From contig CAADGV010000024.1 of the NCBI GenBank assembly GCA_900696645.1, positions 1 to 64,000 of the forward strand: DNA of 64,000 nt. The letters run 5' to 3'. The notes under the pieces are model-generated. The model was not told the origin of the DNA, did not search any database, and saw only the letters and a program-made list of their open reading frames with translations. Positions 1 through 64,000 of this stretch are shown piece after piece (position 1 is the stretch's first letter; every line of letters starts with the position of its first letter). The translations under genes and the position numbers were made by a program. Origin of the DNA: an uncultured Chlorobiota bacterium. Lineage in GTDB: Bacteria > Bacteroidota > Ignavibacteria > UBA10030 > UBA6906.

Positions 1-55
1 TCGATTCGACACGTTTCAGCCCGTAGCCCTCTTTGCTCGGGTTGGATAGCGCCAT
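1..55 (-). CDS. 5' end of an unidentified CDS leaving the window
   Basis: On the minus strand an ATG at 55-53 opens an uninterrupted frame to the window edge (MALSNPSKEGYGLK...). It is preceded by a strong Shine-Dalgarno AGGAGG about 7 nt upstream, which is the main support for a real start. Only 18 codons are visible, too few to name a family. It is divergent from the T9SS protein gene at 522. Confidence 0.45.
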   Translation of the reverse strand, partial: MALSNPSKEGYGLKRVES

Positions 56-521
56 AGAAATATCCTCCTTTCGTGAAGGAAATAGCTAATTCTAAATATT
101 CCTATGGTCATTTGATACGAACTTACGCTGAGGTTTTGGTTTCGTCGAACTCATCCCCCCTCACTCCCCTTTCTCTTGGGAAGAGAAGGGGGATGGGGGG
201 GGTGCCTGCTCGCGGGTAGTTCAGTATAGCCAAACCCGTGCGATGGTTCTGTTGCGTTAAAAGGTAATCATAGCTAAGCATCATGTTTCTTTCTGCTGGT
301 TGCTGCTGTGCCTGCCAGAACAATTTCTGGTTTCCCTTACCTTGCTCCTCCATCTGCTATTTCTATTTTGTCTCATGATGCCATCCGGGACGGAACGTGC
401 AAAGCTGCCATTCTTTGTCCCGGAATTAAGGTGCGTCTTGACTTTTTCCAGTTTTTTCAGCATCTCCTTCAAGGCATACGGTTTGTTGTTCCTTCTTCGC
501 AAAGGCCACTGAGGTGATGAC
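56..521. other. Intergenic region between divergent genes
   Basis: About 465 bases without a convincing gene. Short open frames here (for example plus strand 300-512) have low-complexity Leu/Phe-rich translations and no ribosome binding site. The region holds a GC-rich inverted repeat at 155-203 and presumably the promoters of the two flanking divergent genes; I could not assign -35/-10 boxes. Confidence 0.5.
155..203. repeat. GC-rich imperfect inverted repeat
   Basis: The left arm (C-run, then CTCCCC and TTTCTCTT) is mirrored after a GGG loop by AAGAGAA, GGGGG and a G-run. The arms are about 22 nt each. It resembles dispersed palindromic intergenic repeats of other genomes. No second copy is visible in this window, so whether it is dispersed cannot be judged here. 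Confidence 0.5.
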
Positions 522-1985
522 ATGAAGACTCTCACATCCTTCTTTCTCCTCGCCGTCTCCTTGCTCCTTCCGGGCAAGCTGTTCTCCCAATCCGGCAGTG
601 GCACAGAAATCTGGTTTCAGCACGATGACTACGTTGATATAGATGGCGACACTATACCGGAGTTCGTTCCCGATATGCTCACCCGATGGGAACACCCAGA
701 TCAATGGACGCGGGCTTTGAGTAACACGGAGTCATACTCAATTCACGAAAATCTATTCAAAAGGGATGGTGCGCGCCAGGGCATGGGAGCGAAGTTCTTA
801 AGACTGCTGCGCGACTATTTCGGTAATCTTGATACTCTGAGCCTTTACCGAGATTACCTGCGCCTCATTCTGCCTGTGCTGCATGCCCATGGAATCAAGT
901 TACATTTGCACACGGTTGGGTCGAAAGGCGATTTTGTGCCCTGGGAGATGTACGGCACCTCCAACGGCACCGACACGATCAGATACCCGAGAGACACCAG
1001 TGGTCTTCGCCTGGTACTCAATACGTTGCAGCTCATCAATAGCGTGTGCGATTCGTTGTTCACCGATGGGTATCGGGTGACGCAGGTAAAACTCCAGAGT
1101 GTCCTTTCCGGTATCTGGCAGCGCGGCCTGCAGAACAATGTGTACTGCGCTCTGGAGTACATGAAAGCCGTGCAGGAACGTTATCCGACGATGGAGTTCT
1201 ATCTGGGCGATGCGCTGCTGCAACGACGTGATTTCAACAGAACGAAGAACTGGAGAGACGCCTATACGGCCCTGCGCACGACCATGCTCAACGATCCGCG
1301 AGGATATACCCACCTCAACCTCCGGGGACTCCGGATCGAGTTCGACAAACGATGGGCGGATTCTCTTCAATTCGAAAACGCGCAGGGATGGCGCGAACTT
1401 GCTGATTCAGGTGCGTTTAACCTTGTCAAGAGTTTTGGTTGGAAGGCCGGTCTGGAGCACAACAATCCCTTTGCTGATGACGAGTGGGAATATGAAGCAA
1501 TCGTGCTCAGAACAGCGCAGAAGTCACGGGAGCTGAACCTGAACTGGGATTTCGCGGTATTGCACAGCGATGAAGCCGGTGGAGAAGGTCACGGATATCC
1601 CTACGCGGTCATTCCAGAGAATCGAGCACCGAACGAACCACCCACGTTCTCATCGGTGTTGAACAAATTGTATGATTTTTACCATCTCACCACTAACGTC
1701 AAAGGCGACTTCAGCACACCTGAAAAGTTCGAGCTTTACCAGAACTACCCCAACCCGTTCAATCCGAGCACGAGAATCGGGTTCAAAGTTCAGGGTTCAG
1801 GGTTTGTGTCGCTCAAGGTGTACGATCTGTTAGGACGCGAAGTCGCAACGCTGGTGAATGAGAACCTGCAAGCCGGAAGTTATGAGGTGACGTTTGATGC
1901 GAGCGGCTTGGCGAGCGGAACGTACTTTTACCGGCTCCAGGCGGGTGAGTTCACAAAAACAAAGCGGCTCATGGTATTGCGATAA
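522..1985 (+). CDS. T9SS-exported protein of unknown function
   Basis: 487 aa. Residues 1-23 form a typical signal peptide (hydrophobic core, then FSQSG). The C-terminal ~85 residues are a type IX secretion sorting domain ([16 protein letters not shown], then a [15 protein letters not shown] block and an FxxTKRLMVLR end), so the product should cross the outer membrane and be surface-anchored or released. The central ~370 residues are rich in Trp, Tyr and Asp (GIKLHLHTVGSKGDF, WRDAY, NLNWDFAVLHSDEAGGEGHGYPY). They may form a TIM-barrel-like, possibly carbohydrate-active fold, but I recognise no catalytic motif. The loop of the sorting domain contains a short GTTCAGG tandem, where three other genes carry a palindrome. 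The stop lies 37 nt before the next gene. Confidence 0.85.
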   Translation: MKTLTSFFLLAVSLLLPGKLFSQSGSGTEIWFQHDDYVDIDGDTIPEFVPDMLTRWEHPDQWTRALSNTESYSIHENLFKRDGARQGMGAKFLRLLRDYFGNLDTLSLYRDYLRLILPVLHAHGIKLHLHTVGSKGDFVPWEMYGTSNGTDTIRYPRDTSGLRLVLNTLQLINSVCDSLFTDGYRVTQVKLQSVLSGIWQRGLQNNVYCALEYMKAVQERYPTMEFYLGDALLQRRDFNRTKNWRDAYTALRTTMLNDPRGYTHLNLRGLRIEFDKRWADSLQFENAQGWRELADSGAFNLVKSFGWKAGLEHNNPFADDEWEYEAIVLRTAQKSRELNLNWDFAVLHSDEAGGEGHGYPYAVIPENRAPNEPPTFSSVLNKLYDFYHLTTNVKGDFSTPEKFELYQNYPNPFNPSTRIGFKVQGSGFVSLKVYDLLGREVATLVNENLQAGSYEVTFDASGLASGTYFYRLQAGEFTKTKRLMVLR

Positions 1986-2022
1986 CAAAGGGAAACACAA
2001 CTACCATCACATTGGAGGATTT

Positions 2023-3255
2023 ATGAGAATCACTACTCTCTTGGTGGCTCTGTTCTTGGCCGCCAACGCAACGGCGCTCGCCCAATCGGGTTGGTTTGTG
2101 CAATCAAGCAATGTGCCTTCGCCCAATGATCTCTTTTCCGTCTTCTTCACCGACTCAAATATCGGAACCGCGGTTGGTGGATGGGATTTTTCTTCCATCA
2201 TCCGTCGCACGACAGATGGTGGAAGGAACTGGTCTAGTCAGGAAGTTAACACATATTGGCTCTTGAGTGTATTCTTCACTGACAACAACACGGGGACAGT
2301 TGTCGGGTGTTGTGGTTTGATCTTTAGGACTACCAATGGCGGCGCAAGTTGGTCGCAACAGCACGGCGGGACCAATGTAACGTAACGGACATTTTCTTCA
2401 CCGATGCCCAAACAGGAATAGCAGTGGGTGGAGGGAGAATCTTGTGCACGACGAACGGCGAAGCAGATTGGTCAACAAAATTCACCAATACATCAAGCTC
2501 TCTCTACGCTGTCTCGTTTGCTGATAGCAAAAGTGGAATGGTTGTCAGATCGGCCGGCATCATATTGCGTACCACTGACGGCAGCGTCAGTTGGGAATCG
2601 CAATCGAGCGGAACCACGGTACGTCTCAGAGACATATCCGTCGCTAACGCCAATACAGCAACCGCTGTGGGAGATTCCGGCACAATTCTGCGCACCACTG
2701 ACGCAGGCACAAGTTGGTGCTGCAATCCAGCGGTACCACAAACAATCTTTTCAGCGTCTGCTTCACCGATGTCAATAGGGGTCAGCAGTTGGATCAGCCG
2801 GTACCATTCTTCGCACAACGAATGGCGGCGTGAGTTGGGAAATGCAGTCCAGTGGAACAACAAATGATCTGTACGGCGTCTCGTTTACTGATGCCTTTAC
2901 CGGCACTGCTGTCGGAGCCAATGGGACAATTCTCCGCACAACGACGGGAGGTGTGGTAGGGGTCGGTGAGGATGACCGAGGTGTAATCCCCGGGGAGTTT
3001 TCATTAAGTCAGAATTACCCGAACCCGTTCAATCCCATGACTACAATTACGTTCTCTGTAGGGACGGATAGTTATACGTCCCTACGAGTCTACGATCATC
3101 GCGGCCGTGAAGTCGCAACGCTCGTCAATGAGGTAAAACAGCCCGGCCAACACTCGGTGACGTGGGATGCGCGAGGGATGGCAACTGGCGTCTATTTGTG
3201 CAGCCTGCAAAGCGGCAATCTGGTGCAGACGAGGAAACTTCTTCTCCTCCGTTAG
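2023..3255 (+). pseudogene. Frameshifted T9SS-exported YCF48/BNR-repeat protein
   Basis: A GGAGG-preceded ATG starts a signal peptide (MRITTLLVALFLAANATALAQ) followed by repeats with VFFTDxNxGTxVG and ILRTTNGGxSW motifs, as in YCF48/BNR propellers. It ends in a normal T9SS sorting domain ([15 protein letters not shown] ... LLLLR). The frame is broken three times. A 5-nt tandem duplication (GTAAC twice, 2377-2386) causes a stop; deleting one copy restores GGTNVTDIFFTDAQTG. One base appears missing near 2717-2720 (restores SW..LQSSGTTNNLFSV). One more is missing near 2782-2784 (restores NRG.AVGSAGTILRTTNGG). The net change is +3, so the end is back in the starting frame. It is either a decayed gene or one with several sequencing errors; the exact duplication favours real decay. 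Confidence 0.8.
3058..3085. repeat. 28-bp palindrome inside T9SS sorting domain, copy 1
   Basis: GTAGGGACG, a 10-nt spacer, then CGTCCCTAC (perfect 9-bp arms). It is read in frame as part of SVGTDSYTSLR between the two conserved blocks of the sorting domain. The same element recurs at 9486 and 18877 at the equivalent protein position. Confidence 0.8.
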
Positions 3256-3280
3256 CTTGTCATTCTTTGCTTCGATAAGG

Positions 3281-3313
3281 AAAGTCCCAAGTGCAGCACG
3301 GCTTGGGACTTTT
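3281..3313 (+). terminator. Intrinsic terminator
   Basis: AAAGTCCCAAG and CTTGGGACTTT form an 11-bp stem with a 10-nt loop, ending in a short T tract, 26 nt after the stop of the preceding pseudogene. Confidence 0.75.
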
Positions 3314-3373
3314 GCTTGCACTTCCCCAGCATTCTTCCGAAATTGGCGACGTGTCCCCCCAAAGTCAACATCA

Positions 3374-6300
3374 ATGACGTTTCGATTATTCATCGTAGTT
3401 ACTTTTTTCCCGCTTGTTTTTGCTCAGGCACAGGAGCATTCATTGCGTTTCGAGCACTTCGGCACCTCTCACGGACTGTCGCAGAACAGCGCGCTGTGCA
3501 TGCTTCAGGACAAACAAGGATTTCTCTGGATCGGAACGCAGCATGGCCTGAACAGATTCGATGGACATTCCTTCGTTACCTATCACCACGATCCGCTTGA
3601 TTCGACATCGATTTCGGATAACTACGTAGTCGGGCTCGCTGAGGACACGCAACAACGTTTGTGGGTCAGTTTGCTTACCGGCGCTGTTGATGTTTTCGAT
3701 AAACGATCGGGAAGATTCGAGCACATGCGGATTGATGCACAGCGACTTACAACACCGGGAATTCCGCCTTCCGCGAATCTGTTCCACAGCAAATCCGGCG
3801 GGATGTGGATGGGCTTTCAAACAGGCAAGCTCCTTTACCTGCCTCCCGAACTGATGCACTTGCCGCCCCCAACACTCCTTGACTCTGCATCAACGCGAGT
3901 AATTCAGGTGCCGGATGCCGTACAGAGTCTCTTTGAGGATTCCAGGGGAAACATCTGGACCGGCGGACGCACAAGCATCAATCTGCTCACGCGAGATCAG
4001 GACGATACGCAAACTCTGCCGACACTGCTCAGGTCATGGCGAACCGGGGCAACTGTATATACTCTGCATGAGGTCTCAACTCAGCCGGGCCTCCTGTGGG
4101 TGGGCACAGAAGATGGGCTGCGCCTCTTCAATGTGACTGCAGAGGCTTTTACCGCCTGGGAGTCACGTATAGTACCGAACCAATTTCTCCGCCGGGAACC
4201 AATATGGAGTATGGTCGAGGTATCGCCGGGCATCCTTTGGATCGGAACAACAAAACAAGGGCTGTTTGAATTGGATGTGAACCGCCGCCGCATCACGCAT
4301 CATCCTTACAACCCTGCAAATCCGTCGGGCGTCGGAGGAAACTGGATTACTTCGATACTTGCGGATCGGTCGGGTGTTGCATGGCTTGGTTTGCTTACGG
4401 GAGGATTAAGCAAGACTCTTCGCGATTCGTACCCTTTTCATTTCATAGGATATGATCCCAATAATGCCGACGGCCTTCGCGATCCCGATGTCACCGCAAT
4501 TCTTGAAGATCGCAGCCGGATGCTTTGGGTGGGAACAAGAAAGGGAGGACTTCATCGTTCACGTGAAGCAGCGGGAACGCAGCCGTTTCGGTTCCGGCAA
4601 TATCCCACAAACCCCCGCGATGTTCGCAGACTCCCCGATCCGTATGTGAAAGCAATACACGAGGATCGGCGGGGTTCACTCTGGGTCGGACTTTGGGCAA
4701 TGCCGGGAGGTTTGTTTCGTGCGGATGCACAGCGCGAATTCTTTACACGATTCTCGTACGATTCGCTGAACTCGAACAGCCTTGCCTCGAATCTTGTGAG
4801 AGTAATTCGTGATGACAGGGATGGTTATCTCTGGGTTGGCATGACGGGCGGGCTTTCAAGAATTCATCTCGATTCTCTGAATTCCAACACGTTCTACAAC
4901 TATCCTTCTAAGGAACAATATGCCAACAGCCTGACACAGGATGACGTTTTCTCGCTTTTGATAAGTGAGAAAGAGAAGGAAAAAGAAGTCTGGCTTGGAA
5001 CATACACAGGCGGCGTGAACCGGCTTGACTCAAAAACAGGAACGTTTACGCATTACACATACGACCCTTCCGCGACACACTACATCTGCAGCAATCGGAT
5101 AACAACCGTGTACGAAGATCGTCGAGGGAACATCTGGGCCGGGACTTTGAGCGGACTCGCATTGTTGGATAGACAGAGTGACGGCTCGGCAAGGTTTGAA
5201 TGTTTTGGTGAAGAAGATGGGTTACTCCACAACCACGCACTGGCCATCCTCGAAGATGATCTCGGCAGAATATGGCTCAGTACGCTGGGCGGGCTTTCCC
5301 GCTTCGATCCGTCAACGCGGACATTTACGAACTTCCACAGCGGGGCACACCTTCCGATCGCGGAATTCAATGTTAACTCGGCCTCGCACGGGGGAAACGG
5401 CAGGATGTATTTCGGCGGCGTGAACGGGTTCATCCACTTTCACCCTGACAGCATTCGAGTCAACACAATACCACCGTCAGTTGCGATAACATCGGTCAAG
5501 GTTTTTGAGAAGGAACTGTCGCTCGACACCTCAATTGTCGCCAAGAAGGAACTGCGCCTCCCGTACGACGAGGACTTCCTCTCGTTTGAGTTCGTCGCAC
5601 TAGACTTCAGGGAGCAGAGTCGCAACAAATACGCCTACAAGATGGAGGGCATCAACGAGGATTGGATCCACATCGGCAGCCGGCGGTACGTCAGTTTCAG
5701 CAACCTTGAACCGCAGGAGTACACATTTCGAGTAAAGGCATCGAACAACGATGGCGTGTGGAATGAAGAGGGAACGATGCTTCGAATCATCATTGAGCCG
5801 CCGTTTTGGATGACGCCGTGGTTCAGAGTGGCATCCGGAGCCATTCTGCTTCTGGTGCTGACGTTGACAATCCGCCAAATCTCCACCCGAAAGCTGAAAC
5901 GCCAATTGCACGAAATGGAAGTCCGTGAAAAAGTACGTGAGGAACGTGAGCGGATTTCCACAGAGTTGCACGATCACATCGGGGCTAACCTGACTAATCT
6001 TGCAACAGGTCTTGAGGTCAGTCAACGATATGCCGAGCGTGACAATGAGGACAAACTCAAGGACAATTTGAGTTATCTGGAAAAGCACACCCGCTCAACA
6101 ATCGAAGCGCTGCGTGAAACCATCTGGTCATTGAACCTTGAGTCCGGCAACGCAGGCTTGTTGATGCAGAGAATTGAAGACTACCTTGAGGAGTGTCGAC
6201 GCGTTCACACGGAGACAATGCTTTCGCATTCTTTCCCTGGTGACGGGAAATACCCGCTTAGTCCGGCTGAGGCGTTGAATCTCTATCGCATCTGCCAGGA

Positions 6301-6574
6301 AGCTGTGAACAATGCGCTCAAGCATGCGAGGGCCACAAAGATTGTGGTTGCAGTGAACACGGAGACAGATTTCCTCATACTGCACATTTCGGATGACGGT
6401 ATTGGATTTGACGCTTTTGAAGAAACTGCCGGCCGTAGTTACGGCCTGGCCGGAATACGCCGCCGCGCGGGCCGCATCGGTGCCGAGATCTGCATTCGCT
6501 CAGCTCAGGGCGGCGGTACAGTAGTTGAAGTGAAGATGAAAGGTGAATTGCAGGATGAAAGACGTGATAACTGA
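3374..6574 (+). CDS. Propeller sensor histidine kinase (Reg_prop/Y_Y_Y, HisKA_3)
   Basis: 1066 aa from the ATG at 3374. An in-frame extension to 3167 crosses the terminator and the upstream gene, so I rejected it. Order: signal peptide (1-20); about a dozen two-component propeller repeats (GFLWIGTQHGLNRFDG type), giving two predicted seven-bladed propellers outside the membrane; Y_Y_Y domain (~720-805); one transmembrane helix (~812-836); HisKA_3 dimerisation helix with phospho-acceptor His866 in TELHDHIGANL; HATPase_c with N box NNALKHA, G boxes DDGIGFD and GLAGIRRRAG, and GGGTVVEV. It should autophosphorylate in response to an extracytoplasmic, perhaps polysaccharide-like, ligand. The partner is almost certainly the NarL-type regulator 75 nt downstream. 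Unlike Bacteroides hybrid systems, the receiver and DNA-binding domains are a separate protein. Confidence 0.9.
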   Translation: MTFRLFIVVTFFPLVFAQAQEHSLRFEHFGTSHGLSQNSALCMLQDKQGFLWIGTQHGLNRFDGHSFVTYHHDPLDSTSISDNYVVGLAEDTQQRLWVSLLTGAVDVFDKRSGRFEHMRIDAQRLTTPGIPPSANLFHSKSGGMWMGFQTGKLLYLPPELMHLPPPTLLDSASTRVIQVPDAVQSLFEDSRGNIWTGGRTSINLLTRDQDDTQTLPTLLRSWRTGATVYTLHEVSTQPGLLWVGTEDGLRLFNVTAEAFTAWESRIVPNQFLRREPIWSMVEVSPGILWIGTTKQGLFELDVNRRRITHHPYNPANPSGVGGNWITSILADRSGVAWLGLLTGGLSKTLRDSYPFHFIGYDPNNADGLRDPDVTAILEDRSRMLWVGTRKGGLHRSREAAGTQPFRFRQYPTNPRDVRRLPDPYVKAIHEDRRGSLWVGLWAMPGGLFRADAQREFFTRFSYDSLNSNSLASNLVRVIRDDRDGYLWVGMTGGLSRIHLDSLNSNTFYNYPSKEQYANSLTQDDVFSLLISEKEKEKEVWLGTYTGGVNRLDSKTGTFTHYTYDPSATHYICSNRITTVYEDRRGNIWAGTLSGLALLDRQSDGSARFECFGEEDGLLHNHALAILEDDLGRIWLSTLGGLSRFDPSTRTFTNFHSGAHLPIAEFNVNSASHGGNGRMYFGGVNGFIHFHPDSIRVNTIPPSVAITSVKVFEKELSLDTSIVAKKELRLPYDEDFLSFEFVALDFREQSRNKYAYKMEGINEDWIHIGSRRYVSFSNLEPQEYTFRVKASNNDGVWNEEGTMLRIIIEPPFWMTPWFRVASGAILLLVLTLTIRQISTRKLKRQLHEMEVREKVREERERISTELHDHIGANLTNLATGLEVSQRYAERDNEDKLKDNLSYLEKHTRSTIEALRETIWSLNLESGNAGLLMQRIEDYLEECRRVHTETMLSHSFPGDGKYPLSPAEALNLYRICQEAVNNALKHARATKIVVAVNTETDFLILHISDDGIGFDAFEETAGRSYGLAGIRRRAGRIGAEICIRSAQGGGTVVEVKMKGELQDERRDN

Positions 6575-6649
6575 TTCTGCATTGTATGTATGGCGTTCAC
6601 CTCATCAGGGTATTGTGATATTCGGAAAACTTCTTCACCTTCACAATAT

Positions 6650-7351
6650 ATGAACATCAACATCGCCATCGCCGAAGACGATCCGTTTACGAGAAATCAG
6701 TACGTCCAGCGGTTTTCGTTCTTCAACCACATCAACATCGTCGCGATTGCGGAGAATGGTCGAGAGTTGCTTGAGAAGATTGCCGCTCTTTCATCCGACA
6801 GACGTCCGACCATTGTGTTAATGGACATTGAGATGCCCGTTCTTTCAGGAATTGAAGCAACATCGCAACTCAAAGATCGCTTTCCCGAAGTGGAAGTGAT
6901 GATGCTGACTGTGTTCCAGGACGATGAAAAGATCTTCCAGTCTGTTCAGGCGGGCGCGTCGGGTTATCTTCTCAAAGACTGCTCAACGGACGACCTTGTA
7001 CAAGCAATTGAAGAGCTGCATCAAGGCGGTGTACCTCTCGCTAAATCCATAGCCCGTAAGGTGTTACAGTTCATGCGGGATTCCCAGACACAACGAAAAT
7101 CGTCAACTTCGGCGGAGGCCTTTCAATTGACGAACAGGGAAATCGAAGTTCTTGAATTGATTGTTCGGGATGAAAAAGAATACGCCATCGCCCAAGCCCT
7201 CTTCATCAGTCCGGCGACGGTTCATACACACGTCAAAAACATTTACCGCAAACTGCAAGTCCATTCACGTGGTGGCGTCGTTAAAGCGGCGCTCGACCAT
7301 GGCCTCGTTGGTGACAATCCTCCTTCCCGAAAATCACGTACAAAGAAATAG
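6650..7351 (+). CDS. NarL/LuxR-family response regulator
   Basis: 233 aa from the ATG at 6650 (MNINIAIAEDD); a 20-residue upstream extension has no family resemblance. The receiver domain (1-~125) has the acidic pair ED, phospho-acceptor Asp59 in LMDIEMPV, switch Thr in MMLTVF and Lys in YLLKD. The C-terminal LuxR-type HTH (~165-225) has LTNREIEVLELI, KEYAIAQALFISPATVHTHVKNIYRKL. It is a DNA-binding regulator activated by phosphotransfer, most likely from the kinase just upstream. The next gene on the same strand is a secreted T9SS propeller protein, a plausible target. Confidence 0.9.
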   Translation: MNINIAIAEDDPFTRNQYVQRFSFFNHINIVAIAENGRELLEKIAALSSDRRPTIVLMDIEMPVLSGIEATSQLKDRFPEVEVMMLTVFQDDEKIFQSVQAGASGYLLKDCSTDDLVQAIEELHQGGVPLAKSIARKVLQFMRDSQTQRKSSTSAEAFQLTNREIEVLELIVRDEKEYAIAQALFISPATVHTHVKNIYRKLQVHSRGGVVKAALDHGLVGDNPPSRKSRTKK

Positions 7352-7499
7352 CGCTTCTCAACTTCTCCCCTCAACAAATCTATCAATCCGGGATATACCC
7401 TTAACAGGTGATTGAAAGGTCGCTTCCGCTGTCGTAGCTTTGTCAATAGTATTCCTGTCAGCTTGCTGCATCTACACACACTCAAAGGAAGGATGAATC

Positions 7500-9683
7500 A
7501 TGAACATTGTTGCCGCTGCATTCGCAATCGTGGTACTGCTCTCTGCTTCAGGATTGCACGCCCAACCATTTTGGGAACGCATTCCGGGGCCGAACGGTAC
7601 GTTCAGCGTAGTCTCACTTGCAGAAGACGCTACTGGCGGAAAACTATACGCAGGTACGCCGAGCGGTGGCGGCATTTACCTCTCAACGAACCAAGGGGCG
7701 AACTGGACCCCGAAAACAACCGGCCTTCCTGTTAACACCCAAGTGAATGATGTTATTGCGTTGCAGAATGGTACAGTGCTCGCCATTTCCGGGGCCATCT
7801 ACAGATCAACCAACAGCGGGAATACATGGGAGCCGATTGCGGGAGGTCCGCCCAACATGTCCAACCTGCATCTCACCGCCTCCGGAACACTCTTCGCAGG
7901 ATCTGAATTGGGCGCAGGAGGGGAAGGGATTTACCGCTCCACAAATGGCGGGGATACTTGGGTTCAAACGCGAACAGGCCTACCGACGTACGTCATCGGC
8001 CCGATCACATACGTGCGAAGCGTATCAAGTGTAACTTCCGACGGCTCAGGAAATCTCTACGCATCTGTCAATTCGGGTAATGCGAACACCGAGGTGGGCG
8101 TGTACAAATCGGTGAACAACGGTGATTCGTGGACCAGAATGAGCAACGGCCTACTCGCCAATACCAATGTGAAGCCCGTAATGGTGGCAGGCGGAACTAT
8201 CTATGTTGGTGTGCGCAACAGGGTGTACAAGAGTACAGACGGTGCGGCAAGCTGGTCGGAAACAGACTCCATCCCCATCGCATCGTCGCTGCTGATTCGA
8301 CATCTTACCCGGAATTCTTCCGGCGATATTTTCGCATCGACCACCGGCGGAACGTTTCGCGCTGGTGCCGGCGGAACGGGATGGACTTCAATCTCAAATC
8401 CCTATGGCTCTGCACAAGATTTCATGATAACCAGCGACGGAGCGTATTACAGCGCCGGACTCGATGCGCTCGGCGCCGATGGTGGAATCCGGAAAACGAC
8501 CAACGGCGGTACATCATGGTTCGACGCCACCGAAGGTATCAACAACGCATGGACGAACTCATTCACAGTAACTCCTGCAGGAGGAATCTTCAACGGCGTC
8601 GGCAGAGGGAGAATAGATTATTCGCATAACAATGGCGCTACCTTTTCGCGGGTGACCGTGCCGTTTACAGGTTCAGCGACGCTGGCGACCATCACCGCGC
8701 TGAACGGTAATGCGACGGGCGTTATCGTGGCCGGCGCCTCCGAAGGTCTGTTTACGTCAACCGACAACGGTGCAACCTGGACGAAGACATCAACTTCAGC
8801 AAACCCCAGGGCTTTTGCTCGAGAGCAGGGGGGCTCCTTCCTTGCGGGAAGCGCCGGGGGCGTCTGGCGATCAACGAATAACGGACAAAGCTGGACATCG
8901 CTGGGAGGAGGCGGCAATGTTTATTCACTGTTTGTCACCGGCGCAGGTACAATCCTCGCGGGCACCTTTAATGCCGGTATCAATCGCTCAACTGATGGAG
9001 GATCGAACTGGAGTAACTCCGGCACCGCCCTCTTCGGCACCGTCACGATTGGCAGGTTGGTGCAACTGGCCAATGGCAACATTTACGTCCACACACTGGG
9101 CGGAATATTCAGATCAACGAATGACGGCGATACGTGGGCGGCTGTCACGGGCACTCCGGTGGGTGTCCAGTACAGAACGCTCGCAGGCGCAGGCAACGTG
9201 TTGCTACTCGGCACGCCGTCCGGGCTTTACAAAACAACCAACGAAGGCGGAAACTGGACAACCCACAGTGAGGGCTTGTTAAACACGATTCTCGACCATC
9301 TTGCCTTTGCCCCCGACGGCAGGTTGTACGGAGCCGGCGGTGCGGGAATCTATCGTACTGTAAATCCGATAGTAACGAGTGTCCAACCAATCTCCAACAA
9401 CCTTCCCGGAGAGTTCAGGCTTGAGCAGAACTATCCGAACCCATTCAACCCGACGACAAGAATCAAATTCTATCTCCCATTGTCTGTAGGGACGGCACAT
9501 GTAACGTCCCTGCGAGTGTACGACCTGTTGGGTCGCGAAGTCGCAACGCTGGTGAATGAGGCGAAAGCGCAGGGCGCCTACGAGGTAACCTGGAACGTTG
9601 AAGGAATGGCAAGTGGCGTATACTTCTATCGGCTCACGTTGGGTTCTTTCGCAGAAACAAGAAAACTCGTCCTTCTTCAATAG
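7500..9683 (+). CDS. T9SS-exported BNR/sortilin-like propeller protein
   Basis: 727 aa, preceded by an AAGGAAGG ribosome binding site. A signal peptide (1-21, ending SGLHAQ) is followed by ~13 repeats with the YRSTNxGxTW Asp-box signature (IYRSTNSGNTWEPI, IYRSTNGGDTWVQT, LYKTTNEGGNWTTH), as in BNR/sortilin-type propellers. A T9SS sorting domain closes it ([16 protein letters not shown] ... ETRKLVLLQ). Such proteins are surface-exposed and bind glycans or other ligands; there is no catalytic motif. The sorting domain contains palindrome copy 2 (9486-9513). A strong terminator follows at 9708. Confidence 0.9.
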   Translation: MNIVAAAFAIVVLLSASGLHAQPFWERIPGPNGTFSVVSLAEDATGGKLYAGTPSGGGIYLSTNQGANWTPKTTGLPVNTQVNDVIALQNGTVLAISGAIYRSTNSGNTWEPIAGGPPNMSNLHLTASGTLFAGSELGAGGEGIYRSTNGGDTWVQTRTGLPTYVIGPITYVRSVSSVTSDGSGNLYASVNSGNANTEVGVYKSVNNGDSWTRMSNGLLANTNVKPVMVAGGTIYVGVRNRVYKSTDGAASWSETDSIPIASSLLIRHLTRNSSGDIFASTTGGTFRAGAGGTGWTSISNPYGSAQDFMITSDGAYYSAGLDALGADGGIRKTTNGGTSWFDATEGINNAWTNSFTVTPAGGIFNGVGRGRIDYSHNNGATFSRVTVPFTGSATLATITALNGNATGVIVAGASEGLFTSTDNGATWTKTSTSANPRAFAREQGGSFLAGSAGGVWRSTNNGQSWTSLGGGGNVYSLFVTGAGTILAGTFNAGINRSTDGGSNWSNSGTALFGTVTIGRLVQLANGNIYVHTLGGIFRSTNDGDTWAAVTGTPVGVQYRTLAGAGNVLLLGTPSGLYKTTNEGGNWTTHSEGLLNTILDHLAFAPDGRLYGAGGAGIYRTVNPIVTSVQPISNNLPGEFRLEQNYPNPFNPTTRIKFYLPLSVGTAHVTSLRVYDLLGREVATLVNEAKAQGAYEVTWNVEGMASGVYFYRLTLGSFAETRKLVLLQ
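9486..9513. repeat. 28-bp palindrome inside T9SS sorting domain, copy 2
   Basis: GTAGGGACG, 10-nt spacer, CGTCCCTGC (one mismatch in the arms). It is translated in frame within LPLSVGTAHVTSLRVYD, in the same place as copies 1 and 3. Confidence 0.8.
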
Positions 9684-9707
9684 GATTGTGTTTTCAGTGC
9701 AACCTCG

Positions 9708-9732
9708 GGCCGGCACGAGAGCCGGCCTTTTT
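9708..9732 (+). terminator. Intrinsic terminator
   Basis: GGCCGGC, six-nt loop, GCCGGCC, then TTTTTG, located 25 nt after the stop of the 7500-9683 gene. Confidence 0.85.
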
Positions 9733-9830
9733 GTTTCGCCGCAATACCCACCTACTTGCCGATTCGCTCTGCATTCTCTATCTTTCCTCACGCTTCACTA
9801 CGCTATCCCTTGTTCCTTTACACTTGGCGC

Positions 9831-12824
9831 ATGCGACGCATCATCGTATTTCTGTTTCACTGGTTCTTGCTACACCCCCCCTTGGTTCTCTGTGAACTGA
9901 CGAATGACCGCCTCGTCTTCCGCCATTTCAACGTTGAAGATGGTCTCTCGCAAGGTTCCATTAACAGCATCCTGCAAGACCGGAAGGGATTTATCTGGAT
10001 CGGCACACACGACGGGCTGAACCGGTTTGACGGAACGGAGTTCATGGTTTTCAGGAACAGGCCCGATGATCCGCATTCGCTTGCCAGCAGTTGGATTCTC
10101 TCGATGATAGAAGATGGCGCCCGCAACGTGTGGGTAAGGACAATAAAAGGGTCCCAGCAATTTGACCGCGCCGCGGAGAGTTTCGGCAAGATTGCCCAAC
10201 TGCCCGCTCAATGGATTATCCCCTACGGTGAAGCCGATTCTGCAACATTCTGGGTCGCTTGGAAACCGCTCCAGGTGTTCGATGCCCGAAGGGACGAGGT
10301 TCGCGATGTTGTCGTTCGACGCGCAGACGGAACAATCATCGACCTTCCGTTGCAGCAGATCGCGAAGGATGGGGATGGATATCTCTGGGGAGCCGGAGTA
10401 TCCGGCGTCATCAGGATCGATCTAAGAAGTAAGATAGTCGAAAGTGAATTTGCCATCGGCATGAAAACTCTCCACGCACTCGTGCCGAGCAGATTCCGCA
10501 AAGGGGATGTGTGGCTTGGAACCGCTACGGAGCTGTTATGCTTGAGAAAGGGAAAATTGGAGTCAATCGGCAAGTTCACTCTTACATCCCTTGTTGAAGA
10601 TTCGCAGGGATACCTCTGGATCGGAACACAAGAGGGTCTTGCCCGGATGGATTTGCGCGATCCTGCAAACAGGACTGTCACGTGGTCACGTCACGACCCG
10701 TCAGTGTCCACGAGCCTCAGTCACAATGTTGTCACACACGTGGTCGAAGATGCCGCAGGCTCCATCTGGGTGGGTACGTACAACGGTCTGAACCTCTACG
10801 AAAGGCATTCGGCGCACTTCACCATCTACAACAGCACGTCCGGCAACCCGAAAAGTCTTGGCGACAATTTCGTCATACCTATTACCGAGGACAAAGCGGG
10901 GAATGTCTGGTTCGGCACATTTGGCGCCGGCCTCTCGGTGCTGGAAACAAGCGGGACGTTCAAACATTTCCGCCACGTTCCCGCCGATGCGAACAGTATC
11001 CGCGGTGACAATGTTCGTTCGCTTCTCCGGGCAAGCGACGGCAGAATCTGGATCGGGAGTTCCGGCGGACTCAATGTGTATGATCCGGTTAGCGAAAGAA
11101 TGTCCGCGATTCCGACAAACGATCGTCAATCCACCCAGCAGTCTTGGATTGAAGTCTTGTGTCAAACGCCGGACGGCTCAGTCTGGGCATTGAGCGGCAG
11201 CAATCTGCTTCAGTTCGACGGAGTAAGTCCACTCCGCGGCTTGATACACACGATCAGTCTTTCGACAACAGCAGAGTACGTCTCTCTCCATTCAGATACC
11301 ATGGGAAATCTCTGGATCGCCTCACTCGGCGAAGGGTTGATTCGGTTCGACAGACAGACCGGTGAGATTCATCGCTACAAACACAATCCAGCTGACCCCG
11401 GGAGTCTGAGCAACGACTACATCTGGACAGTTTTTCAGGAACAGGACGCCGGCACCATGTGGATAGGGACGAGCAACGGACTCAACAAACTTGACACGGG
11501 AACGGGAACGTTCACACGATATTTGGAACAAGAGGGATTTCCGAACGCGTGGGTGTACGGCATCCTGCGGGACGATCTGAAACGGCTCTGGCTCAGCACC
11601 AATCGCGGCCTCGTGGTCTTTGACGACAGCCGTCCCGAGGGGAGCAAGTTCAGAAGCTACACTCATGCCGACGGCCTCGCCGGAAACGAGTTCAACTGCA
11701 GGTCGTATTGCAAGCTGGCCACGGGCGAGTTCCTTTTCGGAGGCCCGAATGGGGTGACGCGATTTCACCCCGGGAAAGTGACCGACAATCCGGCCGAGCT
11801 TCCCCTTGTCCTGACCGCATTTTACAAGGTGGGTGAACGGGTGAGATTTGATCGCGATGTTGCCGACATCTCGTCAATTGAACTGAACCACGATGAAAAT
11901 GTATTCACGTTCGAGTATGCCGCGTTACATTACGGAAATGCCGACCGTATCCAGTACGCCTACATGATGGAAGGAATAGATAAAAACTGGATACCCGCGG
12001 GCGGCAGGCGGACGGTGAACTATGCCTATCTTCCTTCGGGCCGGTATGTCTTCCGGGTCAAAGCTTCGCATTCCGGCGGAACGTGGAGCAAGAATGAGCT
12101 TGCTGTGAAGGTAACGATTCATCCTCCGTTCTGGGCGACATGGTGGTTCATTACATTGGTTATGCTGGCAGGAGGAGGAATTGTCGCCGCAGTTGTCCGG
12201 ACACGAGTGCGACGATTGCTCGAAATCGAACGGCTTCGTTCACGTATTGCGCGCGACCTGCACGATGAAATCGGCAGCAATCTCAGCAGCATCGCAATGG
12301 CAAGCGATTTGCTAAAGCGGCAGCGCGGACTCGGCGACAAGGAACAAAAGAAACTTACCGAAATCTCTTCCGTTGCACTGAATACCGTCAAGGACATGAA
12401 GGACATTGTCTGGCTGATCAAGCCCGGCAATGATTCCATCGATGATCTGTTCCTTCGGATGAAGGATACGGCGGCAGCGTTGCTGGAGGGATGCCGCTAC
12501 AGCCTCAGCTTTCCGAATGAATCTGTCGGCAGAAAAGTGGATTTGGAATGGCGGCAGCATGTGTACCTCATCTTCAAGGAAGCGCTGACCAACATCGCCA
12601 AACATGCCCATGCCGGCAGCGTGTCGATTGCCGTTGCAGTTGACGACAACAACCTGGCAATCACGATTGAGGATGACGGCAAAGGATTCAATCCTTCATC
12701 CGCAACCAATGGCAGCGGGCTGAAGAACATACGGGAGCGGGCGGATATTCTTAAGGCGCAATTCACGGTCGAGGCAACTCCCTCCGGCGGGACGAGAATC
12801 ACGCTCAATACACGAATAACGTAA
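9831..12824 (+). CDS. Propeller sensor histidine kinase (Reg_prop/Y_Y_Y, HisKA_3)
   Basis: 997 aa from the ATG at 9831 (MRRIIVFLFHWFLLHPPLV, a signal anchor or signal peptide). The longer in-frame ORF from 9756 lacks support. The architecture matches the kinase at 3374: Reg_prop repeats (GFIWIGTHDGLNRFDG, SIWVGTYNGLNLYER, TMWIGTSNGLNKLDT), a Y_Y_Y domain, a transmembrane helix (~767-793), HisKA_3 with His811 in RDLHDEIGSNLSS, and HATPase_c with EALTNIAKHAHA, DDGKGFN, GLKNIRERA and GGTRITL. It senses an external signal and passes phosphate to the regulator that starts 44 nt downstream. The two kinases look like diverged paralogues within one region. No Shine-Dalgarno is evident. Confidence 0.9.
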   Translation: MRRIIVFLFHWFLLHPPLVLCELTNDRLVFRHFNVEDGLSQGSINSILQDRKGFIWIGTHDGLNRFDGTEFMVFRNRPDDPHSLASSWILSMIEDGARNVWVRTIKGSQQFDRAAESFGKIAQLPAQWIIPYGEADSATFWVAWKPLQVFDARRDEVRDVVVRRADGTIIDLPLQQIAKDGDGYLWGAGVSGVIRIDLRSKIVESEFAIGMKTLHALVPSRFRKGDVWLGTATELLCLRKGKLESIGKFTLTSLVEDSQGYLWIGTQEGLARMDLRDPANRTVTWSRHDPSVSTSLSHNVVTHVVEDAAGSIWVGTYNGLNLYERHSAHFTIYNSTSGNPKSLGDNFVIPITEDKAGNVWFGTFGAGLSVLETSGTFKHFRHVPADANSIRGDNVRSLLRASDGRIWIGSSGGLNVYDPVSERMSAIPTNDRQSTQQSWIEVLCQTPDGSVWALSGSNLLQFDGVSPLRGLIHTISLSTTAEYVSLHSDTMGNLWIASLGEGLIRFDRQTGEIHRYKHNPADPGSLSNDYIWTVFQEQDAGTMWIGTSNGLNKLDTGTGTFTRYLEQEGFPNAWVYGILRDDLKRLWLSTNRGLVVFDDSRPEGSKFRSYTHADGLAGNEFNCRSYCKLATGEFLFGGPNGVTRFHPGKVTDNPAELPLVLTAFYKVGERVRFDRDVADISSIELNHDENVFTFEYAALHYGNADRIQYAYMMEGIDKNWIPAGGRRTVNYAYLPSGRYVFRVKASHSGGTWSKNELAVKVTIHPPFWATWWFITLVMLAGGGIVAAVVRTRVRRLLEIERLRSRIARDLHDEIGSNLSSIAMASDLLKRQRGLGDKEQKKLTEISSVALNTVKDMKDIVWLIKPGNDSIDDLFLRMKDTAAALLEGCRYSLSFPNESVGRKVDLEWRQHVYLIFKEALTNIAKHAHAGSVSIAVAVDDNNLAITIEDDGKGFNPSSATNGSGLKNIRERADILKAQFTVEATPSGGTRITLNTRIT

Positions 12825-12867
12825 ATGCGTAATTGCCGGAGCCGCCTCCGATGCCTATGTTGACATC

Positions 12868-13524
12868 ATGATGACCGATTCCGAAACCACACGACTTAGT
12901 GTATGGGTTGTGGAGGACAATGCTTCGTACCGCGAGAACATCTCCGAACTTGTCCGCCAGACACCCGCGTTGCACTGTGAGCATGCTTTTTCCTCGTGCG
13001 AAGCCGCGCTGGAGGAGTTGCATCGGTCCGCATTTCCCGACATTATCCTGATGGATATTGGCTTGCCGGGGATGAGCGGCATAGAGGGGGTGCAGAAGGT
13101 TAAGGCGATTTCCCCCGAGACGCGTGTCGTTATGCTGACCGTGTTTGATGAAAACGATATGATCTTTAGGGCTATTTGTGCAGGCGCTTCCGGCTACCTG
13201 CTCAAAAGCGAATCGACAGACAGGATTGTTTCCTCCCTCCGGGAAGTCCTCAGCGGCGGCGCTCCGATGAATGCACAGATAGCGCGCAAAGTCGTGGACA
13301 TGTTCTCGCGTCTTGCCGCTCCCAAAGGAGACTACGGACTCACCTCGCGTGAGCGGGAAATTCTGCAATCTCTTGTGGATGGACTTTCAAAGAAAGTTAT
13401 TGCCGACAAACTCTTCCTCAGCTTTCACACCATTGATATGCACATGCGGGGGATTTACACGAAACTGCAAGTGCATTCCCGCAGCGGCGCCGTTGCAAAA
13501 GCCCTCAAGGAAAACCTGCTGTAG
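12868..13524 (+). CDS. NarL/LuxR-family response regulator
   Basis: 218 aa (an ATG at 12871 is equally possible). The receiver domain has phospho-acceptor Asp63 in LMDIGLPGMSG, switch Thr in VMLTVFDE and Lys in YLLKSE. The LuxR HTH at the C-terminus has LTSREREILQSLVDGLSKKVIADKLFLSFHTIDMHMRGIYTKL. It is paired with the upstream kinase (44-nt gap, same operon). The downstream gene is a secreted HAF-repeat protein, repeating the kinase-regulator-exported protein order seen at 3.4-9.7 kb. Confidence 0.9.
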   Translation: MMTDSETTRLSVWVVEDNASYRENISELVRQTPALHCEHAFSSCEAALEELHRSAFPDIILMDIGLPGMSGIEGVQKVKAISPETRVVMLTVFDENDMIFRAICAGASGYLLKSESTDRIVSSLREVLSGGAPMNAQIARKVVDMFSRLAAPKGDYGLTSREREILQSLVDGLSKKVIADKLFLSFHTIDMHMRGIYTKLQVHSRSGAVAKALKENLL

Positions 13525-13717
13525 AAAACCTCTCGTAAAAGAAAACCACAAAAAGACACTCAAAGAAAATAGGTCTGATTCCTCCTTGCTGTCCTGCAGT
13601 CTTGGTGGTGGATTTTCACTTTCTCGCAAATACACGCATTTGCGTAATTGTGACCGCGAGTGTCCCGCAGTAGATTTAGACGCAACGTCCCCTTGTTTCA
13701 TTCTATGGAATGTCATT

Positions 13718-16700
13718 ATGAGCATCAAGACAGCAAGGCTTCCTCTGTGCTTGGTTTTCCTGGTCGGTCTCTCGCCTTCCTTCCTGATCGGTCAAGTGCG
13801 CTACCGCGTAATAGACCTTGGAGTCCTACCGGGTACCTCCTACTCTGCGGCAAGATCCATCAATGAGGTGGGACAAATAACAGGCAACTCCGGTACACGC
13901 ATGTTTCTTTGGGATGGATCAATGATAGATTTGGGTACTTTTGGCGCCATAACTGCAATGGGGCTTGGCATTAATGACTTAGGACAAATTGTTGGGTCGA
14001 AGACATCAACCGGAAGCGAAAGAGCAATTCTTTGGGACAATGGGGTGGTGACGGATCTCGGTAATCTCACCGGTTGCACGAACGCCAAGGCGACTGCGAT
14101 AAACAATGTCGGGCAAGCTGTCGGCCAATCAAGTAATTGTGCTCATCCCGAAGCTTTCCGCTGGGATGAGGTCAACGGGATGATCGGCTTGGGGCTTGGT
14201 TCACCAGGAATCGCATCAATCGCATACGGAATCAATAATAGCGGCAGCATAGTCGGAGGCTTTAACAAACCATCCGGAAATGGTGCATTTATATGGACCA
14301 ACGGAACGATGACTGATATAGGAGCGTTGGCGAATAGCACCACTCTTGCGGTTGGTATCAATGACTCCGGTGTGGTAGTTGGATCGTCCCAAGTTCAGAC
14401 TCGGTTCCATCCTTTCTTGTGGCAATCAGGAGTGATGATTGATTTGGGTCGCCTGTCCCCAAACTCGAGTGCCTATGCTCAAAGTATAAATAACAAGGGT
14501 CAGGTTGTAGGGTACGACAACTCAGTGACCGGAAACCATGCGTTACTGTGGGAAAACGGCACCGTCATTGATCTCAACACGGTCGTTGATTCTTCTTGGG
14601 CGTGGTCACTTCAAAACGCCACGGATATCAATGACAACGGTCAGATTGTGGGTTTTGGTCTTCACAACGGTCAAAGTCGTGCGTTTCTCCTGGACCCGGT
14701 GAAGATTAGAATCACGACTCCGCTCGCAGGCGAGCGCTGGATCGCCGGTGGACAAGATACAATCCGTTGGGAAGGCAGGGCGCTGGGTACCTTTGTTGCT
14801 GTGGATTACAGCACGGATAGCGGGCAAACGTACACAAACATCGTCCCTGCCGCTCTTTTGGATTCTCTTATATGGTCAATCCCAACAAACATCCTCACCA
14901 CTCGCGCAAAGGTACGCGTGCGCACCGTTGCGACCCCGCTGCACACAGCGATCAGTGATACGTTCAAGATCAAGGGAGATGTACTCACCAGGATAGATCC
15001 CAAGGGGCATTATGAGGCATTCTCACCCCGCAAACATGGCTGGAGTTACCTCAACGGCACGTTGTGGCCGGCAACATGGTGGAGCCAGTTTCAGTATGCG
15101 ACGGGACTTGATCCAAATACAGGCGCTCCATACCCCGTTTCCTTTCAAGCCGTGGCCCCATCAATCTTCGTCGATTGGCCCCTCTGGGTGGACGTGTTTT
15201 CGACAAACGCGTGCTATTGGTCGACCGCTTTCCCGGGGAGCTACAACGCAACCGCGCAAACGAAGTGGGCAACCAGTCGAGGTGTTCACAATGGATCCTG
15301 CGAGGGGTTCGCTATTTCAAGCTTCCTTGCTTTCAGCTATCCGAACCAATTCTTCACCCGCCATAACATTCCGAATGTTGACAGCCTCTTCAAGCTTGCC
15401 CTCAATGATACGATCCGGAAGACCATCAACAGGTATTATACCTATCAGTATGGAAAACCGTCGCTGGACAATGATGTGCCCGGGCAAGCAAAGGACCCAC
15501 GGACAACCTTGCGGGAAATCAGGAACATGTTTCGTGGCGATAGTGTGGACATTCGACCGGTCTACGTCTACAATCTCGGCCCATCAGGAGGGGCTCACAC
15601 CATGGCTCCGATAAGTGTCACCGTTGATGGTACAGGCCCATCCAGATATCGTGTCAATCTCTACGACAGCAACAACCCGGGGGTCGCTACGCCATACATA
15701 TTAGTTGATTCGCTCAATAACAGATGGGTTGACTCCACAGGTCTCCGCTGGGGGCCGAGTCCCACGCACTTCTACCTCGGGATACCCGTTTCAAATCATC
15801 TTGCAACACCGGCAATGGGAAGGCCACCATCCGGATATTCACCGAGGGGATTGAACAATTGGGAGTTCTACAATAACTCCGACGCCGAAGTGGTTTACAC
15901 GTCTTCTACAGGCAATCGGATCGGTTTTGCAGACAGTGGTTTGATTGATGAGATGCAGGATGGTGTCGCCATATTCAACAGAAATGGCAGACCTTCCAAG
16001 CCGATTGGGTACTACATTCCCAACGACACCTACTCGGTAACGCTCGCAAGAGTCAGAGATTCGTCGGGAGGAGCGCATGTGACTGTCTTTAAGGATGATG
16101 TTGTGTATGCATACGAAAGGGCGAATGACGACTCTATGCTGACGGACAGACTGCAGTTTGGCAGTGGGTTCTCTGTTGCGTCGCCGGACACTGCACAAAA
16201 ACAAATCTCCCTGAACGTCATTGCACGCCTTGACAGCAGTGAGCGCATCTTCTTCGTCCGCAACACACAACTGCGGCAGAACGATTCCCTGTTTACAAGA
16301 GAAATCAGCCAAAGCAATCTCGTTCTGAAGAACTACGGAACCGCTAAGACGTATCACCTCGAAATCAACGAGCGATCAGCGCAGGAGCAGGAGATTTTCG
16401 TGCATCCATTGATTGCTCTCCCTGCCAACTCCACACACACCATCGTGCCGAACTGGATTGACCTCGACGGATCTCCAATAGAAATTCTCGTCGATCTCGG
16501 CAACAACGGCACGATTGACGACACGCTCATCGTCAATAACACCGTCGATGTGGACGACCGTGGAGACTTGGGCGTTCCGCGAGAGTACAATCTCACTCAG
16601 AACTACCCCAACCCCTTCAACCCGAACACGCGCATCGAGTACACGCTTCCGCAGGCGGGTCATGTAAACCTCTCGGTGTACAACGTTCTCGGCCAGCACG

Positions 16701-16876
16701 TCGCAACGCTGGTGGATGAAGAGCGATCTGCCGGACGATACTCCGTAGAATGGAACGGTACATCTGCAAACGGCGGCATACTTGGCAGTGGCGTGTATTT
16801 CTACACGATGATTGCCCGGCCGTCGGCTGGCGGAGAGACATTCAGGAGGACAGGGAAAATGCTGCTTCTCAAATAA
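13718..16876 (+). CDS. T9SS-exported HAF-repeat protein with papain-like Cys/His/Asp domain
   Basis: 1052 aa from the ATG at 13718 (signal peptide MSIKTARLPLCLVFLVGLSPSFLIGQ); the frame is open upstream to 13313 but overlaps the regulator gene. Residues ~35-330: seven HAF-type repeats (INDLGQIVGSK, INNKGQVVGYD, INDNGQIVGFG). ~330-425: an Ig-like module (PLAGERWIAGGQDTIRWEG). ~430-680: a region with NGSCEGFAIS (Cys528), GGAHTMAP (His627) and LYDSNNPG (Asp650, Asn652-653). Their order and context resemble a papain/transglutaminase-like triad; this is inference. The end is a T9SS sorting domain ([15 protein letters not shown] ... KMLLLK). It is probably a surface cysteine-peptidase-like enzyme with a propeller, regulated by the adjacent two-component pair. 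Confidence is high for export, low for catalysis. Confidence 0.85.
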   Translation: MSIKTARLPLCLVFLVGLSPSFLIGQVRYRVIDLGVLPGTSYSAARSINEVGQITGNSGTRMFLWDGSMIDLGTFGAITAMGLGINDLGQIVGSKTSTGSERAILWDNGVVTDLGNLTGCTNAKATAINNVGQAVGQSSNCAHPEAFRWDEVNGMIGLGLGSPGIASIAYGINNSGSIVGGFNKPSGNGAFIWTNGTMTDIGALANSTTLAVGINDSGVVVGSSQVQTRFHPFLWQSGVMIDLGRLSPNSSAYAQSINNKGQVVGYDNSVTGNHALLWENGTVIDLNTVVDSSWAWSLQNATDINDNGQIVGFGLHNGQSRAFLLDPVKIRITTPLAGERWIAGGQDTIRWEGRALGTFVAVDYSTDSGQTYTNIVPAALLDSLIWSIPTNILTTRAKVRVRTVATPLHTAISDTFKIKGDVLTRIDPKGHYEAFSPRKHGWSYLNGTLWPATWWSQFQYATGLDPNTGAPYPVSFQAVAPSIFVDWPLWVDVFSTNACYWSTAFPGSYNATAQTKWATSRGVHNGSCEGFAISSFLAFSYPNQFFTRHNIPNVDSLFKLALNDTIRKTINRYYTYQYGKPSLDNDVPGQAKDPRTTLREIRNMFRGDSVDIRPVYVYNLGPSGGAHTMAPISVTVDGTGPSRYRVNLYDSNNPGVATPYILVDSLNNRWVDSTGLRWGPSPTHFYLGIPVSNHLATPAMGRPPSGYSPRGLNNWEFYNNSDAEVVYTSSTGNRIGFADSGLIDEMQDGVAIFNRNGRPSKPIGYYIPNDTYSVTLARVRDSSGGAHVTVFKDDVVYAYERANDDSMLTDRLQFGSGFSVASPDTAQKQISLNVIARLDSSERIFFVRNTQLRQNDSLFTREISQSNLVLKNYGTAKTYHLEINERSAQEQEIFVHPLIALPANSTHTIVPNWIDLDGSPIEILVDLGNNGTIDDTLIVNNTVDVDDRGDLGVPREYNLTQNYPNPFNPNTRIEYTLPQAGHVNLSVYNVLGQHVATLVDEERSAGRYSVEWNGTSANGGILGSGVYFYTMIARPSAGGETFRRTGKMLLLK

Positions 16877-16938
16877 GGACATTTGCTGAGTTTAATTTGA
16901 AAGTTGTTCAACTCAGTTCGATAAAGAATGGAGGTTTC

Positions 16939-19074
16939 ATGCGAAGAGTTTTGCTGGTTTGCACAGTGCTATGTCCGTCCCTCTTGATGGCTCAATGGAC
17001 TCCTTTGGGAGGTCCCGAAGGAGGCGACATCGTTGCAATTGTTAATGCAGGAAGCTATCTCGTCTGCAGCGCAGCAGATGGCGATATCTTCACGTCGTCA
17101 AACAACGGTGTTCAATGGGTCGCACGGGGGAAAGTACCCGCCACCGGTGTCGTGGTTCAAATGGCTGCGGGACAGGGAGCATTGCTTGCAACGACATTCA
17201 GCGGAGGGACAACAGCCGGGCTTTATCGCTCAACGGATGAAGGCGCGACGTGGACGCAAGCATTCTTTGCAGGCTACTGCAGGGTCTCCGCAAACGGCAT
17301 GCAGGTGTTTGCGCCTGCCGATAACGCGTTGTTCTACTCCTCGAATAGTGGAGCCACTTGGAACGATGTTAGGGGCAACCTTCCTCTCCCAGCACGCGTT
17401 GCAATTGTTCATGGCGGCGCGATGTTTGCAGGGCTTATCGACAGCGCCGTCTATCGCTCGACGGACAACGGAATCAGCTGGGCGCGTGCATGGACGGAAC
17501 CCTTGCCCTCAAGCGTTCAGATACTGAAAAGCGACGGCACAACATTGTACGCCGCATACGAGAGGACGGGCGCAGCGCGGGTGGCTCGATCCACCGACAA
17601 TGGCACGAGTTGGACGTCGTCACAGGTCACCGGTATGCCGAGAGGAATTGTCGATCTCCTCGTGACGCCCGCTGCACTTTATGTGCCGGGAGTGTTTCAA
17701 GTCGGAACGGCACCGTGGACGGCAGGCGTGTACGTGTCGACAAATAACGGAAGCTCCTGGACGTTGCGCAACGACGGACTTATTCCACGATGGACAAAGT
17801 CGATTGCCGCTGCAGGCAGCGACGTTGTTGTGGGAACCTGGGGGGGCGGGGTGTTCCGTTCGTCAAACAGCGGCACGGCGTGGAGCCGCTCTTCAGGCGG
17901 ACTCGTTAAGACTTGGGTCAACAATCTGACGTTTGTTTCGGGCGGAGCCGAGTGGTACGCCGGGCTGCTTGGTGGTGGATTCTTCGCCTCAAGCGACAGC
18001 GGATTCACCTGGTCGCCACGCAATTCAGGATTTGAGAACGTCTATTCGACCGCCAGTGTGCTTCAATTCGCCATCAGGGGATCGTCGTGGTTTGCCGGTA
18101 CGGAGGACGACGGCTTGTACAAATCTACGAACAACGGTGCCAGTTGGTCACGCACGTTTCTGGGTGTACGTGTCGCATGCACGGGCATTGCAACCCGGGG
18201 AACGACCGACGTCTTTATGACTCAAGAGGTTACAGATGGTGTGTACCGATCCACTGACGACGGGGAATCCTGGGATCAAATCATGGGTGGGTTCACGACA
18301 TTTGCCGCAACATGTGTTGCCATTGGCGGGGCTGGGACGGTCTTCGTCGGCGGCTCGGCGGGTAATGTGTTACGAACGACAAACAACGGAACAAACTGGT
18401 TTTCATCTCCGCTTGGTGGGGGCGCCGTTGCTCGCCACCTGCGATTCGTTGGAAACACGATGTTTGCTGGAACGACAAACGGAGTTTATCGTTCGACCAA
18501 CTTCGGCGTTACGTGGTCGCCGTCCAATACCGGAATGGTTGGAGTGGAGGTCGATTTCATCGCGATACAGGATACTGCAACCTTGTTTGCTTCGTCAAGA
18601 GATTCGGGCATGTATATCTCCACAAACAACGGAACAACATGGCGCGCTTCAAAACAGGGACTCCCGACTCTTCGCCTGCGAGGCGTCCGCTCGACCGGAA
18701 AATATTTGTACGTCGCGACCGTTGGGTACGGTATGTGGCGCAGGCCTGTGAATGAGGTATTGACGAGCACGGAAGAAGCGGAACATCCGGGACTGCCCGC
18801 GGACTTCAGGCTGGAGCAGAACTATCCCAACCCGTTCAATCCGGCCACGACAATCAAATTCTATCTTCCATCGTCAGTAGGGACAGCCTATGTAACGTCC
18901 CTACGAGTGTACGACCTCCTGGGCCGCGAAGTTGCTATGCTCTTGAATGAGCCGAAAGCACCGGGCAACCACGAGGTAACGTGGAACGCTGAAGGAATGG
19001 CAAGTGGCGTATACTTTTGCAAGTTGCGGGCAGGTGGTGTTGTTCAGACGCGCAAGATGCTTCTGGCGAGGTAA
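16939..19074 (+). CDS. T9SS-exported BNR/sortilin-like propeller protein
   Basis: 711 aa from the ATG at 16939, which has TGGAGG just upstream and begins a signal peptide (MRRVLLVCTVLCPSLLMAQW). The longer in-frame ORF overlaps the preceding gene and is rejected. It has ~13 Asp-box repeats (LYRSTDEGATWTQA, VYRSTDNGISWARA, VLRTTNNGTNWFSS) and a terminal sorting domain ([16 protein letters not shown] ... TRKMLLAR). It is closely related to the 7500-9683 protein. Their sorting-domain DNA is nearly identical over long stretches, including palindrome copy 3 (18877-18904), so one domain probably copied the other recently. Confidence 0.9.
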   Translation: MRRVLLVCTVLCPSLLMAQWTPLGGPEGGDIVAIVNAGSYLVCSAADGDIFTSSNNGVQWVARGKVPATGVVVQMAAGQGALLATTFSGGTTAGLYRSTDEGATWTQAFFAGYCRVSANGMQVFAPADNALFYSSNSGATWNDVRGNLPLPARVAIVHGGAMFAGLIDSAVYRSTDNGISWARAWTEPLPSSVQILKSDGTTLYAAYERTGAARVARSTDNGTSWTSSQVTGMPRGIVDLLVTPAALYVPGVFQVGTAPWTAGVYVSTNNGSSWTLRNDGLIPRWTKSIAAAGSDVVVGTWGGGVFRSSNSGTAWSRSSGGLVKTWVNNLTFVSGGAEWYAGLLGGGFFASSDSGFTWSPRNSGFENVYSTASVLQFAIRGSSWFAGTEDDGLYKSTNNGASWSRTFLGVRVACTGIATRGTTDVFMTQEVTDGVYRSTDDGESWDQIMGGFTTFAATCVAIGGAGTVFVGGSAGNVLRTTNNGTNWFSSPLGGGAVARHLRFVGNTMFAGTTNGVYRSTNFGVTWSPSNTGMVGVEVDFIAIQDTATLFASSRDSGMYISTNNGTTWRASKQGLPTLRLRGVRSTGKYLYVATVGYGMWRRPVNEVLTSTEEAEHPGLPADFRLEQNYPNPFNPATTIKFYLPSSVGTAYVTSLRVYDLLGREVAMLLNEPKAPGNHEVTWNAEGMASGVYFCKLRAGGVVQTRKMLLAR
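18877..18904. repeat. 28-bp palindrome inside T9SS sorting domain, copy 3
   Basis: GTAGGGACA, 10-nt spacer, CGTCCCTAC (8-bp perfect arms). It is translated within LPSSVGTAYVTSLRVYD, at the same domain position and the same total length as the copies at 3058 and 9486. Confidence 0.8.
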
Positions 19075-19088
19075 CGAGTTTCCTGCAA

Positions 19089-19113
19089 AAGGCCGGATGA
19101 TGTATCCGGCCTT
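19089..19113. terminator. Bidirectional terminator between convergent genes
   Basis: AAGGCCGGAT and ATCCGGCCTT form a perfect 10-bp stem with a 5-nt loop, flanked by A-rich and T-rich bases. It lies between the T9SS gene (plus) and the lipoprotein gene (minus). Confidence 0.75.
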
Positions 19114-19116
19114 CGT

Positions 19117-19467
19117 TCACAGGCTCACGCGAATCACATGCGCCTTGCCGACTGTTGTCTGCGTCTCGCCTTCGTCGCATCGCCACCAGTAGATAACTGC
19201 TTCGTCGTCCGTTCCCGTCTGCAGCAGCTCTTCATATGAAAGCGATTTCGTTTCTCCGGGCTTGAGGGCATTCTGCTCCGTGCACATCGGGACAAGTTTC
19301 ACATACTGCATCACGCGGGCAGGATAGATGACGTAGTAAAAAGTTTCGTTCGATGTGTTGGAGATGTGTACCTGATGGTTCCCGGTTTTCACGATGACGG
19401 TGTCGCTTTGGCCGCAGGCGGAGATGAGCAGGCCAAAAATGAACGGAATGGCAAGTTTGAATATCAT
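19117..19467 (-). CDS. Small lipoprotein of unknown function
   Basis: 116 aa from the ATG at 19467, which follows an AGAGGA ribosome binding site. A lipoprotein signal peptide (MIFKLAIPFIFGLLISACG) places Cys18 at the lipidation site. The rest is a short beta-rich domain (VIVKTGNHQVHISNTSNETFYYVIYPA ... IYWWRCDEG) that I cannot place in a family. It lies 20 nt downstream of the amidohydrolase gene on the same strand, so probably shares its transcript. The longer in-frame ORF to 19542 overlaps that gene and is less likely. Confidence 0.7.
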   Translation of the reverse strand: MIFKLAIPFIFGLLISACGQSDTVIVKTGNHQVHISNTSNETFYYVIYPARVMQYVKLVPMCTEQNALKPGETKSLSYEELLQTGTDDEAVIYWWRCDEGETQTTVGKAHVIRVSL

Positions 19468-19487
19468 ATATCCTCTTTCGGAATTGC

Positions 19488-22400
19488 TTAGTCGACATCG
19501 GTTTCCACTGTTGTCGCCCCCGGATCCATCCCACCCTCCCAATAAAACGTCTCACGCTTCCGTTGCTTGCCGCCAACCTCGTTCATCGTTGCTGCATCGT
19601 ACAATCGTCCGTTCAGCATCACGTACTTGATGAACTCGCTGTTGCGGATGTTCTCCAGCGGATTCTTGTCCATCACAATCAGGTCGGCGAGTTTGCCCGG
19701 TTCGAGCGAGCCGATATCAGCGTCGAGTCCGAGATACTCTGCTCCGGACAATGTTGCTGAGCGAATCGCCTCCATCGGCGTCATGCCGCCTTGCACGAAC
19801 ATCCAGAGTTCCCAGTGCGGACCGAGTCCCTGCAACTGTCCGTGCGCGCCAAGTCCGACTTTCGTGCCTGCATCGAGAAGTCTCTTCGTCGCTTTGGCAT
19901 TCTCAATGTGCCCCCAATCTTCTTCTTCAACTTTCATTCTGCGGCGTGAGCGTGCATCAACGAGCGCACGAGGGACGTAAGTCAGAAGTCGTTCATTCTC
20001 CCATACCTTTGTGTTGGAGTACCAATAATTTTCTCCCATCAATCCGCCGTAAGTGACGATGAGAGTCGGTGTGTAGAAGGTCTGACTTTTCGAGAAGAGC
20101 GTGATGACATCCTTGTAAAGGGGGGAGACGGGCAACGAATGTTCGATGCCCGTGTGCCCGTCAAGAATCATTGTCATGTTCCAGAAGAATGTGGAGCCGC
20201 CCTCGGGCACAACCATCATCTCCAACTCCCTTCCTGCCTGAATGATCTGCTGACGCTGATCGCGGCGTGGCTGGTTATAACTCTTCACACTAAAAGCACC
20301 GACGGCTTTCAATCTTCGCAGATGAGATTTTGCATCTTCAAGATTGTTGACGATGGCTTTGTAGCTCCCTTCCGCGCCGTAGAGAATTGTTCCCGTTGAA
20401 TACATTCTCGGCCCGACGACAGTTCCGGCTTTGACAAGTTCCGAAGCGGCAAAGAACTCTTCAGTGTCGGTGGAGGGATCATGTTCCGTGGTAACGCCGA
20501 ATGCGGCGCTGACATAGAATGCCCAGTTCTGCTGCGGTGTAATGCCGATGCTTCCCACCGGGCCGTGTGCATGAACGTCAATAATTCCCGGTATGATGAA
20601 TTTGCCGGAGACGTCGACGGTTCGTGTGCCTGAAGGAATTGTCACGCTGTTCGCCGCGCCGATTGCTTTGATGCGGTTCCGCTCAACGAGAATTGTTGCG
20701 TTCTGCAGGACTTCATCACCTTTCATTGTGATAATGGTTGCGCCGGTGAGTGCAACGCTTCCCGCGGGTTTGTCGAAGTTCGCCTTGAAGCCGATGTGCA
20801 TGCCGACTGTATCCGGCTTTTCCTGAATACTGTCCGGCGCGCCTTCGACAAATGTGAATGTGTTGGCAAGCGAGCGCGAATAAAGTTCGGGGCCGAGTGA
20901 CCAGTAGACAGTTCTGCTGTCGGGCGACCAATGCAAGTACATTCCTGCATCACGCGTGACGCGCTTGACGGGGAAGTCGCTTGTGCTCGGGCCAATCTGA
21001 ACCGCTTGCCCTGTCAACGGCAGCGTTGCGATGTAGGAATTGTAGCGCTCGGTGAACGCAACCCAGTTCTCGTCCGGTGAGGGAACGATCTGCTGTGCAT
21101 TATCGGATGTAAGATGAACCCGCCGGTCGCCGCCGCTCAGGTTCACGCTGATGAGTGCAGTCTTCTCCCCCTCATTTGATGTCAAGAAGATACGGTCACC
21201 CTTCTTGTTGAACATCGGGCTTGAGCCTTCCTCCGTGATGAGTGTTGCGGCTCCTCCTTCAGCAGGAATCCAGTAGATGCCGGGGTCTTTGATAAACGTA
21301 CGTCCCCTCAGCCAATCGCCGCCATTTTTCACAAAGACGATTCGTTTCCCATCCCGCGAGAACGAAGGCTCGGTGTACGTTCCCTTCATTGTTGTAAGCT
21401 TCACGCCGGCTCCGCCGCTTGACTTCACTTTGTACACTGCGCCTTTATCCTTGTCGAGCCACGTTGTGTACACAATCCATTTTCCGTCGGGCGACCAGGA
21501 TGGATAGAATTCGAAATGATTGTCTGTCGTGAGACGCGTCGGTTCTCCGTTCGGAAGTTGCTTGATGTAAAGATATCCGAGCGCTTGAAACACAGCCGCC
21601 TTTCCGTCCGGCGAAGTCTGCACCCATCGCAACATCTTTACATCGAATTTATCGGGTGCAACTTGTTGCTTGAAGCGCAGCGCGTCGGTGATTGTTTGTC
21701 TGACTTTTGCATTGAAGGGAATTTGCGTCGCCTCTTTTGAAGCAACATTCACCTTCCAGATTTTTCCTTTTGCCGAGATGACGATGTGTTTGTTGTCCGG
21801 CGTCCAGGAAAAATTCGGATAGACACCGAAAATTGCCCACGCTTCTTGCTGGTCACGTGAAAGCTGATCCCACACCGGCCATTCTTCTCCCGTTTCAATG
21901 TTGCGGATGTAAAGAACGGAGTTCAGGCGGACGCGGCGTACGAACGCAAGATACTTTCCGTCGCGTGATGGTTCGGGGCGAACGGAACCGCCATTGCCGC
22001 CGACAAACCGTGTCGTTTTTCCCGTCTCGCGGTCAAGCCGGTTGATAACGTAGATAACGCCATACGGGTCGCGGTTGTAATCGAACGCGTTGCCCGGACT
22101 GACATCTTCATCATAGTACACATACCGTCCATCGGGCGAGATGGCGGGGTCGCTGGCGTTCTGCTGCCAGTTACGCCGCTTCGTAAGTTGCACGCCGTCG
22201 CCGCCGCTGGTGTGGTACATCCACATTTCGCCCGCGCCGAGCGAGCGTGTGTTGCGGTAATGTTTGCGGGCAATCAGATACTTGCCGTCCGGCGTCCAGA
22301 CTGCGCCGTTTGTTTGCCGGTCTTTTTCCTTTGTGACAGAACGGCGGTTCGTGCCGTCAGCATTCATCACCCAAATATTATCGCAGCCCTCGCGGTCGCT

Positions 22401-22745
22401 GGTGAAGGAAATCATCTTTCCGTCAGGCGAGAATCTCGGCAGTACTTCATACGGCGTTCCGCCGCTGAGCAGCGTCGCTTCGCCGCCATCAATCGGCATG
22501 ATGTAGATGTCGCCGAGAAGGTCAAACACAATCTTCTTCCCGTCCGGACTCACATCAACGGAAATCCACGTTCCCTCATCTGTTTCAAACTCGATGTCTT
22601 TCGATGGTCCGTGAGATGCGGCAACGTCCCATTTTTCGGGCTTCTTCTCCGCAGGAACTGCGACTGTGTCCTTCTTCTCTTGCGCGAAACAGAGGGCAGT
22701 CATCAACATGAATGCGATAAGGTGAAACATCGGCGAGGCTATCAC
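19488..22745 (-). CDS. TolB-like propeller / amidohydrolase fusion, exported
   Basis: 1085 aa starting at GTG 22745, chosen because AGGAG lies 6 nt upstream; an in-frame ATG at 22730 has no such site. The signal peptide ends near ALCFAQ. Residues ~40-660 are PD40/TolB-type propeller repeats (ISPDGRYVYYDED, FSPDGKMISFTSDREG, WSPDGKWIVYTT). From ~690 there is an amidohydrolase-superfamily domain: IIDVHAHG (metal His pair), TTEHDPST, HTGIEHSLP, GLGAHGQLQGLGPHWELW, and the terminal SLEPGKLADLIVMDKNP typical of imidazolonepropionase-like hydrolases. It is a metal-dependent hydrolase acting in the periplasm, substrate unknown; peptides or cyclic amides are usual in the superfamily. Fusion of these two domains is a known architecture. 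Confidence 0.9.
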   Translation of the reverse strand: MIASPMFHLIAFMLMTALCFAQEKKDTVAVPAEKKPEKWDVAASHGPSKDIEFETDEGTWISVDVSPDGKKIVFDLLGDIYIMPIDGGEATLLSGGTPYEVLPRFSPDGKMISFTSDREGCDNIWVMNADGTNRRSVTKEKDRQTNGAVWTPDGKYLIARKHYRNTRSLGAGEMWMYHTSGGDGVQLTKRRNWQQNASDPAISPDGRYVYYDEDVSPGNAFDYNRDPYGVIYVINRLDRETGKTTRFVGGNGGSVRPEPSRDGKYLAFVRRVRLNSVLYIRNIETGEEWPVWDQLSRDQQEAWAIFGVYPNFSWTPDNKHIVISAKGKIWKVNVASKEATQIPFNAKVRQTITDALRFKQQVAPDKFDVKMLRWVQTSPDGKAAVFQALGYLYIKQLPNGEPTRLTTDNHFEFYPSWSPDGKWIVYTTWLDKDKGAVYKVKSSGGAGVKLTTMKGTYTEPSFSRDGKRIVFVKNGGDWLRGRTFIKDPGIYWIPAEGGAATLITEEGSSPMFNKKGDRIFLTSNEGEKTALISVNLSGGDRRVHLTSDNAQQIVPSPDENWVAFTERYNSYIATLPLTGQAVQIGPSTSDFPVKRVTRDAGMYLHWSPDSRTVYWSLGPELYSRSLANTFTFVEGAPDSIQEKPDTVGMHIGFKANFDKPAGSVALTGATIITMKGDEVLQNATILVERNRIKAIGAANSVTIPSGTRTVDVSGKFIIPGIIDVHAHGPVGSIGITPQQNWAFYVSAAFGVTTEHDPSTDTEEFFAASELVKAGTVVGPRMYSTGTILYGAEGSYKAIVNNLEDAKSHLRRLKAVGAFSVKSYNQPRRDQRQQIIQAGRELEMMVVPEGGSTFFWNMTMILDGHTGIEHSLPVSPLYKDVITLFSKSQTFYTPTLIVTYGGLMGENYWYSNTKVWENERLLTYVPRALVDARSRRRMKVEEEDWGHIENAKATKRLLDAGTKVGLGAHGQLQGLGPHWELWMFVQGGMTPMEAIRSATLSGAEYLGLDADIGSLEPGKLADLIVMDKNPLENIRNSEFIKYVMLNGRLYDAATMNEVGGKQRKRETFYWEGGMDPGATTVETDVD

Positions 22746-22917
22746 TGGGTACTCCTTGATTGTTGTCTTGTGGGAAGATGTATGATAATAGTCATGAAAA
22801 ACCGAGGAGGCAAGAGGATTTGTTGGTTCGCTGTTTCATGCCCGTCACGCATTTTGAGAACGCTATTTCATAGATTATACCGCGCCTGACAATATCAACC
22901 CTTTTGAAAGCCTAAGC

Positions 22918-23952
22918 ATGTCATCTTTCAAGAAGTCGCTTGTTCTCTTCTCCGTTTCGGTTGTCGTATCCCTTGTCCTTGCCGAGCTAATCGTCCGGTT
23001 GTTCGTTCCTCAAGAGACGAAGCGCCTTGCCGTTTACGATACGGAACTCGGCTGGCGCGGCAAGCCGGGCGGAAGCGGCGTGTACATTCGGAAAGAAGAC
23101 AGTATCAACGTTCCGTTTCAATACAACGCAATGGGCTTTCGGGATGATGAAGTTCGTCCGCGCAACAGTGTTGCAAAACGGATTCTGTTTCTCGGCGATT
23201 CTTTTGTGGAGAATCTTGAGGTATCATATGAGAAGATGTTTGTTCCTCTCGTCCGAAAGAGAATTGCCGATGCAACTGCTTCACGCGTTGATCTTGTTGC
23301 GCTTTCATCGCAAGGATACTCGACGGCGCAAGAACTGCTGGCTTACCGGAAATACCGCGAGGAGTTGAGGCCCGATTACGTAGTATTGTTTTTCTATACA
23401 GGAAACGACTTCGAAGACAATCTTCGTCCTGACTTCGCCTATCTTGATAGCAACGGCACGCTCGTTTTTCCGGAAAACACAACGTCATGGATGAAGCAGC
23501 AACTGTTGTCCTTCAAGCGATGGCTGTATGAATCGTCGTATTTGGTTTTCTATGTCAAGAATGCCATTGAATCATACGCGGCGGTGAATCTGGGCGATGA
23601 GTCAAAACACACCGCCGTCGGGTCGGAGGGGTATAGGAATGAGATCACCCGCACGCTGATTCTTGAGATGAGACGGTCGGTGGAAGAACACGGCGGGAAG
23701 TTTGCGCTGGTGATTTTCACAAACAAGTATGAGTTGCGTGAGAACCGGCTTGACAACACAGCATTCATCAAACAGGTGTGCGATGAAGCAGGCATACACT
23801 GGACTGATGCGACCGCCCTTTTTAGCGATGAGCATTTCTTCAGAATTGATGAACATTTCAGCGAAGCGGGACATGAAGTTGTCGCCGAAAGGGTGTATGA
23901 CTTTCTTGTTCGTACTTTCCCGTTGGGAATTGATGCGGCGAGCAGCCGCTAA
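22918..23952 (+). CDS. SGNH/GDSL-family hydrolase
   Basis: 344 aa. An N-terminal hydrophobic segment (FSVSVVVSLVLAELIVRLFV, ~10-31) suggests a membrane anchor or signal peptide. Catalytic motifs of the SGNH superfamily are visible: FLGDSFVENLEV (nucleophile Ser), FFYTGNDFEDNL (block III Asn), and IDEHFSEAGHEVVAERV near the C-terminus (Asp-x-x-His-type block V). It is probably an esterase or O-acetyl hydrolase acting on surface glycans or lipids. It converges with and overlaps the stop of the next gene by 4 nt. Confidence 0.8.
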   Translation: MSSFKKSLVLFSVSVVVSLVLAELIVRLFVPQETKRLAVYDTELGWRGKPGGSGVYIRKEDSINVPFQYNAMGFRDDEVRPRNSVAKRILFLGDSFVENLEVSYEKMFVPLVRKRIADATASRVDLVALSSQGYSTAQELLAYRKYREELRPDYVVLFFYTGNDFEDNLRPDFAYLDSNGTLVFPENTTSWMKQQLLSFKRWLYESSYLVFYVKNAIESYAAVNLGDESKHTAVGSEGYRNEITRTLILEMRRSVEEHGGKFALVIFTNKYELRENRLDNTAFIKQVCDEAGIHWTDATALFSDEHFFRIDEHFSEAGHEVVAERVYDFLVRTFPLGIDAASSR

Positions 23953-24989
23953 GGAAAATGCCTGTAGAGAACTTCTCCCGCCGCCCTGCAAACGAATTTT
24001 GGTGAATGACGAATAACCTGGCTGAGAATCTTGTCCAGCATCGGAGAGCGGTCTGTTGGCAGGTGGTCGGCAACTGTTGTGTAGATGAGTTCTTCCTCGA
24101 TCGCCCCCCAATTCTTCTTGAATCGTCGCAGCCCGCAATTGCTTTTGTCCGTTCGTCCGAAGTCAAGAGCCGTACATCCGTCCGCGACGCCGCGTTTGAT
24201 TCCTTCCCAGAGAAATGCATGCGACGGGCATGACGCTTTGTGCGCAGTATCTGATGCGCTGTATTTGAATGCAATCGTGTTGTTGAACTTCAAGAATACG
24301 CCGCCCGCAACGGGCGTGTCGTTCTTGTACGCAACGAGACAATATCCGAGTCCCGGCTGCAAGAGCTGATTCCATAGTCCGACGAACAACGACTTCGGTT
24401 GCACCGGAACACCAAGCCTGCGACGCGTCTTCCAATGCAATGCGTAAAAGCTCTCGAAGTCGTTAAAGGTTTTGCATTCCTTCACGACGATACCTGATTT
24501 TTCCGCAATTCGGATTGAGCGTTGGGTTGTTCGTTTTTCGAACCTGTTGAATAACTCGTCTGCGGGGCTATTCATCGGGAGGATATGTTGGACAAATTCA
24601 CCCTTGCGAAAAACCTTCTCTGGTGTGTCCACATTGGCGTGTATTTCGATTCTGTGAGTATTGCTTCCCGATCGTTGCTTCAGAAATTTGATGAGTCGGG
24701 GTAACGCACACGGATCATTTTCGGGAAGCAGCGGCGGACAACTGTCTGAGAACGGAAGAGAAATCCAACGTTTTCCCGTAAATGAGCTGTGCACATCCGC
24801 CATCGGGATTCCCGCCGCAATCTCTCCGTCGTGAGTCAGACACACGGCGAACATCGGATAGCCGTACGTATCACGAATGAGTCTCATCCATGCAGGATGG
24901 TGGAACATACGGGCATCGGGATGCCGATGCACAAATGACATCCATTCAGTGGAGGAGGTGGGATCCAGAATTTGAAGTTGATATTTCAC
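23949..24989 (-). CDS. FemAB/GNAT-like (BioF2-type) acyl or peptidyl transferase
   Basis: 346 aa from a GTG at 24989 (VKYQLQILDPTSSTEW). The frame stays open to 25157, but those 56 extra residues look non-coding; no Shine-Dalgarno decides the matter. It has typical features of the FemAB/CelD acetyltransferase-like family: FxHHPAWMRLIRDTYGY at the N-terminus, LPFSDSCPPLL, then KRTTQRSIRIAEKSGIVVKE, FYALHWKTRRRLGVPVQPKSLFVGLWNQL, and a final HAFLWEGIKRGVADGCTALDFGRTDKSNCGLRRFKKNWG. Related proteins transfer amino acids or acyl groups during cell-surface polymer synthesis. Convergent with the SGNH hydrolase. Confidence 0.75.
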   Translation of the reverse strand: MKYQLQILDPTSSTEWMSFVHRHPDARMFHHPAWMRLIRDTYGYPMFAVCLTHDGEIAAGIPMADVHSSFTGKRWISLPFSDSCPPLLPENDPCALPRLIKFLKQRSGSNTHRIEIHANVDTPEKVFRKGEFVQHILPMNSPADELFNRFEKRTTQRSIRIAEKSGIVVKECKTFNDFESFYALHWKTRRRLGVPVQPKSLFVGLWNQLLQPGLGYCLVAYKNDTPVAGGVFLKFNNTIAFKYSASDTAHKASCPSHAFLWEGIKRGVADGCTALDFGRTDKSNCGLRRFKKNWGAIEEELIYTTVADHLPTDRSPMLDKILSQVIRHSPKFVCRAAGEVLYRHFP

Positions 24990-25311
24990 GAATGTGTGTG
25001 TCGTTGCCCGGAGCAGCCTCTCGGGCAGGGGTTTTGAGATGCCATTGGTTGAGATGTTTGTAGTTGTGCAACAAAAATACACAAAATTCTTTTCCAAACG
25101 GTGACAAGCAACAATGGAGTATGTCCGTTCATTCGGGTATTTGTGCTTGCTGTGCAATCATGTCTTGCCACGCAAGTTTGCAAGGTTTGCCGCCATGCTG
25201 ATTGCCGTTTGTGCTGATTTGCTTTGTTTGCTTTGTTTGCTTTTCACTCTTCAGTTTCTTACTCTCTATGTGAATTAACAAGCACTTGCGGCGATTTTCC
25301 ATCGTTCCTGA
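24990..25311. other. Intergenic region between divergent genes
   Basis: About 320 bases. It may include extra N-terminal codons of the minus-strand transferase (frame open to 25157). It contains a short tandem repeat at 25217-25245. No RNA gene or clear promoter boxes were recognised. Confidence 0.4.
25217..25245. repeat. Short tandem repeat, 9-bp unit
   Basis: GCTTTGTTT occurs twice head to tail (25221-25238) with partial copies on both sides. It lies about 70 nt upstream of the DinB-like gene. It could vary by slippage. Confidence 0.6.
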
Positions 25312-25797
25312 ATGACAAAAGCTCAATACCTCTCCTGGTTCGACGAAGTTGTTCGTCCCACCGAACCGACATTCCTTCGTGTTCCGGCAGAGAAGCTCGA
25401 TTTCCAACTAACGGCCAAGTCGTTTTCAGTCGGCCAGTTATTGGCTCATATTCCGCTTTCGCTATTATTTCTGGCGAAGGTGATTCGGAGGGACGAGTTG
25501 CCCTACAAGTCGATGAGGGAAATCCTAGTACACAACAGGCGTCAGAACATTCTCGGGGTTGATGCCGCCGTATCAACATTGCGTGAGGCAATCGGGGGAT
25601 TCAAGGGGGCTGTTGATTCTCTCAGTGAGGAACAGTTTCAAAGCGACATGCTTGATACACCACAATTGGGCCGTGTGCACTACTGGCGCTATTGTGCTTT
25701 TGCACTGGAACATCACATTCACCATTTCATGGAACTCCACCTTTCGTTGAAGGTACTCGGGGTTGATGTGAATACAAAAACGTTATACGCGGGTTGA
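25312..25797 (+). CDS. DinB-like four-helix protein
   Basis: 161 aa. The pattern fits DinB/YfiT-type metal-binding four-helix bundles: an N-terminal helix ending in PAEKLDFQLTAKSFSVGQLLAHI (His46, the usual first metal ligand) and a late EHHIHHFMELH cluster supplying further histidines. Family members are thiol-dependent transferases or stress proteins; the substrate is unknown. The gene overlaps the longest possible start of the next gene (25794) and lies 14 nt before its preferred start, so they are probably co-transcribed. Confidence 0.7.
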   Translation: MTKAQYLSWFDEVVRPTEPTFLRVPAEKLDFQLTAKSFSVGQLLAHIPLSLLFLAKVIRRDELPYKSMREILVHNRRQNILGVDAAVSTLREAIGGFKGAVDSLSEEQFQSDMLDTPQLGRVHYWRYCAFALEHHIHHFMELHLSLKVLGVDVNTKTLYAG

Positions 25798-25811
25798 GGA
25801 ACGAGGGGAAT

Positions 25812-26492
25812 ATGGCAGCAACAATCCTTCTGATTGATGACGATCTTGCATACCTTGAATTGACGACGATGATGCTGAAGCTTGAGGGTCATCGGATTCT
25901 GACGGCGACCGACGGTCGTGCGGGGTGGGCGTTGATTGAAAAAGAGAAGCCGGATGTTGTGTTGTTAGATTGGAATCTGCCGGAAGTCAGCGGCATCAAT
26001 CTTCTCAAACTCCTTAACGAAAAGGAGCAGCAGTTCCGCCCGTACGTTATCATGATCACAGCCCGCAGTCAGATGCAATACCGCGTGGAGGGAATGGAAG
26101 CCGGCGCGGATGACTATCTCGTCAAGCCCTTTGACCGTAAAGAGCTGCTCGCCCGGTTGAACGTCGGGCTGCGCACAATCAACCTGCAAAAGACTGTTGC
26201 AGAGCAGGCACGACAGAAAACCGTGATCGAAATGGCGGTTGCCGTGGCACATGAAATTGCCAATCCGCTTGCGACGGCGTTCCTGCTTCAACAGCGCTTG
26301 GCCAAAAATCCGACTGTGCGGGAAAACCAGCCCGTCAAGGAAGATCTCGAACTGATCGGCAAACAACTGCAGCGCATTGAATCGCTTGTCCGCAAAGCAC
26401 AATCAATTGAGACAGTTGTTTCCGTACCCTATGCTCGTGACCTGACAATGATCGATCTTCATCACAGTAAGGGTCAGGAGGAAAAGCCTTAA
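25812..26492 (+). CDS. Receiver domain fused to a histidine-kinase dimerisation helix (no ATPase domain)
   Basis: 226 aa from the ATG at 25812, which has AGGGG 5 nt upstream (the frame is open to 25794). Residues 1-~120 are a receiver domain: DDD pair, phospho-acceptor Asp53 in LLDWNLPEVSG, Thr in IMITARS, Lys in YLVKPF. Residues ~135-205 resemble a HisKA helix with the H-box AVAVAHEIANPLATAF (His147). The protein ends ~80 residues later with no N, G1 or G2 box. It cannot bind ATP as a kinase; it may act as a phosphotransfer intermediate or as an inhibitor of another kinase. A terminator follows at 26537. Confidence 0.8.
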   Translation: MAATILLIDDDLAYLELTTMMLKLEGHRILTATDGRAGWALIEKEKPDVVLLDWNLPEVSGINLLKLLNEKEQQFRPYVIMITARSQMQYRVEGMEAGADDYLVKPFDRKELLARLNVGLRTINLQKTVAEQARQKTVIEMAVAVAHEIANPLATAFLLQQRLAKNPTVRENQPVKEDLELIGKQLQRIESLVRKAQSIETVVSVPYARDLTMIDLHHSKGQEEKP

Positions 26493-26536
26493 TCCTGAGG
26501 CGGCACGTTCAGTAATCCTGCGTAGTACGTTGATTT

Positions 26537-26560
26537 TAGGGGGCTCCACGCCCCCTTTTT
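26537..26560 (+). terminator. Intrinsic terminator
   Basis: GGGGGC, 5-nt loop, GCCCCC, then TTTTT, 45 nt after the REC-DHp gene. It separates that operon from the sigma-factor locus. Confidence 0.85.
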
Positions 26561-26570
26561 CGTTTTTCGG

Positions 26571-27314
26571 TTGCCAACCACAAGCTGTTACCTGATTTCG
26601 TTTAATATAATAGGAGGGTGTGTTACGGCTCCCGGGAAAACAAGGAATAGCGCCGCCTCCAACAGAACCATTGTCAATGGGCTGAAAAATGGCCGACGGG
26701 AAGCGTGTGCCCGGCTTGCGGATGCGTTTCAGAACAGACTTCTCTATGAGGCTGTGAACGTTTTCGGTCTGAATGCACAAGATTCCGAGGAGTTGGTCAG
26801 CGATGTGTTGGTTTCTGTTGTAACTAAAATCCACTCATTCGAATTCAAGAGGCATGATTCCGATTTCAGCGGGTGGGTGATCCGGATTTTCCGGAACAGA
26901 GTGAGGGATTATGTGCGGCAGCGTGCGGCAGCGGAGGAGAGTTTCGTTGAGTTTATTGATGACCCGCTCACGAAGGAGGATGCGTATTCGCCACAGGAGA
27001 GGGAATTGGCCAACTACATCCTCCACCAATATGAGCAGGCAAACAGGGAAGCCGATGAGGTTGGCGGCGGGCCTGTTTCCGCGAAGCTTGTCGCGATAGC
27101 TGATGTGCTCGACCGACTGGAATCATGGGAGCGGGTTTTGCTTCGGTGCAGGGCACTTGATGTTGCATACGAAGAAATTGCCGGATATACGAGAAAACCC
27201 GTGTCACATTTGAAAGTCTACCACGGCAGGGTAAAGAAGAAATTTATCAAACTCCTTGCGGAGTACTATCCCGAATTGGAACATCATGAAGAACGACAAG
27301 AACGACAAGATTGA
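26571..27314 (+). CDS. Sigma-70 family (ECF-like) RNA polymerase sigma factor
   Basis: Up to 247 aa. Region 2 is visible (LKNGRREACARLADAFQNRLLYEAV, SEELVSDVLVSVVTKIHSF, FSGWVIRIFRNRVRDYVRQ). Region 4 is LDRLESWERVLLRCRALDVAYEEIAGYTRKPVSHLKVYHGRVKKKFIKLL. The start is unclear. The only standard in-frame start is TTG 26571, upstream of the putative promoter element. A good Shine-Dalgarno (AGGAGGG, 26612-26618) is followed in frame by GTT, not GTG; a GTG at 26620 is in another frame. The true N-terminus probably lies near 26620-26670. The next gene overlaps it by 29 nt, so they are translationally coupled. It is probably controlled together with the HTH and peptidase genes behind it. Confidence 0.8.
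   Translation: MPTTSCYLISFNIIGGCVTAPGKTRNSAASNRTIVNGLKNGRREACARLADAFQNRLLYEAVNVFGLNAQDSEELVSDVLVSVVTKIHSFEFKRHDSDFSGWVIRIFRNRVRDYVRQRAAAEESFVEFIDDPLTKEDAYSPQERELANYILHQYEQANREADEVGGGPVSAKLVAIADVLDRLESWERVLLRCRALDVAYEEIAGYTRKPVSHLKVYHGRVKKKFIKLLAEYYPELEHHEERQERQD
26586..26611 (+). promoter_or_regulatory. Conserved element A: putative promoter/operator of the sigma locus
   Basis: TGTTACCTGATTTCGTTTA followed by TATAAT at 26606-26611. Eighteen of its first 19 bases recur at 28439 in front of the PUR-domain gene, with the adjacent TA-rich block at the same distance. It is likely a shared promoter or operator. Confidence 0.55.
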
Positions 27315-27903
27315 CCGTCTTATTCAGTTGGCGTGGCTTGAGGGCTGGATAACGACTCGCGGAGCATACGAGAAAGCCGTTGTCAACCGCAACGTCACGT
27401 CAACCGCGTCTCCGGGGGCTCGTGCGGCCCTCATCAGCCGGCTTGAGAGGGCACTTGCAGCAACACCGAAACCTGTTTCGCTTACTATCGGAACAATGCT
27501 GCAGAGCTTGCGAGCAGAACAGTCGCTCAAATCCGCTGAAATCTTTAGTCGAATCGGGTTATCCCTGAATGTCTATCGATTGATGGAGCATGACGCAATC
27601 TCGCCGCTCAAGATTCCTGTTGATGCTTGGACACGGTTGATGAGACTCTTTGACCTGTCGGTTGATGAGTTGGAACGAATAATCCGGAGGACTCATCAGC
27701 TTGTCTTCTTTCGTCCATCTGTGAAGCAGGTTCTGGCGCGGTATAAATTCGGTAAGCGCAAAAGCAGAAAGTCCCAATCGCTCGAAGAGGGTCTCAGCGA
27801 AATGTTCGCCAAGGCAAACCTTGAAATTCCGCCGGAGGAAAATGAGAAGCTGAGCAACCTGCTGGCGGCAATCAGAGAGCAAGATAAAGAATCTCGTAAG
27901 TAA
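27286..27903 (+). CDS. HTH (XRE-like) regulator coupled to the sigma factor
   Basis: 205 aa from the ATG at 27286, inside the 3' end of the sigma gene. Residues ~66-130 look like a Cro/C1-type HTH (SLTIGTMLQSLRAEQSLKSAEIFSRIGLSLNVYRLMEHDAISPLKIPVDAWTRLMRLFDLSVDELERII), followed by a basic linker (FGKRKSRKSQ) and a C-terminal helical part. There is no transmembrane segment. Its position between a sigma factor and an ImmA/IrrE-like peptidase suggests that it represses the locus or binds the sigma factor, and is itself the peptidase substrate, as in ImmR-ImmA or DdrO-PprI pairs. That role is inferred from context. Confidence 0.7.
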   Translation: MKNDKNDKIDRLIQLAWLEGWITTRGAYEKAVVNRNVTSTASPGARAALISRLERALAATPKPVSLTIGTMLQSLRAEQSLKSAEIFSRIGLSLNVYRLMEHDAISPLKIPVDAWTRLMRLFDLSVDELERIIRRTHQLVFFRPSVKQVLARYKFGKRKSRKSQSLEEGLSEMFAKANLEIPPEENEKLSNLLAAIREQDKESRK

Positions 27904-27927
27904 CTGTAATTTAACACCTTACGGCAC

Positions 27928-28404
27928 ATGTCCCCTCCTTCATTATCCGGAACGAGCGCCGACGCAGCACAGGCGTTGCTTTCAACGTTCGCCCCCGATC
28001 CACATCCTCCGATTGATGTCGAGCGACTTGCGACCTTGCTCGGATTTCAGGTTGTCGAGATTCAGTCGGCAGGGGATGAACTTTCCGGTCTCGTCAGTCC
28101 GAGGCATAAGATTATCGGTGTGAATGCCAACCATCATCCCCGCCGACAGCGCTTCACTCTTGCTCACGAACTCGGGCATATAATCCTCAACCATCCTCCC
28201 GAAGGCCGTTGCTCGGCTCGCGAGATAGCGTTGTTCAACCGCGAGGCAGATGCATTCGCGTCGGAGCTTCTTGTTCCAACCCAACTCCTCAGGCAACTTG
28301 CCGGTACTCGAACCTACTCACCGTCAGTTCTTTCACGTCTCTTTGATGTGAGCGAAGAGGCGATGATTCTCAGACTCAAGATATTCGTGGGGCGTCGGAG
28401 TTAG
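27928..28404 (+). CDS. ImmA/IrrE-family metallo-endopeptidase
   Basis: 158 aa. It carries the zinc motif HELGH in RFTLAHELGHIILNH (His80, Glu81, His84) and the downstream NREADAFASELLVP block (Glu106 as third ligand), both diagnostic for ImmA/IrrE (M78) peptidases. The family cleaves XRE-type repressors in mobile elements and in the Deinococcus radiation response. It starts 24 nt after the HTH gene, forming a three-gene unit with the sigma factor. It is cytoplasmic, with no signal peptide. Confidence 0.85.
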   Translation: MSPPSLSGTSADAAQALLSTFAPDPHPPIDVERLATLLGFQVVEIQSAGDELSGLVSPRHKIIGVNANHHPRRQRFTLAHELGHIILNHPPEGRCSAREIALFNREADAFASELLVPTQLLRQLAGTRTYSPSVLSRLFDVSEEAMILRLKIFVGRRS

Positions 28405-28438
28405 CGAAATATTCGAAATCGGGGCTGTTTTGGGGGAT

Positions 28439-28463
28439 TGTTACCTGTTTTCGTTTATATGTA
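28439..28463 (+). promoter_or_regulatory. Conserved element B: putative promoter/operator of the PUR-domain gene
   Basis: TGTTACCTGTTTTCGTTTA followed by the TA-rich TATGTAG. It differs from element A (26586) by one base in 19. It lies 85 nt upstream of the PUR-domain gene, leaving a leader of about 55 nt with an AAC-repeat run. Confidence 0.55.
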
Positions 28464-28523
28464 GTAGAGGGCCGAAAGCCAATCTCAAACAAAACAACAA
28501 CAACAACTGCTTGGAGGTATGTC

Positions 28524-28748
28524 ATGACAAACACAAACGCAATCTACTCGACGATGGTCAAGTCCGGAAAGACGACCTACTTCATCGACCTGAAGGAGGC
28601 GAAGAACGGCAACAAGTACTTGTCGATTTCCGAGACCCGCATGGACGGAGAAGAGAAGAAGCGCAACACCGTTCGCGTGTTCGGCGAAACGATGGAGCAG
28701 TTCCGCAAGGCCATCGAAGAAGCGTCGGCGGCGGCAGTCCAAGCGTAG
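28524..28748 (+). CDS. PUR-domain (DUF3276-like) nucleic-acid-binding protein
   Basis: 74 aa with GGAGG 6 nt before the ATG. The sequence VKSGKTTYFIDLKEAKNGNKYLSISETR ... RNTVRVFGETMEQFRKAIEEA has the beta-beta-beta-beta-alpha pattern of bacterial PUR-alpha-like proteins (DUF3276, Borrelia BpuR), which bind single-stranded DNA or RNA. It is probably highly expressed: strong ribosome binding site and an unstructured AAC-repeat leader (28488-28507). It shares its upstream element with the sigma gene, suggesting it belongs to the same regulon. Confidence 0.8.
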   Translation: MTNTNAIYSTMVKSGKTTYFIDLKEAKNGNKYLSISETRMDGEEKKRNTVRVFGETMEQFRKAIEEASAAAVQA

Positions 28749-28765
28749 GGATTTCCAGAATCAGG

Positions 28766-28799
28766 AAGGGCGATCCGGTGGGGGATTGCCCTTAGGTTT
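28766..28799 (+). terminator. Probable terminator after the PUR-domain gene
   Basis: AAGGGCGAT pairs with ATTGCCCTT (one G-T pair) around a 10-nt loop. The T tract is weak (AGGTTTG). Confidence 0.55.
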
Positions 28800-28826
28800 G
28801 ACTGCCGCGTAGAGGAATAGTATATT
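28798..28826 (+). promoter_or_regulatory. Sigma-70-type promoter of the antitoxin gene
   Basis: TTGACT, exactly 17 nt, TATATT, located 35 nt before the antitoxin ATG. Confidence 0.6.
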
Positions 28827-28860
28827 GCATCAAGAAATGCAATTGCCCACGGAGGTTTCG

Positions 28861-29097
28861 ATGAGTACGGATGAACTAAAGACCTTGTTGCACGAAAGCA
28901 TTGATACGATTGATGATGTTGAGTTCCTCGAAACACTGCGCGAGATAATTGAGTCAAGAAACACTGCTTGGAGCGAGGGTCAACTTCCACGATGGCAACA
29001 AGAAAGGCTCGACGAAAGCCTGAAGCAAATCGAAAAGGGGGAATTTCGAACCCACGAGGAAGTATTCAAGTCGATTGATGAATGGCTCGGCAAGTAA
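28861..29097 (+). CDS. Putative antitoxin of a ParE/RelE-type module
   Basis: 78 aa from the ATG at 28861, which has GGAGG 6 nt upstream. It is acidic and helical (MSTDELKTLLHESIDTIDDVEFLETLREIIES ... RLDESLKQIEKGEFRTHEEVFKSIDEWLGK); the ending with a conserved helix and EEVFxxIDEWL is typical of addiction-module antitoxins next to ParE/RelE toxins. It overlaps the start of the toxin remnant by 16 nt. It remains intact although the toxin is broken. Confidence 0.75.
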   Translation: MSTDELKTLLHESIDTIDDVEFLETLREIIESRNTAWSEGQLPRWQQERLDESLKQIEKGEFRTHEEVFKSIDEWLGK

Positions 29098-29314
29098 TCT
29101 GGTCCAAGGCAGCTGAGGAGGATTTCCGCGGGTCAGCAGGATTGCCCTCTTGCTTTCGATGTTTCCCAAAATTGGCCGCAAAAGTGAAACCTCGGAAACC
29201 CGCCGTGTTATCTGGGAACACTACTCGATTTACTACAAGCTTGTTCGGGAGAGGGTCGTGATTATCCACGTCTGGGATAGCCGCCGAAATCCTACCGATA
29301 TGCAAATGCCCTGA
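29082..29314 (+). pseudogene. Decayed ParE/RelE-like toxin
   Basis: The ATG at 29082 begins MARQVIWSKAAEEDF, a normal ParE N-terminus. In another frame the C-terminal part is clear: RIALLLSMFPKIGRKSETSE, then TRRVIWEHYSIYYKLVRERVVIIHVWDSRRNP, ending at the stop 29312-29314. The total is ~77 codons against the usual 95-100, so about 20 residues between the first helix and the core are missing and the frame is shifted. The product should be inactive. Confidence 0.8.
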
Positions 29315-29390
29315 TCCCTGACCCTTTCTTGCTCCTTTCGGCATCTTATCGGCAGAATCTTAATATCCACGAAAGGAGCAAGAACACAGA

Positions 29391-29759
29391 ATGGAACATC
29401 TTACCAAAGAAACCTTCATCAAAAAAGTCTTTGACTACGAGAACAACAAGGAATGGAAATTCTCGGGCGAACTTCCGGCAATTATCGACTTCTACGCCGA
29501 TTGGTGCGGACCATGCAAAATGGTAGCTCCCGTGCTTGAGGGTCTTTCGAAGGAATATGCCGGTAAGGTCAACATCTACAAAGTTGACACGGAAAGAGAA
29601 CAGGAACTGGCATCGGTGTTTGGCATTAGAAGCATTCCTTCAATTCTGTTCATCCCGAAAGAAGGAAAGCCGCAAATGGCAATGGGCGCATTGCCGAAAG
29701 AGGCGTTCGTTGAGGCAATCAACACGGTTCTGATGGCTCCTGCAATGTCGGAGAATTGA
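29391..29759 (+). CDS. trxA: Thioredoxin
   Basis: 122 aa with the thioredoxin fold and active site DFYADWCGPCKMVAPVL (Cys-Gly-Pro-Cys), the buried-strand motif VDTERE, and the cis-Pro loop RSIPSILF. It has no signal peptide, so it acts as a cytoplasmic dithiol reductant. It is slightly longer than E. coli TrxA because of an N-terminal extension with KVFDYENNKEWKFSGELP. The nearest Shine-Dalgarno (AAGGAG) is about 13 nt upstream, longer than usual. Confidence 0.9.
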   Translation: MEHLTKETFIKKVFDYENNKEWKFSGELPAIIDFYADWCGPCKMVAPVLEGLSKEYAGKVNIYKVDTEREQELASVFGIRSIPSILFIPKEGKPQMAMGALPKEAFVEAINTVLMAPAMSEN

Positions 29760-29784
29760 ACGGGAGCAGAACTTCCCGTATATT
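29756..29784 (+). promoter_or_regulatory. Sigma-70-type promoter of the BI-1 gene
   Basis: TTGAAC, 17 nt, TATATT, overlapping the end of trxA and 32 nt before the ATG of the next gene. The spacer contains a short CGGGA...TCCCG palindrome. Confidence 0.5.
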
Positions 29785-29816
29785 GACCGGGCACAGAATC
29801 TAACAGAGGGAGCAAT

Positions 29817-30527
29817 ATGAACGAGAATATGATTCAGCAGCGCGTAATCAGCACGGCTGAGGCTGAGGAATTACAGCGCGCTTTCCTTGTGAAAGTGTAC
29901 GGCTGGATGATGGCGGGATTGCTGATTACAGGCGCCGCCAGCATGTTGACGTTGAACACGCCCGGCTTGCTTGAAATGCTGTATTCAAGCCAGTGGGTTG
30001 TGCTGGCGTTATTTCTGGTACAAATCGGGCTTGTGGGCTGGCTTTCCATACGGCTTGAAAAGATGACTGCCGCAACGGCAACCACTATCTTCATAGGCTA
30101 CGCCGCCCTCACGGGCCTGACCCTTTCCATCATATTCCTCATGTACACCACGGAGTCGCTTGCCAGCACGTTCATTGTGACGGCGGGGATGTTCGGTGTT
30201 ATGAGCGCTTACGGCTACTTCACGAAACGCGACCTCAGTGGTCTCGGCAGCTTCCTGATGATGGGGTTGATCGGGATGATTCTCGCGTCGGTTGTCAATA
30301 TTTTTCTCGGCAATTCGACCATCTACTGGATTACGACATACATCGGGATTCTGATTTTCGTCGGATTGACTGCCTATGACACGCAGAAGATCAAAGCAAT
30401 GGGACTCTCCGCTACGATGGGCTCGGAGGCCGAGCAAAAGGGGGCGATTATGGGGGCGTTGAAGTTATACCTCGATTTCATCAACCTGTTTCTGCTGCTG
30501 CTCAGAGTGTTGGGCAAACGAAGATAA
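29817..30527 (+). CDS. Bax inhibitor-1/YccA family membrane protein
   Basis: 236 aa with AGGGAG before the ATG. About seven transmembrane helices are visible from ~30 onward (VYGWMMAGLLITGAASML, WVVLALFLVQIGLVGWL, ATTIFIGYAALTGLTLSIIFL, TFIVTAGMFGVMSAYGYF, SFLMMGLIGMILASVVNIFL, IYWITTYIGILIFVGLTAYDTQKI, ALKLYLDFINLFLLLLRVLG). The YDTQKIK loop and the final LYLDFINLFLxLLR helix are typical of BI-1/YccA proteins, which are pH-sensitive leak channels or modulators of membrane proteases. Monocistronic between its own promoter and terminator. Confidence 0.9.
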   Translation: MNENMIQQRVISTAEAEELQRAFLVKVYGWMMAGLLITGAASMLTLNTPGLLEMLYSSQWVVLALFLVQIGLVGWLSIRLEKMTAATATTIFIGYAALTGLTLSIIFLMYTTESLASTFIVTAGMFGVMSAYGYFTKRDLSGLGSFLMMGLIGMILASVVNIFLGNSTIYWITTYIGILIFVGLTAYDTQKIKAMGLSATMGSEAEQKGAIMGALKLYLDFINLFLLLLRVLGKRR

Positions 30528-30556
30528 GATCACGTTGTGCATACCCAAAATATTCT

Positions 30557-30592
30557 CAAAGCCGGCCAACTTGCGGTCGGCTTTGTCTTTTG
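30557..30592 (+). terminator. Intrinsic terminator
   Basis: CAAAGCCG and CGGCTTTG pair around a 13-nt loop, followed by TCTTTTG, 30 nt after the BI-1 gene. Confidence 0.7.
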
Positions 30593-30604
30593 TTGGAGAG
30601 ATGA

Positions 30605-31822
30605 ATGATTGAAACCTTGCTGGTTGTCTCGACGGTTCTGCTAATTCTCGTCCTCGTTCTGGTTCTCGTCGTATTGCTGAGAAAGCCGAAGGATGATGCA
30701 TTTGTCGAGCTTGAAAAGGAACTTGCCCTGCTTCAGGAAAACGCTGAGAGGCTTGAACGTTCATTGCGGGAGGAATTCGCCCTCAGCCGCAACGAAACGA
30801 CTGGAAATCTCTCACAACAACGGCAGGAACTGACAACAACTCTCTCATCCGTTTCCGAAGGCGTGCGAAGTGAATTGGACAAAATTCGGGAAACTGTCGA
30901 AGGGCGTCTGGAACAGATGCGCGCAACAGTCGACGACAAGTTGCACAAAACTCTTGAGCAGCGACTGGGTGAGTCTTTCAGACAAGTAAGCGAGCGGTTG
31001 GAGCTTGTTCATAAGGGACTGGGAGAGATGCAGACCCTTGCCTCTGGCGTTGGTGATTTACGCAAGGTGTTGACGAACGTGAAGACGCGTGGCATGTGGG
31101 GCGAGATTCAACTTGGGAATCTGCTGGAGCAAATCCTCTCACCCGAACAATATGCGAAGAACGTCGCGACGAAGCCCGGTAGTAATGACCGTGTTGAGTT
31201 TGCCGTGAAATTACCCGGAAGGGAGAAGGAAGATGAGCCTGTCTGGCTGCCCCTCGATGCAAAATTCCCTCAGGAGGATTACCAGCGACTTGTAGATGCG
31301 GCGGAGCAGGCCAACGCAGAACTCGTTGATGAAGCCGGCAAAATGCTTGAAGCCCGAATCAAGAAAGAGGCAAAAACCATCAAAGAAAAATACCTCGCTC
31401 CGCCACATACAACGGATTTCGCAATCCTCTTTCTTCCCACCGAAGGTCTCTATGCTGAAGTAACACGGAGGGTTGGGTTACTGGAAACGTTGCAGCGTGA
31501 ATACAGAATCACAGTTATGGGGCCGACAACTGTTGCTGCATTTCTCAACAGCTTGCAGATGGGGTTCCGGACGCTGGCGATTGAGCGGCGTTCAAGCGAA
31601 GTATGGTCGTTGCTTGGCGCCGTGAAGACGGAGTTCTCACGCTTCGGGGAGATTCTTGAGAAAACTCAGAAGAAGTTGCAGGAAGCAAGCAATACTATTG
31701 ATGTTGCTTCGCGCCAATCACGCGCAATCGAGCGGAAGCTCAAGGATGTGCAACAACTGCCCCCCTCGGATTCCGCCGCGTTGCTTCCGGAAATCAGCCC
31801 CCCGGATGAACCGGAGAGTTGA
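30605..31822 (+). CDS. rmuC: DNA recombination protein RmuC
   Basis: 405 aa. An N-terminal transmembrane segment (LLVVSTVLLILVLVLVLVVLL), a coiled coil (~40-140) and the RmuC core with NVKTRGMWGEIQLGNLLEQILSPEQYA, VWLPLDAKFPQEDYQRL, DFAILFLPTEGLYAEV and MGPTTVAAFLNSLQMGF. RmuC proteins limit inversions and resemble restriction-type nucleases. Length and domain order are normal. GGAG lies just before the start. Preceded by the BI-1 terminator; the next gene begins 59 nt downstream. Confidence 0.93.
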   Translation: MIETLLVVSTVLLILVLVLVLVVLLRKPKDDAFVELEKELALLQENAERLERSLREEFALSRNETTGNLSQQRQELTTTLSSVSEGVRSELDKIRETVEGRLEQMRATVDDKLHKTLEQRLGESFRQVSERLELVHKGLGEMQTLASGVGDLRKVLTNVKTRGMWGEIQLGNLLEQILSPEQYAKNVATKPGSNDRVEFAVKLPGREKEDEPVWLPLDAKFPQEDYQRLVDAAEQANAELVDEAGKMLEARIKKEAKTIKEKYLAPPHTTDFAILFLPTEGLYAEVTRRVGLLETLQREYRITVMGPTTVAAFLNSLQMGFRTLAIERRSSEVWSLLGAVKTEFSRFGEILEKTQKKLQEASNTIDVASRQSRAIERKLKDVQQLPPSDSAALLPEISPPDEPES

Positions 31823-31881
31823 CGCTTGAGTCACTTTTCTCTATCTTCTCTTAAGTTCTTTCAATCTTTAATGGAGGATTC

Positions 31882-32490
31882 GTGAAACGGACAATTCTTG
31901 TTCTCGTGCTTTCATTCTCGACTCTGTTGCTTGCCGGTTGCGGTGGCTCAGGGAAAACCGTCACGCGTGTTGAGCCCGACAGGGCTATTGACCTGAGCGG
32001 CGACTGGAATGACACCGACTCGCGTCTTGTGGCGGAAGAAATGATAAAAGATGCACTGAACCGGCCGTGGCTCTCCAACTTCCAGACCGCAAAGCAGAAG
32101 GAACCGAATGTCATTGTCGGCACGGTGAAAAACCGCACGAGCGAACATATTGCAACAACGGCATTCATCAAGAACCTCGAGCGGGAACTGTTGAACTCCG
32201 GCAGAGTGAGTTTTGTTGCGAACAAAGAAGAGCGCCAGGAAATTCGCGACGAACGCTCCGACCAACAGGAGTTTTCGACTGCCGAATCGATGAAGAGATT
32301 CCAGCAGGAGACAGGCGCCGACTTCATGTTGCGCGGGGATATCACAAGCATCATCGACAAGGAGGGCGGCGAATCAGTGAAGTTCTACCAAGTGAATCTC
32401 GAACTCGTGAATATCGAAACCAATCAAAAGGTGTGGATCGGCGAGAAGAAGATCAAAAAGCTTGTCTCCCAGAGCGGAAGCAAATTCTGA
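31882..32490 (+). CDS. LpoB-like penicillin-binding-protein activator lipoprotein
   Basis: 202 aa with ATGGAGG ahead of a GTG start. The lipoprotein signal ends LLLAGCGGSG (Cys20). The mature part contains DLSGDWNDTDSRLVAEEMIKDAL, VGTVKNRTSEHIATTAFIKNLERELLNSGRVSFV and GADFMLRGDITSI ... KVWIGEKKIKK, the pattern of LpoB/YcfM proteins that activate PBP1b in proteobacteria. In this phylum its partner is unknown. It probably forms an operon with the next lipoprotein (8-nt gap). Confidence 0.85.
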   Translation: MKRTILVLVLSFSTLLLAGCGGSGKTVTRVEPDRAIDLSGDWNDTDSRLVAEEMIKDALNRPWLSNFQTAKQKEPNVIVGTVKNRTSEHIATTAFIKNLERELLNSGRVSFVANKEERQEIRDERSDQQEFSTAESMKRFQQETGADFMLRGDITSIIDKEGGESVKFYQVNLELVNIETNQKVWIGEKKIKKLVSQSGSKF

Positions 32491-32498
32491 CCCGCCTC

Positions 32499-33851
32499 AT
32501 GAGAGTTTGCTTGAGAGTACGATTGTACCGACAACAAGCGCTGTGGCTGGTCACGGCGCTTTCTTTTTTTCTGGCCGGATGTGCCGGAACTGAAGCGCTT
32601 CGCCGTGAAGTTGATGCCAATATAGCCCGCGGCAACTACAAGCAGGCCGCTGAACTCATCCGCAAAAACGATAAACTCTACGGCGAGAAGAATGAGGTTT
32701 TATACAACCTCGATCTCGGCCTGTTGTATCACTATCTCGGTGAGCCGGATTCAAGCAACACCTATTTCTTTCGTGCGGAGCGAAAGATTGACGAACTCTT
32801 CACGAAGAGCATCTCCCAGCAAGCGCTATCGTTCATCATAAACGATAATATCATCCCGTATGACGGGGAAGATTTTGAGAAGGTGATGGTGAACGTCTTT
32901 CTTGCTCTCAATTTTGCACAGAAGGGAGATTTTGACGGGGCACTTGTGGAAGCCCGCAAGGTCGACATCAAACTGCGTGAGTATGCCCGGCAGTATGATG
33001 ACAAGAATACGTATCGAGAAGACGCATTCATCCGCTACATTACCGGGGCGCTGTACGAATCATCAGGCGAAGTGAACGATGCCTTCATAGCCTACCGGAA
33101 CGCTTACAGAACGTACGAACGGTACCGGCAGCAATACGGTGTAAATGCCCCCGGTTTTCTGCTTGATGATATTGTACGAACCGCTACGCTGATGGATTTT
33201 ACGGAAGAACGGGAAGAGTTCGAGCAACTCGGCGGCAAGCCTTACGATCGGACGATGAGATTTGAAGAGGGGACTATTCTCGTCATTACCTACGTGGGAC
33301 ACGCGCCGAAGAAAGAACAAATTCGGCCCTCTGTTTCCATTCCCGATACAGCGGGAATTCTTCACACATTTCAAATTGCATTGCCGAAGTTTGTTCCCCG
33401 GTATTTCGGCGGAAGAGAGTACAGCATTGAAGCAGTGTCGGCGACAGATTCACTCTCTGCTGTGCCGGAGGTTGCACAGGACATAACGGCGATTGCAAGC
33501 AAAGCGCTTGACGAACGTCTCGCAATGATTTATCTGAAAAGCGGCGGCAGAGCCGTGCTGAAGTTCTTGGCAGCGGAGAAAGCGAAATCGGAGTTGAAGA
33601 AGAACGAAAGCAAGCTCGCGAACATCTTCGGCAGCATTGCCATTGACCTGTTGATCGGCGCCACAGAACAGGCGGATACGCGTTCGTGGCAGACTCTTCC
33701 GGCGCAAATTCATCTTGCCCGCATACAAACAAAACCCGGAGCATATACACTCCGGGTCAAATCAAGCGACGGACTTTTTGCGGTTCGGGGACTTTCGGTA
33801 AATGTCCGGGCCGGACGGACATCGTTCGTTATTGTGGATGATGTCCGTTAG
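32499..33851 (+). CDS. COG3014-like TPR lipoprotein
   Basis: 450 aa from the ATG at 32499; the open frame extending back to 32067 overlaps the LpoB-like gene in another frame and is rejected. The lipobox is FFLAGCAG. TPR-like helices follow (ANIARGNYKQAAELIRKNDKLYG, VLYNLDLGLLYHYLGEPDSSNTYFFRAERKI, FAQKGDFDGALVEARKVDIKLREY), with a beta-rich C-terminus (TILVITYVGHAPKKE ... VRGLSVNVRAGRTSFVIVDD). COG3014 proteins are often found beside LpoB-like lipoproteins, supporting a shared cell-envelope role. The stop overlaps the convergent receiver gene by 4 nt. Confidence 0.8.
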   Translation: MRVCLRVRLYRQQALWLVTALSFFLAGCAGTEALRREVDANIARGNYKQAAELIRKNDKLYGEKNEVLYNLDLGLLYHYLGEPDSSNTYFFRAERKIDELFTKSISQQALSFIINDNIIPYDGEDFEKVMVNVFLALNFAQKGDFDGALVEARKVDIKLREYARQYDDKNTYREDAFIRYITGALYESSGEVNDAFIAYRNAYRTYERYRQQYGVNAPGFLLDDIVRTATLMDFTEEREEFEQLGGKPYDRTMRFEEGTILVITYVGHAPKKEQIRPSVSIPDTAGILHTFQIALPKFVPRYFGGREYSIEAVSATDSLSAVPEVAQDITAIASKALDERLAMIYLKSGGRAVLKFLAAEKAKSELKKNESKLANIFGSIAIDLLIGATEQADTRSWQTLPAQIHLARIQTKPGAYTLRVKSSDGLFAVRGLSVNVRAGRTSFVIVDDVR

Positions 33852-34249
33852 TTGATGGCGAAACCGTGCGCCTCTTTCTGCTGCTCGACACGCTTCTGCA
33901 GGCTGCCGATGAAGTAGAGGAAGCCCGGCATCGGCATCGCCTTATCAAGCTTGAAGTCGATCGAGGGATTCTCGACTTCGACGATATCGCGCAACTCGCG
34001 GTAGCCCGAATTCCATGCAAAGAGGATATTCTTCAGCCGCTCGTTCGCACGGATGCTCTTGTACAAATTGATGCCGTTCATTTTCGGCATGCTTATGTCC
34101 GAGATAATCAGGTCAACGGATTCCCTGTCAAGCACATCAAGTGCCGCTTCACCATCCGTGGCAATAACGATATCGTACGAATGCAGGCGCAACACTTCGG
34201 CCATGAGATTGATGTAAACGGGGTCGTTATCAACGAGCAGAATCTTCAC
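33848..34249 (-). CDS. Stand-alone receiver-domain response regulator
   Basis: 133 aa from GTG 34249, with AAAGGA about 10 nt upstream. It is a single receiver domain: acidic DND near the start, phospho-acceptor Asp51 in IISDISMPKMNG, and the alpha4-beta5 Lys103 in FKLDKAMPM. The usual switch Thr/Ser after beta4 is not at its standard place (ILFAWNSGY), so signalling output may differ. There is no output domain, so it must act through partner proteins, CheY-like. Divergent from glgB. Confidence 0.8.
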   Translation of the reverse strand: MKILLVDNDPVYINLMAEVLRLHSYDIVIATDGEAALDVLDRESVDLIISDISMPKMNGINLYKSIRANERLKNILFAWNSGYRELRDIVEVENPSIDFKLDKAMPMPGFLYFIGSLQKRVEQQKEAHGFAIN

Positions 34250-34416
34250 TTCACTATTTCCTTTTTATGTGCCGGGGTAGTTGTATTCTGCAAAAAGTGA
34301 TGCAAGATCAATACCACTTGGGATTCGGCTCAAGATCCCTCAGCGGGGCACATCTCGGGGGTGGAATCTGCTCAGAGCATGTAATTTCTTCAAAATGGTA
34401 ATGAAGGTTCTACTGA

Positions 34417-34444
34417 TTGATTTTCCCTCAAATTCGGTTATCTT
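34417..34444 (+). promoter_or_regulatory. Putative promoter of glgB
   Basis: TTGATT, 16 nt, TATCTT, 48 nt before the glgB ATG. It also fits the Bacteroidota TTG-N19-TAnnTTT pattern. Confidence 0.45.
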
Positions 34445-34492
34445 TCAAGCATTATCTCACACATCCCTAACTCTTTTCGACCCGGACCGGCA

Positions 34493-36751
34493 ATGAATAC
34501 CACAGCTTCTCTCGATGATGTTTATCGTGTGATGTACAACGACCATCACGACCCGTTCCAAGTGCTGGGTCCGCATAGTATGCAACTTGACGGGAAACCG
34601 TGTCTCGTTATTCGGGCGTTTATTCCGGATGCCGAGAATGTTGCGGTTGTTGTGCCGGTTCGCAAGAGGGCCGCCGCCGGAAAGAAGGGCAAACCATCTC
34701 CAACAAAAACCACTCTTCCTCAGGAAAAAGAATACCCGATGGAGAAAATCCACCCGAACGGTTTTTTCGAGGTGGTGATTGAGAACCAGAAAGACGTTTT
34801 TCAATACCAGTTACGCAAAACCACTCTATCGGGGAGTATTGAGACGTTTCACGATTCCTACTCATTCATGCCCACCCTCACGGACTTCGACATCTATCTC
34901 TTCAATGCCGGCGATAATCATAAGATCTACGAGAAGTTGGGCGCTCACTACGCCGAGGTGAACGGAGTCGGCGGCGTTCAGTTTGCAGTGTGGGCTCCGG
35001 CCGCCCGAAGCGTCAGCGTCATTGGTGATTTCAACCGGTGGGATCGCCGCTTTCACGCGATGCGTGTGTTGGGCTCTTCGGGGATATGGGAGATTTTCAT
35101 TCCGGGGCTTCCTGAAGGCTCGCTGTATAAATTTCACGTCAAGACCCAGCAGGGATTTGTTCTCGACAAAACCGATCCTTACGGAACAGAGATGGAACTC
35201 CGCCCCCGAACTGCAGCAAAGGTGAACTTCTTGCAGGGATATGAATGGCATGATCAAGAGTGGATGGAGAGGCGTGCCAAGGAGGATAAATTCTCCAAGC
35301 CGATGTCAATCTATGAAGTTCATCTTGCCTCGTGGAAACTCGGCGAAAACAGAGATTGGCTTTCATATCATGAACTTGCCGAACAGCTTGTAGAGTATGT
35401 GAAAAAATGCGGCTACACGCACATTGAACTCATGCCTGTTAGTGAGTATCCGTATGATGGGTCGTGGGGCTATCAGGTTACGGGATACTATGCGCCCACG
35501 AGCCGCTTCGGAACGCCACAGGAATTCATGTATTTTGTCGATTATTGTCATCAGAACGGCATAGGCGTTTTGCTCGACTGGGTTCCGGCGCATTTTCCGA
35601 AAGATATTCATGCGCTCGCCTTGTTCGACGGGACGCACGTGTACGAACACGCCGACCCGCGCAAGGGCGAACACATGGATTGGGGAACGTACATCTTCAA
35701 TTACGGCCGCAGCGAAGTGAAGAACTTCCTTACCGGCAACGCGTTGTTCTGGCTCGAAAAATATCACATTGACGGGCTGCGGATTGATGCCGTCGCTTCG
35801 ATGTTGTATCTCGACTATTCCCGCAAGGAAGGGGAGTGGATTCCCAATCAGTACGGCGGCAGGGAAAACATCGAGGCGATTGAATTTCTCAAACATCTCA
35901 ACGGTGTCGTTCACCACTATCATCCCGGGGTGCTTACAATTGCCGAGGAATCGACGTCGTTTCCGGGCGTTACGCATCCGCTCGACCAGCACGGCCTCGG
36001 TTTCGACCTGAAATGGAATATGGGCTGGATGCACGACATGCTCGAGTATTTCTCGAAGGATCCGATATATCGTTCCCATCATCACGACAAACTCACGTTT
36101 GCCGCATGGTATGCGTGGAGCGAGCGGTTTCTTCTTCCTCTCTCACATGACGAAGTTGTGCATGGCAAGCGTTCGATTCTCGACAAAATGCCGGGCGATG
36201 TGTGGCAGAAATTTGCCAATGTGCGCCTGCTCTACTCGCTGATGTATGCCTTTCCGGGCAAGAAACTCCTTTTTATGGGGGGAGAATTTGCCCAATGGAC
36301 GGAGTGGAATTTCGAGAGAGAGTTGGATTGGGCGCTGCACGATTTCGAATACCATCAAGGCATATTCCGGCTTGTGCAGGATTTGAACTCGATTTACAAA
36401 CAACAGGCTGCTTTGTATGAGGAAGATTTTGCCCATACCGGCTTTGAGTGGATTGATTTTTCGGATAGGGCGAACAGCATCATTTCGTTCGAACGCAAAT
36501 CAAAAGAAGCCCGCGAAACATTGATAGCGGCGTTCAACTTCACTCCCGTGCCGCGCAACGGATTCCGTGTCGGAGTCAGGCACGAGGGAGCATACCGTGA
36601 ACTTCTCAATACCGATGCTTCCGTTTACGGAGGCAGCAACGTAGGAAATTCCGGAGAGGTCCTTTCCGACCCGATGCCGTGGAACGGCCGCGATCATTCC
36701 GTGCTTCTCAACCTACCGCCTTTAGGGGCACTGTACCTCAAGAAGAAGTAA
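34493..36751 (+). CDS. glgB: 1,4-alpha-glucan branching enzyme
   Basis: 752 aa. The GlgB N1 domain (~12-125, [14 protein letters not shown]) is followed by the CBM48 domain (~150-245, [24 protein letters not shown]) and the GH13 catalytic barrel with [29 protein letters not shown], nucleophile Asp432 in [17 protein letters not shown], acid/base Glu485 in [13 protein letters not shown] and [10 protein letters not shown], then the C-terminal beta domain ending in [12 protein letters not shown]. It makes alpha-1,6 branches in glycogen. A Lys-rich stretch at ~57-75 ([17 protein letters not shown]) interrupts the N1 domain. No other glycogen genes are adjacent. Confidence 0.96.
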
Positions 36752-36811
36752 TTAAGAACGAAATTCTTTGTTTTTTGGTGAGAATTAGTGGATTTCCCTA
36801 CCCCCTCGAAA

Positions 36812-36844
36812 AAATCGGACAAATCGGAACTTCATCCGAGAATC
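36812..36844 (+). promoter_or_regulatory. Direct and inverted repeats upstream of crtI
   Basis: AAATCGGAC is followed at once by AAATCGGAA, then seven bases on by CCGA-GAA-TCGG. This places four TCGG/CCGA half-sites within 33 nt, 43 nt before the first carotenoid gene. It is a candidate operator for the B12 regulator encoded downstream; no -10 box is obvious. Confidence 0.25.
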
Positions 36845-36886
36845 GGTTGTTGGAAACGTGCTCACATAACGACAACTCAGGATTAC

Positions 36887-38416
36887 ATGAAGAAAGTAGC
36901 AATAATCGGTTCAGGTTTCGGAGGGTTAGCTGAGGCAATCCGTCTGCAAAGCCGCGGCTTCGACGTAACGATTTTCGAGAAACGCGAGAAAGTCGGAGGG
37001 CGGGCATACCAGCTTGTGAAGAACGGCTACACATTCGATATGGGGCCGTCGTTGGTTACGGCGCCGTTCATCATCGAGCGGGTGTTTGAAGCGGCAGGCA
37101 AGCGACTGGAGGATTACATCGAACTTCAGTCGCTCGATCCGTTCTATCGCATCTATTTCCACGATAAGTCCTGCATGGACTATTCGGGCGATGCTGAAAA
37201 AATGAAAAAGGAAATGGCCAAGTTCAATCCTGCCGATGCCGCCAACTACGACAAGTTCTTCGAGGATGTCAGACCAATTTATGATGCAGTAATAACCGAT
37301 GGGCTGGGTTCAACGCCATTTCTCACATGGAAATCGTTTCTCAGCTTTGTCCCGCGCGCGCTATCGCTCGGAGGGCTGACTCCCGTATATGCGTTTGCCT
37401 CAAAGTACTTCAAGGACGAGCGGAACAGATTTGCGTTTTCGTTTCATCCGTTGTTTATCGGCGGTTCGCCGTTTCGTGCGCCGAGTATTTACATCATGAT
37501 TCCGTACCTGGAAAAAGCCGCGGGCGTGTGGTATGCAAAAGGCGGAATGTACAGTCTCGTCAAAGCGTTCGAACAAGTCTTTCTCGAAATAGGGGGAAGT
37601 GTTCACACCAATGCTGAAGTCAGCGAAATAGTTGTCGAGCATGGCAGGGCGAAAGGCGTTGTTGCTAACGGCGAATTTCACGCTGCTGATGCCGTTATTT
37701 CCAACGGCGATGTTGCTTTCACATACAAGAATCTCATTAAACCGCAACATCGAAAGAAATGGACGGACTCATCTGTTGACAAATTGCATATCACGATGAG
37801 CTGCTTCCTGCTTTACATCGGCACGAAAAAGCAGTATCCGCAATTGAAGCATCACACACTTATTCTGAGCCGGCGTTACAAGGAATTAGTCAGGGATATT
37901 TTTGAGAGAAAGATTCTTGCGGATGATTTCTCGATTTACCTTCATGTTCCGAGTCGTTCGGACGCATCAATGGCGCCGCACGGTTGCGAAAGCATGTACT
38001 TGCTGGTTCCCGTGCCGCATCTCGGCAGCGGGATTGATTGGCACACGCAAGCCGGTCCGTTCAAAGAACGCATCCTGAATTTCCTCGAGAGTGAATTCGG
38101 GATGACTGACCTTCGGGCAAACATCGAGGTACTGGAGATGTTTACGCCGCTTGACTTCGAATCACAATTGAATTCGCATTTGGGAAATGCATTTGCCATT
38201 GAGCCGCGCCTGTCGCAGAGCGCGCTGTTCCGTCCGCATAATCGCAGCGAAGACATCGAGCGGTTGTATTTTGTCGGGGCCGGAACGCATCCGGGTGGCG
38301 GCGTACCCGGAGTATTACTCTCTGCCGAGGCGACTGAAAAGTGCGTAGTAGAAGATTTGGGTGAGTTTGTTGCCCGACGGGAAGCAGCGCATATCCGGGA
38401 ACTTGAACCGGCGTAA
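36887..38416 (+). CDS. crtI: Phytoene desaturase (CrtI family)
   Basis: 509 aa from the ATG at 36887 (KKVAIIGSGFGGLAEAIRLQSRGFDVTIFEKREKVGGRAY, an FAD dinucleotide-binding motif); the ORF extends upstream without family sequence. The CrtI signature near the C-terminus is YFVGAGTHPGGGVPGVLLSAEATEKCVVED. Other landmarks are GYTFDMGPSLVTAPFIIERVFEAAG and GVWYAKGGMYSLVKAFEQV. It converts phytoene stepwise to lycopene. A second family member lies at 43208, so the two probably split phytoene desaturation and a later CrtD-like 3,4-desaturation; which does which cannot be proved from sequence. It opens the carotenoid cluster. Confidence 0.9.
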   Translation: MKKVAIIGSGFGGLAEAIRLQSRGFDVTIFEKREKVGGRAYQLVKNGYTFDMGPSLVTAPFIIERVFEAAGKRLEDYIELQSLDPFYRIYFHDKSCMDYSGDAEKMKKEMAKFNPADAANYDKFFEDVRPIYDAVITDGLGSTPFLTWKSFLSFVPRALSLGGLTPVYAFASKYFKDERNRFAFSFHPLFIGGSPFRAPSIYIMIPYLEKAAGVWYAKGGMYSLVKAFEQVFLEIGGSVHTNAEVSEIVVEHGRAKGVVANGEFHAADAVISNGDVAFTYKNLIKPQHRKKWTDSSVDKLHITMSCFLLYIGTKKQYPQLKHHTLILSRRYKELVRDIFERKILADDFSIYLHVPSRSDASMAPHGCESMYLLVPVPHLGSGIDWHTQAGPFKERILNFLESEFGMTDLRANIEVLEMFTPLDFESQLNSHLGNAFAIEPRLSQSALFRPHNRSEDIERLYFVGAGTHPGGGVPGVLLSAEATEKCVVEDLGEFVARREAAHIRELEPA

Positions 38417-38487
38417 GAACCGAAATCTCATGAATCAGAAACTCGCACAATGAATGCGAAAAGACGTTTACAGGGGACAATCGAACT

Positions 38488-39393
38488 ATGAAAAAAACAA
38501 TTCTTTCAACAGCGGATGTTGCCCGTCTGTTCAACGTCACGGAAACAACCGTGAAACGGTGGGCAAACGAAGGCACGCTCAAATGCATGAAAACACCCGG
38601 CGGGCATCGAAAATTCGAAATGAAACATGTTGTGGAATTTGCCCAGTCGCTGAACTTCGAGCCGGTTGGAACATTGAGTCTGACGAATGAAGATACGCTT
38701 GCAGAGAGAATTCAGGTTGGCGTTCTTTCGCGTGACTTCACTATTCTGAAAAACGCTTTCGTTGAAAAGGCACTCGCACCCGGCAAGAAGGATCTATTTT
38801 CGTACTTCTCATACCTTTATCAGCATCGTATTCAATTGTGGGAGTTATTCGATCTGGTTATCGGTCCGGGAATGACGGAAATCGGTGACCGATGGGCCAG
38901 GGGCGAACTTGATGTGAATGCTGAACACCGTGCGTCGTACGAAACGCTTGAAGCGCTGGCAAAACTGCAAACGCAAATCAGCGCAAAACAGCGGAAGAAC
39001 GGCTTTCGTGTAATCTGTGCATGCCCCGGTGAAGAGCAGCACGAAATCGGCCTGCGATGCTCGTCATACGTTTTTGAATCGGAGGGATGGCTGACACACT
39101 ATTTTGGCGCCCGGACTCCTTATGAATCCATTCTCAACGGCGTGCGGACGCTCAAGCCGACTGCCGTGTGCCTTTCAATTACCACGGAGTCAGATGACAA
39201 GAAGGAAATCGAACAGTTGCACGGCATGTTGAAAGACCTGCATGATCTTCAGCCCAACATTCTGATCGGGGGGAGAGCGGTTCACAGTAACGGTCACGCG
39301 CTGCTTGAGTATGCCTCATTGTATCACAGTTCTTTTGAATTGATGACGGCTATTCAAAAGCTCGAAATGAAAATCGAGCCCCGGTCGAACTAA
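38488..39393 (+). CDS. CarH/LitR-type MerR regulator with cobalamin-binding photosensor
   Basis: 301 aa. The MerR-type HTH (1-70) reads STADVARLFNVTETTVKRWANEGTLKCMKTPGGHRKF. A helical bundle (~80-160) has Trp136 and Glu146-His147 with the same 10-residue spacing as the CarH W...EH motif. A Rossmann cobalamin-binding domain (~170-300) has the E-x-H-x-x-G motif (EQHEIG, His185 as lower cobalt ligand), then SITTESDD and ILIGGRAV. In CarH proteins adenosylcobalamin holds a repressor tetramer in the dark and light releases it, inducing carotenoid genes. The gene sits between crtI and crtB, and a photolyase is in the same cluster, so light control is very likely. Confidence 0.88.
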   Translation: MKKTILSTADVARLFNVTETTVKRWANEGTLKCMKTPGGHRKFEMKHVVEFAQSLNFEPVGTLSLTNEDTLAERIQVGVLSRDFTILKNAFVEKALAPGKKDLFSYFSYLYQHRIQLWELFDLVIGPGMTEIGDRWARGELDVNAEHRASYETLEALAKLQTQISAKQRKNGFRVICACPGEEQHEIGLRCSSYVFESEGWLTHYFGARTPYESILNGVRTLKPTAVCLSITTESDDKKEIEQLHGMLKDLHDLQPNILIGGRAVHSNGHALLEYASLYHSSFELMTAIQKLEMKIEPRSN

Positions 39394-39419
39394 CATACAC
39401 ACTTCTGTCCAACAAACGA

Positions 39420-40370
39420 ATGATGATTGGTTTTCTTGACATTCAGGAGCTTCACGAAAACTACCGGCAGTGCCGGTTGTACACGCGGCACTATGCGAAG
39501 ACATTCTATTTTGCGTCGCACGTTCTGCCTCGTGAGAAACGCCTTGCAGCGTATGCAGTGTATTCGTTCTGTCGCTACGCCGATGAGATTGCCGATCACG
39601 GTTCTGCTGTCGGAGATCGTGTGCAGGCAAAACGTCGGCTGGCAGACCTGCAGAACCAACTCCGGTATCTCTACACGAACTCGCCGCTGATGGACAAGAA
39701 GCTGCTTGCATTCCGCGATACCGTGTTTCGTTACGGAATTCCAGAGAACTATTTCAAGGATTTGCTTCGCGGCGTGGAGATGGATTTGGAGAAGAAACGG
39801 TTCGCCGATTTTGCCGAACTCAACGACTACTGTTACTGCGTAGCGTCAGTTGTGGGATTGATCATGACGAAAATCTTTGGTGCGTCAGATGAAACTGCGC
39901 TACAGCATGCCGCCGATCTTGGAACGGCCATGCAGCTTACCAATATTCTACGGGATGTTGGAGAAGATTACCGGCGTGGAAGGATTTACCTTCCCCAGGA
40001 TGAGATGGCGAACTTCGGATACTCGGAACGTGATTTGAGAGACGGCAACGTTACTCAGAACTTCAAGCGACTGATGGAATTTCAGATTGACCGGGCCCGA
40101 CGATACTATGAATCTGCTGAACAGGGCATCCCAATGCTCACGAATGACGGCTCTCGCTTCTGCGTCCGGCTTATGAGCAGGACGTATGCAAGGATTTTAG
40201 ACAGAATTGAGAAGAACTCGTTCAACGTCTTCACCGTTCGGGCTCATGTCCCGTTCGTACAAAAACTCGGCATAGCTCTGTTTGCTGCGGCAGGCTTCTC
40301 AAGAAATCGTAGATCAGCGGGCCGAAGGAGCCTTGAACCATTCAGTCCGATACCGGCGGAGCAAATGTGA
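39420..40370 (+). CDS. crtB: Phytoene synthase
   Basis: 316 aa squalene/phytoene synthase family. Motifs: TRHYAKTFYFASHVLPREKRLAAYAVYSFCRYADEIAD (first Asp-rich site), VEMDLEKKRFADFAELNDYCYCVASVVG, and the second Asp-rich site LTNILRDVGEDYRRGRIYLPQDEM. It condenses two GGPP to phytoene on the membrane. It starts 26 nt after the regulator gene and overlaps crtE by 4 nt (GTGA), so the two are translationally coupled. Confidence 0.93.
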   Translation: MMIGFLDIQELHENYRQCRLYTRHYAKTFYFASHVLPREKRLAAYAVYSFCRYADEIADHGSAVGDRVQAKRRLADLQNQLRYLYTNSPLMDKKLLAFRDTVFRYGIPENYFKDLLRGVEMDLEKKRFADFAELNDYCYCVASVVGLIMTKIFGASDETALQHAADLGTAMQLTNILRDVGEDYRRGRIYLPQDEMANFGYSERDLRDGNVTQNFKRLMEFQIDRARRYYESAEQGIPMLTNDGSRFCVRLMSRTYARILDRIEKNSFNVFTVRAHVPFVQKLGIALFAAAGFSRNRRSAGRRSLEPFSPIPAEQM

Positions 40371-41293
40371 ATGCAGCGATGAGAATCCACGAGGAACACA
40401 CCGAATCTGAAAGATACGAATTCCTCAAATCGATCATTCGTGAGAGGATCTCCTCTGCACTCACACGAGTGAAACCGCGAACATTGCAGCGGATAATGAA
40501 GGAATCCGTTTATGGCGGCAAGATGATTCGGCCAATCGTCACAATGCTATCCTGTTCGGCAGTCGGGGGAAAGGAAAGCGATGCAATTGATGCAGCGACG
40601 GCCATCGAACTACTCCATACGTCATCCCTCATCCATGATGATATTATGGATGATTCGCCGTTGCGGAGAGGCCTGCCCACTATTCATACAACCCATGGCA
40701 TTCCAATGGCGATTCTTGCCGGCGATACGTTTATCGCTCTCGCATTTCAATCATTGCAGAGTATCGGAGGAGTGAACAAGGAACGAATCCATCACGCATT
40801 CACCGACTCGTTTCGCCATGTTTGTGAGGGACAGGGATACGATCTGTGCTTGTCGCTCGACAATTGTGCAGAAGATGATGCTCACTCACTGATGGTGGAG
40901 AAGAAGACAGCAAAGCTTATGCAGTCGGCAACCGAGATCGGGGCATTGATCGGAACCTCCAATCAAGAGCATATTCAAGCCCTTTCATACTACGGATATA
41001 CTCTTGGAATGGCCTTTCAGGCACAGGATGATTTGCTCGATGCAATAGGTGACGAAGAGCTGATGGGCAAGCCCGTTCTGGTAGATGTAAAGAACGGGAG
41101 AAGCACGTATGTGACTTCGGATGCAGTCACAGTTGCAACTTCAGACAATCGTGCAGATGCAATTCATGCGACCAAGTGCCTGGTTCAGAACTACACGCGT
41201 GAGGCATGTTGGTCGCTTGACCGGCTTCCGCAGTGTGAAGCAAATGAAATGCTTCGGATGCTTGCAGAATCACTGATGAAGCGGGAGGCATAG
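40367..41293 (+). CDS. crtE: Polyprenyl (geranylgeranyl) diphosphate synthase
   Basis: 308 aa from a GTG at 40367 with GGAG upstream. Class I trans-prenyltransferase: YGGKMIRPIVTML, first Asp-rich motif LIHDDIMDDSPLRRGLPTIH, and second motif FQAQDDLLDAIGDEELMGKPVLVDVKNGRSTY. In a carotenoid cluster it should make C20 GGPP for CrtB; chain length cannot be read with certainty. Four nt separate it from the photolyase gene. Confidence 0.88.
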   Translation: MNAAMRIHEEHTESERYEFLKSIIRERISSALTRVKPRTLQRIMKESVYGGKMIRPIVTMLSCSAVGGKESDAIDAATAIELLHTSSLIHDDIMDDSPLRRGLPTIHTTHGIPMAILAGDTFIALAFQSLQSIGGVNKERIHHAFTDSFRHVCEGQGYDLCLSLDNCAEDDAHSLMVEKKTAKLMQSATEIGALIGTSNQEHIQALSYYGYTLGMAFQAQDDLLDAIGDEELMGKPVLVDVKNGRSTYVTSDAVTVATSDNRADAIHATKCLVQNYTREACWSLDRLPQCEANEMLRMLAESLMKREA

Positions 41294-41297
41294 GGAA

Positions 41298-42722
41298 GTG
41301 CCCGGAAGGAAACGATACAATCGGATAGTTGTCTGGATGCGTCGGGCGATGCGTGTCCGCGACAATATTGCCCTCTATGCGGCGATTCAGGACGCCAACG
41401 AAGTAGTGCCTGTATTGTGTTTGAACACGGAGAAGCGCTACGAATTTGATACACCCCGCAGACGTTACGTACGGTCAGCAATCGCATCGCTGGACTCTGA
41501 GCTTCGGTCAAGAGGTTCACAATTGTTTGTTTTGTCCGGTGATATTGTGGACGAACTTCCCCGCTTTGCGAAAGAAGTAGGTGCCGAAGTTGTGTTTGGG
41601 GTTGATGTGTACGATCCCGTTTCTCTCAATCGTGATCAGCAGCTTCGCCGAGGTCTCTTTCGGGCGGGGGTCGAGCTTCTCCTGCTGAAAGACCGGGTCA
41701 TCTTTGAGAAGCAGGAAATCCTCAATCAATCAAGACAGCCGTTCAAAGTCTTCACCCCATACAAAAAAGCATGGCTCGAATTCAGCGATTCAATTCCTCC
41801 TCTTCTTCCGGATATCAGGAGTGTAAGCTCGCCTGCTGATGCCGATGGCCGATTCTCACTGAGCAGGCAGAAATCGTTTGCCAACGCGGATCGGGATACG
41901 GAAGCAGTTGGCCTACGGCAACTCAAACAGTTTGTTAAGCGGAAGGTACTTTCCTACAAGGAGCAAAGGGATTTTCCCGCGCTTGAAGCAACTTCAAAAC
42001 TGTCGGCCGCTCTCTCGCTCGGAGTTATTTCCATCCGGCAGGTATATTGGGCTGCAATCGAACAGAAAAGAAATGCCGACAAGCGTGGCAGGGAAAACAT
42101 CGACACATTCATCAGCGAGTTGATCTGGCGGGAGTTCTATTATCAAATTCTTGCAAATTATCCGCATGCTGCTGAGCGTTCGTTCAGGGATGAATTTAAC
42201 AAGTTGGATTGGAGTGAGAATAAAAAGTATTTCACAGCATGGTGTGAAGGTCGGACGGGGTATCCGATTGTTGATGCGGGAATGCGGCAACTCGTTCAGG
42301 AAGGGTGGATGCACAATCGAGTTCGCATGATCGTAGCCTCGTTTTTGACAAAGGATCTTCACATAAGCTGGCAATGGGGTGAGAAGTTCTTCCTCGAACA
42401 TCTCTGTGACGCTGATATTGCTTCGAATAACGGCGGCTGGCAATGGGCGGCGGGAACAGGAACGGACGCTTCTCCGTGGTTCCGCATCTTCAATCCGGTT
42501 TCGCAGGGAAAGCGATTTGACCCGAACGGCGACTACGTCCGGAAATATGTTCCGGAACTGAAGAATGTTCCCCCGGAGTTCATTCACTCGCCCTGGATGA
42601 TGGACGCGAAGTCTGCACGTGGTATCGGTTTCGGCAAAGAATACCCGGCGCCGATTATAGATCATGCGGTGGAACGGGATGTCGCAATTGAAATGTACAA
42701 GAAAGCAGCGTCACGCAAGTAA
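41298..42722 (+). CDS. phr: Deoxyribodipyrimidine photolyase
   Basis: 474 aa from GTG 41298 (AGGGAA just upstream). The N-terminal photolyase domain (RIVVWMRRAMRVRDNIALYAAIQ) is followed by the FAD-binding region: ATSKLSAALSLGVISIRQVYWAA, ELIWREFYYQIL, GYPIVDAGMRQLVQEGWMHNRVRMIVASFLTKDLHISWQWGEKFF, and LCDADIASNNGGWQWAAGTGTDASPWFRIFNPVSQGKRFDPNGDYVRKYVPEL. The WxWAAGxGxDxxPxFRIFNP block is that of class I CPD photolyases. It repairs UV-induced pyrimidine dimers using blue light. Its place inside a carotenoid cluster with a light-sensing regulator points to a joint photoprotection response. Confidence 0.93.
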   Translation: MPGRKRYNRIVVWMRRAMRVRDNIALYAAIQDANEVVPVLCLNTEKRYEFDTPRRRYVRSAIASLDSELRSRGSQLFVLSGDIVDELPRFAKEVGAEVVFGVDVYDPVSLNRDQQLRRGLFRAGVELLLLKDRVIFEKQEILNQSRQPFKVFTPYKKAWLEFSDSIPPLLPDIRSVSSPADADGRFSLSRQKSFANADRDTEAVGLRQLKQFVKRKVLSYKEQRDFPALEATSKLSAALSLGVISIRQVYWAAIEQKRNADKRGRENIDTFISELIWREFYYQILANYPHAAERSFRDEFNKLDWSENKKYFTAWCEGRTGYPIVDAGMRQLVQEGWMHNRVRMIVASFLTKDLHISWQWGEKFFLEHLCDADIASNNGGWQWAAGTGTDASPWFRIFNPVSQGKRFDPNGDYVRKYVPELKNVPPEFIHSPWMMDAKSARGIGFGKEYPAPIIDHAVERDVAIEMYKKAASRK

Positions 42723-42752
42723 TCTACCACAACATCTGATTCTGTCGACAGC

Positions 42753-43211
42753 ATGATTCGGTTCACTCTCATTGTGTTAAGCTCATTCATTGTGATGGAG
42801 TTTGTTTCCTACCTTGCGCACAGGTTTGTGTATCACGGGTTTGGCTGGATTTTTCACAAGAGCCATCACGAACCGCGCCACGGCATGTTTGAATGGAATG
42901 ACATCTTCCCGATGATCTTTGCCTCCATCACAATAAGTCTGATGATGTTCGGCCTTTCAGATCCGAGCCGCAGCGATATTGTTGCAATGAGCATTGGCAT
43001 CACGTCATACGGGCTTGTGTACTTCTTCATTCACGATCTGTATGTTCATCGTCGGGCAAAATGGATGCGGCTGCACATTCCTTTTCTCCTCAAACTCAAA
43101 CAGGCACACGCAATTCATCACCGGTATGGCGGTGAGCCCTACGGGTTGCTGATGTTCTTCAATGCTGAGAGGGTTCGCCGCGAGCATGTGGCAGAGGATG
43201 AGGTCGTGTGA
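42753..43211 (+). CDS. crtZ: Beta-carotene hydroxylase
   Basis: 152 aa membrane protein of the fatty-acid hydroxylase superfamily with the full set of di-iron histidine boxes: HRFVYHG, HKSHHEP, HDLYVHRR and HAIHH. Length and spacing match bacterial CrtZ. It hydroxylates C3 of beta-rings. Its stop overlaps the GTG of the next gene by 4 nt. Confidence 0.92.
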   Translation: MIRFTLIVLSSFIVMEFVSYLAHRFVYHGFGWIFHKSHHEPRHGMFEWNDIFPMIFASITISLMMFGLSDPSRSDIVAMSIGITSYGLVYFFIHDLYVHRRAKWMRLHIPFLLKLKQAHAIHHRYGGEPYGLLMFFNAERVRREHVAEDEVV

Positions 43212-44713
43212 AGAATGTCGTCATCATAGGTGCAGGTCTCGGTGGGCTGGCAACAGCAATCCGGTTGGCCCACTACGGCTACAGAGTTACGATTGTCGAG
43301 AAGAATGAGCGGGTTGGCGGCAAAATGAACATCGTCCGGCACAACGGCTATACGTTTGACACCGGACCATCCTTGCTGACAATGCCGTTCATCATCAGGG
43401 AGTTGTTCGCTTCAGTCGGCGAAGCAATGGAAGATCACATCACGCTGGTTCCTGTTGATCCGATTTGCCGGTACTGGTTTTCCGACGGAGCAACGTTGGA
43501 TGCGTCGGGCAATCTCAAGAACACAGAAGAAGAAATAGCCCGGCTGAGCGCAGCAGATGTTGAAGGATTTCGAAAGTTCATTGCGCACGGTGAGAGAATC
43601 TACAACGCTTCCGCGGAATCATTTCTCTTTCAGCCGTTCGGTTCGCTTGATATAAAAGGCATTCTCGGCAATCTCAAGCTGTTGCCGGCTGTAACAAAGT
43701 TGGATGCGTTCAGAACACTGAACGATGCCGTCGAAACATTCTTTGCCGATCCGCGATTGCAGCAACTCTTCAACCGGTTTGCGACGTACAATGGCTCGTC
43801 GCCGTACCTTGCTCCGGCAACGCTTGCAATCATTCCGTACATCGAGTTTGCCTTCGGCGGCTGGTATGTGGAAGGCGGCATGTACAAGCTGGCAGAGGCG
43901 CTCGAAGGATTGGCAACGAAAAAAGGGGTCCGGATTCAGACCGGGGTTGAAGTCAAGAAAATCGTTGTAGAACGAAAGAAGGCAAAGGGAATTCTGCCGC
44001 AATCGGGCGAGTTGATACCTGCCGACATTGTAATAAGCAATGCCGACGCTTTGTACACGCACAAAGAATTACTGACCGGAAGTCGCTGGAAATTCGACAG
44101 CACAGAACCATCGCTCAGCGGGTTTGTGATGCTGTTAGGCGTTAAGAAGTCGTTCACCCGGCTCAAGCATCACAATGTATTTTTCTCAGCCGACTACAAA
44201 GACGAATTTGATGTGATGTTCAATGACCTCAAGCCCTCTCCCAACCCGACCATTTATGTCTGTCAGACATCACAGAGTGACAGTTCGCACGCCCCAGTGG
44301 GATGCTCGAACCTATTTGTACTGGTGAATGCTCCTTCGCTTCGTTGCCCCGGAACAGACGGTTCGCCGGAGTATCTGTCTGATTGGGAGAAGGAAAAGCA
44401 TGAATATCGCAATCTGATTATTCGAAAACTGTCGACTCTCGGCCTCGGTGATATTGAGAAACATATCGAGTACGAGGAGATCATCACACCGCTGGATTTT
44501 GAGAGACGCTACAATGCGTTTCGCGGTTCAATTTATGGCACATCATCAAATAGCAGAATGGCAGCCTTCCTTCGTCCTCCCAACAAATCTGCGGAAGTGG
44601 AAAACCTGTATTTTGCAGGCGGGAGTTCACATCCGGGAGGTGGAATTCCGCTTGTGTTGCTCTCCGGTAAAATTGTGGCGGACATGATTCAACAACAGGT
44701 TGGCCAGCCATGA
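43208..44713 (+). CDS. Second CrtI-family carotenoid desaturase (possibly CrtD-like)
   Basis: 501 aa from GTG 43208. FAD motif KNVVIIGAGLGGLATAIRLAHYGYRVTIVEKNERVGGKM at the N-terminus and C-terminal YFAGGSSHPGGGIPLVLLSGKIVADMI. It has the same fold as the enzyme at 36887 but is clearly diverged. With cruF present, a role as carotenoid 3,4-desaturase acting on a 1-hydroxylated psi end (CrtD) is reasonable; phytoene desaturation is the alternative. It is linked by 4-nt overlaps to genes on both sides. Confidence 0.85.
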   Translation: MKNVVIIGAGLGGLATAIRLAHYGYRVTIVEKNERVGGKMNIVRHNGYTFDTGPSLLTMPFIIRELFASVGEAMEDHITLVPVDPICRYWFSDGATLDASGNLKNTEEEIARLSAADVEGFRKFIAHGERIYNASAESFLFQPFGSLDIKGILGNLKLLPAVTKLDAFRTLNDAVETFFADPRLQQLFNRFATYNGSSPYLAPATLAIIPYIEFAFGGWYVEGGMYKLAEALEGLATKKGVRIQTGVEVKKIVVERKKAKGILPQSGELIPADIVISNADALYTHKELLTGSRWKFDSTEPSLSGFVMLLGVKKSFTRLKHHNVFFSADYKDEFDVMFNDLKPSPNPTIYVCQTSQSDSSHAPVGCSNLFVLVNAPSLRCPGTDGSPEYLSDWEKEKHEYRNLIIRKLSTLGLGDIEKHIEYEEIITPLDFERRYNAFRGSIYGTSSNSRMAAFLRPPNKSAEVENLYFAGGSSHPGGGIPLVLLSGKIVADMIQQQVGQP

Positions 44714-45132
44714 CAATCAGCGTGACACAATTGGTGAAAGCCCCGCATGAGTCAGTGAGGGAATTTTATGCTGATGTCAAGAATTTGAAAAAGATTTCCC
44801 CGCCGTTCCCGCGTCTTCGTATTGAGGCCAAGGATACGCGTGTTGTTCAAGGAAGAGAGTTTCGGATTATGCTCGACTTCCTGCTGTTCCGATTTCGTTG
44901 GAACTCCGTAATTGAACAGGTTGTGCCGGGCGAGTATTTTGTTGATACGTTCCGTGGAAGCGTGTTCCTGTTCTGGAAACATACGCACAAATATGAGTCT
45001 GAAGGTACGGGCACCCGCCTGACCGACGTTGTCGAGTGCCGGCCTGTATGGTGGTTTGCACCATTTGCGTTGCCGGCCGTGCGGTTGTTGTTTCTGTATC
45101 GCAAGCGGGCGATTGCCGAGGTATTCGGATGA
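44710..45132 (+). CDS. SRPBCC (START-like) family protein, first of three
   Basis: 140 aa. The pattern TISVTQLVKAPHESVREFYADVKNLKKISPPFPRLRIE ... VVQGREFRIMLDFLLFRFRWNSVIEQVVPGEYFVDT ... GTRLTDVVECRP matches SRPBCC/polyketide-cyclase-like proteins with a deep hydrophobic pocket. A hydrophobic stretch near the end (WWFAPFALPAVRLLFLYRK) may contact the membrane. Its job in a carotenoid operon is unknown; binding or handing over a hydrophobic intermediate is a guess. ATGA overlaps join it to both neighbours. Confidence 0.75.
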   Translation: MTISVTQLVKAPHESVREFYADVKNLKKISPPFPRLRIEAKDTRVVQGREFRIMLDFLLFRFRWNSVIEQVVPGEYFVDTFRGSVFLFWKHTHKYESEGTGTRLTDVVECRPVWWFAPFALPAVRLLFLYRKRAIAEVFG

Positions 45133-45851
45133 TTGAAGCAAAAAAGAATGCTGCGTTCAGAGCGATATTCAGTTGGTACAATACCCGGCTTCTCCGGAAG
45201 CATTTCTTCAAGGTTCATCTCGGAGGGCTGGAAAACGTCCGGCAACTTGATCGAACCCGGCCGATCATCTTCATCGGCAACCACAGTTGTTGGTGGGATG
45301 GATTGATAGAGTATCATCTTGCAACAGAAGTGCTGGATGCTGACATTTATTTGATGATGGAAGAACGACAGATGGTCCGCTACAAATTCTTCCGGTGGTT
45401 GGGGGCGTTTTCCGTCCGGCGTGAGTCTCCCCGGGCGGCTGTTCAATCAATGCAATACGCAGCATCATTGTTCGATGCGCCGAACCGCTTTCTCTGGATT
45501 TACCCGCAAGGGGAGATGAAGCCGAATGATGTTCGTCCGTTGGATTTCTTTCCCGGAGCTGCTCGTATCGTTCAAATGATGGGACGTACAGTTCAGGTTG
45601 TTCCGTTTGCCCATCGCTACGAGTTTCTGATGGAACAGCGTCCCGAAGCATTCACCTTTTTTGGAAAACCCATGTTCGTCGATCATACGCAGGATGTTAG
45701 GGAAACGACTGAACAATTCGAGCATGCCGTGACCGGGTTGCTGGATACGTTGCGCTGCAACATTGTGAACTCAGACATGAGTAGTTTCAAGACTATCCTG
45801 AAAGGAAGCACATCTACAAACAACAAATATGATGCTGTAAGAACGAAATGA
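45129..45851 (+). CDS. PlsC-like acyltransferase (possible carotenoid acyltransferase)
   Basis: 240 aa from the ATG at 45129, which overlaps the previous stop. Motifs of 1-acylglycerol-phosphate-type acyltransferases: IIFIGNHSCWWDGLI (the H-x4-D catalytic pair, here HSCWWD), LMMEERQMVRYKFFRWLGAFSVRRESPR, and LWIYPQGEMKPN replacing the usual FPEGT block. In green sulfur bacteria CruD acylates carotenoid glycosides; the adjacent glycosyltransferase makes a similar role likely here. General phospholipid synthesis is the alternative. Confidence 0.8.
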   Translation: MIEAKKNAAFRAIFSWYNTRLLRKHFFKVHLGGLENVRQLDRTRPIIFIGNHSCWWDGLIEYHLATEVLDADIYLMMEERQMVRYKFFRWLGAFSVRRESPRAAVQSMQYAASLFDAPNRFLWIYPQGEMKPNDVRPLDFFPGAARIVQMMGRTVQVVPFAHRYEFLMEQRPEAFTFFGKPMFVDHTQDVRETTEQFEHAVTGLLDTLRCNIVNSDMSSFKTILKGSTSTNNKYDAVRTK

Positions 45852-47002
45852 CATTGACCGACTATCACATACTCATCTTGTGCTTGCTTCTCTGCATGGG
45901 CGCTGTTGCAGTTCTCAATATCTTCACATTCGGGAGGATTCGACCATCGCAAAAACCACAAAGCAGCCGGATGGTTTCAGTCTTGATTCCTGCCCGAAAC
46001 GAAGCGCAGAACATCGGGGTTTGTCTCTCCGGCCTTGCCGGTCAGGACTATCCCAAATACGAGATCATTGTGCTTGATGATAATTCAGACGATGGAACAG
46101 CGTCAATAGTTGAACAGTGGGAACGATCGGATTCTCGCGTCAGGCTTGTTCGCGGCGTTCCGTTACCGCCGGGTTGGGTGGGAAAGTGTTTTGCGTGTCA
46201 TCAGCTTGCGCAGCAAGCTCAGGGCGAGCTGCTGTTGTTCACGGACGCCGATACGGAACATTCACGGTTCAGCATATCGGCAGCGGTTGCGGCAATGGAA
46301 CGGTCACAGGCGGATTTGCTGACGGTTATTCCTTTTCTCAAGCTGAAAACATTCTGGGAAAAGACGATCATGCCGATGCTGCACTTCACGACCTTTTGCT
46401 TCCTGCCGTTTCCTCTCGTCAGTGCATCCCGGAATCCGAAATTTGCGATGGCGAACGGACAGTTCATGCTGTTCAAGCGAAGCGTGTACGATGCAATCGG
46501 GGGACACGAAGCAGTGAAGGATGCGCTTGTAGAAGATGTGTGGCTTTCACGACTCGTGAAGAAACGCGGCTATCAACTCCGGATTATGGATGGGGTCAGG
46601 ATTGTTTCATCGCGCATGTATCGTTCTTTCAATCAGATTTGGCAGGGATTCTCAAAGAATTTCTTCCCCGGATTCAAATACTCTCTTGGAACCATTTCTG
46701 CTGTCATTTTCTTCAACGTCGTGACATCAATTGCTCCGTTCGGATTTCTTGCTATGTCATTGTTTGCATCCGAAACTTTTGAGTGGACCCCGATTGTTGC
46801 CAGTCAGGTTAGTATCATCCTGGCGATTCGGCTGTTGATGGCTCACCGGTTCAAGATGAATCTGCCGGCAACACTTCTGCATCCGTTAGGGATGGCAGTA
46901 GTTGCGGGAATAGCGGTGAACTCGGCGCGATGGGCATTGTGGAGTGGCGGCTTGCGATGGAAAGGGAGAACGTATGATTTCCGGAGCGAGAACGCAGTAT
47001 AG
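45848..47002 (+). CDS. Family 2 glycosyltransferase (CruC/CrtQ-like)
   Basis: 384 aa. An N-terminal membrane helix (ILILCLLLCMGAVAVLNIF) precedes a GT-A domain: VSVLIPARNEAQNIGVCLSGL, EIIVLDDNSDDGTASIV, LLLFTDADTEHSRFS (DxD-type metal site), and ALVEDVWLSRLVKKRGYQL. Two or three helices follow at the C-terminus. This resembles membrane GT2 enzymes that glycosylate carotenoids (CrtQ, CruC). The likely reaction is transfer of a sugar to the 1'-hydroxyl created by CruF. It overlaps the acyltransferase by 4 nt. Confidence 0.85.
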   Translation: MTLTDYHILILCLLLCMGAVAVLNIFTFGRIRPSQKPQSSRMVSVLIPARNEAQNIGVCLSGLAGQDYPKYEIIVLDDNSDDGTASIVEQWERSDSRVRLVRGVPLPPGWVGKCFACHQLAQQAQGELLLFTDADTEHSRFSISAAVAAMERSQADLLTVIPFLKLKTFWEKTIMPMLHFTTFCFLPFPLVSASRNPKFAMANGQFMLFKRSVYDAIGGHEAVKDALVEDVWLSRLVKKRGYQLRIMDGVRIVSSRMYRSFNQIWQGFSKNFFPGFKYSLGTISAVIFFNVVTSIAPFGFLAMSLFASETFEWTPIVASQVSIILAIRLLMAHRFKMNLPATLLHPLGMAVVAGIAVNSARWALWSGGLRWKGRTYDFRSENAV

Positions 47003-47045
47003 TACTCGGAGGAATTCTTCATTTCATTAAGCGTAAAGGAGTAGC

Positions 47046-47600
47046 GTGGGATTACTGGTTTTCTTGTTTCTCGTAAACAGCAGTTTATTTGTCGTGGATG
47101 TGACGACAACAACTTCCTACACCGTTGACCTTTCCCGCGAAGCGTTGCGAGGCTATGTGGATGACATCGGGTTGTTTGCCCGCCACATGCCGGGCGTGGT
47201 TTCGGTGAAACCGGTAGGTGAAAATACATTCCTGTATCAAACGGAAAAGCAGATTCCTCTAGCGGGGAAGATGAGCACGGATTTTTTGATTGCGAAGTCC
47301 GTCGTCGGGGATTCGGTGACACTCTACCGATCGGTTAGTATCAACGACCCGAACTACATGTCGTGTGCCGTCACCATCAAACCGGTGACAGAAAACTCCA
47401 CACAGATTCATATCCGGCTGAGGCTACGGCTGAGCAGAAACGCCGGCTCGGAAATTCACTGGTTGGCTCCTGTTCTCGGCGAGGCGTTCATTGAATCACG
47501 AATGCGCGCTGATATGGAAAGTATGTTGGCAACGTTCGTCGCAAGTTCCAACAGTGAACTGTACAGCACTCTTCTGAATCAGACATCACAAAACAGATGA
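47046..47600 (+). CDS. SRPBCC-like protein, second of three
   Basis: 184 aa from GTG 47046, chosen because AAAGGAG lies 4-5 nt upstream. The hydrophobic start (LLVFLFLVNSSLFVVDV) is followed by TTTSYTVDLSREALRGYVDDIGLFARHMPGVVSVKPVGENTFLYQTEKQIPLAGKMSTDF, a helix-grip pattern like SRPBCC proteins. The function is unknown. It overlaps cruF by 4 nt, tying it to carotenoid synthesis. Confidence 0.7.
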   Translation: MGLLVFLFLVNSSLFVVDVTTTTSYTVDLSREALRGYVDDIGLFARHMPGVVSVKPVGENTFLYQTEKQIPLAGKMSTDFLIAKSVVGDSVTLYRSVSINDPNYMSCAVTIKPVTENSTQIHIRLRLRLSRNAGSEIHWLAPVLGEAFIESRMRADMESMLATFVASSNSELYSTLLNQTSQNR

Positions 47601-48427
47601 GTGTATTTCCTCATCGCCGTCTTTCCGACTTCTCGTCGGGTTTCGCACGAACATGGGAAGAACGGCTCTTCATGAGGGCGTTTCTCATCACCGTCTTTCT
47701 CTCGGTATGCGGATTTGCATTCGTTGCCGGAGGACTTTTGCCGGATGAGTTTGCGTGGACAGCTTCTGTTATTATCATCCTTCACGGAATAGTTACGTTC
47801 ATATCCGAAATGCGGGCACGTACCTTCGTCCGCAATGTCTTGCTGTTTTTTGTGTTAGCGGGCGGAACATTTGTAATCGAGTACGCGGGAGTGACAACGG
47901 GATATCCGTTCGGTGCATACGCTTACACAACGACTCTCGCTCCGCTGCTGTTCGGCGTCCCCGTTGCGATCGGGTTTGCCTGGTACACAACCATCATGAA
48001 TACACGCAGAATCGCTGAATGGATTCACGGAACAGTTCCTCTGCTGCAAATTGCCTTCACCGCCGCGTTGCTGACGCTTGCGCTTGATATTGCGCTCGAA
48101 CCGATGGCATCGGCCATCAACCTCTACTGGCTGTGGAACGACGGCGGGGTTCCGGTACAGAATTACATGAGCTGGTTCCTGATTGGATTTGTTGGTGTGG
48201 CCTGTATTCTGGCAAAGGGTGAGCGTGTCCCTGCCGTCCGAAGTCTTCCAATGCAGAAAGTCGCGTTGACGCTGTATGCGCTGCAGTTAATGCTTTTTGT
48301 AATCACTGATTTGGTGCACGGATTTGCGCCGGCAGTTGTGTTTACTCTTCTTTTTGTAGCCGTGGCAATCATTTCCGGTTACCGGCATCGTTGGCATCCG
48401 AGACACAAGAGAGCGGAGGAAGAATGA
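47597..48427 (+). CDS. cruF: CruF-like carotenoid 1',2'-hydratase
   Basis: 276 aa with about seven membrane helices. The family hallmark is present: FVIEYAGVTTGYPFGAYAYTTTLAPLLFGVPVAIGFAWYTT, then TLALDIALEPMASAINLYWLWNDGGVPVQNYMSWFLIGF. CruF-type proteins hydrate the psi end of gamma-carotene or bisanhydrobacterioruberin to give a tertiary 1'-OH. This step makes the substrate for the CrtD-like desaturase and for glycosylation. Overlaps crtYc by 4 nt. Confidence 0.88.
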   Translation: MSVFPHRRLSDFSSGFARTWEERLFMRAFLITVFLSVCGFAFVAGGLLPDEFAWTASVIIILHGIVTFISEMRARTFVRNVLLFFVLAGGTFVIEYAGVTTGYPFGAYAYTTTLAPLLFGVPVAIGFAWYTTIMNTRRIAEWIHGTVPLLQIAFTAALLTLALDIALEPMASAINLYWLWNDGGVPVQNYMSWFLIGFVGVACILAKGERVPAVRSLPMQKVALTLYALQLMLFVITDLVHGFAPAVVFTLLFVAVAIISGYRHRWHPRHKRAEEE

Positions 48428-48732
48428 AGTGGGAGTATCTGACAGTATTATGTGCAACGATATTCGTCCCGTTGATTCTCAGTCGGGACAAAAATCTCAA
48501 ATTGTACAAACACAAGCTTGTGTTATTCAAAGTGATTCTCGGGGTTTCTATTCCGTTTTGGATTTGGGATGTAGCGGCGACGGCTCGCGGGCATTGGACG
48601 TTCAATCGAGCGTTCACCCTTGGCGTTGATGTTCTGGGCCTTCCGTTGGAAGAATGGCTGTTTTTCATGGTTGTGGCGTTCGTTTCCGTGTTTGTTTGGG
48701 AATCGACAAAGTATTTTGTGAGGAAGACGTGA
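48424..48732 (+). CDS. crtYc: Lycopene cyclase heterodimer subunit CrtYc
   Basis: 102 aa from the ATG at 48424, with three hydrophobic segments. KWEYLTVLCATIFVPLILS at the start and FNRAFTLGVDVLGLPLEEWLFFMVVAFVSVFVWE near the end (the conserved LPLEEWLFF motif) match the lycopene cyclase domain. It works with the next gene product to cyclise one or both ends of lycopene to beta rings. Its stop shares 4 nt with the next start. Confidence 0.88.
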   Translation: MKWEYLTVLCATIFVPLILSRDKNLKLYKHKLVLFKVILGVSIPFWIWDVAATARGHWTFNRAFTLGVDVLGLPLEEWLFFMVVAFVSVFVWESTKYFVRKT

Positions 48733-49061
48733 AGGAATACACGCTTCTCGCCATCGGTTCGGGTCTGATTATTATCGTGCTTGATGTATTCATTCTCAGA
48801 ACCAGAATCCTTGCGACCAAGATCTTCTGGATTTTCCTTTGCGTCATGTACGGATTCAAAACAGTGGTGAACGGATATTTGACCTGGAGGCCGATTGTTG
48901 TGTACGGCGAACAATTCAACGTTGGCATACGTCTGTTCACGATTCCGATTGAAGACTACGTGTACGGCTTCAGTCTGATTACCCTGTCTGTCATGTTGTG
49001 GGAGTACTTGAAGAATGCCAAACACCGGAGTTTGAGCAAGAAGATGAGCGAATATACATGA
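48729..49061 (+). CDS. crtYd: Lycopene cyclase heterodimer subunit CrtYd
   Basis: 110 aa from GTG 48729, overlapping the crtYc stop. Three hydrophobic helices, with VVNGYLTWRPIVVYGEQFNVGIRLFTIPIEDYVYGFSLITLSVMLWEYLK. The IPIEDYVYGF motif is the second-half counterpart of LPLEEWLFF in CrtYc. Split cyclases of this type are known in actinobacteria, archaea and some Bacteroidota. Overlaps the next gene by 4 nt. Confidence 0.87.
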   Translation: MKEYTLLAIGSGLIIIVLDVFILRTRILATKIFWIFLCVMYGFKTVVNGYLTWRPIVVYGEQFNVGIRLFTIPIEDYVYGFSLITLSVMLWEYLKNAKHRSLSKKMSEYT

Positions 49062-49561
49062 AAATCCACACGCTGCAGCGGGTTCAGACTCTCGACTACC
49101 CGATCGATGAAGTATTTGAATTCTTCCGGTCGCCGGAAAATCTTTCACGCATCACGCCGCCGTGGCTGAACTTCAGAATTCTCACGCCGTTGCCGCTGGA
49201 GATGCAACGGGGGACATTGATTGACTATACGGTGAACTGGCTTGGTATTCCGGTTCGATGGACAACGATGATTGCGTCGTACAATCCGCCCCATCGATTT
49301 ATTGATCAGCAACTTGTCGGACCCTATTCTTTTTGGTATCATATTCATACATTTATTGAGAAGAGCCGGAAGACGGAGATGCATGATGAGGTTCGATATG
49401 TTCTTCCGCTTGGTATTGTTGGAGAGGCGGTTCATACGTGGATTGTCCGGCGTCAGCTCGACAGGATTTTTGATTACCGGGAGATTGCAGTTCGTCAGCA
49501 GTTTCCGGAACGCGAAATAGTGACGAAACATGTTCATTCGGAGCAGGAGGAGGTTGTATGA
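49058..49561 (+). CDS. SRPBCC family protein, third of three
   Basis: 167 aa from the ATG at 49058. MKIHTLQRVQTLDYPIDEVFEFFRSPENLSRITPPWLNFRIL ... GTLIDYTVNWLGIPVRWTTMIASYNPPHRFIDQQLVGPYSFWYHIHTFIEK is a textbook SRPBCC (CoxG/cyclase-like) pattern. The next gene encodes a TIGR01777-type oxidoreductase; the two families are often adjacent or fused. Its role with carotenoids is unknown. ATGA overlaps on both sides. Confidence 0.8.
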   Translation: MKIHTLQRVQTLDYPIDEVFEFFRSPENLSRITPPWLNFRILTPLPLEMQRGTLIDYTVNWLGIPVRWTTMIASYNPPHRFIDQQLVGPYSFWYHIHTFIEKSRKTEMHDEVRYVLPLGIVGEAVHTWIVRRQLDRIFDYREIAVRQQFPEREIVTKHVHSEQEEVV

Positions 49562-50469
49562 AGATAGTGATGGCTGGTGGCACGGGATTCATAGGCGGTA
49601 ATGTGATGAGGCAATTCGCGGCGGCGCAACACTCGGTTGTGTTGCTCAGCAGAAACCCTTCCGTAGTGGATACAAGCCAATGGCCTAATGTTCAGGTTGT
49701 GAAGTGGGATGGGAGAACCCCGGGGGCATGGTATTCGGAAATCGAGGGCGCCGATGCAATCATCAATCTTGCAGGCGAGTCCATTGGCGGGAAGCGCTGG
49801 ACATCCAAACAGAAGCAGAAAATTCTTGAAAGTCGCGTCAATGCCACTCGTGCGCTTATCGAATCAATCAACCGCGCAAAGAAGAAGCCGCCTGTACTTA
49901 TTAATGGCTCGGCAGTTGGTTACTACGGGCATGTTGAAAGTGAAGACGTGACGGAATCGCACGCTCGCGGTAACGGCTTCCTGGCCGAAGTGTGCGAAGC
50001 GTGGGAACGGGTGGCACTGGCGGCCCGACAATACGGTACACGGGTTGTGCTGTTGCGAACCGCTGTTGTAATCGGTGAAGGCAGCGTTGCTCTGGAAAAA
50101 CTCTCGCTTCCCTTCAAACTGTATGTCGGCGGGCCGGTCGGTTCGGGAAAACAGTGGTTTCCGTGGATTCATGTGAACGATGTGGTTCGTGTCATACAGT
50201 TTGCAATTGAATCCGAGTCCATCTCCGGCCCCCTCAATCTGGCGGCCCCTGAACCGGTAACCATGAAGCAGTTCTGTCAGGTGCTTGGCAAAGCCATGCG
50301 GCGGCCATCCTGGGCGCCGGTACCGGGGTTTGTTTTGAAAATCGCTCTCGGCGAAATGTCAAGTATGATTCTGACGGGGCAAAAGGTTGTTCCCTCTAAA
50401 CTTCTCCAACACGGGTACTCGTTTATCTTTCCAAAATTAGATGATGCGTTAGCCGGTATTTTTTCATAG
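49558..50469 (+). CDS. TIGR01777-type NAD(P)-dependent epimerase/oxidoreductase
   Basis: 303 aa. Atypical/extended SDR: MKIVMAGGTGFIGGNVMRQFAAAQHSVVLLSRNP (nucleotide-binding Gly motif), INLAGESIGGKRWTSKQKQKILESRVNATRALIE, INGSAVGYYGH and GSGKQWFPWIHVNDVVRVIQFAIE. These match the TIGR01777 (YfcH/SDR39U1) family, whose substrates are mostly unknown. It is coupled to the SRPBCC gene and closes the carotenoid cluster; redox tailoring of the pigment is possible. Confidence 0.88.
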   Translation: MKIVMAGGTGFIGGNVMRQFAAAQHSVVLLSRNPSVVDTSQWPNVQVVKWDGRTPGAWYSEIEGADAIINLAGESIGGKRWTSKQKQKILESRVNATRALIESINRAKKKPPVLINGSAVGYYGHVESEDVTESHARGNGFLAEVCEAWERVALAARQYGTRVVLLRTAVVIGEGSVALEKLSLPFKLYVGGPVGSGKQWFPWIHVNDVVRVIQFAIESESISGPLNLAAPEPVTMKQFCQVLGKAMRRPSWAPVPGFVLKIALGEMSSMILTGQKVVPSKLLQHGYSFIFPKLDDALAGIFS

Positions 50470-50562
50470 ATTTTCCGGCATGATGAAAGGGGACTGCGGC
50501 TACAGGTCGCAGGCCCAACCCGTTCTCGCATATCATTAGCTAAAGAACCATATCTGCTTTCC

Positions 50563-51441
50563 GTGAACTACGTTTTTAATGCTGCGAAACTCGTCTTGCT
50601 CGGGGCTGTTTCCTGCGTTGTTCTGTTTAGTATTGGAAACGCAGTTGCAGGCGAAGAGGGTGTGCTGTTCGCGCTGATCATCTGGCTCGCGATTGTTGCA
50701 GGATTTTACGGGTTGAGCGACAAGATCGTTGTCAAGATGTGTCGCGCCGAAATGCTCACCGTGTATCACAGTCCTGCACTCTTTAAGACAGTAGAAGACG
50801 TGTGTAATCAGACCCGTTTCCCGATGCCGAAGATGTACATGATTTCGGAAGACGGGCCTAACGTTGGTTCGGTGGGTTTCGGCGCAAGGAGAGCGGGACT
50901 TCTCTTTACCGAGGGAGTCGCGAAGCTCTTAACAAACGATGAACTTCGCTCCGCGATAGCCCATCAGTTCGTTCAGGTACGCCGGATGGATACTGCCGTA
51001 GGGATGGTTGCCGGCGTGATCGCCATGATGCTCGGGATGAACTCCAAGATTGCGCGTGAGAGGGCCTCAGCACATGATTCCGGCTCGCGCCGACAGGCTT
51101 TTATGCGTTTCGGTTTTCGCGGCGCTCTAATTCTGCTTGCTCCGATTGCTTCTTATGCGGTCAGAATGCTTCTCAACTTGAAACGGGTATTCAAGTTAGA
51201 TGATTCTGCGTCGAGCATTACCGGCAAACCGCTCGATATGGCGAACACCATCAGAACAATGGAAAAGAAAAAGTATCTCTTTCCGACACAAATTCCTCCG
51301 GCAGTCGGGCATCTGTTTGTCGTCAGCCCGATTCGGTCAGTTCCGGTCATGAGTCTCTTCAAATCCCATCCCCCCATGGAAGAGAGAATACAGCGGCTCG
51401 AAGCGTTACAGCGCTCCGTTCACGGGTTATCGGGAGCATAG
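50563..51441 (+). CDS. HtpX-like M48 protein lacking catalytic residues
   Basis: 292 aa from GTG 50563. The layout matches HtpX: two N-terminal membrane helices (~5-45), MPKMYMISEDGPNVGSVGFGARRAGLLFTEGVAKLLTNDELRSAIAHQFVQVRRMDTAVG, two more hydrophobic segments, then the C-terminal FKSHPPMEERIQRLEAL motif. The zinc site HExxH is HQFVQ here (His134, Gln135, Gln138), and the E-x-x-A-D third-ligand region reads VFKLDDSASSI. Active zinc proteolysis is therefore not expected; it may be a scaffold or regulator of an active homologue. It lies 93 nt after the carotenoid cluster, perhaps not part of it. No Shine-Dalgarno is visible. Confidence 0.8.
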   Translation: MNYVFNAAKLVLLGAVSCVVLFSIGNAVAGEEGVLFALIIWLAIVAGFYGLSDKIVVKMCRAEMLTVYHSPALFKTVEDVCNQTRFPMPKMYMISEDGPNVGSVGFGARRAGLLFTEGVAKLLTNDELRSAIAHQFVQVRRMDTAVGMVAGVIAMMLGMNSKIARERASAHDSGSRRQAFMRFGFRGALILLAPIASYAVRMLLNLKRVFKLDDSASSITGKPLDMANTIRTMEKKKYLFPTQIPPAVGHLFVVSPIRSVPVMSLFKSHPPMEERIQRLEALQRSVHGLSGA

Positions 51442-51486
51442 TCTTTCCCCCTCATAAAGCGGTAGACATTGATTTGGAGTATAAAT

Positions 51487-53625
51487 ATGCCATCCCTAAA
51501 AACAGTACTGGTTGCGGTTGTCATTGCCCTTGTGTTCGCCCCCGTCGATGAACCATCGAATGCAAGTTCGGGGCCGCGTATTCCACCTATCGTCTTTGTT
51601 AGCCGGAATCCTCTTGCTGGTGAGACTGCCGGAGATGTGCCGGGCAGCGGACCGACATTCCGAACTGCCATTGTTGGCGGCAAGATGTTGATTCGTGAGA
51701 AGAATGGAACCATCCGAACGCTGGTCGACTCTGCCAAACTCATCGACGTTGCCGACCCGTGTGTTTCATGGGATGCGAAGAAGATCGTATTCTCCGGCGT
51801 TCAGCACGCCGACAGCAGTTGGAGAATCTTTGAAATTGGCGTTGACGGCTACGGATTCCGGCAATTGACATTCTCCGACAGGGAGATCGATTTGTCGCAA
51901 TTCGGTGCAGCGGCCCCGCTGTTTGTCGGGTATGATGATTTTGATCCCTGCTATCTTCCCAACGGAAAGATCGTTTTTGCCAGTACGCGCTATCCTTCGA
52001 TGTCGATGATGGCGCAGGTGCGTGCCAGCAATTTGTATGTGATCGAGAATGAAGGACGGGAATTGCGGCGCATAACCAGTGAACGCAACGGCGCTGAAGA
52101 GCCGACAATCGATCCGGTAACGGGAAAAATTGTGTATGCACGTTGGTGGGGAAACATCGACCGGCCAAGCAACAGTACGCGCAACAATCTTTCGCGTGAG
52201 AATGAAACTTCGCTGACGGACGATGCCGGCAATATCTGGCATGCTGTTGCGATCAACCCGGACGGGGATATGCTGAAATTGTATGCGGGATTTCTTCGCA
52301 CGAGGTATGGCACGCAAACGTATAAACCCGCCGTTATGAAGGATGGGCGTCTGCTCAGCACGTTCTCACCCCGAACATCCCTTGTCGGAAGTTCCGGAGG
52401 ATGGGGGATTCGCTGGTTCAGGCCGGGTGCCGATTACGAGCGACATGTCATCGGCGTCAAATCGGACGAGTCTTTGCGGCAACTCACTGTAGTTCCGCCA
52501 CCGTATGCGACTGACCCCGTCGAACTCTCGCCAACGTCAATACTCTTTTCCTACTCAGCAGATGGGAGTGAGTACGGGATTTATTCTTGCGACCTTCAGG
52601 GTCGGAATCTGAGCAGGATCCTTGATCTCCCGGGAACGCTGGAATTGGAGCCCCAACTTGTTGTTGCTCGTCCGGTTCCGCCAATTGTTCCTGAACAGTT
52701 CACAACTCCCGTTTCCGATCTCCCTCCAACCGAAGACCCTGAAACGTATGCGCGCAACGATTTCTTCCGCTTCGACTGCATGAATATCTTTACAAACGGG
52801 AAAGTGGACGAGCCGATGCCCGATGCCCCGAAAATTGCTCAGGACTTGACCATTCAGTTCTTCATGAATCCGCAACGGCAAAGCGGGTTGCGTCCCGATC
52901 CATCAATATTGCTGAAGACAGCCCCGGTTTTCTATATGGGTGGCGTTCACGAACATGACGTACCGGCTGAAGTTCCCTTGTTTGAGCAAATTGTTGACAA
53001 AGATGGGAAAGTACTCGAAACCACTGACGGCAAGTTTGCCCATGTTGCGGGGTTCAACTTCGAACGGTTAGGCTCGGGCACTAAATGCGTTGGTTGTCAC
53101 ATCGGTCACTCGATACTCGAAGTTCCCAAAAACGGTGAAGATGCCGAATGGTTTAACACTTCCCCCTCCGCTCGTGTGACGGCAAGCTCAGAATTCCGCA
53201 ATAGTAGTGGTACATTGTTTCCGGCGAGAAACGTTGTTGACCGCCAAGCCCGCGTAGGGGGTGATTCGGTTATCTGGGTTTCGGCCGAGGGGAAAGGTTC
53301 GTGGGTTGAACTGCGTTGGGATATGCCAATAGAAGCCAGACAGTTCGTATTATACAACATCCCCAAAAATTCTTCTGATGGAACAACAATTTTAGTGCAT
53401 AAGTGTAGAATTCTGTTATATTATGACGGAAATGAAGTCAGAACAATATCTTCCACCGGCGGTCTCAGCTCAGAAGGGACTGCTGTTTCATTTCCACCTA
53501 CCAAGATCGACGCCGCAAGGATAATTATCACTGATTACAGGGGAGCGATTCAACGCAGGTCGCTTGCCGGTTTGGCAGAAGTAGAAACGATTGCAAGACT
53601 TTTTCTTCTAACATCACATCAATAA
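51487..53625 (+). CDS. Exported TolB-like propeller with CxxCH motif and discoidin-like end
   Basis: 712 aa from the ATG at 51487; the frame opens at 51469. The signal peptide is ~1-27. Residues ~30-400 are propeller repeats with FSGVQHADSSWRIFEI, GKIVFASTRYP, PTIDPVTGKIVYARWW and ILFSYSADGSEYGIY, resembling the hydrazine-synthase-alpha-type fold found in multi-domain exported proteins. Residues ~530-545 hold GTKCVGCHIGHS, a c-type heme motif (Cys534, Cys537, His538). The last ~150 residues look like an F5/8-type C (discoidin) domain (SARVTASSEFRNSSGTLFPARNVVD ... SWVELRWDMPIEARQFVLYN). It is probably a periplasmic or surface heme protein; there is no T9SS sorting domain. Confidence 0.78.
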   Translation: MPSLKTVLVAVVIALVFAPVDEPSNASSGPRIPPIVFVSRNPLAGETAGDVPGSGPTFRTAIVGGKMLIREKNGTIRTLVDSAKLIDVADPCVSWDAKKIVFSGVQHADSSWRIFEIGVDGYGFRQLTFSDREIDLSQFGAAAPLFVGYDDFDPCYLPNGKIVFASTRYPSMSMMAQVRASNLYVIENEGRELRRITSERNGAEEPTIDPVTGKIVYARWWGNIDRPSNSTRNNLSRENETSLTDDAGNIWHAVAINPDGDMLKLYAGFLRTRYGTQTYKPAVMKDGRLLSTFSPRTSLVGSSGGWGIRWFRPGADYERHVIGVKSDESLRQLTVVPPPYATDPVELSPTSILFSYSADGSEYGIYSCDLQGRNLSRILDLPGTLELEPQLVVARPVPPIVPEQFTTPVSDLPPTEDPETYARNDFFRFDCMNIFTNGKVDEPMPDAPKIAQDLTIQFFMNPQRQSGLRPDPSILLKTAPVFYMGGVHEHDVPAEVPLFEQIVDKDGKVLETTDGKFAHVAGFNFERLGSGTKCVGCHIGHSILEVPKNGEDAEWFNTSPSARVTASSEFRNSSGTLFPARNVVDRQARVGGDSVIWVSAEGKGSWVELRWDMPIEARQFVLYNIPKNSSDGTTILVHKCRILLYYDGNEVRTISSTGGLSSEGTAVSFPPTKIDAARIIITDYRGAIQRRSLAGLAEVETIARLFLLTSHQ

Positions 53626-53649
53626 TAACCATTACAGTATAGGAGTATC

Positions 53650-56600
53650 ATGAAGAGACTCTTCTGTGTTCTCTTGGTGACGGTCTATGTCAACGTGTTC
53701 GGCTACGCTGACGGATTTCTGGGCGTTCACTCGTCAAACGGTCTGCAAGTGTGGGCGGTCGGATTCAATGGACGTGTGTTTCAGTCGGTCGATGGCGGAG
53801 CAACCTGGAGCAACTTCACGCAGGGGACCGGAACGCTGCGGGGCGTGCATGCATTGGGCAGCAGTGTGTGGATTGTTGGAGATAACGGAAAGTGCTACCA
53901 TTCCTCGAACAGCGGCTCGACTTGGTTGGAACAGACGTTGAACGGTGCCGCAACGCTGAATGATATTATATTAATTGACAATCAGACGGGCTTCATCGTC
54001 GGGAACAGCGGAGCTATCTTCAAGACAATCAACGGCGGAGCATTGTGGGTCTCGAAAACCTCCACCACATCGCAGAAGCTCAATGCCGTGGCATTCTCAA
54101 CTCCGCAAATAGGGTATGCAGTTGGTAGCGGAGGGGTCGTTCTAAAAACAGTCGACGCCGGAGAATCGTGGAGCAACATCGGGAATGCCGGATGGACTAA
54201 TGACTTGACAGGAATTGCTGTCAGCGGTTCGACGGTGTATGTTACGGGTATCAACGGCTTCTGTGTGAAGAGCGTCAATTCCGGCGCTTCATGGTCGGCG
54301 CTGAACTTCATGACGGATTCCTATTCAGATGTGAACGGCGTATTTGCCAAGAATGACAACGAAGCCGTGTTTGTCGGCGGGGGAGGTTACGTTCGCTTGA
54401 CAAATAACGGGGGAGCAACCTTCACGTGGGGGCGGCACACGCTGCACGGCACGTTGAATTCTGTCTTTTTCCATGATGCCATGAACGGCTGGGCCTGTTC
54501 GGAAAAGAGCAACGTTGTTCTCCGAACAACCGACGGCGGCGCAACCTGGAGTATTCCTACGGCCACAACAGTAACCATGAACTGGGTGCAAAAACTCAGC
54601 GTCAGCGCGACAGTTCGCGGTAACACCTTCAGCATGCATCCATCCAACAAGAATATCATTTACTGTGCCCTCGGGACTCGGGTGTATGCAAGCTATGATC
54701 GCGGTGAAACATGGGTTCAGATTGCGACAATGCCGGCCGGAGGTTCCAAAGTCAACTCCTTCTATGTTTCCCCAAAGGACTCCAATCTCTGGGTTGCAGC
54801 GTACGGTGCTCCCGACAGGATTGTTCGCACAACCGATCGCGGAGTGACTTGGACTGCAACCACTCCCACAATGAACTTCTCCGAGTACGGTATGCCGCTT
54901 GAAATGGATGGCTCGCATCCCGATACACTCATTTTCGGGCCGGAAGACGGGCATATCTGGCGCTCAACGGATTTTGGAGCCACGTGGACGGATTGGAGCA
55001 ATCCCGGTTTCAGGAGCCCGTGCGACATTGTGGTTGTTCGCGACGAGCCTGATGTTATTTGGGTTGGAGATGGCGTAACCGGCAGCGGTCAGGGACAGAT
55101 GTTCAGGTCACGCGACGGAGGGCGAACGTTTCAACTCATCTACTCGACAACGGGATCGGAAATTCCGACAACTGTCGGCAGTTCGCTCGACAACAATGTA
55201 GGATATGCCACAGCGTGGGGTTCGGGTGGCGTCAATAAGAGTGTAGATATGGGTTTGTCATGGAATTCGGTCGCTACAACCGGATCGGCGTGGGGCGTTG
55301 ATATCGCCAAAGACGACCCGAACGTGATGATGTTCGGCGTGTACGGCGGCTCAACATCGTACCTCTCATCGAATGCCGCCTCCTCGTTCTCAACATCGCC
55401 ACTTACGGGCTCGAACTATGCAATTTTTGCATACGACCGCGGAACGTTTCTGGCGCAACAAAGCGGTGGAATCTTCAAGTACAATTTCACGTATGTTGTT
55501 CCAAGCAGCAATCTGCAAACGCTTGCCTTGACAGCACCGAGCGGCGGCGAGGTGTGGGCATACGGCACAACGCGGAACATTGCATGGAATTCAAGCAACA
55601 TCGCAAATGTAAAGATCGAGTACAAAACGGCTCCTGCATCGGCGTGGCAAACAGTTGTTGCCAGCACACCGGGCGGGTCAGGCACATTTGCCTGGTCGAT
55701 TCCGGCAACCCCGACAACACAAGCCCGCGTCCGAATTTCGGATGTTGGCGACAACAACCCGATCGACAGCAGCCAGGGAGTGTTCTCCATTACAGTTGCA
55801 GCAATTTCCGCCCAACCGGCTTCACTCGATTTCGGGTCCGTGGTTGTCGGCTCAACAGGCTTACAAATTCTCACACTTACCAATAATGGAACTGCCGGAT
55901 TAATCGTGTCGAGTGTAACGGCAACCGATCCTGCGTTTATCGCAGGCAGGACGTCATTCACAATCCCGGCGGGTCAATCGGATACGCTTTCGGTTCTTTT
56001 CTCGCCCGGCTCGGCACAAGCATTTACCGCTCAACTCACAATCGGCTGCAATGTGCCGGGAAGCCCGTATGAAATTCCATTGTCAGGAACAGGGCTATCG
56101 AATGCCACGCTTGCACTTCTTTCGCCAAATGGCGGAGAGGTATGGAACGTTAACTCTACACAAACGATCACATGGTCAGCGACAAACCTGGATAGGGTTG
56201 AGATTTCCTACAAGTCATCGCCAACGGGTGAGTGGATTCGAATAGTACAGAATATCTCCGCGGCGCTCGGGAGTTTTGAATGGCTCGTGCCGAACACGCC
56301 CTCAACGCAAGCTCGTGTAATGATTGTTGATCGATTGAGCGGAACATTGGTGGATTCCAGCGAGGGATACTTCACGATTTTTGGCCCGACCTCGGTCGCC
56401 ACAAGAGGGATCCCGACAGAGTTCGAATTGAGCCAGAACTATCCGAATCCGTTCAATCCCGCAACAACTATTGAATACGGAGTTCCGAGGGAGGCATATG
56501 TCAGCCTTAAAGTGTATAATATGATCGGGCAGGAAGTTGCAACACTCGTGAATGAACGTCAATCAGCGGGTCGCTACACGGCAACGTTCGATACGCAGAA

Positions 56601-56691
56601 ACTCACAGGTTCGACGGCAAGCGGTATGTACTTCTACAGACTTACTGCCGGAGATTTTGTTGAGATTAAAAGAATGATGTTGCTCAAGTAA
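53650..56691 (+). CDS. T9SS-exported YCF48/BNR protein with Ig-like and choice-of-anchor D modules
   Basis: 1013 aa with AGGAG before the ATG. The signal peptide is 1-~22. Residues ~25-600 are Asp-box/YCF48 repeats ([60 protein letters not shown]). Then come an Ig-like module ([23 protein letters not shown]), a choice-of-anchor D/ASH-like module ([31 protein letters not shown]), a second Ig-like module ([23 protein letters not shown]), and the T9SS sorting domain ([16 protein letters not shown] ... IKRMMLLK). It is a large surface-displayed adhesin- or hydrolase-accessory-like protein; no catalytic motif was found. A strong terminator follows. Confidence 0.9.
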
Positions 56692-56709
56692 GTATTCAGA
56701 ACATACAAC

Positions 56710-56747
56710 AAAGTAGTCCCGACATGGCGTTGGGGCTACTTTTTTTG
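56710..56747 (+). terminator. Intrinsic terminator
   Basis: AAAGTAGTCCC pairs with GGGGCTACTTT (one G-T pair), followed by seven T residues, 18 nt after the 53650-56691 gene. Confidence 0.85.
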
Positions 56748-56764
56748 TTTCACAGGAGAAGAAA

Positions 56765-57616
56765 ATGCAAAAGATGATTGGCCTCGCCGCCATTGTAATG
56801 CTTGCACTGTTTTGTGGGTTTGAACTCTACCATCAACTTGGAATGGTGCATGCGACACAAAAGAACGGATTTGGATGTATCTGCCACGGCTTCACTCCGG
56901 ACGATTCCGTGAAGGTGTGGATTTCGGGTCCAGACTCGCTCGTTGCGGGACAACAGGGTTTGTACGAGGTACATGTTGCACGGAGGCTGAGCATAGCCGC
57001 AGGCTTCAACGTTGCTTCGTACCACGGCTCTCTCGGTGTCGTCGATACAGTGGGCACACAACTTATGACAGAGTCGCCAGGAGTTGACAGCTTGGAACTG
57101 ACGCACAAGTTTCCTCCGCGTCCTGCAAACGGAAGAGACACCATTTCGTGGGCTTTTTCCTACACTGCCCCGACGTCAGTCGGTTTGATTGACACTCTTT
57201 ATTCGGCGGGCAATTCTGTCGATCTCGACATCACGCCTGATGGAGACCATTGGAATTTCGGACAGAATTTCCTTGTCCGGGTTGTCGCGGCCAGTTCCGT
57301 GACGAACTCAGAACCTGCAAATGATTGCCGACTTCTGCAGAACTATCCCAATCCATTCAATCCTTCAACAACAATCCGGTATGAAATCCCCGTTGAGGGC
57401 AAAGTTGAGTTGAAGGTTTTTGATGCAACCGGGAGGGAAGTGCGTACGCTGGTGAACGAGCGGAAGAGTTCAGGGATGTACGAAGTAGTGTTCGGTCATG
57501 ATGTGACAAAGAATCTTGCGAGCGGCGTATATCTGTACCGGCTTGCAGTTGTTCCCGCTGCTGCGTTGCAAAACAAGACGTACCTCAAGGCGATGAAAAT
57601 GCTGCTTGTGAAGTGA
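56765..57616 (+). CDS. T9SS-exported choice-of-anchor V/reelin-like protein
   Basis: 283 aa. The hydrophobic N-terminus (MIGLAAIVMLALFCGFEL) is followed by NGFGCICHGFTPDDSVKVWISGPDSLVAGQQGLYEVHV. Similar FCB-group proteins have GxCxxCHG followed by a beta-sandwich that resembles a reelin/choice-of-anchor V domain. Here the motif is CICH, one residue short of a standard CxxCH heme site. The end is a T9SS sorting domain ([16 protein letters not shown] ... KAMKMLLVK). Possibly a surface cytochrome-related or metal-binding protein. Convergent with the receiver gene, 9 nt apart. Confidence 0.82.
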   Translation: MQKMIGLAAIVMLALFCGFELYHQLGMVHATQKNGFGCICHGFTPDDSVKVWISGPDSLVAGQQGLYEVHVARRLSIAAGFNVASYHGSLGVVDTVGTQLMTESPGVDSLELTHKFPPRPANGRDTISWAFSYTAPTSVGLIDTLYSAGNSVDLDITPDGDHWNFGQNFLVRVVAASSVTNSEPANDCRLLQNYPNPFNPSTTIRYEIPVEGKVELKVFDATGREVRTLVNERKSSGMYEVVFGHDVTKNLASGVYLYRLAVVPAAALQNKTYLKAMKMLLVK

Positions 57617-57625
57617 CGGCAGGAT

Positions 57626-57997
57626 TTATGACATTGATGTAAGATAGGCGACAGTTCTGATGAGTTCGTCAACCATGCTGGACTTGCGAATCAGAACAAC
57701 GCGAGGGTGCTTGCGAACGTAGTTGATCTTATCCCCGTCGTCGGTTGATGTGAGAAACACGAAGGGGATGTCGCGATGGGAATCATTTTCAGCAAACCGT
57801 GCATGAAAGGCAATTCCGTTCATGACCGGCATTTCGATATCCGAAACAATGATATCGACATTCTGTTCGGTGAGAAGATGAAGCGCATCGAAACCGTTGT
57901 GAGCCATCAGCACCTGATAGTGATGAACTTCAAGCAGATCCCTCACCACTTCAATGAAGAGCGGGTCATCATCAACGAGTAGAACGGTTTTCGGCAT
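57626..57997 (-). CDS. Stand-alone receiver-domain response regulator
   Basis: 123 aa, a single CheY-like receiver: DDD acidic cluster (9-11), phospho-acceptor Asp53 in IIVSDIEMPVMNG, switch Thr83 in VFLTSTDD, and Lys105 in VLIRKSS. There is no output domain. No kinase gene is adjacent, so its partner lies elsewhere. Confidence 0.87.
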   Translation of the reverse strand: MPKTVLLVDDDPLFIEVVRDLLEVHHYQVLMAHNGFDALHLLTEQNVDIIVSDIEMPVMNGIAFHARFAENDSHRDIPFVFLTSTDDGDKINYVRKHPRVVLIRKSSMVDELIRTVAYLTSMS

Positions 57998-58466
57998 GAG
58001 AATGCAGTGTTATGAGACTAAAACGCCTCCGACGAATAATATGTATTGACCGATAGGCATTCAACGAAAAAGATTTGCGACTATCGCAAGTAGAAAAATT
58101 TCAGCGAAATTGTTTCTGTGACGATATTCAAGTAGATTAACAAAAATTCGAATTCAGCGGCGACGATTTGTTCAATCGGCGTATCAAAACAGTGGATTAG
58201 TATTGGGGAGAATTCCGAACTTGCAGGGAGATGCTATCGTCGGGCCGCGAACAAGGTTCGTCGCCAAACAATTACATGCCAAAGCCAGCATGTCCGAGTC
58301 TAAGGTTGAGTTTAACTTCTCTTCCACAATAAACCACGTGAAAATCGGGGTACACTCGTGCCCATCTGTCGTCTGTTCGGTACTATTTCATTGTTGGAAG
58401 TGAAGCCTGTTTCTGATGCTGCCACCTCCTGAAACGTTACAGTAACTCTGATCCGACTCTCTCTCC
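57998..58466. other. Intergenic region between divergent genes
   Basis: About 470 bases, AT-richer than its surroundings, with no convincing gene. A small perfect palindrome GTTACAGTAAC lies at 58436-58446, about 20 nt before uppP. Promoters for the receiver gene (minus) and uppP (plus) must be here but could not be assigned. Confidence 0.45.
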
Positions 58467-59264
58467 ATGACTCTTTTGCAGACTATTCTTCTTGCCATCA
58501 TTGAAGGCCTTACCGAGTTTCTTCCTGTCTCCAGCACGGCACACATGCGCTTTGCGAATCCGTTGATTGGTGTTCACCCCGATGAATTCATCGACATGTT
58601 TCAAGTGGTGATACAACTCGCGGCGATGATGTCCGTCGTGACAATTTACTGGCGAAAGTTCTTCGCTATCAAGCGTGTGACGTTTTACGGAAAACTCATC
58701 GTTGCAGTAGTGCCGGCATTGATTGGCGGCTACTTTCTGAAGACGTACATCGGGTTGGCGTTGAATAACCTCATGTTTATTGCGTGTGTGATGATAGGCG
58801 GGGGCGTAGCGCTATTGTTTGTTGATCGGTTCTTTTCCGAAAGTACTATCCACGAGGAAAAGGACATTACGTATACCCGCGCATTTATCATCGGTTGCTT
58901 TCAGGTACTAAGCATTGTGTTTCCGGGATTGAGCAGAAGCGCTGCGACAATTATCGGCGGAATGAGCCAGCGGCTTTCGCGAAGCGTCGCGGCGGAGTTT
59001 TCGTTCTTTCTTGCCGTGCCGACAATGTTTGCCGCCTCCGCGAAAAGTTTTCTCGATGTGTACAATGAACACCCGAATGTTCTCGTGAGGGAGAACTACA
59101 TAACACTTGGAATTGGTGCTGTGGTCTCGTACTTGGTGGCTCTGCTGGCAATTGAGTTGTTTATCGGGTATCTCAAGAAACACGGTTTCAAGGTTTTTGG
59201 TTGGTATAGAATTGCCTTGGGTTCAGTGGTGTTAATTCTTCTTCTCACCGGTCATATGCAATAA
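58467..59264 (+). CDS. uppP: Undecaprenyl-diphosphatase
   Basis: 265 aa integral membrane protein. BacA/UppP motifs: AIIEGLTEFLPVSSTAHMRFANPLIG at the N-terminus and IVFPGLSRSAATIIGGMSQRLSRSVAAEFSFFLAVPTMFAAS in the second half, with the usual eight-helix pattern. It recycles undecaprenyl diphosphate for peptidoglycan and surface polysaccharide export. It starts 17 nt before the Gx transporter gene, so may be transcribed with it. Confidence 0.95.
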   Translation: MTLLQTILLAIIEGLTEFLPVSSTAHMRFANPLIGVHPDEFIDMFQVVIQLAAMMSVVTIYWRKFFAIKRVTFYGKLIVAVVPALIGGYFLKTYIGLALNNLMFIACVMIGGGVALLFVDRFFSESTIHEEKDITYTRAFIIGCFQVLSIVFPGLSRSAATIIGGMSQRLSRSVAAEFSFFLAVPTMFAASAKSFLDVYNEHPNVLVRENYITLGIGAVVSYLVALLAIELFIGYLKKHGFKVFGWYRIALGSVVLILLLTGHMQ

Positions 59265-59280
59265 TTTGTGACGAATCAGA

Positions 59281-59796
59281 ATGAGTGGCGGCATGTCAAC
59301 CCGTCGGATTACAATTACGGCTCTGCTCGGTGCGGTGGGAATAGCCCTTTTTGTTGTTGAGTCCTACATCCCCATGCCGCTGCCTTTTCTGAAGATAGGG
59401 CTTGCGAATATATCGAGTGTGCTTGCATTGCTGATGCTCGGACCATCAGCGATGCTTGGTGTCGTTGCTCTCCGTGTTACAGTCGGATCGTTGCTCGTCG
59501 GGACTTTTCTCAGCCCCGCTTTTATTCTCGCTTCTGCAGCGGGGATGATATCCGCAGGGGCGATGGCACTTACCAAAGTCACTGCCAAAAACCTCTTCAG
59601 CGCGCTTGGCCTCAGCCTCGTCGGTTCGGTGGTGCATGTTGTTGTTCAATTGATGATTGTCCGATTCCTGTATGTGCAGAATGCGGTTGTCTTCAGCCTG
59701 ATTCCACTGTTACTGCTGACTGCCCTCATCGGCGGATGTGTCGTCGGGTTGATATCGCTTCGACTCGTCATATCTCTGAAAGAGATCAGGCTATGA
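59281..59796 (+). CDS. Gx transporter family membrane protein
   Basis: 171 aa (an ATG at 59293 is an alternative start). Five to six hydrophobic helices with FVVESYIPMPLPFLKIGLANISSVLALLMLGPSAMLGVVALRVTVGSLLVGTFLSPAFILASAAGMISAGAMAL. The LKIGLANI and LRxxxxxLLxGTFxSPxF motifs are typical of Gx/heptaprenyl-diphosphate-synthase component I-like proteins, which resemble ECF S components. The stop overlaps the NusG domain II gene (ATGA). With the neighbouring apbE and ecfA genes it may move a flavin or quinone precursor; EetB of the Listeria electron-transfer locus is, as I recall, a relative. Confidence 0.85.
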   Translation: MSGGMSTRRITITALLGAVGIALFVVESYIPMPLPFLKIGLANISSVLALLMLGPSAMLGVVALRVTVGSLLVGTFLSPAFILASAAGMISAGAMALTKVTAKNLFSALGLSLVGSVVHVVVQLMIVRFLYVQNAVVFSLIPLLLLTALIGGCVVGLISLRLVISLKEIRL

Positions 59797-60167
59797 GGGG
59801 AGGGATTACATGGGGAGATGGGGTGTTGGCTGTCGGGTTGGCGTTGTGTACACTCGGAAGCTTCTTCGGTATGCAGTATTTCAATCTTTCAGGATCAACA
59901 GTGATTGTTGAACTGAAAGACCTTGTCGTTTACAAAAGTGATCTGACGGAGAACCGCAAGATCACTGTTCGCGGTGACTATGGTGATGTCAGGATTCAGG
60001 TCAACGAAGGCCGGGTGGCTGTAGTTCATGCAGACTGCCCGAACAAAGTCTGTGTGCGTACCGGATGGCGCTCACTGGCAGGGGATGTCGTTATTTGCGT
60101 TCCGAACCGGGTTCTTATTCGGATTGTCGGAGAACAAACAAAACATATTCGGGGGATAACAGGATGA
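59793..60167 (+). CDS. NusG domain II-containing membrane-anchored protein
   Basis: 124 aa from the ATG at 59793. One N-terminal membrane helix (VLAVGLALCTLGSFFGMQYF) is followed by the extracytoplasmic beta domain VIVELKDLVVYKSDLTENRKITVRGDYGDVRIQVNEGRVAVVHADCPNKVCVRTGW ... DVVICVPNRVLIRI. The SxCPxxxCxxxG-like core (here DCPNKVCVRTG) is the hallmark of this family. It is not a transcription factor. It is commonly found next to Gx transporter and ApbE genes, as here, and overlaps both neighbours by 4 nt. Confidence 0.87.
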   Translation: MRGGITWGDGVLAVGLALCTLGSFFGMQYFNLSGSTVIVELKDLVVYKSDLTENRKITVRGDYGDVRIQVNEGRVAVVHADCPNKVCVRTGWRSLAGDVVICVPNRVLIRIVGEQTKHIRGITG

Positions 60168-61183
60168 AACCGTTTTTGCTTTGGGTAACTATTGCAGTGA
60201 GTTTCACTTCGTGCTCACGCGATGAAATCCGTCCTCACTCACGGCAATCAACGGCAATGGAGACGTATGTTTCGGTCACAACTTACGATGGCAATCTTTC
60301 ACAACACGATGCATATGCGCTCATCGACTCTGCGTTTGCGGAGATCAACCGGATTGAACACGTGATGACGGATTACTCTGAATCGAGCGAAATCGGGACC
60401 ATCAACCGCCTTGCTGGCAAAGATACGGTGGAAGTTTCCGACGAGGTTGTTTCTCTGCTTCAGGCATCCCTTTCCTTTTCTCAACAATCTGCAGGCGCCT
60501 TTGATGTTTCCATTGGGGCAATCGTCAAAGCATGGGATTTTCTTTCGTCGGAACCCGAAGTCCCTTCACGATCGAAAATCAGAATGGTGTTGCGACTGAC
60601 GGGATTCAAAAATGTGATGGTTGAGGGCACCAAAGTATTCTTGACTGAGAAAGGCATGCGCCTTGACCTTGGCGGCATTGCAAAAGGATATGCCGTTGAC
60701 AGGGCTGTCGAAATTCTGAAACGCAACGGAGTGCAGCATGCCATTGTGGATATTGGAGGCAATCTCGGAGTCTGGTGGGAAGGAACGAGGGGCGTTGACT
60801 CAACCGTTGCCGAAATCCTTGTCCGTCATCCGCGGAAGGATGGGAAGTACTTCGGGTCGTTGAAAGTCGGCACCGCCGGTGTTTCAACGTCGGGTGACTA
60901 TCAGAGGTATTTCTTCCATGACGGCGTCCGGTATCATCATATCATCGATCCTGCAACGGGTTATCCGGCACGTGATGTCGTAAGCGTTACGATTATCGCA
61001 AGCGATGCACTCAATGCTGATGCCCTTTCGACGCTCGTGTTTGTGTTGGGACGAGAAAAGGGGATGAACTTCATCAAGGATCGTGAAGGAGTTGAAGGCA
61101 TCATTGTGTGGGAGAAGGAAGGCGTTCTTCATCACGAACTCTCTCCCGGTTTGCAGGGAAAATTCACGCGTTCCGATGATTAG
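60164..61183 (+). CDS. apbE: FAD:protein FMN transferase (ApbE)
   Basis: 339 aa from the ATG at 60164. A lipoprotein signal (VTIAVSFTSCSRDE) places it outside the cytoplasmic membrane. ApbE motifs: METYVSVTTY, EINRIEHVMTDYSESSEIGTINR, AFDVSIGAIVKAW, LDLGGIAKGYAVDRAVEIL, AIVDIGGNLGVWW, GVSTSGDYQRYFFHDGVRYHHIIDPATGYPA (catalytic region) and DALNADALSTLVFVLG. It attaches FMN covalently to Thr in exported electron-transfer proteins. No flavinylation target was recognised in the window. It overlaps ecfA1 by 8 nt. Confidence 0.93.
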   Translation: MKPFLLWVTIAVSFTSCSRDEIRPHSRQSTAMETYVSVTTYDGNLSQHDAYALIDSAFAEINRIEHVMTDYSESSEIGTINRLAGKDTVEVSDEVVSLLQASLSFSQQSAGAFDVSIGAIVKAWDFLSSEPEVPSRSKIRMVLRLTGFKNVMVEGTKVFLTEKGMRLDLGGIAKGYAVDRAVEILKRNGVQHAIVDIGGNLGVWWEGTRGVDSTVAEILVRHPRKDGKYFGSLKVGTAGVSTSGDYQRYFFHDGVRYHHIIDPATGYPARDVVSVTIIASDALNADALSTLVFVLGREKGMNFIKDREGVEGIIVWEKEGVLHHELSPGLQGKFTRSDD

Positions 61184-61916
61184 TGTTGATTCCGTCACCT
61201 ACCGGTATCCTGGCAGTGATATTGATTCACTGCGTGAAGTCAGCCTCGCATTTGAGCCGGCATCGTTCACGGCCATCATGGGAGCTAATGGCTCAGGTAA
61301 AAGCACGCTCGCCCGGATGCTCAATGGCCTCGTCATCCCCTCTACCGGTAAAATCCTCGTCGATGGTATGTCAACTGCCGATGCAGGCTCACTATCTGCA
61401 ATCAGAAGAAGAGTGGGGCTGGTTTTTCAAGATCCGAACCAGCAAATGACCTCACCGACCGTTGAGCGGGAACTCGCCTTCGGTTTGCAAAACCTCGGCA
61501 TCCCGCCTGAAGAAATCCGTTCGAAAGTTGAGATCGAATTGGAGAACCTGAATCTGCTATCAAGACGCTACTCGCCGCCGTCATTGCTTTCGGGAGGTGA
61601 AAAGCTTCGCCTCATAGTATCAGCGGTACTCATGCTGCAACCAGACTATCTTGTTCTCGATGAAACCACTTCATTCCTTTCTCCCGCCTCCCGTAAACAA
61701 CTCATCGCAAAGCTTATCGAGTTGAAGCGTTCGCAGCGCATGACGATTATCCTCATTACACAATTCCTGGAGGAGGCGATGATGGGCGAACGACTTGCCA
61801 TACTCGATCGAGGGCGCGTTGCATACAACGGGGCTCCGGGAAATGCAATCGGGAACAGAGAATGGCTTGCCTCACTGGGGATTTTCATCCCGGCAGAATT
61901 TCGTCCGTTGGTATGA
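61176..61916 (+). CDS. ecfA1: Energy-coupling factor ABC ATPase EcfA1
   Basis: 246 aa from the ATG at 61176. Walker A IMGANGSGKSTLARMLNG, Q-loop VFQDPNQQMTSPTVERELAFGLQNLG (ECF-type), signature SLLSGGEKLRLIVSAVL, and Walker B DYLVLDETTSFL. The H-switch position reads ITQFLEE instead of ITHxxxE, so the switch His is Gln. It powers vitamin uptake together with EcfA2, EcfT and an S component. Overlaps ecfA2 by 4 nt. Confidence 0.9.
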   Translation: MISVDSVTYRYPGSDIDSLREVSLAFEPASFTAIMGANGSGKSTLARMLNGLVIPSTGKILVDGMSTADAGSLSAIRRRVGLVFQDPNQQMTSPTVERELAFGLQNLGIPPEEIRSKVEIELENLNLLSRRYSPPSLLSGGEKLRLIVSAVLMLQPDYLVLDETTSFLSPASRKQLIAKLIELKRSQRMTIILITQFLEEAMMGERLAILDRGRVAYNGAPGNAIGNREWLASLGIFIPAEFRPLV

Positions 61917-62617
61917 ATTTCTCTCTCGTCGACATTACATTTTCGTATACGTCGAAGGCGTTCTCCCCTCAGCGAGTGTTTGGGCGCATGAATCTTTCCG
62001 TTCAATCGGGAGAATGCGTAGCGATTGTTGGAGAAGAGGGAACCGGAAAAAGCACGCTGCTTCAGTTGATAAACGGCCTGCTGAAGCCCGATTCCGGAAC
62101 CGTGTCAGTCGATGGGGATGATATTTGGGCAGACTCAAGGTGTCAACGTGAAATGCGACGGAACATTGGATTTGCGTTTCAGTTTCCCGAGCAGCAGTTC
62201 TTCTGCGAAACCGTGCTTGATGAACTCATGTTTACTTCTCGCAATATCGGGCACAAAAGCGATAAGACGAGCGAAGATTGTATCACAGCTTTGCAGGAAC
62301 TGGGTCTGGACGAGGGATTTCTTAGCCGCTCCCCGTTTTCTTTGAGTATGGGAGAAGCCCGCCGCGTGGCGCTTGCAAGCCTGCTTGTTCATGATCCTCA
62401 GATGTTCTTGCTTGATGAGCCAACTGCAGGATTGGATGGTTTTGGGATTGACATTGTACTGTCACTGTTAGTGGGGCTGAAATCACGAGGGCGGACAATC
62501 GTTTTTGCTTCACACGAGAAGGAACTGATTTCTCGGGTCGCTGCCCGAGTTGTGATGCTTGCTGAGGGCAACGTAAAAAAGGATTGTAGTGTTACTGAGT
62601 TCTTGTCAGCAACATAA
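61913..62617 (+). CDS. ecfA2: Energy-coupling factor ABC ATPase EcfA2
   Basis: 234 aa from the ATG at 61913. Walker A IVGEEGTGKSTLLQLINGL, Q-loop AFQFPEQQFFCETVLDELMF, signature FSLSMGEARRVALASLL (LSMGE instead of LSGGQ), Walker B MFLLDEPTAGLD, and H-switch VFASHEKEL. It retains the switch His that EcfA1 lacks, so the two ATP sites are unequal. The 3' end overlaps the convergent ecfT by 26 nt. Confidence 0.9.
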   Translation: MNFSLVDITFSYTSKAFSPQRVFGRMNLSVQSGECVAIVGEEGTGKSTLLQLINGLLKPDSGTVSVDGDDIWADSRCQREMRRNIGFAFQFPEQQFFCETVLDELMFTSRNIGHKSDKTSEDCITALQELGLDEGFLSRSPFSLSMGEARRVALASLLVHDPQMFLLDEPTAGLDGFGIDIVLSLLVGLKSRGRTIVFASHEKELISRVAARVVMLAEGNVKKDCSVTEFLSAT

Positions 62618-63353
62618 CCAGAAGCGGAAGACTTACGAGAAACAGAAGAGTCATCCAATCCGCAACACCCATCTTCCGTACACGAATCGGCGTGCGCCGC
62701 GCAACCGGGCTGTAGCAACGCGCATCCATTGCATCTGCAAGATGTTGTGATGACCGGAAGGCTGAAACAAACAAAGGTAACGCTGCCTGGGATGCAAATC
62801 GTACTTGCCCGATGAACGATGAATCAATATCCGACCCTCGCGCACGCTGGGCCGCCTTGATTCTTTGCGCCGATTGAATGAGCAGCGGCACGAAGTTCAG
62901 CGTCAACCCAAAAACGGACATGAAAGAACCCAGCCTGCTGCGAAATGGTGAGAGAACCTCTTCGATGCTGTCAACGATATCGGCTACTCGCGTCGTGCGT
63001 GCAAAGACGAACGAAAACAGCAGCACCATCCCGAGCCGTGCCGAGAGTGTCAGGCCATCTAATACTCCCTCCTTTGTGACATACACTCCCATGAATTCGA
63101 ACAGAACAACGCCGCTTACTGTTGCCGCGTTGATGAAGGTTATGAACAAGGCAAACCAGAGAATTCTTCTGAGCTGTTTTGTTGCTGTACGAAAAGAGAT
63201 GGGTGACAATCCAAAAGCCAGAAATGCTATGCATCCGTATGCCACAAGCACAGGGTAGTCCATCGTAAACAGAATTTGTACGCTGAGCAAAAACAACGCA
63301 AGCAGTTTTGTCCTCGGATCGAGGTCTTCAAGAAATGTCCGGTGAAATCGCAC
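62592..63353 (-). CDS. ecfT: Energy-coupling factor transmembrane protein EcfT
   Basis: 253 aa. An N-terminal HRTFLEDLDPRTKLLALFLLSV (typical LDPRTKL motif of EcfT) is followed by five to six membrane helices and the two short coupling motifs AAQRARGSDID and LADAMDARCYSP that contact the ATPases. It is encoded on the strand opposite to ecfA1-ecfA2, tail to tail with a 26-nt overlap; ecfA and ecfT genes are usually in one operon. Confidence 0.92.
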   Translation of the reverse strand: MRFHRTFLEDLDPRTKLLALFLLSVQILFTMDYPVLVAYGCIAFLAFGLSPISFRTATKQLRRILWFALFITFINAATVSGVVLFEFMGVYVTKEGVLDGLTLSARLGMVLLFSFVFARTTRVADIVDSIEEVLSPFRSRLGSFMSVFGLTLNFVPLLIQSAQRIKAAQRARGSDIDSSFIGQVRFASQAALPLFVSAFRSSQHLADAMDARCYSPVARRTPIRVRKMGVADWMTLLFLVSLPLLVMLLTRTQ

Positions 63354-63560
63354 AGTTGGTGTTCCCTCTCGTTGAAGGAAGGTAGAGAAAAAATCCCTGA
63401 AGTCAATCAGAAAAAAGACGATTTCAAGAAGCAGTTCCTTTTTGGCAGAACGATGCGTGGGTGACGCCTAACACACGGACGCAGATTCGTTTTTGCTATC
63501 ATGAAACCGCACCCATCTTCCTCCCCTTCAGCAAACAAAATTCTCGGAGGCTCTTATTTA

Positions 63561-64000
63561 ATGCATCTGCCCGAAGCAAGCACGACAGTATTTGTCGACA
63601 ATCCATATCACAAAGCAAAAATAGAACACTATCTCGAGCGAGCGGAAGATTTCTTTCGGATGGCACGGTACAAGCAAGCACAGAAATTGCTCGGCTCGGT
63701 GTTTGCGCTTGATCCGGAAGATCGCTCAGGACTGGCTCTGCAAAAGGCGATTTCTGTGGCCTTGTCGAATCTTCATTCGATCTCGCACATCTCGCATCAC
63801 AACAATGGGCATACGAAGCAATTCCGGCGCGGAGAGGTTGTGCTGGTTGTCGATCAGGACGAACGTGTCTTGACATCGCTTGCCGGCACGCTGCACAAGT
63901 ACGGTTTTGGGGCGGTTGGTGCCGGCGGCCTTGAAGAGGCAATCGACGCTCTCTCAACGTTCAAACCGAGCCTGATCATTTCCGAAGTGAATTTCGAAAA
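63561..64000 (+). CDS. Response-regulator-like protein, 3' end outside the window
   Basis: At least 146 codons are open from the ATG at 63561, which has CGGAGG 10 nt upstream; an in-frame ATG at 63501 is also possible. The N-terminal ~60 residues look like a TPR-like helix pair (HYLERAEDFFRMARYKQAQKLLGSVFALDPEDRSGLALQKAI). From ~100 a receiver-type domain begins (RRGEVVLVVDQDERVLTSLAGTLHKYGFGAVGAGGLEEAIDALSTFKPSLIISEVNFE); the phospho-acceptor position may be Glu (ISEVN) rather than Asp. The gene runs off the window. Confidence 0.7.
   Translation, partial: MHLPEASTTVFVDNPYHKAKIEHYLERAEDFFRMARYKQAQKLLGSVFALDPEDRSGLALQKAISVALSNLHSISHISHHNNGHTKQFRRGEVVLVVDQDERVLTSLAGTLHKYGFGAVGAGGLEEAIDALSTFKPSLIISEVNFE

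Follow-up and report, generated by a model that had tools for sequence, protein, structure and literature searches.

The locus described here looks like a previously undescribed switch of the DNA-damage type, whose targets would include gene-shuffling enzymes. Within the window (the whole stretch of DNA analysed, 64,000 nucleotides) it comprises four genes, encoding in this order a sigma factor, a helix-turn-helix (HTH) protein, an M78 peptidase and a PUR-domain protein, with a promoter-like motif before the first and the last of them (Table 1). A preliminary description of this DNA had reported the first three, and their order and spacings are exactly as it gave them, with the HTH gene overlapping the sigma gene by 29 nt (from the HTH ATG at 27286 to the sigma stop at 27314) and a gap of 24 nt (27904–27927) before the peptidase gene. 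What it reported is confirmed, but the unit runs on into the PUR gene. Together with the repetition of the promoter motif and a recombination and repair regulon, this additional gene is the main content of the finding, and all three were missed in that description. The four-gene unit, the motif, the genes behind the motif and their co-occurrence with the sigma factor are supported by several independent computations. Substitution rates between this genome (G000) and one of the same genus (G001) also indicate that all four genes are under purifying selection, with dN/dS values of 0.14 for the sigma gene, 0.13 for the HTH gene, 0.14 for the M78 gene and 0.02 for the PUR gene.

Table 1. Features of the four-gene unit (positions in the window).
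Feature	Position	Strand	Remarks
Promoter-like motif 1, TGTTACCTGATTTCGTTTAATATAATAGGAGG	26586..26617	+	Before the sigma gene; genome search, alignment, PWM score 42.4
ECF-type sigma factor	26622..27314	+	Conserved from ~26649; start approximate, open frame reaches TTG at 26571
XRE-fold HTH protein	27286..27903	+	Conserved helical N-terminus, XRE domain at about residues 66–135, helical C-terminus; proposed anti-sigma factor or repressor and peptidase substrate
M78 (ImmA/IrrE/CapP-type) zinc metallopeptidase	27928..28404	+	Peptidase domain only, C-terminal sensor domain undetected
Promoter-like motif 2, TGTTACCTGTTTTCGTTTATATGTAGTAGAGG	28439..28470	+	Before the PUR gene; genome search, alignment, PWM
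PUR-domain (DUF3276) single-strand nucleic-acid-binding-type protein, 74 aa	28524..28748	+	Profile and structure matches

The promoter-like motif spans 32 bp, with the consensus TGTTACCT-N2-TTTCGTT-N8-TAGRGG. The motif, GTTACCTGNTTTCGTTTA, is found exactly twice in the window, before the sigma gene and before the PUR gene, where 0.13 matches would be expected even with 3 mismatches allowed, and only four motif copies exist in the whole 4.2-Mb genome. Of 100 genomes, 18 contained matches to the pattern TGTTACCYNNNTTCGTT, with 49 sites in all, compared to 5 for the reversed control pattern; the sites in G073, G080 and G014:C334 look like chance and were rejected as regulon members. The aligned sites are also conserved at positions outside the search pattern (T10, C18, T19, TA at 25–26 and a G-rich run at 27–31), and upstream of the motif conservation is limited to a preference at position -1. 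The G-run is kept with the start codon either 34 or 80 nt away, and therefore does not serve only as a ribosome-binding site. The -35/-10 spacing differs from that of a textbook ECF promoter, and an Rfam search gave no match. Having such a motif at hand makes the regulon directly testable.

Homologues of the sigma factor (E < 1e-40) were found in 12 of 100 relatives, in a search also run with a profile across the order, and 84,980 species genomes yielded 10 strong matches, all of them MAGs labelled Ignavibacteria, Ignavibacteriales or Bacteroidetes. The HTH gene follows the sigma gene in nine loci, and the M78 gene comes next in eight of them, from eight species, the contig of the ninth ending after the HTH gene; the neighbourhood recorded in the preliminary description is thus conserved, and, as was also stated there, we found no account of this layout in the literature (open-access papers). 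Sigma and HTH proteins are co-inherited (Mantel r 0.92). A simpler arrangement was seen in three genomes (G012, G025, and G095), where sigma is directly followed by PUR, no HTH homologue was found elsewhere in the genome, and the motif is retained in spite of the lack of HTH protein and peptidase. Overall, the motif is present in all 12 sigma-positive relatives versus 6 of the 88 sigma-negative ones (Fisher p 1.8e-11), and two of these six have modules cut by the assembly, the contig beginning inside the M78 gene in G083 and at the motif in G009. Regulon-like sites with no detected sigma factor occur in G066 and G089, whose assemblies are incomplete, that of G066 having no recA either, and the last two of the six are G073 and G080, with their apparent chance sites. 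The HTH protein was discarded as reader of the motif owing to its absence from the three genomes that retain it, and PUR because it is found without sigma factor or motif in many genomes. Since the motif persists without HTH protein and peptidase, and distribution excludes HTH and PUR, there is a strong case for the sigma factor as its likely reader.

The sigma protein matches Sigma70_r2 in Pfam (E 1.8e-9) and TIGR02937 in NCBIfam (E 3e-12), and its AlphaFold model contains sigma2 and sigma4 domains, with ECF sigma factors as structural matches (SigW 5wuq, E 2.8e-4). Regions 2 and 4 are present and the other sigma domains absent, as in the ECF group, and a motif common to its own promoter and to the targets, as in autoregulated ECF factors, is found here as a computed co-occurrence, recognition being putative. 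The TTG at 26571 given earlier as its start is incompatible with the motif at 26586 driving the gene. From the motif to the first conserved residue (window 26586–26661), the sigma frame contains no ATG, GTG or TTG, and the position homologous to other sigma starts, 26622, reads GTT, in G001 too.

The reading that we prefer, and that we judge somewhat probable, is that of a stress switch acting through a sigma factor on DNA repair and recombination, and consisting of restraint by the HTH protein, cleavage by the peptidase and release of the sigma factor. While the cell is at rest, the ECF sigma factor would be kept inactive by the XRE-fold HTH protein; upon ssDNA or a similar damage signal, the M78 peptidase would cleave the HTH protein, and the free sigma factor would then read promoters of the TGTTACCT-N2-TTTCGTT type. 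Its own operon would be among the targets, giving positive feedback and also new HTH protein and peptidase, together with PUR and, depending on the species, unlinked genes such as IntI, other tyrosine recombinases, recA, ssb, cinA, IS200-type transposases, and nucleases. The motif points strongly to a circuit in which the sigma factor reads its own promoter. We have moderate confidence that the HTH protein restrains the sigma factor, that the peptidase cleaves the HTH protein, as the behaviour of the M78 and XRE families would suggest, and that the switch responds to DNA damage or ssDNA, and its mechanism is plausible. The preliminary description had already imagined a switch in which proteolysis of the HTH protein frees or derepresses the sigma factor, and this is now partly supported. 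Known M78/XRE switches operate by derepression, and known protease-released ECF sigma factors mostly answer envelope stress; if our reading is true, both kinds of system would be united in a sigma factor gated by a cytoplasmic M78 peptidase. In the CASP-sigma/Csx30/Csx29 system of type III-E CRISPR, an ECF-like sigma factor is likewise freed by proteolysis of a soluble inhibitor and its motifs lie before its own locus and DNA-processing genes, although protease, inhibitor and trigger (Csx29, Csx30, and guide-matched RNA) are unrelated to those considered here and CRISPR parts were not noted at our locus.

For the HTH protein, the DNA-binding type of fold presumed in the preliminary description was borne out by AlphaFold, which predicts an XRE domain at residues 66–135 with pLDDT ~90, the Pfam match to HTH_31 being sub-threshold (E 0.0055). 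Its closest structural matches are the DNA-binding domains of CapH (Z 8.2), DdrO (Z 7.2) and ImmR (Z 6.8), values of Z < 8 not being decisive for such small domains, together with those of SinR and P22 c2, and the best Foldseek match was DdrO, with an E value (0.46) that is non-significant alone. No anti-sigma domain was matched in Pfam or NCBIfam. The helical segment at the N-terminus is conserved among homologues (D10, L12, E19, G20, T24, G26, Y28, and E29) and could be the sigma-binding part. This resemblance to repressors, together with a peptidase from the family that cleaves them, also fits a different explanation, in which the HTH protein would be a repressor of the DdrO, CapH or ImmR kind blocking the sigma and PUR promoters (or an internal one), the sigma gene being just one of those derepressed on its cleavage. 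We regard this as unlikely, given that the motif is the sole conserved element upstream of the sigma gene, the 30 bp above it being free of conserved palindromes, that genomes lacking the HTH protein keep the motif unaltered, and that overlapping genes are the usual arrangement of sigma/anti-sigma pairs.

The peptidase matches PF06114 (E 5.1e-23), and the HExxH motif and downstream Glu (H80, E81, H84, and E106) are invariant in eight homologues, as befits a member of M78. It is closest to IrrE and CapP, and its best PADLOC match is capP (E 3.9e-22). Both PprI and CapP cleave their XRE partners when activated by ssDNA (PMC10904395, PMC13373217), which in PprI requires a C-terminal GAF domain (PMC10904395). 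No GAF domain was found by Pfam C-terminal in our peptidase, of 158 aa and composed only of the peptidase domain. Because of this, its trigger could differ from that of PprI, or the sensor could be another protein, such as the HTH N-terminus or PUR, the co-regulated PUR protein being a candidate. The PprI (IrrE)-DdrO response of Deinococcus likewise pairs an M78 peptidase with an XRE-fold protein, has DNA repair genes among its targets and works independently of LexA, but DdrO represses its target promoters directly and without any sigma factor, and PprI has the GAF domain that is lacking here. Adjacent HTH and M78 genes are also a feature of CapH + CapP (CBASS and other immune operons), and are found here together with a peptidase whose best PADLOC match is capP and an HTH protein whose best structural match is the N-terminal domain of CapH. 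However, CapH represses the neighbouring operon, whereas our locus includes a sigma factor, and its promoter motif occurs genome-wide. The HTH protein was unmatched in PADLOC, and so is not recognised as CapH by sequence.

The PUR protein matches the solved structures 3n8b (E 2.7e-8) and 3nm7 (E 1.2e-7), which are Borrelia PUR proteins. In related genomes without sigma, HTH or M78 genes, PUR still adjoins thioredoxin and RmuC, and the sigma cassette is therefore the variable part. The window itself contains PUR, thioredoxin, Bax-inhibitor-like membrane protein and RmuC-like genes between 28500 and 31822, an order kept in relatives. In G006 (L102), a tandem pair of PUR genes stands behind a single motif, distant from the sigma locus.

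The other two motif copies of the genome precede an IntI integron integrase (C38) and a XerA/IntI-like tyrosine recombinase (C20). The former scores 432.7 bits against TIGR02249, for which the curated cut-off is 265, as expected of an integron integrase, and four more loci, with weaker TIGR02249 matches, have no motif. Both recombinase sites (L035 4363–5324, L036 3723–4755) lie close to where their contigs end, as would follow from an assembly broken by repeated cassettes or insertion elements, and contig C38 ends ~230 bp past the motif, on the side where an attC array would be expected. Apart from sigma and PUR, the genes downstream of the motif are tyrosine recombinases (five genomes), IS200-type Y1 transposases, GIY-YIG nucleases, GxxExxY proteins and DUF2851, as well as ssb in G096. 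The cinA-thpR-recA operon was reached in several ways, with the motif before cinA (G090), before thpR (G006) or inside thpR ~380–490 nt before recA (G046, G089, and G009). The in-thpR sites of G046/G089 and G009 fall in non-homologous alignment columns, both encoding LPxxVSYI, residues that are missing from other ThpR proteins; coding constraint was thus rejected as their cause, and it is the DNA sequence, not the protein, that is kept. With a PWM built without the recA-operon sites, 4 of 13 recA upstream regions from regulon genomes score 22–36, and none of 29 from sigma-negative genomes exceeds 7.9 (p 0.006). A weak form of the motif lies 371 nt before recA in G025 and G095 (scores 3.8 and 7.7, respectively), and recA of the window's own genome has no motif upstream.

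A second alternative concerns the stress involved. ECF sigma factors mostly serve stresses other than DNA damage, many of the targets belong to mobile elements (IntI, tyrosine recombinases, and IS200-type transposases), and a dispersed repeat in G083 carries the motif core, all of which would suit a module sensing, for instance, oxidative or envelope stress, with a promoter captured by mobile elements and recA and ssb as incidental stress targets. We find this improbable, as the recA-operon sites arose independently at several positions, ssb and PUR are also targets, and a response to ssDNA is known for the nearest characterised peptidases. Still less credible, to the point that we give it hardly any weight, is that the HTH and M78 genes, as a pair resembling toxin-antitoxin systems or derived from a prophage, follow the sigma gene by chance, for although such pairs are widespread in mobile elements and one in Brucella has reportedly been termed a toxin-antitoxin system, here the HTH gene overlaps the sigma gene, shares its promoter and is co-inherited with it in nine species, and a phage or mobile origin of the module was rejected as no viral relatives of the sigma factor, nor copies of the motif in IMG/VR, were found.

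Going back to the sigma-based switch, we would venture, as a tentative extension that we do not yet favour, that it might be a LexA-independent, sigma-driven counterpart of SOS, in which a soluble anti-sigma factor with the XRE fold would be destroyed by an ssDNA-responsive M78 peptidase, and sigma, once released, would activate recA, ssb, PUR, the integron integrase and transposases, coupling damage to gene shuffling. As in the LexA/SOS control of integron integrases, the integrase would share its regulator with recA (in our case, with the recA of relatives), but control would be positive, through a dedicated sigma factor, and canonical LexA is absent from this genome, the search for full-length LexA giving only an S24-domain match below the cut-off. 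If true, an integron integrase under a dedicated sigma factor that serves recA elsewhere would mean that evolution has linked damage to cassette shuffling on more than one occasion, and outside LexA. G006 is the only one of the 12 sigma-positive genomes with a match above the LexA cut-off. A loss of LexA specific to sigma genomes was rejected because most relatives also have no canonical LexA, and its absence is background, not proof. An XRE-S24 protein of the window's genome (L248 516–1178) is a possible LexA substitute, and matches to S24 alone, of comparable size, are found repeatedly in the order.

Seven sites of G083 were left out of the regulon count, as they belong to, or look like, a dispersed repeat. 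In this genome (L181–L188), an intergenic repeat of ~50 bp joins the motif core to the double palindrome TGTTACCTCATTTCGTTATAACCTTCCGAAGGTTAAGCCTTCCGAAGGTTC. A doubtful site was found in G066 (L097), ~1.4 kb upstream of dprA and within an open frame, which may reflect either chance or a competence link. One of the repeat copies of G083, among the sites left out, lies upstream of the uvrB operon (L080).
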